From contig QXZU01000066.1 of the NCBI GenBank assembly GCA_009886205.1, positions 33,932-69,287 on the forward strand: a stretch of 35,356 nt of DNA, in the 5' to 3' direction. The position numbers were made by a program, and so were the translations under genes. A model generated the notes under the pieces. It was not told the DNA's origin, ran no database searches, and worked only from the letters and a program-made list of their open reading frames with translations. This DNA comes from K189A clade bacterium. GTDB lineage: Bacteria > Pseudomonadota > Gammaproteobacteria > Pseudomonadales > Azotimanducaceae. Below are positions 1 through 35,356 of the stretch, in pieces (the stretch's first letter is position 1; each line of letters begins with the position of its first letter).

Positions 1-370
1 TTGGGGGGCTAGCGCCAGCCTCGCCAACGCCAACGCCAATTCTTGCAAGCAACAGGGTTAAGAAATTATTTGCCAGGCCACATATTGCGGTCATGGCGCT
101 CCATATCACCATAGACACCGCGAGAATTTTTACTCGACTGCGGCGGTCAGCTAAGGCGGCAATGGGAATGCCTAAGAAAGTATAAAATACCGCGAAGGCG
201 AGTCCACCAAGGAACCCTAGCTGGGAGTCTGTTAGCGCCAGCTCCAACTTAATGGGTTCAAGTAACAGCGACAAGATAGACCTGTCGACGAAATTAATAA
301 TGTAACCAATGAGAAGTATACCCAGCGCATACTTCCGATAGTTTGGCCCAATAGTTGTTGCTTGCGACAA
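1..370 (-). CDS. Spinster-like MFS transporter, N-terminal part (runs off the window)
   Basis: The first ~123 codons of a major facilitator permease are visible; the rest lies beyond the left edge. The translation has a first membrane helix with the motif YIINFVDRSILSLLLEP, typical of the spinster-like/hexuronate branch, then a second helix, the loop IPIAALADRRSRVKIL (MFS motif A, G-x-x-x-D-R-x-x-R-R form), and ARIGVGVGEAGASP, the conserved motif of spinster-type carriers. The start is read as TTG at 370, behind a purine-rich Shine-Dalgarno (GAGGGGAAGGG); no ATG lies between it and the upstream in-frame stop. Substrate unknown: such carriers in marine bacteria are annotated from organic anions to sphingolipid-like molecules. 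It is oriented like the hydrolase at 438-1361, which lies upstream of it. Confidence 0.85.
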   Translation of the reverse strand, partial: MSQATTIGPNYRKYALGILLIGYIINFVDRSILSLLLEPIKLELALTDSQLGFLGGLAFAVFYTFLGIPIAALADRRSRVKILAVSMVIWSAMTAICGLANNFLTLLLARIGVGVGEAGASPP

Positions 371-437
371 AGCCCTTCCCCTCTTGTCTAATTTATTATT
401 ATCGTTCGTTCAGGCTAATAGCCTGTATCTTTCCCAA

Positions 438-1361
438 TTAGGGTTGTCTATTCGACAACCACCATTGCATTGTTTGTGAAACCAGTTCAGCTGCATCTTG
501 CTGCACAAAGTGGTTCGCGTTGGGTGCCGTGACAATAGTCACATCGTTGTCTACCCAATCCCATGTGTTGTTTAATCCGTTAGAGTGTAAGGCGCTATCC
601 TTGAGGCCGTGGAATATAAGTACCGGCATGGGCAGACGCGGCGAAGCGCTGGCATTTGCAACCGGGCTGTTATTGTCATCGGATGGATAATTGGCCTTAT
701 AAAAGTTCAGCATGCCGCTGAAGCTACTGCGCTTGAACGCCTGGGTATAGTGCTTGCGGGCGCTGCTGTCACTGACCCACCCAGACAAGTTTTCAGCGGT
801 CATAGGTCCACCAAACAAAATGTCAGGGTCTGTAGGCGAGCCTGCTATAAATTTGCGCGCGTAGTCACTGTTTTGTTGTTGTTCCTTATTTGTCGCCAGT
901 TCTCTGGCCATACCGTTCGGGTGGGGTAGGTTCAAAATGACCAAGTTGTCGACCATTTGCGGTAGGTTAAAGGCTACTTGCCAGGCCACTGCGCCGCCCC
1001 AATCGTGGCCTACCACTGTAGCGCTGGACGCGCCTTGAGCTCTGATCACCGCAGCTACATCGCCGACTAAGTTAGGCATGGCATATTGAGCAACGCCCTC
1101 AGGTTTGTCGCTGAGGTTGTAGCCTCGTTGGTCCATGGCCACAACAGTGAAGTTTTCTTTCAACGCATTGATCTGGTGTCGCCAGGTGTACCAGTAATCT
1201 GGAAAGCCGTGAATCATAACGACCAAGGGGCCTTGCCCCGTTTTCACATAGTGGATTTTTACGCCCTTGTTGTCGGCATAGCCGTGGGTTACTTCGTCTA
1301 ATAGATCTGCATTGAGCATTGGGCTGAACACCGCTGTCATGAATAAAAGTAGTTTTCTCAT
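438..1361 (-). CDS. Exported alpha/beta hydrolase, epoxide-hydrolase-like
   Basis: A 307-residue alpha/beta hydrolase. Seen: oxyanion-hole motif HGFP at 51-54, nucleophile-elbow GHDWGG with Asp120, acid Asp255 in GLKDS, and His284 in NANHF. An Asp nucleophile (not Ser) with cap-domain tyrosines Tyr167 and Tyr221 matches soluble epoxide hydrolases, which open epoxides to diols; fluoroacetate/haloalkane dehalogenases share the Asp nucleophile but lack the paired tyrosines. The start is taken at MRKLLLFMTAVFS, giving a plausible signal peptide and a GGGGA just upstream; the frame stays open for 37 further codons upstream, but that stretch does not resemble the family. It sits upstream of the MFS gene on the same strand with a 67-base gap. 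A periplasmic location is inferred from the signal peptide. Confidence 0.85.
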   Translation of the reverse strand: MRKLLLFMTAVFSPMLNADLLDEVTHGYADNKGVKIHYVKTGQGPLVVMIHGFPDYWYTWRHQINALKENFTVVAMDQRGYNLSDKPEGVAQYAMPNLVGDVAAVIRAQGASSATVVGHDWGGAVAWQVAFNLPQMVDNLVILNLPHPNGMARELATNKEQQQNSDYARKFIAGSPTDPDILFGGPMTAENLSGWVSDSSARKHYTQAFKRSSFSGMLNFYKANYPSDDNNSPVANASASPRLPMPVLIFHGLKDSALHSNGLNNTWDWVDNDVTIVTAPNANHFVQQDAAELVSQTMQWWLSNRQP

Positions 1362-1579
1362 AGGTCCCCGCATTTGTTTACGTATCAGTGTGTGCGTCGC
1401 GCCATTGCACCATTGCGCCATTGAAGCGGGCTGTCGCGGTATATATTGCAAGCTGGCTATTTGCGGCCCCATAGCGCTAATTGATACTAGTTAACTCTCT
1501 GCGGCGGCATAGTCTATTTGTAATCCCTCAGGCTTAACCCTAACACTGGTTTGAAAACCTTAAAAGTACACCAAGGTTG

Positions 1580-1615
1580 CAATAATTCGGGCAATAAGTC
1601 GGGCAATAAGCCGGG
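1580..1615. repeat. Three tandem 12-base repeats in an intergenic gap
   Basis: The gap 1362-1781 upstream of the hydrolase holds no convincing gene. It contains three imperfect copies of a 12-base unit (CAATAAKYCGGG type) at 1580-1591, 1592-1603 and 1604-1615, followed by looser repetition of TTCGAGTTT-like words around 1640-1675. Open frames across it are unsupported. Confidence 0.75.
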
Positions 1616-1781
1616 CACTTGAGTGGGGCGAGGCGTGGGATTTTGGTTCGAGTTTTGATTCGAGGTTTGACTGGCGCTTTGAGCGGGGTTTTCAGTTGCA
1701 ATGCGTCAGGGCGCAGTGGTCTTTTGGGAAGGGGTAGAAAACGGCGCTGTAAATAAACAGTTACAGCGAGCGGGCAGGTAT

Positions 1782-2084
1782 CTAGCGACGCACTCTGCGT
1801 TTAAGACGGTCGAGCTTTTCTTTCCACATCTGAAAAGCTTCAGGGTCGCCGCCACGGTCGGGGTGCAGTTTTTGACACATGCGACGGGCCTCTTGAATTT
1901 CGGCCACGGGAATGACCAGCTCAAGCCCCAACTCTTTTATTTCCGCGGGGCTTAAGGTTTTGACTGGACTGGCAGCCTCTGGTGGTGAATAAAAGCCGTG
2001 CCAGTTCCCCGAGCCTTTTGTGGCATAGGAGACTGGCCCTGATAGGCCCAATTTCCATGGGTGATTTTTTGCAGGCTTTTTCAT
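1782..2084 (-). CDS. Minimal J-domain-like protein
   Basis: A 100-residue basic protein. The C-terminal half reads as helices II and III of a J domain: an Ile/Glu/Ala-rich helix, then KLHPDRGGDPEAF with the diagnostic HPD triplet near residues 73-75, then a charged helix ending KRRVRR. The family role is stimulation of DnaK ATPase through HPD. The N-terminal 45 residues (aromatic, Pro/Gly-rich, PWKLGLSGPVSYATKGSG) do not look like helix I, and no Gly/Phe or zinc region is present. It is therefore a specialised or degenerate co-chaperone rather than DnaJ. It lies 103 bases downstream of the GST gene on the same strand. The start ATG at 2084 has only a weak ribosome site. Confidence 0.7.
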   Translation of the reverse strand: MKKPAKNHPWKLGLSGPVSYATKGSGNWHGFYSPPEAASPVKTLSPAEIKELGLELVIPVAEIQEARRMCQKLHPDRGGDPEAFQMWKEKLDRLKRRVRR

Positions 2085-2187
2085 ATTGGCTTTCTAATTA
2101 TTTAGGCCTTAAGCCTAGAATTTTGGTCAAATTTTGACAAGTAAAACAGGCACACATTGGCTACCTATTCAGCACCGATGTTCGACT

Positions 2188-2961
2188 TTAAGCAGAACGG
2201 GCGGCCTCTTCTCTGGCTGCTCGAACTTTATCGTTGCTTTGATTGAAGAGAATGTTTTGGCGCGCCTTAGTTTCCTCTTCAGTGAGCTCTTTTTTGCCCA
2301 AATCAGCGCCTACTTTGCGACCCGTTTGTACCGCAGGTCTTGAGGCGACAAGATCAACCCAGCGTTTAAGGTGGGGAAAGGTTAGCCAAACATTTTCGTC
2401 AAGCATACGCCCAAGCAAAAATGCCCAAGGCCAAGCTGCCATATCCGCAATTGAATACGCTTCCCCGGCTAAGTAAGTGTTGGCAGAAAGCTGCGCATCC
2501 ATAACACCGCTGAGGCGATCTACTTCACCCATAAACCGCTTAACGCCGTATTCCAGCTGGCTGGGGTCATCTGTGATATTGCGCGCGTAGTTTTTGAAGT
2601 GGTTGGCGTTGCCCATCATTGGGCCCAAGTTCGCCATTTGCCAGTGAACCCATTGCAAGACTTTGTAGCGTTCTGGGCCTTCCTCGTCCGTCAGGGCTGG
2701 TAGGAATTTTCCGGTCTTGTCCGCTAGATATTCGAGAATTGCGCCGGACTCAAATAGGCCAATGGCCTCGCCACCGCCGTTTGGCGCATGGTCGACAATG
2801 GCTGGCATGCGATTGTTCGGGCTGATGCGTAGGAAGTCGGGTTTGAATTGGTCGCCGCCGCCAATATCTATGGGCACCAAATTATAATCTAGCCCACATT
2901 CCTCGAGCATAATGGTGACCTTCCAGCCATTAGGTGTGGGCCAATAGTGGCAATCTATCAT
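2188..2961 (-). CDS. Glutathione S-transferase, YfcG/YghU (Nu-class) type
   Basis: A 257-residue GST. The thioredoxin-like N-terminal domain begins YWPTPNGWKVTIMLEE with Thr9 and Asn11, the residue pair that replaces the usual catalytic Tyr/Ser in E. coli YfcG-type disulfide oxidoreductases; NNRMPAIVD supplies the cis-Pro loop and ESGAILEYL the gamma-glutamyl-binding Glu-Ser (71-72). The all-helical C-terminal domain follows (TYLAGEAYSIADMAAWPW). Likely role: glutathione-dependent disulfide or peroxide reduction in the cytoplasm. The ATG at 2961 is chosen over an upstream TTG because GGGGAG sits eight bases before it. It is divergent from the SDR gene, with a ~256-base shared upstream region. 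Confidence 0.9.
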   Translation of the reverse strand: MIDCHYWPTPNGWKVTIMLEECGLDYNLVPIDIGGGDQFKPDFLRISPNNRMPAIVDHAPNGGGEAIGLFESGAILEYLADKTGKFLPALTDEEGPERYKVLQWVHWQMANLGPMMGNANHFKNYARNITDDPSQLEYGVKRFMGEVDRLSGVMDAQLSANTYLAGEAYSIADMAAWPWAFLLGRMLDENVWLTFPHLKRWVDLVASRPAVQTGRKVGADLGKKELTEEETKARQNILFNQSNDKVRAAREEAARSA

Positions 2962-3217
2962 CTGTTTACTCCCCAAAAAGAATGCTTGCAGCTACTGCAA
3001 CTTAAACGCCTAGCTGCACTCGCGCCAGCCGATAAGGTTAATGCAATTTCACTCATTTTGTTGAGAAAGTTCGCGTATTGGCGTATTCCTTTGTCGGCGT
3101 TAAAAGTTTTTACTGTTCGACAGATGGGGCGATATAGATCAGCGCTTGGGTTGACGCCAATCATTGACGGCGGGGTAATGCAATGCTGAATAGATTTGGT
3201 TACAGGAAGGGGGAATT

Positions 3218-4111
3218 ATGACAAGGGAAAATACACCGCAACTATCCATGCGCTTAAAGGGCAAATCGGCGGTGATTACCGGTGGTGCCAGTGGTATGGG
3301 GCGCTCTACTGTATTACGTTTTTTGGCTGAAGGTGCAAATGTAGTGGTTGCTGATTTTAATCAAGCAACGGGCGCGACGCTTATGCAGGAAGCCGAGGCG
3401 TTAGGGTTTGCTGGCCGCATCGTTTTTGTTGCCACTGATGTGGCTGTTGAAAACGATGTCGCAGCGGCACTCGCCTTAGCGGTAGATACATTTGGTCAGT
3501 TAGACATTGTGTTCAACAACGCCGGAGTTGGGGGCGCCATTGGCCCTTTGACTGAAACCACCACAGAATCTTGGGATTACACCATGGATGTTTTAGCTAA
3601 AGGTGTTTTTCTGGGCATTAAACACGCTGCACGGATTATGCGTAGCCAAGGCACAGGCGGTTCAATTATTAATACCGCTTCAATTGCTGCGCTGAGTGGC
3701 GATGCTGGACCGTTGGTTTATTCCGCGGCTAAGGCTGCGGTTGTGAGTATGACAAAGTCTGCGGCGGTGGAGTTGGCGCAAGAGCGCATTCGAGTGAATG
3801 CCATTTGTCCCGGTTTTATTGCAACGCCGCTAGCCGACGGGGGCAAGCCAGAAAAAACCAGAGAAAACTTCAGTCGCGCGCAACCTTGGCCGGAATATGG
3901 TCAAGGCGATCACATCGCTGGCGCGGCGCTATTTTTCGCCAGTGACGATTCTGTTTTTGTGACCGGAGATGCACTGGTGGTTGATGGTGGCCTTACAGCC
4001 GCAGGTCCAGAATTGTCGCGTAAGTTTCCCCGTACCTCTGGTCGCAATTCTAGGGTAGCCGGTGTGACAAAGGGTAGTACTGGCGAAAAACCTGAGTTGA
4101 AATCGCTCTGA
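3218..4111 (+). CDS. SDR-family oxidoreductase with an extended C-terminus
   Basis: A 297-residue classical short-chain dehydrogenase. Nucleotide-binding motif TGGASGMG at 21-28, NNAG at 100-103, catalytic Ser155 and YSAAK with Tyr168/Lys172, and the ICPGF loop at 196-200 are all intact. Asp at the end of beta2 (VVVADFN) predicts NAD rather than NADP preference. Substrate cannot be read; related enzymes oxidise cyclic alcohols, hydroxysteroids or hydroxyacyl groups. About 30 residues after the usual end (VVDGGLTAAG) form a basic, low-complexity tail of unknown role. The ATG follows AGGAAGGGGG. It lies 49 bases upstream of the UMF1 transporter on the same strand, so co-transcription is likely. 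Confidence 0.9.
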   Translation: MTRENTPQLSMRLKGKSAVITGGASGMGRSTVLRFLAEGANVVVADFNQATGATLMQEAEALGFAGRIVFVATDVAVENDVAAALALAVDTFGQLDIVFNNAGVGGAIGPLTETTTESWDYTMDVLAKGVFLGIKHAARIMRSQGTGGSIINTASIAALSGDAGPLVYSAAKAAVVSMTKSAAVELAQERIRVNAICPGFIATPLADGGKPEKTRENFSRAQPWPEYGQGDHIAGAALFFASDDSVFVTGDALVVDGGLTAAGPELSRKFPRTSGRNSRVAGVTKGSTGEKPELKSL

Positions 4112-4160
4112 TTCATAACAGCGCCGCGGCACCTCGTTTAAATGATCAAAAGGTCTAGGT

Positions 4161-5606
4161 ATGAGTTTTACAGGAAGTAGTAGTGACGCAGCATCTAGGC
4201 CACTATCAATAGCCGGTACCCCAGCGGCATCGCCTTTGGGCTATTACAGTTGGACCTTTGGTCAATGTGCTCGCGACCCCTTTTATATTGCGGTAGTGAT
4301 TTATATATTCTTTCCCTACTTCAGTAATGTAGTTGTGGGCGATCCAGTTGCAGGGCAGGCTTTGATTGGTTACCTAAATGCCGCTGCTGGCGCCATTATG
4401 GCGCTAACAATTCCTTTTCTTGGCGCTATTGCGGATAAGGGCGGTCGACAAAAACCATGGCTTGCTGCCACTGTGCTGCTGATTGGTTTGGGTGCTATTG
4501 CCTTATGGTGGGTTAAACCCGCGGGTGCAGGTTTAAGTGTGCTGCAAAGCTTGGCTGTGTTGTTGGTTATTTTGGTGGTATTTGCATATTCCGAAGTCTT
4601 TCATAACGCCATGCTGCCCAGAATAGCGCCGGTTGATAAAACCGGCCTGATCTCAGGTATGGCGTATTCGCTCGGCAATCTAGGCGGCCTTTCGCTGATG
4701 CTTTTCGTGCTATTTGCCTTCGCTTTGCCGGGTACGCAGGATTGGTCGTTCTTGCCTACACAGCCTTTGTTTGGGCTTGATCAAGCGACTCACGAACACG
4801 ACCGTATTGTCGGGCCGATTACCGGTATTTGGGTATTGTTGTTTTCCTTGCCAGTATTGCTCTTCACCCCAGATGGCAAGGCAACTAACCTAGGGTTATC
4901 TGAGGTAGTAAGGTCAGGATTAACGGATGTGCTTGAGACCGTTAAGCAGCTAAAGCATTACGCTAATATCGCCCGGTATTTATTGGCACGTATGTTCTAC
5001 AACGACGGCATGGTTGGCGTGCTTGTGTTTGGTGGCATCTATGCGTCAGGTACCTTTAATTGGGGCTCGACCACGCTTTTGATATTTGGCTTGTGCACTA
5101 GTTTGTCTGCCATGGTGGGCGCATATCTGGGTGGGTTGCTGGACGATAAACTGGGTTCAATGAAAACTCTAAAAATTGCTGTGGGCATGAGTTCTTTAAT
5201 ACTGTTGACGTTGGTGTCTTTCCAGCCAGGAACAATATTCTTTGTAGTCCCCGTATCTACTGAAGCAGTTTGGAGCTTTCCCTATTTCAGCACCGTTGCC
5301 GAAATAGCCTATTTTTGCACCAATCAGTTTTTTGCTTTGTTTTTTGTCACGGGGTTGTCTGCCTCGCGCACGTTGATGGCGCGCATTTCGCCCCCGCAAA
5401 TGGCGGCGCAGTTTTTTGGACTTTACGGACTGAGCGGTTCGGTGACGGCCTTTCTTGCACCTCTACTGGTTGCCACCACAACAACCTACTTTCAGTCACA
5501 ACGCGCGGGTTTTGCCTCCCTAGTCATACTTATGCTCATTGGCGGCGTCATGCTACTTTGGGTAAAAGAAACACAGTCAACGGTAGCGCCGCGAGAGAAT
5601 AGCTAA
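4161..5606 (+). CDS. UMF1/Atg22-like MFS transporter
   Basis: A 481-residue permease with about twelve hydrophobic segments. The N-terminus has the family pattern SWTFGQCARDPFYIAVVIYIFFPYF and, after helix 2, the cytoplasmic loop IADKGGRQKPWL, typical of the UMF1 (unknown MFS family 1, Pfam Atg22-like) group. YSEVFHNAMLPRIA and the loop GGLLDDKLGSMKTLKIAVG in the second half agree. Substrate unknown; the eukaryotic relative Atg22 exports amino acids from vacuoles. It follows the SDR gene by 49 bases. Transcription converges with the sulfatase across a 93-base gap filled with tandem repeats. Confidence 0.85.
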   Translation: MSFTGSSSDAASRPLSIAGTPAASPLGYYSWTFGQCARDPFYIAVVIYIFFPYFSNVVVGDPVAGQALIGYLNAAAGAIMALTIPFLGAIADKGGRQKPWLAATVLLIGLGAIALWWVKPAGAGLSVLQSLAVLLVILVVFAYSEVFHNAMLPRIAPVDKTGLISGMAYSLGNLGGLSLMLFVLFAFALPGTQDWSFLPTQPLFGLDQATHEHDRIVGPITGIWVLLFSLPVLLFTPDGKATNLGLSEVVRSGLTDVLETVKQLKHYANIARYLLARMFYNDGMVGVLVFGGIYASGTFNWGSTTLLIFGLCTSLSAMVGAYLGGLLDDKLGSMKTLKIAVGMSSLILLTLVSFQPGTIFFVVPVSTEAVWSFPYFSTVAEIAYFCTNQFFALFFVTGLSASRTLMARISPPQMAAQFFGLYGLSGSVTAFLAPLLVATTTTYFQSQRAGFASLVILMLIGGVMLLWVKETQSTVAPRENS

Positions 5607-5722
5607 CTAGACTTGGTTATCGGGCTGTTAGTTGACTAGACCTAGTTATCGGGTTGCTAGCCAATTAGACCTAATTACTGGACTGCTAGCTAACTAGGCC
5701 TAGTCATTAGGCCTCTGGCCCA
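5607..5722. repeat. Four tandem copies of a 29-base CTAG-rich repeat between convergent genes
   Basis: Imperfect 29-base units at 5607-5635, 5636-5664, 5665-5693 and 5694-5722, each starting CTAGAC/TTAGAC/CTAGGC and carrying GGTTATCGGG- or AATTACTGG-like centres. The array starts directly after the stop of the transporter; the fourth, most diverged copy overlaps the last codons of the sulfatase. Units contain partly palindromic CTAG words, so hairpins could form, but no T-tract terminator is present. Confidence 0.85.
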
Positions 5723-7520
5723 CGACCACCTCACTGACTTGCCACCCATAGCGCACAGATTTTGCTTCTATTGTGTTAACAGGCGTGTCGGTAGAAGTGT
5801 TAGCAGAAGTACTTGTAGAAGCTTTAAACGAAACTGGATGAGTATAAAGTTGCCAAGAGCTGTTGCCAGCTAGACGGTAACCAATACTCGCCCCAATGGG
5901 GCTGGTGATTACGGCCTGTTGCCCCTGCCAAGTTATTTCCACGGGGGGCGTTTGGGGGATGTTGCCGGCATCAAGAAATTCTTCGCGCATAACGCTCTCT
6001 GGCACAACGGCGGTATCACCTACCCGAAGAATAAACTCATCCAACGCATTGCGCATAGTGTTGCGCATCTGGGTCATCTCTAATGCCTGGGCAAGATTGT
6101 TTAATTCATGTGGATCATTGCGTATGTCGTATAGCTGTTCACGGCCTGCAGGTAGAAACCATGCGTCCTGCGCTGGTGGTAACAATCCCGCTTGGTGCGC
6201 TGCTCGCCAAGCACGTGTCATATCTAAGTTGTCTCTGTAGGCCAGCGCATGACCGCCGGGGACTTGCGGGAAGTCACTGCGAATATATTTGTAGTCATGA
6301 CTACGTATGGCCCGCTGCTTGTCTATGACTTCATCTATTCGATCTCGTGAGGCGTAGATGTATTGTCTGAGCCCACGCTCGCGGCTTGTTTTAGTGCTGT
6401 CGAGGCCTTGGAGAAAATCTCTGCCGTGGAGATAGTCGGGCGGGCTAATGCCTGCCAGTTGTAAGATAGTCGGTGCTAGGTCTACAAAGCTGATCAGTTG
6501 ACTGGTTAGCGCTGCGTTGTTGTCCTCACTATACCCTTGGACCTGTGGGCGAAGAGCGGCGAGGGTGCCTTTAGCTAACTGTTCAGGCACATAAATAATC
6601 ATGGGGACATGAATGCCTGTATCCAATAATTCTCGCTTGGCGCGAGGTAAGCCGTCGCCGTGATCGGTGGTCCAAATAATAATTGTCGATTCCGCCAGGC
6701 CATCTTTTTCCAAGGCGGCCAAGATAGCGCCGACTTTTGCATCCATTGTACGAATGTTGTCGTAGTGTCGAGCAATGTCCTGCCTAACCTCAGGTAGGTC
6801 AGGGTAATAAGGGGGTAATTCGATTGCGTTTGGATCGGTCTTGCTCGAGGCGACTAATCCTAGTGCTTGACGAAATTTTTGTGTGCCAGCGTGAATTTGA
6901 CTGTGGGGTTTGCCGATGGCGCGCATAACCCCGCTTTCATGGGTTTCGAGAAAATTGATGAGACCGAAAAAAGGCTGTTCTTTTGCTCGTAAATGCCAAG
7001 GTGAGGCTGCTGCGGTTTGTGGAAATTGGCCGAGATCGCCTTCGCTATCCCAGAGTGTAAATGGGCCACTGTTGGCGTATACGCCACTGAACTGGTAATC
7101 CAATTTACGGTCGGTGAAAGTGAAGTAGCCTTGGCTGCGTAGAATTTCTGGAAATGCTCTGAGAGACCTAGGTGGCTGTGCAAAGTAAGGGCCGAGGGGG
7201 CCTGTGGATGTGCGCATATTTTGCGCGCCGAAGCTGATTTGGTGTTGGCCGGTAATGAGTGCTGCGCGACTGGGTGCGCAAACGCCAGCGGTGGTAAATA
7301 CTTGGGTAAATCGAGCACCGTTATTGGCCAGCTTATCTAAGTTTGGCGTGTGGGCTACGGTATCACCGTAGCTACCTAGTCTTGTCCCTAGGTCCTCGGC
7401 AACCAAGAGTAGAATGTTGGGTTGCTGTGTGTCAGCGGGGCTTGCTGCCGCTGCAGTAAACGAAAACGCTAACAGAAGCGTTGGCAAAACTATTCTGGCT
7501 AGGTAGGGTTTACAATACAT
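5700..7520 (-). CDS. Exported type I sulfatase (Cys-type)
   Basis: A 606-residue sulfatase with an N-terminal signal peptide (hydrophobic run to about residue 26, AAAAS). The catalytic signature is CAPSR at 81-85: Cys81 must be converted to formylglycine by FGE or an anaerobic maturase encoded elsewhere. Metal and substrate residues visible: Glu42-Asp43 (VAEDLG), Asp286-His287-Gly288 (TTDHGDG) and the following basic loop. The last ~65 residues (IGYRLAGNSSWQLY... SVRYGWQVSEVV) resemble the small beta-sandwich often found at the end of glycan sulfatases and chitobiases, joined by a Ser/Thr/Asn linker. Likely role: periplasmic hydrolysis of sulfate esters on carbohydrate or small molecules; substrate unproven. 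It follows the SLC13 permease gene by 40 bases on the same strand. Confidence 0.9.
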   Translation of the reverse strand: MYCKPYLARIVLPTLLLAFSFTAAAASPADTQQPNILLLVAEDLGTRLGSYGDTVAHTPNLDKLANNGARFTQVFTTAGVCAPSRAALITGQHQISFGAQNMRTSTGPLGPYFAQPPRSLRAFPEILRSQGYFTFTDRKLDYQFSGVYANSGPFTLWDSEGDLGQFPQTAAASPWHLRAKEQPFFGLINFLETHESGVMRAIGKPHSQIHAGTQKFRQALGLVASSKTDPNAIELPPYYPDLPEVRQDIARHYDNIRTMDAKVGAILAALEKDGLAESTIIIWTTDHGDGLPRAKRELLDTGIHVPMIIYVPEQLAKGTLAALRPQVQGYSEDNNAALTSQLISFVDLAPTILQLAGISPPDYLHGRDFLQGLDSTKTSRERGLRQYIYASRDRIDEVIDKQRAIRSHDYKYIRSDFPQVPGGHALAYRDNLDMTRAWRAAHQAGLLPPAQDAWFLPAGREQLYDIRNDPHELNNLAQALEMTQMRNTMRNALDEFILRVGDTAVVPESVMREEFLDAGNIPQTPPVEITWQGQQAVITSPIGASIGYRLAGNSSWQLYTHPVSFKASTSTSANTSTDTPVNTIEAKSVRYGWQVSEVVVGQRPND

Positions 7521-7560
7521 TACGAGTCTCGTTGGTTAATGTTCTACGTTCATTGGGTGG

Positions 7561-9459
7561 CTATAGATAGATAACCGACAGCAGGTAACTCAGAGTGATC
7601 CACATAATTAGTGTCAGCGGCAGCCCCACTTTGACAAAGTCGCCAAAGGTGTAGTTGCCGGCGCTCATCACCAGTAAATTCGTTTTGTAGGCCATAGGTG
7701 TGGCGTAGCTCATGTTCGCACCAAATAAGACGGCTAATACAAAGGCTTCAGCCGGTAGCTGTAAATAGTTGGCTATGCCAATTGCGATGGGTGTGCCAAT
7801 CACGGCGGCAGCGTTGTTTGAGACTACATTGGTCAAAATTGCCAGCAACAACATCAGCGCAGATAAAATAATTGTTGGGCTTGCGCCTTGGGTGGCAAAC
7901 AGAAATATTTCCGTGAGATAAATAGTTGCTCCGGTTTTTTGCAGGGCCATACCCAGCGCCAGACTTGAGGCCACTACAAAATAGACAGACGGGCTGACCG
8001 CCCGGATTGCTGCACCAGTGCTCAGACATCGCGTGAGTAACATCGCCGCTGTGCCGGTTAGTGCAGCCACCGCTATGGGTAACAAGCCGGTACCCGCCAA
8101 AACCACGACGCTGATAATAATGGCGAGCGCGATAGGTGCTTTTTCTGTCTTTGGCAGTGTAATGCTGCCATCTAAGACTAAAAATTCGGTAGAGCTTTTG
8201 AGCTGGCTGACCTGGTTTTTTGCGCCCTGTAGCAGCAGGACATCGCCAGGTCTGAGAATGACTTGTTGTATCTCTTGGCTTGCTTGCCAAATGTCTTTGC
8301 CTGCTCTATGCAGGGCTAACACGACCAGTTGGTGTTGTTGAATGAAGCGGGTTTCACCAAGGTTGGTTTGGTCTAGATCTGAGCCTTGTACAACCGCTAC
8401 CTCCACCAATGTTTGGTCCTCAGCGGTGAGGGGGTGCTCATCGGAGATAGGTGTTGTCGAATAGGCAGAGGTTTCTTCGGAGCGGTTTTTAGATGCATTT
8501 CTCGATGTATTTTTAGAAGAATCGGCTTGGGTTTTTTCAATGTCAGCATAAAGTACGCCCTCCAAAGCTTCCTCATATTGTTTGAGGTTTTGCGGCGTGT
8601 CGCGTATCCGCAGACGATCTCCTTCGGCCAATACCAGATCTGGCAGTGGCATGACGACGGTGTCGTCGCGCAGAATTCTCTCCACCTGCATGGTGGGTCC
8701 TGCGGCGGTTCTGGCCTCGGCAAAGGTCTTACCAATCATATGACTGTCTTGGCTTATTTGTAGGCGTGCTTCAAATAGTCTGGGTGAGTGGTCGCTCAGG
8801 TTTGAGCTTCGGTCCGGTAATAATTTCGGCGCAATGAGCCAAAGATAGAGAAGGGCCACACCACTAGAGAGCAATGCCGGTAGGGCGAAATCGAACATGC
8901 CAAATTCCTTTAGCCCTTGTTCTTGTGCAAGGCTGACCACCAGTAAGTTAGTAGAAGTACCAATGGTGGTCGCCATGCCGCCAACTAAGGTGGCAAAGCC
9001 CATTGGCATGAGGACTTTCGAGGGCGACTTATTAGTGCGCAGACACACGGAAATAAGTATGGGCAACAGCAATACGACAATTGGCGTGTTGTTGACGAAC
9101 GCAGAGAGCACGCCGCCCACTATGAGGGTCAGCAGCAGTGAGAAAACCGGCGCTTTACCCCATAGGCCTGACAGTATTCGCCCCACAGGTTCAAGCGCAC
9201 CAGTGCGCACTAAGCCTTGGCCCAACACCATAAGGGCGCACACACTGATCAGTGCTTCATGGGCTAAACCGGCGAAAAAGTCGGTGGCTTTTACCTCTTC
9301 AAACGGCGCGACGGCAAAGCCCAGGACAATGATACCAAGCAAGCACAGAGCGGTGATTTCAAGTTTCAGTTCTTCTCTGCTGAACAGCACCAGGGCGACC
9401 ACGGTTAAAGCCATCATGGCAATCGCATGGGGGTTGGGTAACTGGGGCATTTCAATCAT
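7561..9459 (-). CDS. SLC13/DASS-type permease with two TrkA-C (RCK_C) domains
   Basis: A 632-residue membrane transporter. Membrane helices occupy ~12-215 and ~440-630, with VNNTP at 122-126 and SNNAAAVIGTPIA in the second half, the paired Asn-rich re-entrant motifs of the divalent anion:Na+ symporter superfamily. Between them are two cytoplasmic RCK_C domains, roughly 225-300 and 345-430 (each with LxEGDxLxIxD or LRPGDVLLLQG), separated by a hydrophilic linker made from a 12-base tandem repeat (residues 315-327). Homologues move sulfate, dicarboxylates or related anions. Position 40 bases upstream of the sulfatase suggests transport of sulfate or of an organic anion released by desulfation. 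ATG at 9459; Met4 is an alternative. Confidence 0.88.
   Translation of the reverse strand: MIEMPQLPNPHAIAMMALTVVALVLFSREELKLEITALCLLGIIVLGFAVAPFEEVKATDFFAGLAHEALISVCALMVLGQGLVRTGALEPVGRILSGLWGKAPVFSLLLTLIVGGVLSAFVNNTPIVVLLLPILISVCLRTNKSPSKVLMPMGFATLVGGMATTIGTSTNLLVVSLAQEQGLKEFGMFDFALPALLSSGVALLYLWLIAPKLLPDRSSNLSDHSPRLFEARLQISQDSHMIGKTFAEARTAAGPTMQVERILRDDTVVMPLPDLVLAEGDRLRIRDTPQNLKQYEEALEGVLYADIEKTQADSSKNTSRNASKNRSEETSAYSTTPISDEHPLTAEDQTLVEVAVVQGSDLDQTNLGETRFIQQHQLVVLALHRAGKDIWQASQEIQQVILRPGDVLLLQGAKNQVSQLKSSTEFLVLDGSITLPKTEKAPIALAIIISVVVLAGTGLLPIAVAALTGTAAMLLTRCLSTGAAIRAVSPSVYFVVASSLALGMALQKTGATIYLTEIFLFATQGASPTIILSALMLLLAILTNVVSNNAAAVIGTPIAIGIANYLQLPAEAFVLAVLFGANMSYATPMAYKTNLLVMSAGNYTFGDFVKVGLPLTLIMWITLSYLLSVIYL
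8486..8521. repeat. In-frame 12-base repeat encoding the permease linker
   Basis: Three imperfect 12-base units (8486-8497, 8498-8509, 8510-8521) lie inside the SLC13 gene and encode the Ser/Lys/Asn-rich linker (SKNTSRNASKNRS pattern) between the two RCK_C domains. The unit is a multiple of three, so reading frame is kept. Confidence 0.7.
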
Positions 9460-9785
9460 GTGGCGTCCAATTTGTGCAAGGTGGTAAGTGCAAGATTGTA
9501 AAAAGGCGCGGTGACCTTTGGGACTACTGAACCAAGCCTACTGCTGTTATCAATTTAGATCTATGCCGGTGCTTTTGGCTACTATGCAGTACACTTGCGC
9601 AGCTTTATTATGTGCGGGTCTTGAATGTGGCCTGAGAGGCGGATATTCGAGTTATCAATCTTCGTGAATGATAGGGTGCGCAGCGCGGCGATTGCACAGC
9701 GCCTTTGCGGTCGTTTGGTTGTCACGCGGTTAAAAGTTTATAAAAAGATACGTCTTAGTAGCAGAAGGAAAGGGAAAGTAGGCTC
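9460..9785 (+). promoter_or_regulatory. thrS upstream region with a possible sigma70 promoter at 9715-9744
   Basis: A 326-base divergent gap. A candidate promoter is TTGGTT (9715-9720), 18-base spacer, TATAAA (9739-9744), placing transcription start near 9751 and a leader of about 35 bases. No T-box, no clear anticodon-mimicking hairpin and no in-frame TGS coding sequence was found upstream of the thrS start. The remainder holds no supported gene. Confidence 0.35.
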
Positions 9786-11672
9786 ATGTCAGAAGCTCAT
9801 GTTGAAGAAATTGAAAAAGATGATCTATACAAAGTTCGTCATAGTTTAGCGCACGTTCTGGCTCAGGCTGTTTTGGAAATTCGCCCCGGTAGCACTCTAG
9901 GGTTTGGTCCGCCTATTAGTGATGGCTTTTATTACGACTTCATTTTGTCCGAGCCGCTTACGGAAGAGGATTTTCCTGCGCTGATGCAAAAGATGAAGAA
10001 GATCATTAAGAAAGGTCAGCGTTTTGATCGCGAAGACCTTTCGGCAGAAGATGCGCTTGCGCGCATTAATGAGATGGGCGAACCGTACAAAATGGAATAC
10101 GGCGCTGAGTTGATTGAGAAGAACAGCTTGGAAAGCCTGTCTTTTTATCGCAACGGACCCTTCTTGGATATGTGCGAGGGGCCACATGTTCACACCACAA
10201 AGGACATTCCCCGCGACGCCTTCAAGTTGAGGAGCGTGGCCGGCGCTTATTGGCGCGGTAACTCCGACAACGTCATGATGACACGGATTTATGCTTGGGC
10301 CTTTCTTGATAAGGAAACCCTCGACGCTCATGTAGAAGCTTTTGAAGAAGCCCAAGCCCGTGACCACAAGAAGTTAGGTCGTGAGCTGGGTATTTACACG
10401 ATTGATAACGATATTGGTAAAGGTCTTCCGCTGTGGCTGCCCAACGGCACCATTATCCGTGATGAGTTAGAAAACCTTGCCAAGGAGTTGGAGTTCAAAG
10501 GGGGTTATTCCAGAGTGGCCACACCCCATTTGGCCAAGGAATCTTTGTATCACACCACGGGCCACCTGCCTTATTACGCTGAAGACATGTACCCACCCAT
10601 GGAGCTGCTTGAATCTGCTCTAGAGGGTGAAGGCGGTGCAGAGGGAGAAGCAGGAGAGGGTGGCGAGCGGGTTGTCAAAGAATCTTATCGCCTGCGCCCG
10701 ATGAATTGCCCACATCACCATAAAGTGTTCTCTGCCGAACCGCGCAGTTATAGAGATTTGCCTTTGCGCTTGGCCGAATATGGGCAGGTTTATCGCTTTG
10801 AAGACTCTGGCGCCGTCAGCGGTTTGGTCCGAGTGCGTGGTATGTGTATGAATGATGCGCATATTTACTGCACCAAAGAACAGATTAAGGACGAGTTCAA
10901 ATCGGTTATGGCCATGTACCAAGACGCTTACCGAATTCTTGGCTTAGACAATTTTCATGTACGCCTTTCGAAGTGGGACCCTGAAGACCCCAAGGGCAAG
11001 GAAAAGTTTGTCGATAATCCACAAGCTTGGCGCGACTCCGAGCAAGTACTTGAAGAGGTGCTTAATGAATTGGCAATCGATTATAAGGTTGGTTTAGGCG
11101 AGGGTGCTTTCTACGGGCCCAAAATAGACATTCAGTTCAGCACCGTTACTGGCCGTGAAGAATCTGTTTCCACTGTGCAGTTAGATTTTGCCGTACCTGA
11201 ACGCATGGGCTTGAAGTATGTGGGTTCAGATGGCGAAGAGCACACGCCGTTTTGTATTCACCGCGCACCGTTCAGTACTCATGAACGCATGGTTGCATTT
11301 TTGATTGAGCATTTTGCCGGTGCATTTCCCACTTGGCTTGCGCCAATTCAAGTTCAGTTGCTGACGGTTTCGGAACAGTACGACGACTACGCTAACGAAA
11401 TAGTGGCGCGCTTGCGCAACCAAATGGTGCGCGCGGAGCTGGCACCGTCGAATGACACGCTGCCGAAGAAAATACGTCAGGGTGCAACGCGTAAAATCCC
11501 TAATCTATTGATTATTGGTGAGCGTGAAGTGGCAGATGGCACCGTAACGTTGCGTAGATACGGGCATCAACAACAGCAAACTTTTGCCGTGGCAGATTTT
11601 GAAGCGCTGTTGATTGACGCCATTAAGCAGCGCTTGCCTGAAGTGAATACATCCAGCGCAGATAGCGCCTAA
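9786..11672 (+). CDS. thrS: Threonyl-tRNA synthetase lacking the TGS domain
   Basis: A 628-residue class II synthetase charging tRNA-Thr. It begins directly in the editing (tRNA_SAD) domain: HSLAH (His19, His23) and DMCEGPH (Cys130, His134) are the four editing-site residues. The catalytic domain has Cys308 in RPMNCPHHH, His359 in NDAHIYC and His492 in the motif 3 region CIHRAPF, i.e. the three zinc ligands; motif 2 reads YRFEDSGAVSGLVRVRG. The anticodon-binding domain is ~520-628. The usual ~60-residue TGS domain is absent, and a Gly/Glu-rich insert (277-297) precedes the zinc cysteine. MNCPHHHK and EDSGAVSGL differ from the enteric forms (MNCPGH, ERSGVVHGL-like), so this is a divergent subtype, perhaps a second or resistant ThrRS. 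infC-rpmI-rplT, the usual gammaproteobacterial neighbours, are not downstream. Confidence 0.92.
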   Translation: MSEAHVEEIEKDDLYKVRHSLAHVLAQAVLEIRPGSTLGFGPPISDGFYYDFILSEPLTEEDFPALMQKMKKIIKKGQRFDREDLSAEDALARINEMGEPYKMEYGAELIEKNSLESLSFYRNGPFLDMCEGPHVHTTKDIPRDAFKLRSVAGAYWRGNSDNVMMTRIYAWAFLDKETLDAHVEAFEEAQARDHKKLGRELGIYTIDNDIGKGLPLWLPNGTIIRDELENLAKELEFKGGYSRVATPHLAKESLYHTTGHLPYYAEDMYPPMELLESALEGEGGAEGEAGEGGERVVKESYRLRPMNCPHHHKVFSAEPRSYRDLPLRLAEYGQVYRFEDSGAVSGLVRVRGMCMNDAHIYCTKEQIKDEFKSVMAMYQDAYRILGLDNFHVRLSKWDPEDPKGKEKFVDNPQAWRDSEQVLEEVLNELAIDYKVGLGEGAFYGPKIDIQFSTVTGREESVSTVQLDFAVPERMGLKYVGSDGEEHTPFCIHRAPFSTHERMVAFLIEHFAGAFPTWLAPIQVQLLTVSEQYDDYANEIVARLRNQMVRAELAPSNDTLPKKIRQGATRKIPNLLIIGEREVADGTVTLRRYGHQQQQTFAVADFEALLIDAIKQRLPEVNTSSADSA

Positions 11673-11693
11673 TTTTCTAGGTTGTGGCGTTAA

Positions 11694-11720
11694 GCGCACT
11701 CTTTCTCTCAAAGAGTGCGC
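11694..11720. terminator. Perfect 11-bp hairpin between convergent thrS and prc
   Basis: GCGCACTCTTT (11694-11704) and AAAGAGTGCGC (11710-11720) form an 11-bp stem with a five-base loop. It lies 22 bases after the thrS stop and 56 bases past the prc stop from the other side. There is no T-tract on either strand, so it is a weak intrinsic terminator candidate or a 3'-end stabiliser for both messages. Confidence 0.5.
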
Positions 11721-11776
11721 CAATTGCTTGCCAGAAGTGCTGTAAAAATTGTTGGGAAAGGTGCTGTGATCGAGGT

Positions 11777-14164
11777 CTAACCTTCTCCAAAACGCACAAA
11801 AGGTCTTGGAACCCCTTGGCTAGAGCCTGCTGCAACGGTGGGTGATGTGTTGTCGGGTAGTTGTTCGTCAACTAAATCTGCCAACACTCGGCCCGCTTCT
11901 CGCAGCAATGGATCTTCGCTGACTTCCTCAATAATATCTTTAGCGTCTTTGCCATTTGTGGCGTCCGCTGGCGCATCGCTTTTACCGAGCTGTTGTTGGG
12001 GGTCATTTGCCTCATCGTCTTTAACGAGCGCGTTGGCGGCCTCTTCCTTGGCCTCGGCTTCCGCTTTTTGTAATTCTTCCAATGCGTCTAACGTTTCTGC
12101 GGTAGGTTTGCCAGTGGCCATACGCAGTGAGTTCTCAAGGTCTAAACGCCAAAGGTCATCTTGCGTTCTTTCTTCGCGCCGTACTGCTTCGTTCAGTGAT
12201 AACACTTCAATTGCTGACTTTTCTTGGCTGCGCTGACTGAGTGCGCGGTAGTACACAAAGTGCGGATTATCCACGGCGCGGCTGTTGTGTTGTTGTTGTA
12301 GCTTAGGAACAACATTGCCAAGGCTGCCAATGGGGCGATAGTTGGCCGGCTTTATTTTATCCCAAGGCATTGCATCGTCTAGTGTGCTCTCGCCAATTAC
12401 ATCATTGTCTACCAAAGCGGGGAATTTGATGTCGGGTATTACGCCTTGGTGCTGAGTGCTGTCGCCTGAAATTCTATAAAATTTCGCCGCTGTAAGTTTC
12501 AGTTGGCCTCTATTGAGTGGGATCAATGTTTGCACGGTGCCTTTACCAAAGGTTTGATTGCCAACAACCAGCGCACGACCATAGTCCTGCATGGCGCCAG
12601 CAAAAATTTCTGAAGCGGATGCCGAAAGACGGTTAACCATAACAGCCATTGGGCCATCCCATGCCAGTTCTAGGTTGTTGTCGCTGAGTACATTGGCACG
12701 GCGTCGCGCAGATTTCACCTGAACCGTTGGGCCAGAGCGAATGAACAACCCCGTCATGGTGTCCGCCTCTTGTAGCGAGCCGCCTCCATTGCTGCGCAGA
12801 TCAATGATCAAGCCCTCAACACCCTCTTCCTTTAGCGCGGCGACTAAACGTCGCACATCTCTGGTGGTGCTGCGGTAGTTGGGGTCGCCTTTTTGTTGGG
12901 CGGCAAAGTCTGCGTAAAAGGTTGGTATTTCAATGACCCCAATAAGTCGCGGGTCGTCTTCACCCAGCGTAATGGTTTTGGCTTTGGCGGCCTGTTCTTC
13001 GAGTTTTATCTTGTTGCGCACAATAGTGATATTTCTGCTTTCACCCTCTTTGCTATCAGCCGGCGTAATACTTAGGCGCACGGTAGAATCTTTAGGTCCT
13101 CGGATAAGTTCTACAACGTCATCTAATCGCCAACCAACAACGTCAATGAGAGGGCCTTGTGTGCCTTGGCCCACCGCAGTAATTTTGTCAGCGGGTTTTA
13201 ACTCTCCGCCTTTCGCTGCGGGTCCAGCGGGTACCAAGCGGACTACTTCTACATTATCGTCTTCGCTCTTTAGTACAGCGCCTATGCCCTCTAATGAAAG
13301 GGACATGTTTATGTTGAAGTTTTCCGAGGTGCGTGGCGAGAAATACTCGGTATGCGGATCGTATGTGTGGGCAAAGGCATTAATGTAGGCCTGAAAAGCA
13401 TCCTCGCTCTTGTTGCGCACGGCGATCTTCAGCTGATTTCTGTAGCGCTTGCGCAACTGCTCGGAGATCTCTTCCATGGTTTTGTCACTGAGTTTCATTG
13501 CGAGTACTTGGGCTTTGAGGCGTCTGCGCCAAAGATCGTCGTGGGCAGCTTCGTCTTCAGACCATTGAGCATCTTCGCGGCTCACCAAAATAGATTCTTC
13601 CCGGCTGAAGTCCAAATTTTCTATGCCACTGTCGATCATGCCGATGAGGTAGTTGAGCCGATCTACAATGCGCATTTGATAGCGATTAAAAATCACAAAA
13701 GCCGGGTCTAGGTCGCCTTTCTTGAGGGCGTCATCTAAACGGAATCTATACTTTTCAAATTCAGTAATATCGTTGGCTATAAAGTAATAATGGCCGGGGT
13801 CTAATACGGTCAGGTATTTGTCGAAAATATGCTCTGATAATTCATCATTAACGGTTTTGTTGATGTAGTGGTTGCGGCGTAATTGCTCAACAACGATCAG
13901 GCTGGTTCTAGGATGAATGTCCAGCGGCGACAAAGTTGGGGCTGTGCGGATTTCTTCCTCAGGTTCTTGAACATTAGTTTGACTGTTGAGGGCACCAGAC
14001 ACGGCTTGTGCGACTTGACCGGGTGTGGTGGTGGCCGCAGCATCGGCTGAGAAAACTTGCGCTGCGGAAGCTAGGCTGAAAATACTCACTAAAACGAGTT
14101 TTTGCCAAAAACCGAACGTAGGTGAACGTTGCTGCCGGTTATGGGTGGTAAAAATTTTGCTCAT
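11777..14164 (-). CDS. prc: Prc/Tsp tail-specific carboxy-terminal processing protease
   Basis: A 795-residue periplasmic S41 peptidase; E. coli Prc has 682. Signal peptide ~1-40 (hydrophobic KLVLVSIFSLASAAQVFSA). N-terminal helical domain with the YDPHTEYFSPRTSENF stretch (~268-283), PDZ region ~285-370 (LEGIGAVLK, GPAAKGGELKPADKI), and the peptidase core with NRLSASASEIFAGAMQDYG and TFGKGTVQ. By the fixed 25-residue spacing of the family, the Ser-Lys dyad is Ser516/Lys541. The C-terminal domain follows, then an acidic Asp/Glu/Ala tail longer than in E. coli. Known roles: trimming PBP3, degrading tagged proteins and MepS with NlpI. ATG at 14164 is chosen; a TTG three codons earlier is less likely. 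It is divergent from the FKBP lipoprotein gene, another periplasmic folding factor. Confidence 0.93.
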   Translation of the reverse strand: MSKIFTTHNRQQRSPTFGFWQKLVLVSIFSLASAAQVFSADAAATTTPGQVAQAVSGALNSQTNVQEPEEEIRTAPTLSPLDIHPRTSLIVVEQLRRNHYINKTVNDELSEHIFDKYLTVLDPGHYYFIANDITEFEKYRFRLDDALKKGDLDPAFVIFNRYQMRIVDRLNYLIGMIDSGIENLDFSREESILVSREDAQWSEDEAAHDDLWRRRLKAQVLAMKLSDKTMEEISEQLRKRYRNQLKIAVRNKSEDAFQAYINAFAHTYDPHTEYFSPRTSENFNINMSLSLEGIGAVLKSEDDNVEVVRLVPAGPAAKGGELKPADKITAVGQGTQGPLIDVVGWRLDDVVELIRGPKDSTVRLSITPADSKEGESRNITIVRNKIKLEEQAAKAKTITLGEDDPRLIGVIEIPTFYADFAAQQKGDPNYRSTTRDVRRLVAALKEEGVEGLIIDLRSNGGGSLQEADTMTGLFIRSGPTVQVKSARRRANVLSDNNLELAWDGPMAVMVNRLSASASEIFAGAMQDYGRALVVGNQTFGKGTVQTLIPLNRGQLKLTAAKFYRISGDSTQHQGVIPDIKFPALVDNDVIGESTLDDAMPWDKIKPANYRPIGSLGNVVPKLQQQHNSRAVDNPHFVYYRALSQRSQEKSAIEVLSLNEAVRREERTQDDLWRLDLENSLRMATGKPTAETLDALEELQKAEAEAKEEAANALVKDDEANDPQQQLGKSDAPADATNGKDAKDIIEEVSEDPLLREAGRVLADLVDEQLPDNTSPTVAAGSSQGVPRPFVRFGEG

Positions 14165-14184
14165 AATTTGCAATGTCCCATTGT

Positions 14185-14220
14185 CTTAAAAAGTATCTTA
14201 AAAAGCGTCATAAAAAATGT
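14185..14220. repeat. Three tandem 12-base A-rich repeats upstream of prc
   Basis: Units at 14185-14196, 14197-14208 and 14209-14220 follow CTTAAAAAGTAT with substitutions. They lie in the prc/FKBP divergent promoter gap (14165-14427), which otherwise holds no gene; a TATAAT at 14418-14423 is too close to the FKBP start and has no good -35. Confidence 0.7.
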
Positions 14221-14427
14221 TTCAAACAGTGCTTCAAGCGCCGTACTCGTTTATCAGACGGTCGTTCACTCTAATTGTGTACAGATTTATCATTTGTTTT
14301 ACCCCTAGTGACCCATAAGTAGTGTGAAATTTCCGACCTGAAGTGCACATTGAGGGGTCAAAGGCGTTATCATTCATTCGAATGTAACCCGCTGCTAACG
14401 TGGGGAGCAACCCATCGTATAATTGAG

Positions 14428-15126
14428 ATGAATCGAATGAATACAAGACTGGTTTTGATGTTGGGGACTGCCTCAACACTATTAATGGCCGGCTGCCAGC
14501 CTGCCGCGCAATCTGAGCAAGATGAAAAGTTTACGCCAAGCTCTGATCTTGACAGCGCGAGTTATATTATCGGCTATACCCAAGCGAAAAATATTATCGA
14601 TCAGAGCAATAGCCTGGTGGAAATGAGCGCATTTATGCAGGGGGCTAGAGACGCGGTTGCTGGGGCTGAATCACAAGTGCCCATGGAACAACAAGAACAG
14701 TACATGGCGGCACTTTCTGAAGCGCTTTTAGCGGAAAAAAATGCCTCCGGTGACAATTTCCGCGCAGAAAATTCAGCTAGACCTGAAGTGACCACTTTAG
14801 CGTCTGGTCTTCAGTATGAAGTATTGGTAGAAGGTAACGGTCCTAAGCCTAGTGCGGAAGATACTGTTGTGACTCACTACCATGGCACACTGACCGACGG
14901 CACAGTGTTTGATAGCTCTGTTGATCGCGGTTCCCCTGCCAGCTTCCCAGTTAACCGAGTGATTCCTGGGTGGACCGAAGCGCTGCAGTTAATGGGTGTG
15001 GGTTCTAAGTGGCGTCTGGTTATTCCGCCAGAGTTAGCCTACGGCGAACGCGGTGCGGGTGGCGCAATTCCACCCAATTCCACGTTGGTATTTGAAGTGG
15101 AATTACTAGAAATTTCTGCGCAGTAA
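14428..15126 (+). CDS. FKBP-type peptidyl-prolyl isomerase lipoprotein (FkpA/Mip-like)
   Basis: A 232-residue lipoprotein. Signal sequence MNRMNTRLVLMLGTASTLLM with lipobox LMAGC (Cys23). Residues ~40-110 are the helical FKBP_N dimerisation region (SYIIGYTQAKNI, ALSEALLAEKN); ~120-232 is the FKBP domain with YHGTLTDGTVFDSS, FPVNRVIPGWTEAL and AYGERGAGGAIPPNSTLVFEVELL, containing the usual aromatic and Asp active-site residues. It accelerates prolyl isomerisation and acts as a periplasmic chaperone. The acylated Cys is followed by Gln, so Asp-type inner-membrane retention is not indicated and outer-membrane sorting is likely. Met4 (14437) is an alternative start. Confidence 0.92.
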   Translation: MNRMNTRLVLMLGTASTLLMAGCQPAAQSEQDEKFTPSSDLDSASYIIGYTQAKNIIDQSNSLVEMSAFMQGARDAVAGAESQVPMEQQEQYMAALSEALLAEKNASGDNFRAENSARPEVTTLASGLQYEVLVEGNGPKPSAEDTVVTHYHGTLTDGTVFDSSVDRGSPASFPVNRVIPGWTEALQLMGVGSKWRLVIPPELAYGERGAGGAIPPNSTLVFEVELLEISAQ

Positions 15127-15201
15127 GCTGCAATTAGGTTAATGCCTGATCCCCGACTGACCAGATGTTTCCGGTTGGTTGGGGGTTGGTACTCTTTCTA
15201 C

Positions 15202-15335
15202 AAAGAGTTGATAAAGAGTCGATAAAGAGTCGAATAAAGCGCTGAAAAACGAATTCTAAAACGGCACTCCAAAGTAGACCTCGAAAGTAGACCTCGAAAG
15301 TAGGCCTAGAAAGTAGACTTCGAAAGTAGAGCTGT
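15202..15335. repeat. Two unrelated tandem repeat arrays (11-base x3 and 13-base x5)
   Basis: The ~300-base gap 15127-15426 holds no credible gene. It contains three copies of an 11-base unit (AAAGAGTCGAT type, 15202-15238) and five copies of a 13-base unit (AAAGTAGACCTCG type) at 15271-15283, 15284-15296, 15297-15309, 15310-15322 and 15323-15335. Two copies of AAAAAAGGATCC-like sequence follow (about 15345-15375). A 7-bp hairpin, ACTCTTT/AAAGAGT at 15191-15208, follows the FKBP gene but lacks a T-tract. Confidence 0.85.
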
Positions 15336-15426
15336 AAAAAATTCCCAAAAAAGGATCCCCCAAAAAAGATCCTCAAAATAGAACCCTAGCCTAGAGCCCC
15401 AGAGTTGGGCCTGTTAAATTCCTTCC

Positions 15427-16110
15427 TTATTCTTCCTCCAAACTCAGATGCAGCGAATCTACTAACGCAGGTAACTGGTTGTAGTACAGGCGCACACCCT
15501 CTAGGTCTAAGCTTTTCAAATCTAAGTTGTTGAAGCTTGCACCGCGCAAGTCTGCGCCTTTGAGTTTGCAGTTGCGTGCTGAAACATTAAACATTTCGCT
15601 GTCGCTTAAATCCGCATCACTTAGATCTGCAAAATCTAACAAGCATTCAGTTAGTCGATTGTTGGAAAGCTTGCAGCCAACCAAAAAGGTATTGGATAAA
15701 TTGCCGTAGGAAAAATTACAGTCGGTAATGGTCAGTGCGGCCAAATCCAGATTGCCTACAGGCATTTTGAAATCTCCTAGAGATAAATCTGCGCCCTGCA
15801 TTTGACATTCTTTAAAGCTCAGGTCGTAACCCAGGCAATGATTGAAGGCCACCATGTTTAGGTCGCAATGGCTAAACACCGCTTCGCGCAAGTTTGCCCA
15901 TGCAAAGCTTGCGGGCTCGTCTGGATCACTGTTGTTGAATTGGCATCGATCAAACTGACAGTTAGTCAGGTTGGCGCCGCGGAAGACACTGCCCGCAAAT
16001 TGGCATTCGCTAAAGGTGCAGTCGGTTAAATCTTGGCCGCTGAAGTCCTTATTGCGCAGATCTAAGTTGGTATAGCCTTCGCCTATTTGTATGTCCATTA
16101 CCTCACCCAT
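15427..16110 (-). CDS. Qnr-like pentapeptide-repeat protein
   Basis: A 227-residue protein made almost wholly of A(D/N)LxX-type pentapeptides, predicting a right-handed quadrilateral beta-helix. It resembles the Qnr fluoroquinolone-resistance family over its full length (Qnr ~218 aa): the blocks CQF…, FAWANLREAVFSHCDLNM, CQMQGADL, ITDCNFSYGNLSNTFLVGCKL…NR and a closing LDLEGVRLYYNQLPALVDSL helix align in order with Qnr blocks CQF, FSRANLKDAIFKSCDLSM, CRAQGSDF, ITNTNLSYANFSKVVLEKCEL and DLQGVKLDSYQASLLLERL. The Asp/Pro-rich break after CQF matches Qnr loop A, and the FKMPVGNLDLAA stretch sits where loop B is. Known family role: binding DNA gyrase/topoisomerase IV and protecting them from poisons, by DNA mimicry. 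Met5 (16098) is an alternative start. Divergent from an MFS exporter. Resistance is inferred, not shown. Confidence 0.88.
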   Translation of the reverse strand: MGEVMDIQIGEGYTNLDLRNKDFSGQDLTDCTFSECQFAGSVFRGANLTNCQFDRCQFNNSDPDEPASFAWANLREAVFSHCDLNMVAFNHCLGYDLSFKECQMQGADLSLGDFKMPVGNLDLAALTITDCNFSYGNLSNTFLVGCKLSNNRLTECLLDFADLSDADLSDSEMFNVSARNCKLKGADLRGASFNNLDLKSLDLEGVRLYYNQLPALVDSLHLSLEEE

Positions 16111-16187
16111 CTCTCATTATTATTGGAGTCGTACTTCTTCGTTGATCATAGTTCCATCTCCCCACTCTATGCCTATTCTCACGATAA

Positions 16188-16217
16188 TTGGCTTTATCTT
16201 GCGCCCAGCGGTATTAG
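16188..16217 (+). promoter_or_regulatory. Possible promoter of the EntS-like exporter
   Basis: TTGGCT (16188-16193), an 18-base spacer and TATTAG (16212-16217) lie in the 140-base gap between the Qnr-like gene and the exporter, about 34 bases before the TTG start. The match is modest. Confidence 0.3.
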
Positions 16218-16250
16218 AGGCGATGCTGTTGTTGAGGGAAGGGGACAGTT

Positions 16251-17519
16251 TTGACGCAAACACAATCTATTTGGCAAAACCCAGGCTTCAGGGCCTATTT
16301 GGGTTCCACTGGCTTTTCAGGCATGGCCTTAGCCATGCAACAACTGCTATTAAGTTGGATGCTCATTGGTATTTTGCAGTTGCCCGCAGACCAAGTGGGG
16401 TTGATACAGGCCATTATTGGTATTCCCGGGGTGCTGCTGATGTTGATGGGGGGCGCCAGCGCTGATCGCACTGACCCTCGATCTATGCTCATAAAAGTCT
16501 ATTTTGTAGCCCCGATTTTGCCGATATTCCTAATTTTTATGGAAATGTATCAGTGGCTGGGAGTGGCCACCGTGACGCTTTGGGGCTTGGGCATGAGTGT
16601 GGTTCAGTCCTACTCTATGCCGGGTCAGCAAGCGATTTTAAATCGACTCACCAGTTCATCAGTGCAGCAGGGCGTAACTGCTGCCACAGCCATGGGATTT
16701 GTGGTTCAAGTGGTGGGCCTAATTCTTGCGGGCCAGATTGATACGTTGGGGATATCGCCTGTGCTCGGCCTTCAGGCCTTTGGGCTTGTGCTGGCGGGTC
16801 TTATGATGATGCGTATTGCACCGGTACAATCTGCGGTCAAGCCCGCTAACGGTGCATCTTCGGTGCAGGTGATACGCGACGGTTTAGTCGCCACCTACCG
16901 AAGCCCGATTATTTTCCATACGCTGCTGATTACCTTTAGTTCCAGTATTTTTAACGCCGGTTCTTTTATTACGGTTTTCCCCTTTATTGTTAAACGTATT
17001 TACGATGGCGATGCGTGGTTGTTAGCAGTACTCATGGCGGTATTTTTTGCCGGTGCTACGTTGTCGAATATTATCTTGCTGCGTTATATGCCGCTAAAGG
17101 CCCCAGGCAGATTGTTTTTGATTATGCAGTTGTCGCGGATAGTAGTGATTTATTTGATGTGGATAGAACCTGCATTTTGGGTGATGGTGGTGGCCACCAT
17201 AGGTTGGGGTTTGAATATGGGCGTGACCACTAATTTGGCTAGGGCCATTGTTCAGGAGTCAGCGCCTAATGAATACCTGGGGCGAATCATGTCGGTGTTC
17301 AGCATTGGCATGGTAGGTAGCGCGCCAATAGGCGCCATTGTGCTGGGTTGGATGATTGAGCGATTTGGTACGCTCAATGCGCTAATTCCAGCTATGGCGC
17401 TGTCGCTGATACTGTTTCTTTATGGTGCGTTTATGTCCCCCGTATGGGGTTATCGCAGTGCGGTGCCCCAAGCGGATGATTCTGTAGATGCAGCATCAGG
17501 TCATACGCCAGATAAATAG
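16251..17519 (+). CDS. MFS exporter, EntS/MFS_3-like
   Basis: A 422-residue, ~12-helix permease. It begins NPGFRAYLGSTGFSGMALAM (helix 1), then IGIPGVLLMLMGGASADRTDPRSML (motif A variant after helix 2), PGQQAILNRLTSSSVQQG after helix 4, and APNEYLGRIMSVFSIGMVGSAPIGAIVLG in the second half, the pattern of the enterobactin-exporter-like group. Such proteins export siderophores or drugs. The start is TTG at 16251 behind AAGGGGAC; no ATG is available before helix 1. It is paralogous to the transporter at 33162-34373 and divergent from the Qnr-like gene, so shared regulation of an efflux plus target-protection pair is a reasonable inference. Confidence 0.85.
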   Translation: MTQTQSIWQNPGFRAYLGSTGFSGMALAMQQLLLSWMLIGILQLPADQVGLIQAIIGIPGVLLMLMGGASADRTDPRSMLIKVYFVAPILPIFLIFMEMYQWLGVATVTLWGLGMSVVQSYSMPGQQAILNRLTSSSVQQGVTAATAMGFVVQVVGLILAGQIDTLGISPVLGLQAFGLVLAGLMMMRIAPVQSAVKPANGASSVQVIRDGLVATYRSPIIFHTLLITFSSSIFNAGSFITVFPFIVKRIYDGDAWLLAVLMAVFFAGATLSNIILLRYMPLKAPGRLFLIMQLSRIVVIYLMWIEPAFWVMVVATIGWGLNMGVTTNLARAIVQESAPNEYLGRIMSVFSIGMVGSAPIGAIVLGWMIERFGTLNALIPAMALSLILFLYGAFMSPVWGYRSAVPQADDSVDAASGHTPDK

Positions 17520-17692
17520 TTGGGGTGGGGCTCAATGTGGCCCAAATGGATCTAAGAACACCCTATGTTCTAGCAAAGTACTTGAAACGTACCAGCGAAG
17601 ATCTTTCCAACATTTTGCGACCTTAAGCACTGGCGTGACCGGCCTTTCCCTACTAGGCTAGCGACTATGCTTACGCCACTAGAACGCCAAAA

Positions 17693-18334
17693 ATGACCGA
17701 TCTAATACGCGACGTCCGTCGAGAATATAAATACGCCACGCTAAGTAGCGCCGAGATTGCCAAAGATCCCTTGGATCAATTTAAGCGATGGATGGGTGAG
17801 GCTGAAAAGGCGGAGATTCAAGATGTCACTGCTATGGCTTTGGCCACATCTGACGCACAAGGTCAGCCTACCGTGCGCATTGTGCTGCTCAAAGGCTTTG
17901 ATGAAGCGGGCTTTAGTTGGTTTTCTGATGGCGGCAGTGAGAAGGGCCAGGCGTTAGCCGCCAACCCTCGGGCTGAACTGCTCTTTCATTGGCGTGAGTT
18001 AGATCGGCAGATTCGGATTCGCGGCAGTGTGGTGGCGTTAAGTGCGGCTGAGGCAGATGCCTACTTTTATTCGCGGCCACTGGCTAGCCAGTTGGCGGCG
18101 GCCACGTCTCAGCAAAGCCAGCCTGTGGATAGCCGCGATGAGTTAGAACAACGTTATAAAGCGTTGGCGGCCCAGCATACAGAGCAAGCGCCAAGACCGC
18201 AGGCGTGGGGTGGTTTTAAGTTGCGGCCCGAAGCTTATGAGTTTTGGCAGGGGCGCGAGGGTAGGTTGCACGATAGGTTGCAGTTTAAGCGTGATGTTGA
18301 GCAACATTGGCAGATGCAACGATTGCAGCCCTAG
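17693..18334 (+). CDS. pdxH: Pyridoxamine/pyridoxine 5'-phosphate oxidase
   Basis: A 213-residue FMN enzyme, standard length, making PLP from PNP or PMP. Seen: N-terminal IRDVRREY, DPLDQFKRWMGEA, FMN-binding RIVLLKGFDEAGFSWFSD, the SEKGQALAANPRAELLFHW block, RQIRIRG, YFYSRPLASQLAAATSQQSQPV, and the C-terminal GGFKLRPEAYEFWQGREGRLHDR with final RLQP. The active-site RLHDR is intact. QLAAATSQQS departs slightly from the common IGAWAS form. The gene converges on the acyl-CoA dehydrogenase gene across a CTCTTT microsatellite. No close functional partner is evident. Confidence 0.95.
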   Translation: MTDLIRDVRREYKYATLSSAEIAKDPLDQFKRWMGEAEKAEIQDVTAMALATSDAQGQPTVRIVLLKGFDEAGFSWFSDGGSEKGQALAANPRAELLFHWRELDRQIRIRGSVVALSAAEADAYFYSRPLASQLAAATSQQSQPVDSRDELEQRYKALAAQHTEQAPRPQAWGGFKLRPEAYEFWQGREGRLHDRLQFKRDVEQHWQMQRLQP

Positions 18335-18348
18335 GGCTACACACAGCA

Positions 18349-18382
18349 CTCTTTCTCTTTCTCTTTCTCTTTCTCTTTCTTT
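18349..18382. repeat. CTCTTT hexanucleotide microsatellite
   Basis: About five and a half perfect copies of CTCTTT (polypyrimidine on the plus strand) sit between the 3' ends of pdxH and the acyl-CoA dehydrogenase gene. It is the cleanest simple-sequence repeat in the window and outside coding sequence. Confidence 0.95.
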
Positions 18383-18417
18383 GGTCTCGTGTGTTGCCTA
18401 CCCATTGAAACGTTGGG

Positions 18418-19602
18418 CTAGTCGGGTAAGCCCAACACACGTTTGGCAATTATGTTCAGTTGCACTTCTTTGGTACCGCCTGCAATGGTTAGCGACTTCT
18501 GTTTCAACCAATCTCTTGTGGCGTCTATCTCTTCAGTTTTAAAGCCGGTTGCCTCCCAGCCAATACCTTGTGTACCCATGGCCGCTACCAGTATTTCGTC
18601 ACCTTCCTGAGTGATTAAAGCGTTAGACAGTTTTACCGCAGAAGAGGCGAAGCCCGGTGCGCTGGCGGCAGTTTCTTCAATGACGCGCTTCTGGGTTAGG
18701 CGTTGGGCAGTAAACGCAATCTGATGGTTAAGTAGGCGACGGCGCAAACTGGTGTCGGCAATTTTGCCCTCTACCACTGGGCTGTATTGTTGTACTTGTG
18801 CAGGCAGGGGGCTGTCACTTGAGCGGCCACCTTGTGAACCTGAGGTATTGATGCCTGCGTGAGTAGAGCGCTCGAATTGGAGTAATCGTTTGCCGACTGT
18901 CCAGCCGTTATCTACGCCGCCAATGACATCGTTAGCGGGCGCTATGGCGTTCTCAAAATTGGTTTCGTTGAAGGGCGATGCGCCGCTGAGTAGGCGTACT
19001 GGGGTGACCTCTACGCCGGGTTGCGACATATCTACCAGTATTAGGCTTATACCTAAGTGTTGGGGTGCTGTTGGGTTGGTGCGTGCAAGGACAAAAATGT
19101 AGTCGCAATCCATGGCGTCTGATGTCCACACCTTGCGCCCGTTAAGTACGTAATGGTCGCCCTTGAGTTCAGCCTTACACGCTAAGCTCGCTAGATCTGA
19201 ACCGGCGCCTGGTTCAGAGTAGCCCATAGCCCAGCCGCCTTCGCCACGTGCGATACCCGGCAGCCAACGCGCCTTTTGCTCATCGGTGCCCATTTCCAAT
19301 ATGGTGGGTCCAATGTAGTTCACGCCACGCCCGGTCAGTGGGGTTCTGGCATTTATGCGTTTTAGTTCATCAATCAAAATGGGGTAAAGGTCTTTGTCTA
19401 GCGCCGCGCCGCCATATTCAACCGGCCATGTGGGCACGGTCCAACCTCGTTCAGCCATGCGTTCCAACCAAAGTTTGCTGTCTGCATTAAGGTCGATTTT
19501 GCTGCTGCCCCAAGGTATTTGACCATCGCCACGGGCTCCCGGAGGACAGTTCTCGGCCAACCAAGCTCTGGTTTCGCTTCTAAAAGTTTCTGCTTTGTTC
19601 AT
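18418..19602 (-). CDS. Acyl-CoA dehydrogenase
   Basis: A 394-residue FAD flavoprotein of the acyl-CoA dehydrogenase superfamily. N-terminal helical domain to ~120 (WPVEYGGAALD), middle beta-domain with AMGYSEPGAGSDLASL and VLNGRKVWTSDAMDCDYIFVLART, then the C-terminal helical domain ending SLTIAGGTKEVQLNIIAKRVLGLP, where the GGT-x-E-x-Q-x-N signature contacts FAD. It introduces the alpha,beta double bond in an acyl-CoA. A catalytic Glu was not assigned from sequence alone. The sequence style is like the FadE proteins of steroid and branched-chain catabolism. It is the last gene of the minus-strand beta-oxidation run and is separated from the thiolase by a lipoprotein gene. Confidence 0.9.
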   Translation of the reverse strand: MNKAETFRSETRAWLAENCPPGARGDGQIPWGSSKIDLNADSKLWLERMAERGWTVPTWPVEYGGAALDKDLYPILIDELKRINARTPLTGRGVNYIGPTILEMGTDEQKARWLPGIARGEGGWAMGYSEPGAGSDLASLACKAELKGDHYVLNGRKVWTSDAMDCDYIFVLARTNPTAPQHLGISLILVDMSQPGVEVTPVRLLSGASPFNETNFENAIAPANDVIGGVDNGWTVGKRLLQFERSTHAGINTSGSQGGRSSDSPLPAQVQQYSPVVEGKIADTSLRRRLLNHQIAFTAQRLTQKRVIEETAASAPGFASSAVKLSNALITQEGDEILVAAMGTQGIGWEATGFKTEEIDATRDWLKQKSLTIAGGTKEVQLNIIAKRVLGLPD

Positions 19603-19726
19603 GTTCTACTCAATTTGTTGGGTTAGCCCTTTTTGGAAAATCGAAGAGGGGACGACGAGAAGTCGCCCTCGCTCGAAACCGATCCTATTGTCTGCGGTCG
19701 CACTCTTACTTCACTCTACCTCGGCG

Positions 19727-20545
19727 CTAATCACATAAAGGGGCGATGCGTTTGCCTACCAGAGCAAGGCAGAAATTCTCAGGGCATTGCTGCGCACGTG
19801 AGGCCATATCTGCGGCGCTGATGTCCTTCGGAGCAACCGGCTTGCCGACCAATTTGCTGCTAGAAACCGACGCGTCCGTGCACATAACAAATTGATACAG
19901 CGCTGGCTGGCGTTGCACAATTTCTGCATATACTGCCTCTAACTGGGTTTGTTTGTCTTCTAGTGTGCGCTCGTAGCCCTGGTCGTCAGCGTTTTCTGCG
20001 CGCTGGGTAAGTGTTGTGAACAGAGTGTCTGAGCGGTACCAGTACAATCTAAAAACGCCGTCATCGCGCTTTAATACTGCGCCCTCTTGGATTGTATTGC
20101 CGCGCGTGTCCATTGAGGTCAGCCATATTTCGACAAACTCTCCGCATAATTCCTGAGTGCCTTGGCCATAGCATTTGAGCAGCTTGCTGCTGGTGATTGT
20201 GCGGCTTTCAGGTGCTATTTTTGCTGCGTGTTCATACATGTCTGCACAGCTTGCATCATAAAATTTAACCAAGCCAAACGCGTGGCAACTGGGTGGATTA
20301 TCTGTGGCAGCCGCTAAAAACCAGTCATTTAGCGCTGTTATGCCCTGAGTTTTGATGGCTTCATCGTCTTCGCCGCAACCGCCTAGGCAAAGGGCTAGGC
20401 CCAGTGTGCATAAAAGTGTGCATAAAAGTGTGCTTAAAGTGGTGCTAAGCGCACGACGAAACTTCTGCGGGGCAAAGTTGCTGCTTGATGTGATACTGGA
20501 TGCTAAGTGGCTCAGAGCCAGGGTTAAACCCAGATGCAACAGCAA
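19727..20545 (-). CDS. Cysteine-rich hypothetical lipoprotein with uncertain start
   Basis: Unrecognised family. The mature part (~215 residues) follows lipobox CLGGC (Cys57) with acidic GEDDE, and has several cysteines (SCHAF, ASCADM, KCYG, LCGEF, VMCTD, QQCPENFC, LCD) suggesting periplasmic disulfides. A compact middle section (EIWLTSMDTRGNTIQEGAVLKRDDGVFRLYWY) looks like a small beta domain. No ATG or GTG precedes the lipobox in this frame: only TTG at 20545 or 20539, and the first lies against a hairpin. The signal peptide's hydrophobic core is built from a 12-base tandem repeat (LSTL-LCTL-LCTL). The N-region before it (~30 residues) is unusually long. Position between thiolase and acyl-CoA dehydrogenase may be incidental. 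Confidence 0.65.
   Translation of the reverse strand: MLLHLGLTLALSHLASSITSSSNFAPQKFRRALSTTLSTLLCTLLCTLGLALCLGGCGEDDEAIKTQGITALNDWFLAAATDNPPSCHAFGLVKFYDASCADMYEHAAKIAPESRTITSSKLLKCYGQGTQELCGEFVEIWLTSMDTRGNTIQEGAVLKRDDGVFRLYWYRSDTLFTTLTQRAENADDQGYERTLEDKQTQLEAVYAEIVQRQPALYQFVMCTDASVSSSKLVGKPVAPKDISAADMASRAQQCPENFCLALVGKRIAPLCD
20403..20438. repeat. 12-base repeat encoding a signal-peptide core
   Basis: Units 20403-20414, 20415-20426 (identical, AGTGTGCATAAA) and 20427-20438 (one change) encode, on the minus strand, LCTL/LCTL/LSTL of the lipoprotein signal sequence. Because the unit is four codons long, copy-number change would alter hydrophobic length without a frameshift. Confidence 0.85.
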
Positions 20546-20567
20546 GCCCCGATGTTGACGTCGGGGC
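20546..20567 (-). terminator. GC-rich hairpin after the thiolase gene
   Basis: On the minus strand GCCCCGA, an eight-base loop and TCGGGGC form a 7-bp stem, followed by TTGCTGTT. It lies 31 bases past the thiolase stop and right before the first possible start of the lipoprotein gene. It could be a weak terminator/attenuator or occlude the lipoprotein ribosome site. Confidence 0.45.
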
Positions 20568-20598
20568 GTTGCGGGTTGCGGCCAATGCCTAAATTTAA

Positions 20599-21837
20599 TT
20601 AGACGCGCTCAATGATAATGGCAGGTGCCATGCCGCCGCCAGTACACATGGTGATCAGTCCAGTGCTTAGGTCGCGGCGCTCTAACTCATCTAACAGGGT
20701 GCCAATGAGGATTGAACCTGTAGCTGCAATAGGGTGACCTAACGCCATTGCGCCGCCGTTAACATTTACCTTGGCTGGATCGAGTCCCAAGTCGCGGATG
20801 AACTTCGCAGCAACTACTGAGAAGGCTTCGTTGATTTCAAACAAGTCGATATCGTCTACGGTCATACCTACTCGAGCTAACGCTTTTCTTGCAGCAGGTA
20901 CCGGTTCGTTAAGCATAAGGGTGGGATCGCCTCCGACTGTGGCCATTGAGATAATGCGCGCGCGTGGCTTCCAGCCCACTTTGTCTGCATAGGCCTTGTT
21001 ACTTAAAATCAATGCCGCAGCACCGTCTACAACACCTGAGCTATTGCCGGCATGGTGTACGTGGTTAATGTCTAAATCTGGGTACTTGCGAGCGACTAAC
21101 TGGCGGAAGGTTTCGCCGCCGTTGTCTACTGGGGCATCCATAAACTGAGAGAAAACAGTAGGCAGTGCTGCCAAAGTTTCCATAGTGGTGCCAGGGCGCG
21201 GGAACTCCTCGCGATCTAGAGCAAGGGTGCCGTCGTCGTTAAATACAGGAATAACGCTTTTGTCGAAGTAGCCATTGGCAACCGCGTGTTGGGCACGAAT
21301 TTGGCTTTCAACGGCCAACGCATCCAACTCTTCTCTGCTGAAGTTGTCGAGGGTGGCGATCATATCCGCACACACACCTTGGTGTGGCTGCGGGTGCAGG
21401 TCACGCAAATGTAAGTTGCCGCCGTCTACTGTTCTGTTGCCGTATTCTGGTGTCAGCGTGGCTGTGTACGACATCATCTCAACGCCACCGGCGACACATA
21501 GATCGTCCATGCCGCTCATGATGTTGGCCGCTGCCAAGTTCACAGAGGTAATGCCTGATCCGCAGAAACGATCTAGGGTTACCGCAGATGCTGAGGTGTC
21601 CCAGCCTGCGTCTAATGCAGCCATACGGCCAACGCATGAACCCTGCTTACCCACTTGTGAGCTACAACCTACAACCACATCATCAATGTCTGCGGTGTTT
21701 AGATCGTTGCGGCTTTGAATGCCTTCAAACACTTTAGCCAGCAGCCGGCTTGGGTGGAATTCCGACAGCGAGCCCTTACCGGCTTTGCCGATGCCGCGAG
21801 GTGTTCTGGCTGCGTCTATAATGTATGCGTCTGTCAT
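20599..21837 (-). CDS. Thiolase (acetyl-CoA C-acyltransferase)
   Basis: A 412-residue thiolase, full length. Nucleophile Cys92 in LDRFCGSG, His368 in GGAMALGHPIAATG, and the second Cys398 in TMCTGGGMAPA make the complete Cys-His-Cys set; NEAFSVVAAK is the conserved oxyanion-hole loop, and HHAGNSSGVVDGAAAL the substrate-side loop. It cleaves 3-ketoacyl-CoA with CoA in beta-oxidation; sequence alone does not exclude a biosynthetic direction. It lies 98 bases downstream of the enoyl-CoA hydratase on the same strand. ATG at 21837 follows TAGGGGAAATA. Substrate class (fatty acid versus steroid side chain) is open. Confidence 0.93.
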   Translation of the reverse strand: MTDAYIIDAARTPRGIGKAGKGSLSEFHPSRLLAKVFEGIQSRNDLNTADIDDVVVGCSSQVGKQGSCVGRMAALDAGWDTSASAVTLDRFCGSGITSVNLAAANIMSGMDDLCVAGGVEMMSYTATLTPEYGNRTVDGGNLHLRDLHPQPHQGVCADMIATLDNFSREELDALAVESQIRAQHAVANGYFDKSVIPVFNDDGTLALDREEFPRPGTTMETLAALPTVFSQFMDAPVDNGGETFRQLVARKYPDLDINHVHHAGNSSGVVDGAAALILSNKAYADKVGWKPRARIISMATVGGDPTLMLNEPVPAARKALARVGMTVDDIDLFEINEAFSVVAAKFIRDLGLDPAKVNVNGGAMALGHPIAATGSILIGTLLDELERRDLSTGLITMCTGGGMAPAIIIERV

Positions 21838-21935
21838 GTTATTTCCCCTAACAAAAATTGACTAAGTATTGGTGGTTGTTAATGTTGGTTTGGCTCTGCT
21901 TTTATAAGGGTCTATATAAGCCCTTAATCAAACGG

Positions 21936-22766
21936 TTACTGGCCCCTAAAATCTGCGTCTCTCTTTTCCATAAACGACGCCATGCCTTCTTTGAAATCGT
22001 CGGATTGAAATAGCGGTAGTAGCTGCAAAAACACATGGTGCACGTGGTCGTTGAATGTTTCGTTCATGCTCATACGCATCATGCGTTTAGAAGACTGTAC
22101 GGCCAGCGGTGCCATAGAGGCAATTTGTTTGGCCATTTCCAGTGCGCGAGCGCCCACTTCATTATTGTTTACCACATGGGACACAAGGCCCATTTCTTCG
22201 CATTCTGATGCAACCAAAGTTTTGCCGGTAAATATAATTTCGCTGGCTTTTGACCACCCAATGAGTCTTGGCAGAATCCACGTACCACCAGACTCAGGCA
22301 CTACACCGCGCGCAGTAAATGCTGCGGCCAGTTTTGCTGTATCTGCCATTATTCTAATGTCACAGCCCAATGCTAGATCCATACCGTAACCTGCAGCTGA
22401 ACCATTCAGTGCTGCGATGGTGGGGGTGTCGATATTGTGCAATACAGTGGGTGGCGTGTTGCGCAGGTCTAGTGTTGTTGGGCTTCTACGTTTTTTGTCC
22501 GCTAGATTGTTAGTAATGTCGCTGCCGCGTAGATCTAAGCCGGCGCAAAAGAATTTGCCGGTACCGGTAACGATGATGGCGCGTACGTCTACATCTTGGT
22601 CAGCGGCTAATAACATTTCACTGAACCTATTCAGCATTGCGCCGGAAATAGTGTTTTGTTGTTCTGGGCGGTTAAAGGTGATGGTGGCTACATGATCTTC
22701 TACGGTATACAACATGGCGTGCTCGTCAGTGGTAGCCTGTGAGTTGTCTGTGGATGTGTTGGTCAT
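21936..22766 (-). CDS. Enoyl-CoA hydratase/isomerase (crotonase family)
   Basis: A 276-residue crotonase-fold protein. FNRPEQQNTIS at ~31-41, oxyanion-hole parts CAGLDL (74-79) and NGSAAGYGMDLALGCD (121-136), and Glu158 in VVPESGGTWILPRLIG; the hydratase's other acid (normally near residue 138 of the alignment, AD) is not clearly Glu, so isomerase or altered chemistry is possible. It hydrates 2-enoyl-CoA or shifts its double bond. An 18-residue Ser/Thr-rich N-terminal extension precedes the fold; Met18 is an alternative start. It lies between the Nudix gene and thiolase on one strand, gaps of 114 and 98 bases. Confidence 0.9.
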   Translation of the reverse strand: MTNTSTDNSQATTDEHAMLYTVEDHVATITFNRPEQQNTISGAMLNRFSEMLLAADQDVDVRAIIVTGTGKFFCAGLDLRGSDITNNLADKKRRSPTTLDLRNTPPTVLHNIDTPTIAALNGSAAGYGMDLALGCDIRIMADTAKLAAAFTARGVVPESGGTWILPRLIGWSKASEIIFTGKTLVASECEEMGLVSHVVNNNEVGARALEMAKQIASMAPLAVQSSKRMMRMSMNETFNDHVHHVFLQLLPLFQSDDFKEGMASFMEKRDADFRGQ

Positions 22767-22880
22767 GGGTCGCTCCAGTTGTAACTGTTGAGTGTGTGTT
22801 GAGGCTAACGGGCGCTGTATTTAACTCTGTTTTTTTAGCCCTTCTTAGCCTTGCCTAGCCCTTGTTGGGCGTAGTTAGGC

Positions 22881-23690
22881 CTACTTTGCCTTGCGCTCCG
22901 GCATTTTTTCTTCGCTGATGGCATAGCCTGCCTCAGTGGGAATGCACAAATAATTACCATCTTCGCGTTTTTCTGTCCAAGGCAATACGGGTACCACTGT
23001 GCTGCGCAATGTATTGCTAATGGCCTCTTCTGGGCTACGCCAAGTTGCGAGTTTTTCTAAGTTGCGCAGTGTTGGGAAAATAATCGTGCGCTTGCCTTGA
23101 GCCTCTTCCTTCACCGCATCTGCTGGTGGAATCCAAACTGAATCTACTGATTCGTAGCCATCGTGTACGGCGAGGTGGTCAGCGGGTGCAAGGGCGAGGT
23201 AGAAATGGGTATCAAAGCGTTTGGGCATCATGGGTGGTGTAATCCAATGCGCAAAATGGGTGAGTTCATCACAGGCTAAAACGAGGTTTTGTGTCTGTAA
23301 AAAGTCGATGAGTGAAACCTCACCTTTGTTCATGGGTTCGCGAAATTCTTGTAGTGAGGCCAATCTTTCACCGGTGATTATGCTGTTTGAACCTTTTTCT
23401 CGTGCTAACAAAATACCGCATTCTTCAAATGCTTCGCGAATGGCGCTGACCTGTGCCGCGCGCATATCTGTGTCGGTATTTGCGCCCTCTAAATAGGGGA
23501 TTAGGTCTTCGGCGAAATCTTGGGGGTCTGCTTTACCGCCGGGAAAGACTAATGCGCCAGAGGCAAAGTCAATTTGATGGTGCCGAACGACCATAAAAAC
23601 CTCAAGATCCTTAGCACCTTGTCTGAGCAGCAAGATGGTTGCGGCTGGCTTTGGAGTTGGTGCTGGCTCATTTGCTGATACGTCAGACAT
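22881..23690 (-). CDS. Nudix hydrolase, NUDT19/CoA-diphosphatase-like
   Basis: A 269-residue Nudix protein. The box is split: GALVFPGGKADPQD (~45-58) is followed by an insert of ~27 residues before REAFEECGILL (85-95), rather than the usual Gx5Ex7REUxEExGU. The interrupted box and the long C-terminal region (HFAHWITPPMMPKRFDTHFYLA, a motif conserved in NUDT19 relatives) point to the animal NUDT19-type CoA/acyl-CoA diphosphatases. Predicted activity: cleavage of CoA thioesters into phosphopantetheine and adenosine diphosphate. It heads the minus-strand acyl-CoA run, where controlling CoA or acyl-CoA levels would be sensible. ATG at 23690 follows AAAAGGGGAA. Confidence 0.85.
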   Translation of the reverse strand: MSDVSANEPAPTPKPAATILLLRQGAKDLEVFMVVRHHQIDFASGALVFPGGKADPQDFAEDLIPYLEGANTDTDMRAAQVSAIREAFEECGILLAREKGSNSIITGERLASLQEFREPMNKGEVSLIDFLQTQNLVLACDELTHFAHWITPPMMPKRFDTHFYLALAPADHLAVHDGYESVDSVWIPPADAVKEEAQGKRTIIFPTLRNLEKLATWRSPEEAISNTLRSTVVPVLPWTEKREDGNYLCIPTEAGYAISEEKMPERKAK

Positions 23691-24023
23691 TTGTTTCCCC
23701 TTTTAATTAGTCAACTAGGCGTTTATTCGCATACTTGCTGTACGCCTCATGGGCGTTCCTTTGGCGTTCTTTGCGCGCCGAATATAGCTATCCCCAATAA
23801 GCTAAGGTCGGCCAGTCCTCACTAAACGTCGCTAATACTGTCGAGCGCGCGGCCGCAGGTAAGTATAAATGCGACGACGGATGTTCGCTTATGTTCGGGC
23901 GTATGGCAAACTTAGGTTTGGTGTCTGCATCACGCCAGCGGGTCCAGTTTTAGCAAACGATACCCAACGACCTTGTGGTTAGTGAGCGGTCTGAACCTAG
24001 TCCAAAATTTGAATCAATAGCTT
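23691..24023. other. Divergent intergenic region, no gene seen
   Basis: This 333-base gap separates the minus-strand Nudix gene from the plus-strand small membrane protein. It should contain both promoters, but no hexamer pair stood out. A GC-rich stretch with GCGCGCGGCCGC near 23846-23858 is the only notable base-composition feature. Confidence 0.5.
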
Positions 24024-24407
24024 ATGCCTCTCATCATTACGATCTTAGTTACGCTCATTGTCATCATTTATGTGCGCTCGAATAAGCGTGCAAAGCAGCA
24101 GTGGCTGACGACCTTAGATTTACCCGGACGTTGGGTCATGCAAACCGCTGAAGGTTACCTGCAACTTCAAGGTGGTCTCAGTGAAGGCACCTTTACCATG
24201 CAGGTGGAAGGCGATGACGAGCCGCAAGCGCGCACCGGCAATTGGCATTTCTCAGGCAATTTGTTGGTGTTATCCACTCAGACTGGGCAGCGTAGTTTTA
24301 AGGTCAATTTTTTTCGCGCCGGAGTGTTGAGCCTAGAAGATCCAGATGGCACTGCTATGCTTTATCACAAGGCGGCAACCAATGTTGTGCCTATTGGCAC
24401 CAGCTAA
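24024..24407 (+). CDS. Small membrane-anchored hypothetical protein
   Basis: A 127-residue protein of no recognised family. Residues 2-17 (PLIITILVTLIVIIYV) form one N-terminal membrane helix, followed by RSNKRAKQQW, positive residues indicating a cytoplasmic C-terminal domain. The remainder looks like a single antiparallel beta-sheet domain (GRWVMQTAEGYLQLQGG, GTFTMQVEGDD, GNWHFSGNLLVLSTQTG, GVLSLEDPDG), a lipocalin- or META-like strand pattern. It precedes the DUF815 ATPase gene by 118 bases; two palindromes lie between. Function unknown. The start ATG has no strong ribosome site. Confidence 0.7.
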   Translation: MPLIITILVTLIVIIYVRSNKRAKQQWLTTLDLPGRWVMQTAEGYLQLQGGLSEGTFTMQVEGDDEPQARTGNWHFSGNLLVLSTQTGQRSFKVNFFRAGVLSLEDPDGTAMLYHKAATNVVPIGTS

Positions 24408-24416
24408 CCCGCTTAG

Positions 24417-24468
24417 GCCAACTTAACGAGTTGGCACTAATCAAATACACAGTTGTATATAACAACTG
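24417..24468. promoter_or_regulatory. Two adjacent perfect inverted repeats before the DUF815 gene
   Basis: GCCAACT/AGTTGGC (24417-24423 and 24429-24435, 5-base loop) and CAGTTGT/ACAACTG (24450-24456 and 24462-24468, loop ATATA). Neither has a T-tract. Arms share the core CAACT/AGTTG, so they may be paired operator sites or transcript hairpins. Confidence 0.4.
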
Positions 24469-24525
24469 CGTTAGACGAACTAATTAACAAACTAACGAAT
24501 AAAGACACAAAACAAGGGGAAGGGT

Positions 24526-25440
24526 GTGAAGACCGCCACTGATCAAGTTGCTGGAAAAGATTTAATGCATGAGGTGTTGAGTCGTATTTTACGCATATTG
24601 CCCGTCATGCCAGCCATTGACTGGAACTTAAGCACTGCCGCCGTATGGCAGCGAGGGCGGTGGCAGTCAGATTTTGTTGGGTTTCCTGAAACACAAACCC
24701 AAGCGTTAGATGATCTGCTGCACATTGATGCTCAGAAGGCGTCATTGCAGCTTAATACTGCCCAGTTTGTCGCCGGGCTTCCTGCTAATAATGCGCTGCT
24801 TTGGGGCGCTCGCGGAGCGGGTAAGTCGTCGCTAATACATGGTTTGCTGCAGGAATATGCCAAAGACGGCCTGCGGTTGGTGGAGCTGCGCAAGGACGAG
24901 TTGCAAGAGTTGTCGGAGATAGTTGCGCGTCTGAGCGCTGAGCCTTATCGATTTATTGTGTTCTGTGACGATCTGTCATTTGAAGAGGACGATGCCTCCT
25001 ATAAAATTCTGAAAAGTGCATTAGAGGGGTCTGTGTTTAAAGGCGCTGCCAATGTCATTTTTTATGCTACCTCTAATAGACGCCATTTGTTGCCAGAGCG
25101 CGGCAGCGACAACAGCAAAAGCGGATTAGTTGAGGGTGAGTTGCATCATGGTGAAGCGGTGGAAGAAAAGATCTCGCTTTCAGATAGGTTCGGTTTGTGG
25201 CTGTCGTTTTATCCTTTTCGTCAAGAGGCTTATGTGGATATGGCAGAGGTGTGGGTGCAGAGATTGGTCGCCGACTACGACCCCAGTCAAATTGATAGGG
25301 AAGAATTTCAACGTGCAACTTTCCGTCAGGATGCTTTGCGTTGGGCATTAGCCCGAGGTGTGCGCAGTGGTCGCACAGCCTCACATTTTGCCCGCCACTG
25401 GGTGGGGCAGAAGTTGCTCGAGAAAAAAAGCGGCCAATAA
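24526..25440 (+). CDS. DUF815-family ATP-binding protein
   Basis: A 304-residue AAA-type ATPase of the DUF815 family. Walker A GARGAGKSS at 94-102; Walker B YRFIVFCDDLSF at ~141-152; a sensor-like NVIFYATSNRRHLLPER; then SLSDRFGLWLSFYPFRQEAY and RWALARGVRSGRTASHFARHW, which match the conserved C-terminal block of the family. DUF815 proteins are widespread in proteobacteria with no established function. The start is GTG at 24526, eight bases after a GGGGAAGGG site; no ATG gives a comparable N-terminus. An acidic/Ser-Asn insert (~188-205) follows the sensor region. Nothing in the neighbourhood specifies a partner. Confidence 0.88.
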   Translation: MKTATDQVAGKDLMHEVLSRILRILPVMPAIDWNLSTAAVWQRGRWQSDFVGFPETQTQALDDLLHIDAQKASLQLNTAQFVAGLPANNALLWGARGAGKSSLIHGLLQEYAKDGLRLVELRKDELQELSEIVARLSAEPYRFIVFCDDLSFEEDDASYKILKSALEGSVFKGAANVIFYATSNRRHLLPERGSDNSKSGLVEGELHHGEAVEEKISLSDRFGLWLSFYPFRQEAYVDMAEVWVQRLVADYDPSQIDREEFQRATFRQDALRWALARGVRSGRTASHFARHWVGQKLLEKKSGQ

Positions 25441-25474
25441 GCCAGCTTCGATATCTGCTCTGAGGTCAGCACCC

Positions 25475-25498
25475 AACTCAGAATCAAACTCAGAATCA
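25475..25498. repeat. Two perfect 12-base repeats downstream of the DUF815 gene
   Basis: AACTCAGAATCA occurs twice back to back (25475-25486, 25487-25498) in the 186-base gap before the DUF481 gene. The rest of the gap is A-rich. Confidence 0.8.
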
Positions 25499-25626
25499 AA
25501 GGCAGTAAAGACGGCGGATAAAAAAGCACAAACTGACTACAAAACTAAATTGAAAAAAGTTTTAAAAAGTTCAAAAGAAATTAGAAATAAGAATCGGTAA
25601 GTTCAGCCGACATTAGGAATAAGTAA

Positions 25627-26631
25627 ATGACGCGCTATTTTTTGCTGCTTTTGTTCAGCATTATCATCCCAAGGGCTGCACTTGGGGACACCGTGGTTGT
25701 AGAAAACGGTGATGTGTTAACGGGTGAGGTAGACAGCATTGCTGGGGGGCGGCTGGTTTTATCTACCACTTATGCAGGCGATGTGGTCATTGATATGGCG
25801 GCAGTTCGCGAAATAGAGACAGAAGGGAATTATACCTTACGTTTGCAGGACAAACGGGTGGTGGGCCGCTTAGCCAGTGTTGATGGCGCCCCTGTTGCGA
25901 TCACCGCAAACGCTAACATACCGTTCGCCATTGAAGACCTGGTGCTCGCGACTCAAAGTAAGCTCGCGTTCACCTCGTTAGTCAGGGAATGGGATTCTCG
26001 GGTAGATCTAGCGTTGGCGCTGTCGTCCGGAAACTCCACGGCTGAAAGTTACAATACGCTGATAGAGTCCGATTATAAGCGTGACAGAACTGCCCATCAG
26101 ATTACCTTGCTGGTCAACACTGAAGACAGCGAGGGGCTTAAGACTAAGGATCAGCTAGATTTGGATTATGGTTTTAAACTGTTTTTGTCTGACCAATGGT
26201 TTAGCTCTGCCAACGCAGAATATTTCAGTGACCCCATCAAAGATGTAGATCAGCGTATTAGCGTCGGTATGGGTGCCGGTTATCAGTTTGTTGATAACAG
26301 TTTCGGCGCGTTATCTACAGAACTGGGTCTTAGTGCGGTTCAAGAGGAGTTAGACGGTGATGATGAGGTGAGTCCAGCCATCAGGTGGGGTCTAGACTAT
26401 AACCGTTACTTTTTTGCCAAGCGGGTTGAGCTATTTCATCGTCAGAGTTTGTTGATTATTCCAGAGGATGACCGCGGTCAAGTTTTGTCCAGCTCTTCGG
26501 GGCTGCGCTTTGCACTCAATCATCGAATTGATACTGCATTTCGGGTGGATCTCAATTACGAAACTGACCCCACGCCTGGTAATGAAAAAACAGACACCAC
26601 TTACACCCTGGGTTTAGGCATCCGTTTTTAG
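25627..26631 (+). CDS. DUF481 outer-membrane beta-barrel protein (YdiY-like)
   Basis: A 334-residue exported protein. Signal peptide ~1-20 ending ALG before DTVVV. Residues 21-110 form a small beta-rich domain (DTVVVENGDVLTGEVDSIAGGRLVL) often seen at the start of these proteins, possibly Sm/SH3-like. From ~125 to the end, alternating aromatic/hydrophobic strands (VDLALALSSGNSTAES, HQITLLVNTEDS, LDYGFKLFLSDQWFSSANAEYF, LGLGIRF) make a predicted barrel ending in Phe, the usual signal for Bam-dependent insertion. The SGNS motif is characteristic of DUF481. Function unknown; E. coli YdiY is acid-inducible. It lies downstream of the DUF815 gene, 186 bases away. ATG follows AGGAATAAGTAA. Confidence 0.88.
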   Translation: MTRYFLLLLFSIIIPRAALGDTVVVENGDVLTGEVDSIAGGRLVLSTTYAGDVVIDMAAVREIETEGNYTLRLQDKRVVGRLASVDGAPVAITANANIPFAIEDLVLATQSKLAFTSLVREWDSRVDLALALSSGNSTAESYNTLIESDYKRDRTAHQITLLVNTEDSEGLKTKDQLDLDYGFKLFLSDQWFSSANAEYFSDPIKDVDQRISVGMGAGYQFVDNSFGALSTELGLSAVQEELDGDDEVSPAIRWGLDYNRYFFAKRVELFHRQSLLIIPEDDRGQVLSSSSGLRFALNHRIDTAFRVDLNYETDPTPGNEKTDTTYTLGLGIRF

Positions 26632-26690
26632 CCAAAAGTGCACTAAAGTCGGTTTCATGCAAATTCATGCAAAATAGATACAGCGATTAC

Positions 26691-26719
26691 TTGACGTGCG
26701 CGAGTCTGGTTCATAGAAT
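26691..26719 (+). promoter_or_regulatory. tRNA-Glu promoter
   Basis: TTGACG (26691-26696), a 17-base spacer and TAGAAT (26714-26719), close to the sigma70 consensus, followed by a GC-rich discriminator (TCGCGCC) typical of stringently controlled stable-RNA promoters. Start is expected near 26726, some 42 bases before the tRNA. Confidence 0.8.
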
Positions 26720-26767
26720 TCGCGCCTTCTCCAGAAAGCAGAAATGCGAAGTATCTGAAGAAGACCA

Positions 26768-26843
<76 letters not shown>

Positions 26844-26852
26844 TATTGAGAT

Positions 26853-26885
26853 GCCCTCTAAGACTTAGGTCTTAGAGGGCTTTTT
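26853..26885 (+). terminator. Intrinsic terminator of tRNA-Glu
   Basis: A perfect 12-bp stem GCCCTCTAAGAC/GTCTTAGAGGGC (26853-26864 and 26869-26880) with loop TTAG is followed by TTTTT (26881-26885). It starts nine bases after the tRNA CCA end. Confidence 0.95.
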
Positions 26886-26970
26886 CATTTCTGGGGTCTT
26901 ATTATTTTTCATTCGGTCGAGGCGCATACCCTCGCTGCCTCAGCAGCCACTGCCTCAGTGACCACTGGCC

Positions 26971-28440
26971 CTACTGTTCGCTGCCATTGCGAATGATCTG
27001 GATATATCCCCGTACGCCTTGGGCAAAGTTCGCAACGGTGATTTTTTCATTGGTACCGTGAAAGCCAGTGAGATCCTCTGAAGCTAAAACAAATGGATTA
27101 AAGCGGTAGGCGTTATCCGCCACTTGCCCATAATGTTTGCTATCAGACCCTGCAATCATCAACCCTGGCGCCACGGCAATATCGCCGTAAACCTCGCGCA
27201 TGCTCCGAGCAATGTCCTCATAACCCTTAGCGTTCCAGTCTGATACTGCTGAGGCATTGATGCCGCCTCGTGCGCGTACGCTAATGGTGTCGCTTGCCAC
27301 AAGTTGGGTCACGTAGTCTTCAATACTTTGCATGTTATCTCTTGGGTGAATTCTAAAGTTGACTGTGGCAATGGCCTCAATAGGTAGGACATTAGTCTTA
27401 ACGCTGCCGGACAACATGGTAGGCGCGGTAGTGGTGCGTAGCATGGCGTTGGTAGTGGCTGAAGCGCTGAGTTGTCGGTCTATCACTGGGCCGAATAGCC
27501 ATTGGTTGGCGAAGAGGCCGCGCATAGTGAAGGGCATGTAACGGCTGACATTGTCGAACATCTCAGTGCTCAGTCCGCCCAGACCGCCCGGTACCGGATT
27601 GTCTTGCAGTTTGGTGATGGCTTTGGCTAAGTCGCTCACCGCGTTGTTCTGAGGTGGCATTGAGGAGTGGCCGCCGGGGGCGGTGGCGACAATATCCAGG
27701 GTAATGCTGCCTTTCTCTGCCACATTAATAGACGCCATCAACGCATCTAGGCCGGGGAAAATGCCGTCGAAAACAAAGGAACCCTCGTCCAGTGACCACG
27801 CTAATTGAACGCCTTGTTCTTTAAGCAGCGCCGTTATCGCCCCGGCGCCATTGCGGCCACCAATTTCTTCATCGTGACCAAAACTCAAGTACACGGTGCG
27901 CTGAGGTTGAAAGCCTTGTTCCAGTAAGTAGGTGACGGCTTGCAAAATGCCAACTACACCGCTCTTGTCATCTAGCGCGCCTCGGCCCCAAATGACACCA
28001 TCAACAATGTTGCCTGAGAAGGGCGGTTGCTGCCATTTTGCCTCGGAGCCAGGAATAACGGGGACAACGTCATAGTGGCCTGTAATCAAAATGGGTTTTA
28101 AGGCGTCATCAGAACCTTGCCATTTGTAAAGCATTGACTGATTCACAAGCTCAAGTTGTAAGGCCTCATTGACTTGCGGGTAGGTGGTCGCGACCCACGC
28201 TATAAAATCACTGAATTCTTTGTTTTGCTTACCTTTGGAGGTTTGATAGGAAACGGTTTTGAAGCGTATGGCGGCGGCGAGATTGGCTGCCAACTTGGCC
28301 TCATCTAACTGAATATTTACTTCGGCGACGTCACTGAAAGGGGGTGGCGTATGGTTGAGTGTTTTAATCACAATGATTGCAGCAATGGCAACGGTGGCCG
28401 TAATTAGTGCTACCGCTGTATTTCTAATAAATTTTTTCAT
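26971..28440 (-). CDS. M20-family metallopeptidase (PM20D1/carboxypeptidase S-like)
   Basis: A 489-residue di-zinc amidohydrolase with an uncleaved N-terminal helix (~8-27), so probably membrane-anchored with a periplasmic catalytic domain. Ligands and catalysts are visible: His122-x-Asp124 (GHYDVVP), bridging Asp in WGRGALDDKSG (157/158), catalytic Glu191 and ligand Glu192 (GHDEEIGG), Asp218 (SLDEGS) and C-terminal His461 (GFHGTNE). The lid/dimer domain (GSITLDIVATAPGGHSSMP) is present. The order and length fit the PM20D1/CPS1 branch, which cleaves (or makes) N-acyl amino acids and small peptides. The ATG follows AGGAGAGGACC. It is divergent from the YjgN gene across a 365-base gap. Confidence 0.9.
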   Translation of the reverse strand: MKKFIRNTAVALITATVAIAAIIVIKTLNHTPPPFSDVAEVNIQLDEAKLAANLAAAIRFKTVSYQTSKGKQNKEFSDFIAWVATTYPQVNEALQLELVNQSMLYKWQGSDDALKPILITGHYDVVPVIPGSEAKWQQPPFSGNIVDGVIWGRGALDDKSGVVGILQAVTYLLEQGFQPQRTVYLSFGHDEEIGGRNGAGAITALLKEQGVQLAWSLDEGSFVFDGIFPGLDALMASINVAEKGSITLDIVATAPGGHSSMPPQNNAVSDLAKAITKLQDNPVPGGLGGLSTEMFDNVSRYMPFTMRGLFANQWLFGPVIDRQLSASATTNAMLRTTTAPTMLSGSVKTNVLPIEAIATVNFRIHPRDNMQSIEDYVTQLVASDTISVRARGGINASAVSDWNAKGYEDIARSMREVYGDIAVAPGLMIAGSDSKHYGQVADNAYRFNPFVLASEDLTGFHGTNEKITVANFAQGVRGYIQIIRNGSEQ

Positions 28441-28805
28441 TAAGGTCCTCTCCTGATCCCTTTTGCTCGTAAGCTATGAGCTTAACTAAATATTCCTTTT
28501 GCAAAGATTCTTTTGCAAAGATCCGCGCGCAAAGATCCGTGCGCGAAGATCCGTGCGCAAAGATGCCTGTTGTAAAGAGCCTCCGTTCTCCCACCACACC
28601 TTGCGCTCAGCATGGGCCGGTTACAACATCGCAGTCGCCGCCAATTGATCAATTACCACTAGTGAATTGCGCCTAATGCGAAAGCCATTCCGTCCTATTA
28701 AGCATGCCTAATCCAGAAAAGACACCATTCGGCAGTGCCCAGTTATGTTAGCGCTTACTTTCTGCTAGGAGTAAGGTGCACAAAGTATAGTAAGGAGATT
28801 GGAGC
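28441..28805. repeat. Divergent gap with five tandem 14-base repeats (28496-28564)
   Basis: The 365-base region between the M20 gene and the YjgN gene contains copies of a 14-base unit (CCGTGCGCAAAGAT type) at 28496-28509, 28510-28522 (13 bases), 28523-28536, 28537-28550 and 28551-28564. The first two copies have TTTT where later ones have GCGC, so the array is a gradient of diverging copies. No gene was found; the YjgN ribosome site AAGGAG is at its right end. Confidence 0.85.
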
Positions 28806-29915
28806 ATGTCTGAAGGTTTAATCACTGGGGCGACGGGCGGCGATTCGCAACATTCAGTGCCCGTCTCGATGCGGCAGGAATCTGTTCGCGTGCCCTTCAA
28901 GTTTCATGGCGAAGGGGGTGAGTATTTCCGGATATGGATTGTCAATATTGTCCTGACTATTCTAACGCTAGGCATTTACTCCGCATGGGCAACAGTTAGA
29001 ACAAAACGCTATTTCTACGGCAACACCGAGCTAGACGGTGATCGCTTCGACTACTTGGGTGATCCAATAGCAATTTTAAAAGGCCGTATGCTGGCCATAG
29101 GTTTGTTGGTGCTCTACCAAGTATTGGTGTCTTTTGGGCCCCCGGCTCTCGGCGGGCTGGTTGGTTTGTTATTTGTCGCTGCACTGCCTTGGATCATATA
29201 TCGAGCACTGCGCTTCAATGCGCAAATGAGCAGTTGGCGGGGTGTCCGATTTGGCTTCGATGGTGATTGGGGTGGCGCGGCTAAAGCGTATCTCTTGTGG
29301 CCATTGTTTGGTGTTGTGACGCTGGGTTTTGGCCTCCCATATGCTTGGTACAAACAAAATCAGTATCTACTGTCGAATTATCGATTTGGTGGATCCAACA
29401 GCACCTCTACCACCGAGCCAGCTGATTTTTATCTGCTGGCATTGGCAGTATTCGGTTTTACGTTGGTGGGCGGCATATTGCTTGTATTGTTGACCTCGTT
29501 GCTTGGCATTACAGGTTTTGGTGCTAATGAAGATTTTGGCTTTGGTGCGATGGGTGCGTTCGCGGCTTTGTTAGTTGGCGCGGCTTATTTCGTTTTTTAC
29601 ATCATGATTTTTGCTGTGTATCAGGCGATGTATTTTCAAACCGTCTACAACAATATTGAGATTGCCGACAATTATGTGGGCACGAGTGTCGCTGTCACTG
29701 GGCTGGGTAAGATTGTTGTAAGCAACACAGTATTAGTACTTGTGACCCTAGGTTTTTATTACCCCTTTGCGCAGGTCCGGATGACTCAATATTTGCAGGA
29801 CAATTTGTGGGTAGATGCGGTTGATTTGGACTCGTTTGTGGCTAAGTCCGGGGACGAGAGCAACCCACTTGGCGAAGAAATTGGCGAGGCATTCGATCTT
29901 GGTATTGGCATATGA
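28806..29915 (+). CDS. YjgN-family (DUF898) multi-pass membrane protein
   Basis: A 369-residue inner-membrane protein. It shows the twofold DUF898 pattern: FKFHGEGGEYFRIWIVNIVLTILTLGIYSAWATVRTKRYFYGNTELDG at the start, and YLLWPLFGVVTLGFGLPYAWYKQNQYLLSN plus VLVLVTLGFYYPFAQVRMTQYLQDN later, with about six to eight helices. The repeated (L)TLG(I/F)Y-x-P/A-x-A-x-V/W-R-x-x-x-Y element is the family hallmark. Function unknown. Its stop overlaps the start of the M48 protease gene (ATGA at 29912-29915), so the two are translationally coupled; this pairing is common for YjgN genes. ATG follows AAGGAGATTGGAGC. Confidence 0.9.
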   Translation: MSEGLITGATGGDSQHSVPVSMRQESVRVPFKFHGEGGEYFRIWIVNIVLTILTLGIYSAWATVRTKRYFYGNTELDGDRFDYLGDPIAILKGRMLAIGLLVLYQVLVSFGPPALGGLVGLLFVAALPWIIYRALRFNAQMSSWRGVRFGFDGDWGGAAKAYLLWPLFGVVTLGFGLPYAWYKQNQYLLSNYRFGGSNSTSTTEPADFYLLALAVFGFTLVGGILLVLLTSLLGITGFGANEDFGFGAMGAFAALLVGAAYFVFYIMIFAVYQAMYFQTVYNNIEIADNYVGTSVAVTGLGKIVVSNTVLVLVTLGFYYPFAQVRMTQYLQDNLWVDAVDLDSFVAKSGDESNPLGEEIGEAFDLGIGI

Positions 29916-31126
29916 CAGTACTTTCCGGCACCTATTATGACGGCGTGAGCAGTCGTGGACATCCCGCGACGCTAACTGTTGAACGCCTGCAGGCTGTATT
30001 GATTTATGGTGAGCAGAGGCTTCAACTTGATCCAAACCGCCTAAATATTGAAGCGGCTTTAGGCCGCATGCCGCGCAAAATAACTTGGCAGGGAAACGAT
30101 TTTTTTGCCGCTGATGCGTCAGCGGAACTAGATCAGTTGGTTGCGTCTTTAGGTAAAGGATCAATCATGGACTGGGTGGCGGGACTAGAAAAGCGGGGCG
30201 GCATTATAGTTGCGGCGACACTTGGTACCCTGCTTTTTATTCTTGGATTTGGGGTCTATGGGGTGCCTAAGTTGGCGGAAGCAACGGCCTATATCTTGCC
30301 AGAAAGCGTCAGTGCAAAACTGGCCAATTCGACCCTTGAGAAGTTGGATCTTGCGCTAGATGACTCCGCATTGTCTGACGAGCGTCAGGCGCAGTTGCGT
30401 GCATTTTTTCTCGCTCGGGGTGAGGTAGATGAATTGTATTTTCGTAAGGCTCAACGTGTGGGCGCAAACGCTTTTACTCTGAGTCAGACCACCGTGGTCT
30501 TCACCGACGATCTTGTGCAACTCACCAGTGACGATGAAGAGCTATTGGCCGTGTACTTCCACGAGCTAGGGCATGCCCGGTTATTGCATGTGGAGCGATC
30601 AATTTTGCAGAGCGTGGCCTGGGCGGTGGTGTTAACCATGATTACCGGTGACATAGGCGGGGTTGGAGAGCTCGTGTTGGCGCTGCCATTAACCTTGGGG
30701 CAGGCCGCGTATTCCCGTAAGCATGAGCGTGAAGCCGACGAATTTGCCATTGTTGAACTCAAGGCGCTAGGAATTTCTCCCTTGAAGCTCGCCACTATGT
30801 TGGATCGGATTGAAGCCAGTCACGGTGTCTCCCATGAAGATGAGCTATCAATTAGTTTGGACTTGAAAAGCCCAGAAAGCCCAGAAAGCCCAGAAAGAAC
30901 AGAACGCCCAGAAAGCATAAGTCTTGGCCCGCAAGTTGAAGGCTCAGCCAATAAAGACAGCCAAGGCGCTGATGTGAGCAATGCAAGAGAAGGTCTGGTT
31001 GAAAACCCAAACGACGCAAAAGACGAGGAAAGTAACTTTTCTAGAAGTTTGCTTGAGTTGCTGTCCTCTCACCCTATTACCTCTGAGCGTAAGGCCTATA
31101 TTCGAGCGGCTGCTCAGGACAACTAG
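29912..31126 (+). CDS. Membrane-bound M48-family zinc metalloprotease
   Basis: A 404-residue protease. An N-terminal ~90 residues form a small soluble beta-domain (SGTYYDGVSSRGHPATL, LNIEAALGRMPRKITWQGNDFFA), then one membrane helix at ~97-116, then the peptidase domain: VYFHELGHARLLH gives HELGH (217-221), and KHEREADEFAI supplies the third zinc ligand Glu. A second hydrophobic pair (VAWAVVLTMITGDIGGVGELVLALPL) lies between, as in HtpX-type enzymes. From ~320 a low-complexity SPE/TER linker made by a 9-base tandem repeat leads to a short C-terminal LLSSHPITSERKAYIRAA helix, the M48 substrate-side motif. Coupled to YjgN; likely acts on membrane or envelope proteins. Confidence 0.9.
   Translation: MTVLSGTYYDGVSSRGHPATLTVERLQAVLIYGEQRLQLDPNRLNIEAALGRMPRKITWQGNDFFAADASAELDQLVASLGKGSIMDWVAGLEKRGGIIVAATLGTLLFILGFGVYGVPKLAEATAYILPESVSAKLANSTLEKLDLALDDSALSDERQAQLRAFFLARGEVDELYFRKAQRVGANAFTLSQTTVVFTDDLVQLTSDDEELLAVYFHELGHARLLHVERSILQSVAWAVVLTMITGDIGGVGELVLALPLTLGQAAYSRKHEREADEFAIVELKALGISPLKLATMLDRIEASHGVSHEDELSISLDLKSPESPESPERTERPESISLGPQVEGSANKDSQGADVSNAREGLVENPNDAKDEESNFSRSLLELLSSHPITSERKAYIRAAAQDN
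30869..30913. repeat. Five in-frame 9-base repeats in the M48 gene
   Basis: Units AGCCCAGAA at 30869-30877, 30878-30886 and 30887-30895 are identical; 30896-30904 and 30905-30913 are diverged. They encode SPE-SPE-SPE-RTE-RPE in a disordered linker before the last conserved motif of the protease. Confidence 0.9.
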
Positions 31127-31261
31127 CCGCTGGGCTAAGCGCAGTCAATGTGGCGTCGAACTGGGTATCAACTTGCCCAGTTCAGAGCGCTCTTAATCTC
31201 AACGAGTAACCACTACTAGTAACCACCAATGGCTCGCCGTAAACTGTAGGTAACAGTAAAT

Positions 31262-31300
31262 CTCAACACGCCCTCCGCTTTGCTGGTTAGGGGTGTTGAG
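31262..31300. promoter_or_regulatory. Inverted repeat upstream of the monooxygenase gene
   Basis: CTCAACAC-G-CCCT (31262-31274) is complementary to AGGGGTGTTGAG (31289-31300) with one bulged base and a ~14-base loop. It lies 56 bases before the BVMO start. It has no T-tract; operator or leader hairpin are both possible. A nearby direct repeat AGTAACCAC occurs at about 31205 and 31219. Confidence 0.4.
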
Positions 31301-31355
31301 CTGGGGTGAGGATAAGCTGCAGTGTATGACCATATGTAGCTAGTAGAAGAAGGGG

Positions 31356-32999
31356 ATGAAGTTGAACAGTCAAATAGTGCCTACTCAGGTTGATGTGGTT
31401 GTGGTCGGTGCGGGGTTTTCCGGTATGTACATGTTGCACCGTTTGCGCCAGCTGGGGTTGAGTGTCCAAGTGTTAGAGGCCGGCAGCGATGTAGGGGGCA
31501 CTTGGTATTGGAACCGTTATCCGGGTGCTCGCTGTGATGTGCCAAGTATGGAGTATTCTTATAGTTTCTCTGAAGAGCTGCAGCAAGAGTGGAACTGGAG
31601 CGAGGTTATGGCAGCGCAGCCGGAGATTTTGCAGTATGCCAACCACGTGGCTCAGCGCTTTGATCTACGTTCAGATATTCAATTTGACACACGCGTAGCC
31701 AGCGCTGTATTTGCGGAAGAGAGTAAACGTTGGGATATCGGTACCCAAGCCGGTGACCATTACAGCGCGCGTTTTTGCATTATGGCAACAGGCTGCTTGT
31801 CCGTTCCTAATACGCCGACTATTGCCGGTGCAGAGGATTTTGCCGGGCCTATTTATCACACCGGTAACTGGCCTCAGCAGGGCGTGGATTTTTCAGGACT
31901 ATCAGTAGGTATCATTGGTACTGGTTCATCGGGTATTCAATCTATTCCCGTGATTGCTGAGCAAGCCAAGCACTTAACAGTGTTTCAGCGCACACCTAAC
32001 TATACGATGCCTGCACACAATGGGCCTTTGAGCGCAGCCTTCCAGCAGGAGGCGAAAAAGAACTACGCGGAAATTCGTGACGAACAGCGCGCCTCGCAAG
32101 TGGGCATTATTGGTTATGGGTTCGGTTTTGGTGGCGCTGAAAGTGTCGAGCCAACAGACGAAATTCTGGCGACCACGGAAGCCCAGCGGATGGCGCTGGT
32201 TGAAGAGGAAGGTTTTGTGGCCATTCGGCGCTTTGCTGACGTGTCTGTGGACCCAGAGGCAAACGAACTGGCTTGCGAGATGTACCGACAGCAGATTAAG
32301 CGGGTGATTAAAGACGGTGACACCGCCGAGTCACTGATGCCTCGCGATTACCCCATGGGGTGTAAGCGCCCGGTCATCGATACCGATTATTATGAAACCT
32401 TTAATCGGGATAACGTGACCTTAGTGGATTTACGCAAGGGCGGTATAGAAAACATTCAGGCCAATGGCGTTAAAACCGGCCAAGGTGAGTACGAATTTGA
32501 CGTGTTGGTTTACGCCACTGGCTTTGACGCCATGACCGGTGCCCTTGGCAAAATTGATATTCGCGGCAGAAATAATACGGCGTTGACTGAGCATTGGGAG
32601 GCTGGTCCACGAACTTATCTGGGCTTGCAAGCCAGTGGTTTCCCCAATCTCTTCACAATTACCGGGCCGGGTTCACCCTCTGTATTGAGCAATATGATTG
32701 TCTCAATAGAGCAGCATGTAGATTGGATCAGCGACTGTATTGCCTTCATGGATAAATCGGAGCTGGCCACTATAGAGCCCACCCTAGATGCAGAAGATAA
32801 GTGGATTGCGCATGTGAACGAAGCGGCTGAAGGCACCATGTTCACGGCTGCCTCTTGTAACTCTTGGTATCTGGGTGCGAATATTCCCGGCAAGCCGCGC
32901 ATATTTATGCCTTATGTAGGCGGCGTGGGCACCTATCGAGAAACCTGCGATAGAGTGGCCGCTAATGACTATGAAGGGTTTGTGCTCAGCGCTTCCTAG
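31356..32999 (+). CDS. Flavin-containing Baeyer-Villiger-type monooxygenase
   Basis: A 547-residue FAD/NADPH monooxygenase of the cyclohexanone/cyclopentadecanone monooxygenase class. First Rossmann motif GAGFSG (18-23), GGTWYWNRYPGARCDVPS (47-64), the Baeyer-Villiger fingerprint F-x-G-x3-H-x3-W-P at 162-173 (FAGPIYHTGNWP), the second Rossmann motif GTGSSG (188-193), the YATGFDAMTGAL C-terminal FAD element and GPGSPSVLSNM. Known chemistry: insertion of oxygen next to a ketone to give an ester or lactone. Substrate is unknown; cyclic ketones or steroids would suit the neighbouring catabolic genes. ATG lies right against GAAGAAGGGG, so TTG at 31362 may be the real start. A paralogous MFS follows. 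Confidence 0.93.
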   Translation: MKLNSQIVPTQVDVVVVGAGFSGMYMLHRLRQLGLSVQVLEAGSDVGGTWYWNRYPGARCDVPSMEYSYSFSEELQQEWNWSEVMAAQPEILQYANHVAQRFDLRSDIQFDTRVASAVFAEESKRWDIGTQAGDHYSARFCIMATGCLSVPNTPTIAGAEDFAGPIYHTGNWPQQGVDFSGLSVGIIGTGSSGIQSIPVIAEQAKHLTVFQRTPNYTMPAHNGPLSAAFQQEAKKNYAEIRDEQRASQVGIIGYGFGFGGAESVEPTDEILATTEAQRMALVEEEGFVAIRRFADVSVDPEANELACEMYRQQIKRVIKDGDTAESLMPRDYPMGCKRPVIDTDYYETFNRDNVTLVDLRKGGIENIQANGVKTGQGEYEFDVLVYATGFDAMTGALGKIDIRGRNNTALTEHWEAGPRTYLGLQASGFPNLFTITGPGSPSVLSNMIVSIEQHVDWISDCIAFMDKSELATIEPTLDAEDKWIAHVNEAAEGTMFTAASCNSWYLGANIPGKPRIFMPYVGGVGTYRETCDRVAANDYEGFVLSAS

Positions 33000-33161
33000 A
33001 TTGTTGTAAGGCGTTGAGCTACATAGGCTCGTTGACACCCCAAATGGTAGGCAGGCGCCTGCTGCGTATAGGGATACTGTTTTTCGCTTATCTAGCGGCG
33101 TGGACTGCTAGGTAACCACACGGTAGCTCGGCTTTTATATTTTTCGCTTAGAGGTGACGTA

Positions 33162-34373
33162 ATTAATTCTAGAAATGGTTATCTGTTAGCGATCTCCTCT
33201 TGGTATGCGGCCTTCGGTATGCAGTCTGTGCTGTTTGCGTGGCTGGTCACCATTGTATTGCGCGAGAGCGCTGAGCGTGTTGGCTTGGCGCAGATGTCGG
33301 TGCTTTTACCGGGCTTGTTCCTAATCCTTATTGCCGGGGTTTTGGCCGATCGAATAGGCCAAAAACGTCAGGCTATATGGTCACAGCTGTTCGCGGCAGT
33401 TCTGCCATTGTTGCTGATCTTCGCGTTACTGTTCGACGCTTTGTCTTATCCTGTGATGATTGTTTACGCTTTGCTGATGGGGGTAGCGCAAGCATGTTTA
33501 ACCCCAGCAAGAGACGGGCTGTTGAACTTGGTTGCGGGACAAAATGTTCAGCGCATGGTCATGCTCACTAGCCTCTGCCAGTTTGGTTTTCAAATTCTTG
33601 GTTATACCTTGGCGGGTTTCGCTGACTCAGTAGGGCCTGTATATATTCTTAGTTTTCAAGCCGTTATCTTACTCTTAGGCACCTGGGGATATTTCCAGTT
33701 GGGCGAAATTGGTCGCCCAGTGGTGGTGGCAAAAAACGATCGCGAGACCGTACTTAAAGGTTTGTGGGAGGGCGCCTCCACAGTGCTTGGCAACCCGGTA
33801 ATGCGGGCGGTGTTGATTCAGAACATTGCCATGGGCTTCTTCTTTATGGGCAGTTTTATTGTTGCCTTCCCTTTAGCTATACGCGAAGTATTTGCCGGTT
33901 CTTCCGCTGATTTGGCGGCCCTCAATGCGTTGAACTCCCTGGGCTTGGTTTTAACGATATTGGTGTTGTTGCGGGTGGGCTATGTTTCCCGTGCAGGTCG
34001 GGCCCTGATCCTAGCCCAAGGTATTGGATCAATGGTGTTAATGAGCGCAGGTTTTGTCTCCAATCAAATAGTGTTTACCAGCCTTGTTTTTGTCTGGGGT
34101 ATTTGCGGCGGTCTGGCCATGCCCATGTCTCGGACTTTACTGCAGCAGTTGGCACCCCCCAATCAACGCGGGCGGGTGATGAGCTTTTATGCATTTTCCT
34201 TTATGGGCGCAGGTCCATTTGGTGCTTTGCTCAACGGCTACATGTCAGACCTATATGGCCCTCAGCAAGCCATTATTTTTTCTGGGCTTGGGATGATTAT
34301 CGTTTTGCTAGTGGTGTCTTCAGTGAGTCCGCTCTGGCGCAATGTCATCATTAATGATGAGGCCAAAGCTTAA
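33162..34373 (+). CDS. MFS exporter, EntS-like, with apparent ATT start
   Basis: A ~403-residue permease of the same group as the protein at 16251-17519. PGLFLILIAGVLADRIGQKRQAI (motif A), PARDGLLNLVAGQNVQ and LAPPNQRGRVMSFYAFSFMGAGPFGALLNGYM are clear. The first ATG is 33219, but that would remove half of helix 1: upstream in-frame codons read SRNGYLLAISSWYAAFG, matching FRAYLGSTGFSGMALAM of the paralogue. No ATG, GTG or TTG lies between the upstream stop (33108-33110) and 33219. ATT at 33162 is preceded by GAGGTG with a five-base spacer, so ATT is the best start; CTG at 33183 lacks a ribosome site. The conservative call is 33219-34373 (384 residues). It follows the BVMO gene by 162 bases; efflux or uptake of its substrate is possible. 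Confidence 0.8.
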   Translation: MNSRNGYLLAISSWYAAFGMQSVLFAWLVTIVLRESAERVGLAQMSVLLPGLFLILIAGVLADRIGQKRQAIWSQLFAAVLPLLLIFALLFDALSYPVMIVYALLMGVAQACLTPARDGLLNLVAGQNVQRMVMLTSLCQFGFQILGYTLAGFADSVGPVYILSFQAVILLLGTWGYFQLGEIGRPVVVAKNDRETVLKGLWEGASTVLGNPVMRAVLIQNIAMGFFFMGSFIVAFPLAIREVFAGSSADLAALNALNSLGLVLTILVLLRVGYVSRAGRALILAQGIGSMVLMSAGFVSNQIVFTSLVFVWGICGGLAMPMSRTLLQQLAPPNQRGRVMSFYAFSFMGAGPFGALLNGYMSDLYGPQQAIIFSGLGMIIVLLVVSSVSPLWRNVIINDEAKA

Positions 34374-34786
34374 CTGCGTGAGAGCAGGGTAGGGCTGTGA
34401 GTTCGGCGCAGGTTATATCCGATAGACGACGCGTTAGAAAGGTAGCTTGAGTGTGACGATGAGGCTGGGTGCTAGCTAAGGCGCGAGAGAGTTTGATGGC
34501 GCGCAATAGGGTTGTAGGTTCACCTGTTGTGCGAATTTAGCAGCTTAAGCCTGCTGGCTCTGGTGGTAGGTGTGACGACAAAGTGTTCGTCTGACGGGGT
34601 AGAAGCGGATTACAGAGGCGTTTGGAATAACGCTTATAGGAAAAACCCTTCAAGTAACGCGCTCCAGATAGCTTTCTCTAAATAGCGGCTTATAAAGAGT
34701 TGTGCGCAAACTTTCTAACTCTCCAGTTTCTGACTCTCCAATTTCTGACTTTCCAATTTCTAACACTCCACTGTTTAACACTCAAA
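34374..34786. repeat. Gene-free stretch ending in a 15-base tandem array (34712-34786)
   Basis: No gene, RNA or promoter could be supported in 34374-34711. It is followed by five imperfect 15-base units (TTTCTGACTCTCCAA type) at 34712-34726, 34727-34741, 34742-34756, 34757-34771 and 34772-34786; the last is strongly diverged. Confidence 0.8.
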
Positions 34787-34797
34787 AAGTGTCCCCC

Positions 34798-34828
34798 AAA
34801 TAAAAAGGGCCGGTTAAAAACCGGCCCT
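34798..34828 (-). terminator. Minus-strand intrinsic terminator
   Basis: A perfect 10-bp stem AGGGCCGGTT/AACCGGCCCT (34806-34815, 34819-34828) with a three-base loop. On the minus strand it is followed by TTTTTATTT; the plus-strand side has no T-tract, so direction is clear. Confidence 0.9.
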
Positions 34829-34919
34829 CATTGCTCGTATGTGAGGAGCAACTAAGAAGGTTGTCCCTCGAAACTTGCAATAGATACCACTGATCACCTC
34901 CTTTAGTTGTTGTTAATTG
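34799..34919 (-). ncRNA. Candidate ~120-base small RNA with anti-16S sequence
   Basis: Bounded by a minus-strand promoter and an intrinsic terminator. The 5' end is unstructured and carries AACAACAAC (an A-rich Hfq/Crc-type word), then AAAGGAGGTGATCA, complementary over 12 bases to the 16S rRNA 3' end. A hairpin TTGCTC/GAGCAA (34846-34851 and 34831-34836) precedes the terminator stem. It may be a small RNA, a mini-gene message, or both. It lies between an MFS gene and tRNA-Gly with no downstream reading frame it could serve as leader for. Confidence 0.5.
34852..34890 (-). CDS. Candidate 12-residue mini-ORF with perfect Shine-Dalgarno
   Basis: GTG at 34890 reads VVSIASFEGQPS then TAG. It follows AAGGAGGTGATCA (34903-34891 on the minus strand), the full complement of the 16S rRNA 3' tail, with six bases between AGGAGG and GTG. 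It lies inside the short transcript described at 34799-34919. Such a ribosome site is far stronger than any other in the window. No homologue is recognised; it may be a leader-like peptide, or the site may act only as RNA. Confidence 0.35.
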   Translation of the reverse strand: MVSIASFEGQPS

Positions 34920-34926
34920 AACCCTG

Positions 34927-34954
34927 ATTATGTCCCAAGGTGGGCATATTGCAA
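34927..34954 (-). promoter_or_regulatory. Minus-strand sigma70-like promoter of the small RNA
   Basis: On the minus strand TTGCAA (34954-34949), a 16-base spacer and CATAAT (34932-34927). Expected start near 34919, which puts the ribosome site about 16 bases from the 5' end. Confidence 0.6.
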
Positions 34955-35037
34955 GCCGATATTTACGGTTTTTTGACTGGTTGGTGAGATTTTTCAGCCT
35001 ATAACGAAGATAGTTGAGTCTATGTGCGTGATTGGGT

Positions 35038-35065
35038 TTGACTCCCAGCCGTACTTCGTTAGAAT
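35038..35065 (+). promoter_or_regulatory. tRNA-Gly promoter
   Basis: TTGACT (35038-35043), a 16-base spacer and TAGAAT (35060-35065), followed by TCCGCTCC. The -10 and discriminator (TAGAATTC…) repeat those of the tRNA-Glu promoter at 26714. Confidence 0.8.
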
Positions 35066-35096
35066 TCCGCTCCTGTTTAGCGCAAAGCTACACAAA

Positions 35097-35172
<76 letters not shown>

Positions 35173-35356
35173 TTTTTTCCCGCCACAGCGCGCTTTTCCC
35201 CAAAAAAATAAATTTTTCAGCCCAACAGCGGTGTTGAACTATTTTTTGACTATTTCCCAAAACCCCTTGTAGGGATGTTATTGATTGACAGACTGACGAA
35301 CTGATAAGAATTGGTGTTGGAGAATGGCATCAAATAATCAACGATAAAGATAATCC

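Follow-up and report, generated by a model that had tools for sequence, protein, structure and literature searches.

A short conserved gammaproteobacterial unit with an extended Shine-Dalgarno site and a putative 12-codon ORF shares the architecture of the Rfam RNA CC2171

Introduction

Several small bacterial RNAs are known to combine an RNA with a very short reading frame. Spot 42/SpfP is a small free-standing dual-function sRNA with a 15-codon ORF and an ordinary Shine-Dalgarno (SD) site. The small dual-function RNA rnTrpL/peTrpL of Sinorhizobium meliloti is derived from an attenuator and contains a translated 14-aa ORF (PMC10117765, sections available to us). A uORF leader of a DUF1127 gene, also from S. 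meliloti, has been proposed to monitor ribosome availability, and its ribosome binding site pairs with early codons (available part of PMC12218461). Ribosome profiling in Caulobacter revealed that two predicted ncRNAs are translated while most ncRNAs are untranslated, as far as described in the accessible text (PMC4117421). The RNA named CC2171 (RF01867) is filed by Rfam as an sRNA, and no paper on a coding function of CC2171 was found in the open-access literature.

Here we describe a small putative transcription unit from the contig QXZU01000066.1 of a marine K189A clade gammaproteobacterium, of which a stretch of 35,356 nucleotides was analyzed as a whole (the window). As regards its architecture, this unit represents a shortened version, found in Gammaproteobacteria, of the RNA called CC2171 by Rfam.

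Results

The unit is located on the minus strand at positions 34798-34954 and occupies about 155 bases including the promoter; the predicted RNA is about 120 nt long. It begins with a putative sigma-70-type promoter TTGCAA-16-CATAAT (34927..34954), composed of a -35 element (34954-34949), a 16-nt spacer and a -10 element (34932-34927). The start site inferred from the -10 element lies at about 34920, giving a predicted 5' leader (34891..34920) in which AACAACAAC was read at about 34914-34906. An extended SD site of 12 bases, AAGGAGGTGATC (34892..34903), precedes the 12-codon ORF MVSIASFEGQPS, which occupies 34852..34890 with the stop codon included (GTG at 34890-34888, TAG at 34854-34852). The 3' part of the ORF forms the 5' arm of predicted hairpin 1 (34830..34881), whose loop contains or borders the stop codon and whose 3' arm is GTTGCTCCTC...GCAAT. 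Finally, the terminator scan revealed an intrinsic terminator hairpin with the G+C-rich stem GAGGGCCGGTT/AACCGGCCCTT and a T tract (34798..34829). The order of the parts on the minus strand is therefore the AACAACAAC leader, AAAGGAGGTGATC, the GTG ORF ending with TAG, a hairpin and the terminator hairpin. All the parts named in an earlier sequence-only reading (promoter, SD, GTG...TAG ORF, two hairpins, T tract, no gene downstream) were found again when the minus strand was re-read.

Upstream of the unit and outside it, a divergent tRNA-Gly(GCC) gene is located on the plus strand at 35097..35172. There is no co-directional gene downstream of the unit in the window, the next gene being a convergent one for an MFS transporter (33219-34373). 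A tandem array of 3.9 copies of the 15-base sequence TTTCTAACTCTCCAA was observed at 34712-34770, just downstream of the terminator. Across the window, only the two tRNAs were matched by Rfam at the gathering level.

Taken alone, the promoter and the terminator are unremarkable. The promoter matches at 9 of 12 positions, and the scan of the region gave two promoters compared with a shuffle mean of 1.4, i.e., no better than chance; likewise, two terminators were found against a shuffle mean of 1.1. The fold of the unit is modestly stable (z -2.46). What distinguishes the unit from a chance arrangement is its conservation. An inverted repeat between the -35 element and the ORF (CTTGCAATA/TATTGCAAG) was dropped from consideration because other clades do not keep it.

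The conservation in close relatives on which the sequence-only reading had staked the unit beforehand was indeed found: with the unit DNA as query, matches were revealed in 31 of 36 same-genus genomes (E <= 1.8e-9). The same query gave no convincing match in 21 genomes of other families (best E 0.044). The unit is real and conserved. In an alignment of 28 units, AAGGAGGTGAT, the start codon and much of the ORF are nearly invariant, the tail being less so. The -35 and -10 elements are kept in the genus as TTG.. and CATAATC, and a large part of the family has looser versions of them.

The distribution in the family was studied in two ways. A sequence-only model covering the part of the unit from the promoter to the ORF matched 50 of 150 family genomes at E<0.01. 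A model-free pattern of SD plus start codon was present in 60 of 119 family genomes, compared with six for the reversed control, and absent from the other 59, about half. By reading, 53 of the 60 pattern-positive genomes have the unit (one masked, one cut by the contig end), and the other seven contain only genes or stray sites. Among 34 loci that were read, 15 family units, the window's own unit and L205 fit; the other 17 (long genes or very short or context-free ORFs, six of them with 4-16 codons) were not counted as units.

Beyond the family, the SD+RTGTCT pattern was found in one of 175 genomes of the class, and therefore this signature is rare in the other gammaproteobacterial families sampled. 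When named genome contigs were scanned with a pattern, 33 stretches were obtained. Every one belongs to a record titled as a metagenome-assembled genome, and most are labeled Gammaproteobacteria or Pseudomonadales, two K189A clade and one HTCC2089. Structure model R1 matched 15 of 390 genomes of the order; among its 11 matches outside the genus, only the one in G295 (L054) has an SD site, and the ten without it were dropped as chance. Model R2 matched four of 398 genomes in the phylum, and three of these matches were judged on reading not to be units. The RNAalifold consensus paired the SD region differently and was left unused as evidence.

In many other genera, the leader carries GTGTCGGGCAACAA or a similar sequence, the ORF begins with TCT or soon reaches it, and the tail is freely replaced. 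The exact AACAACAAC leader proposed by the sequence-only reading as part of the unit is confined to the closest relatives of the window; elsewhere it gives way to other sequences such as GTGTCGGGCAAC, a CAACAA-like core recurring in some of them.

To characterize the SD site, we compared it with 16S 3' tails. The search for the 16S tail in the own assembly gave no match, and relatives were used instead. GGATCACCTCCTT was revealed at the true 16S 3' end in seven of nine relatives searched, one of them from the same genus; in the remaining two, the match in G008 (L209) is not 16S and G025 gave no match. The SD site is complementary over 12 bases to the tail of the relatives, and therefore the complementarity claimed initially holds for the lineage. 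AAGGAGGTGAT occurs only once in the own 2.97-Mb assembly, at the unit, and the first 11 bases of the SD are invariant in the genus alignments. Engagement of the 30S subunit would fit the long SD combined with an ORF.

The same features could serve a 30S decoy, an RNA whose main task would be to sequester 30S subunits by means of the long SD duplex and whose peptide would have no importance. The invariant 11-nt SD core, unique in the own assembly, is what one would expect of such a decoy, and many units have a GC-rich stretch between the -10 element and the start codon, which we take to resemble growth-controlled promoters. However, an RNA made from a single locus would need extreme abundance to matter, and the synonymous excess and the stop placement described below would be left without explanation. 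We therefore give this decoy little credence.

To evaluate coding potential, we compared 70 units, which represent 15 genera and include 32 members of the window's genus. All were selected by exact AAGGAGGTGAT, so that the invariance of this sequence in distant units is partly due to construction; L023, L024 and L139, affected by N runs or a contig end, were excluded, and G539 was not included. The first in-frame stop occurs at 10-15 codons in all 70 units, a range fixed after the data were seen, compared with 10 and six units in frames +1 and +2. As the units are related, these counts are not independent; with one unit taken per genus, shuffled sequence is expected to give 12-18% each. The stop codons vary between TAG, TAA and TGA and stay stops even where the following sequence has wholly changed.

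We then compared 19 distinct ORFs from the genus, using only pairs that differ at <=8 sites. Synonymous changes make up 53% of the single-base codon differences in frame 0; the corresponding values are 14% and 19% for frames +1 and +2, and 26% (sd 10) after permutation of the columns (p=0.003; 300 permutations). This synonymous excess indicates that the peptide itself is constrained within the genus, where its consensus is M-[IVL]-S-I-A-S-F-E-G-Q-[LP]-x. Between genera the peptide differs (e.g., MSIANFEGRQS, MISTVEGCISS, MQSFVGGNPL and MNLAANAGGLVA). These comparisons demonstrate that the ORF frame is, as judged from its substitution pattern, under selection. The micropeptide suggested by the first reading gains support, since both the frame and the length of the ORF are conserved, as is part of its sequence within the genus; thus, the unit is most likely translated.

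Folding from the start codon gave a hairpin with the 3' part of the ORF as its 5' arm. The stop codon overlaps the loop of this hairpin in 22 of 31 representatives, hand-chosen from the 70 units and from nine of 15 further family units. When the test point was shifted by 6-15 nt, overlap was found in 0-8 of the 31; a shift by +3 nt gave six and by -3 nt 21. In 57 of the 70 units, vs 55% of shuffles, no more than 4 nt separate the stop from the apex, and this is true for half or more of the units in 14 of the 15 genera, the exception being genus g31 (one of seven). As to the covariation proposed earlier as a check, pairs with changes on both sides were seen within the genus for the terminator helix (five of 12 pairs) and not for hairpin 1 (none of ten). 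The case for hairpin 1 rests on separate folds of lineages with different arms, and not on covariation in an alignment. In these predicted folds, the end of the ORF itself builds the hairpin, and the stop codon is usually placed at its apex or close to it.

A purely non-coding sRNA, whose SD-like stretch would pair with other RNAs or bind CsrA/RsmA or Hfq and whose ORF would be a by-product, has to be weighed against these data. The sequence AAGGAGGT presumably resembles the CsrA motif, the leader contains AAC repeats, and sub-threshold Rfam matches to SorY (25.2 bits) and mmgR (20.6 bits) were obtained for the unit. Such a reading would also agree with the filing of CC2171 as an sRNA and with the report that most Caulobacter ncRNAs are untranslated, although the same source, in the part available, describes two predicted ncRNAs that are in fact translated (PMC4117421). 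A by-product ORF would hardly be expected to keep its frame in 70 of 70 units, to show a synonymous excess and to place its stops at hairpin loops. We regard a purely non-coding RNA as improbable, if marginally less so than the decoy.

We next consider the genomic neighborhood. The tRNA-Gly gene adjoins the unit in nine of 20 related genus loci scanned, other genes being located beside the remainder. Within the window's genus, 16 of 21 loci (window included) have a convergent ORF as the next one downstream. When only downstream ORFs of >=70 codons are considered, the nearest is co-directional in 26 of 69 units overall. As the neighboring genes differ while the unit persists, it looks autonomous. 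In several other genera, a gene for a luciferase-like oxidoreductase (identified by Pfam on one representative and by BLAST cluster for the rest) is located downstream on the same strand: in six of seven g23, four of seven g31, one of one g24 and one of five g166 units (L118, L120-L122, L134, L136-L138, L140, L142, L143, L150).

This arrangement fits a leader role in those genera, i.e., an attenuator in which a ribosome on the mini-ORF controls readthrough into the downstream gene. The S. meliloti uORF attenuator, a proposed monitor of ribosome availability according to the accessible part of the source, offers a precedent (PMC12218461). Against a general role of this kind, the next ORF is mostly convergent in the genus and co-directional in only a minority of units, the unit persists beside different neighbors, and a terminator is present in the window. 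A conserved co-directional gene after a conditional terminator, as in leader peptides and attenuators, was found neither in the window nor in its genus; a co-directional gene does recur in some of the other genera. We consider this explanation the least probable of the alternatives. The sequence comparisons show that a putative promoter, the extended SD, the start codon, an ORF of narrow length, its stop and a terminator-like hairpin are kept together while the neighbors change.

Two individual loci deserve mention. In L124 (genus g144), the unit lies between a divergent rsgA gene and a same-strand RF-1-domain gene, which we take to be ArfB-like. In L110, sub-threshold Rfam matches to mir-4520 were obtained on both strands of a near-palindrome at 1385-1450, near the unit; a microRNA in a bacterium is not credible.

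Longer look-alikes were revealed by a third model, built on a diverse family set. They carry AAGGAGGTGATCCARTGTCTA.. and occur in families f15, f44 and f41 of the same order (E about 0.0007-0.05). By reading, 13 of 22 loci are of this type (L161-L163, L166, L167, L169, L171-L173, L175-L178). In all but one of the 13, the ORF has 22-25 codons, compared with 12 codons in the window's unit. The ORF lies inside a long hairpin followed by a terminator-like hairpin in most of 11 loci folded. No common downstream gene was seen among the f15, f44 and f41 look-alikes, and in the 12 loci scanned (all but L177) none of the Rfam models reached its gathering cut-off. Genus g149 from the window's own family also belongs to the AAGGAGGTGATCCARTGTCTA.. 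type.

CC2171 matched the window's unit with 21.4 bits (E 0.013), below the gathering cut-off of 75 and outscored by SorY, whose cut-off is 111. No match at E<=0.001 was obtained with the CC2171 model in 19 genomes (the own one, 12 of the same genus and six of the same order). In the phylum, the model matched 52 of 289 genomes at E<=0.001, ten of them above the cut-off, and control matches were obtained in Caulobacter vibrioides. We read 25 CC2171 loci (L180-L204). All of them have an RTG-TCT start, and 24 have exact AAGGAGGTGATC. The first stop occurs after 14-27 codons in 25 of 25 loci, compared with nine and seven in frames +1 and +2. Their predicted folds contain long hairpins followed by terminator-like hairpins. 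When 110 nt were folded, 16 of 25 alphaproteobacterial loci, vs 37% of shuffles, had the stop no more than 4 nt away from the apex; this measure depends on the length folded, a shorter stretch giving nine of 25 without a shuffle control.

Five of these loci (L196, L197, L199, L200 and L203) have the ORF MSxTKRCHLAGIAR or a close variant, MSYLKRCHLAGIAR. They adjoin a divergent tRNA-Gly(TCC) gene, cf. the tRNA-Gly(GCC) gene of the window, perhaps by coincidence.

Reading and folding revealed the same order of parts in CC2171 and in the window's unit: leader, extended SD, hairpin over the ORF, terminator. The CC2171 model matched two of 15 gammaproteobacterial loci, both below the cut-off and over the SD and ORF; L205, from another gammaproteobacterial family, scored 38.8 bits (E 7.7e-5), and L246, a g149 unit of the window's family, scored 30.9 bits (E 0.0066). 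The similarity of alpha- and gammaproteobacterial leaders is weak (eight of 25 above the control's 95th percentile). For these reasons, common descent of the alphaproteobacterial CC2171 and the gammaproteobacterial units is likely but not proven. That they share a working plan is clear. The description of the unit as an orphan, given by the sequence-only reading, applies to the missing downstream gene and no longer to the RNA, which is family-wide, has look-alikes in other families and probably extends to Alphaproteobacteria.

Discussion

Our data make it fairly probable that the unit yields a micro-mRNA of about 120 nt that is autonomous, may also be a dual-function sRNA, belongs to a CC2171-like superfamily and is translated up to a stop codon at a hairpin apex. 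Transcription would be carried out by sigma-70 RNA polymerase from the unit's own promoter and would stop at hairpin 2. The 30S subunit would dock through an SD:anti-SD duplex of 12-13 bp, and the ribosome would open hairpin 1, read 10-15 codons and terminate at the hairpin apex. Hairpin 1 would stay open as long as a ribosome occupies the stop codon and would refold in the absence of ribosomes, so that the RNA would have two forms, ribosome-loaded and unloaded. The output may be either a micropeptide or a ribosome-dependent state of the RNA. We slightly favor a translation-gated RNA over an effector peptide acting on its own, since the peptide changes from genus to genus more than the architecture does. 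The synonymous bias argues that the peptide probably matters too, at least in the window's genus.

Furthermore, it can tentatively be hypothesized, as a possibility that we rate clearly below even, that Alpha- and Gammaproteobacteria contain a previously unrecognized class of free-standing translation-gated RNAs. Its members would have an SD duplex of 12-13 bp, an ORF of 10-27 codons and a stop at or near the apex of the ORF's own hairpin, and their shape (and stability or partner binding) would report ribosome availability. If this is true, CC2171, filed as non-coding, is one branch of the class and the window's unit is among the shortest members. In any case, a 155-base oddity becomes a conserved RNA family, and an sRNA filed by Rfam, CC2171, is suggested to be a micro-gene. 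Genes of this kind, with 10-15 codons and their own promoter and terminator, are unlikely to be detected by standard annotation. Since units of the CC2171 type are present in laboratory-tractable Alphaproteobacteria, the role of the extended SD and the hairpin-embedded stop is directly testable there.

Among the known systems, Spot 42/SpfP is similar to the window's unit in anatomy, as a small free-standing RNA with a mini-ORF, and differs from it by an ordinary SD. The rnTrpL RNA, as presented in the available sections of its description, is leaderless and derived from a trp attenuator, whereas the window's unit has an extended SD and no biosynthetic gene (PMC10117765). The uORF leader of the S. 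meliloti DUF1127 gene controls a downstream gene, probably in a Rho-dependent manner according to the part of the paper at hand (PMC12218461), in contrast to the window's unit, which appears autonomous and has a predicted intrinsic terminator. CC2171 differs from the window's unit in its longer ORF (14-27 codons), its longer hairpin and its Rfam filing as an sRNA. At the same time, it shares with the unit AAGGAGGTGATCC, a leader of the CAACAA type (at some loci), the RTG-TCT start, a mini-ORF folded into a hairpin and a terminator-like hairpin.
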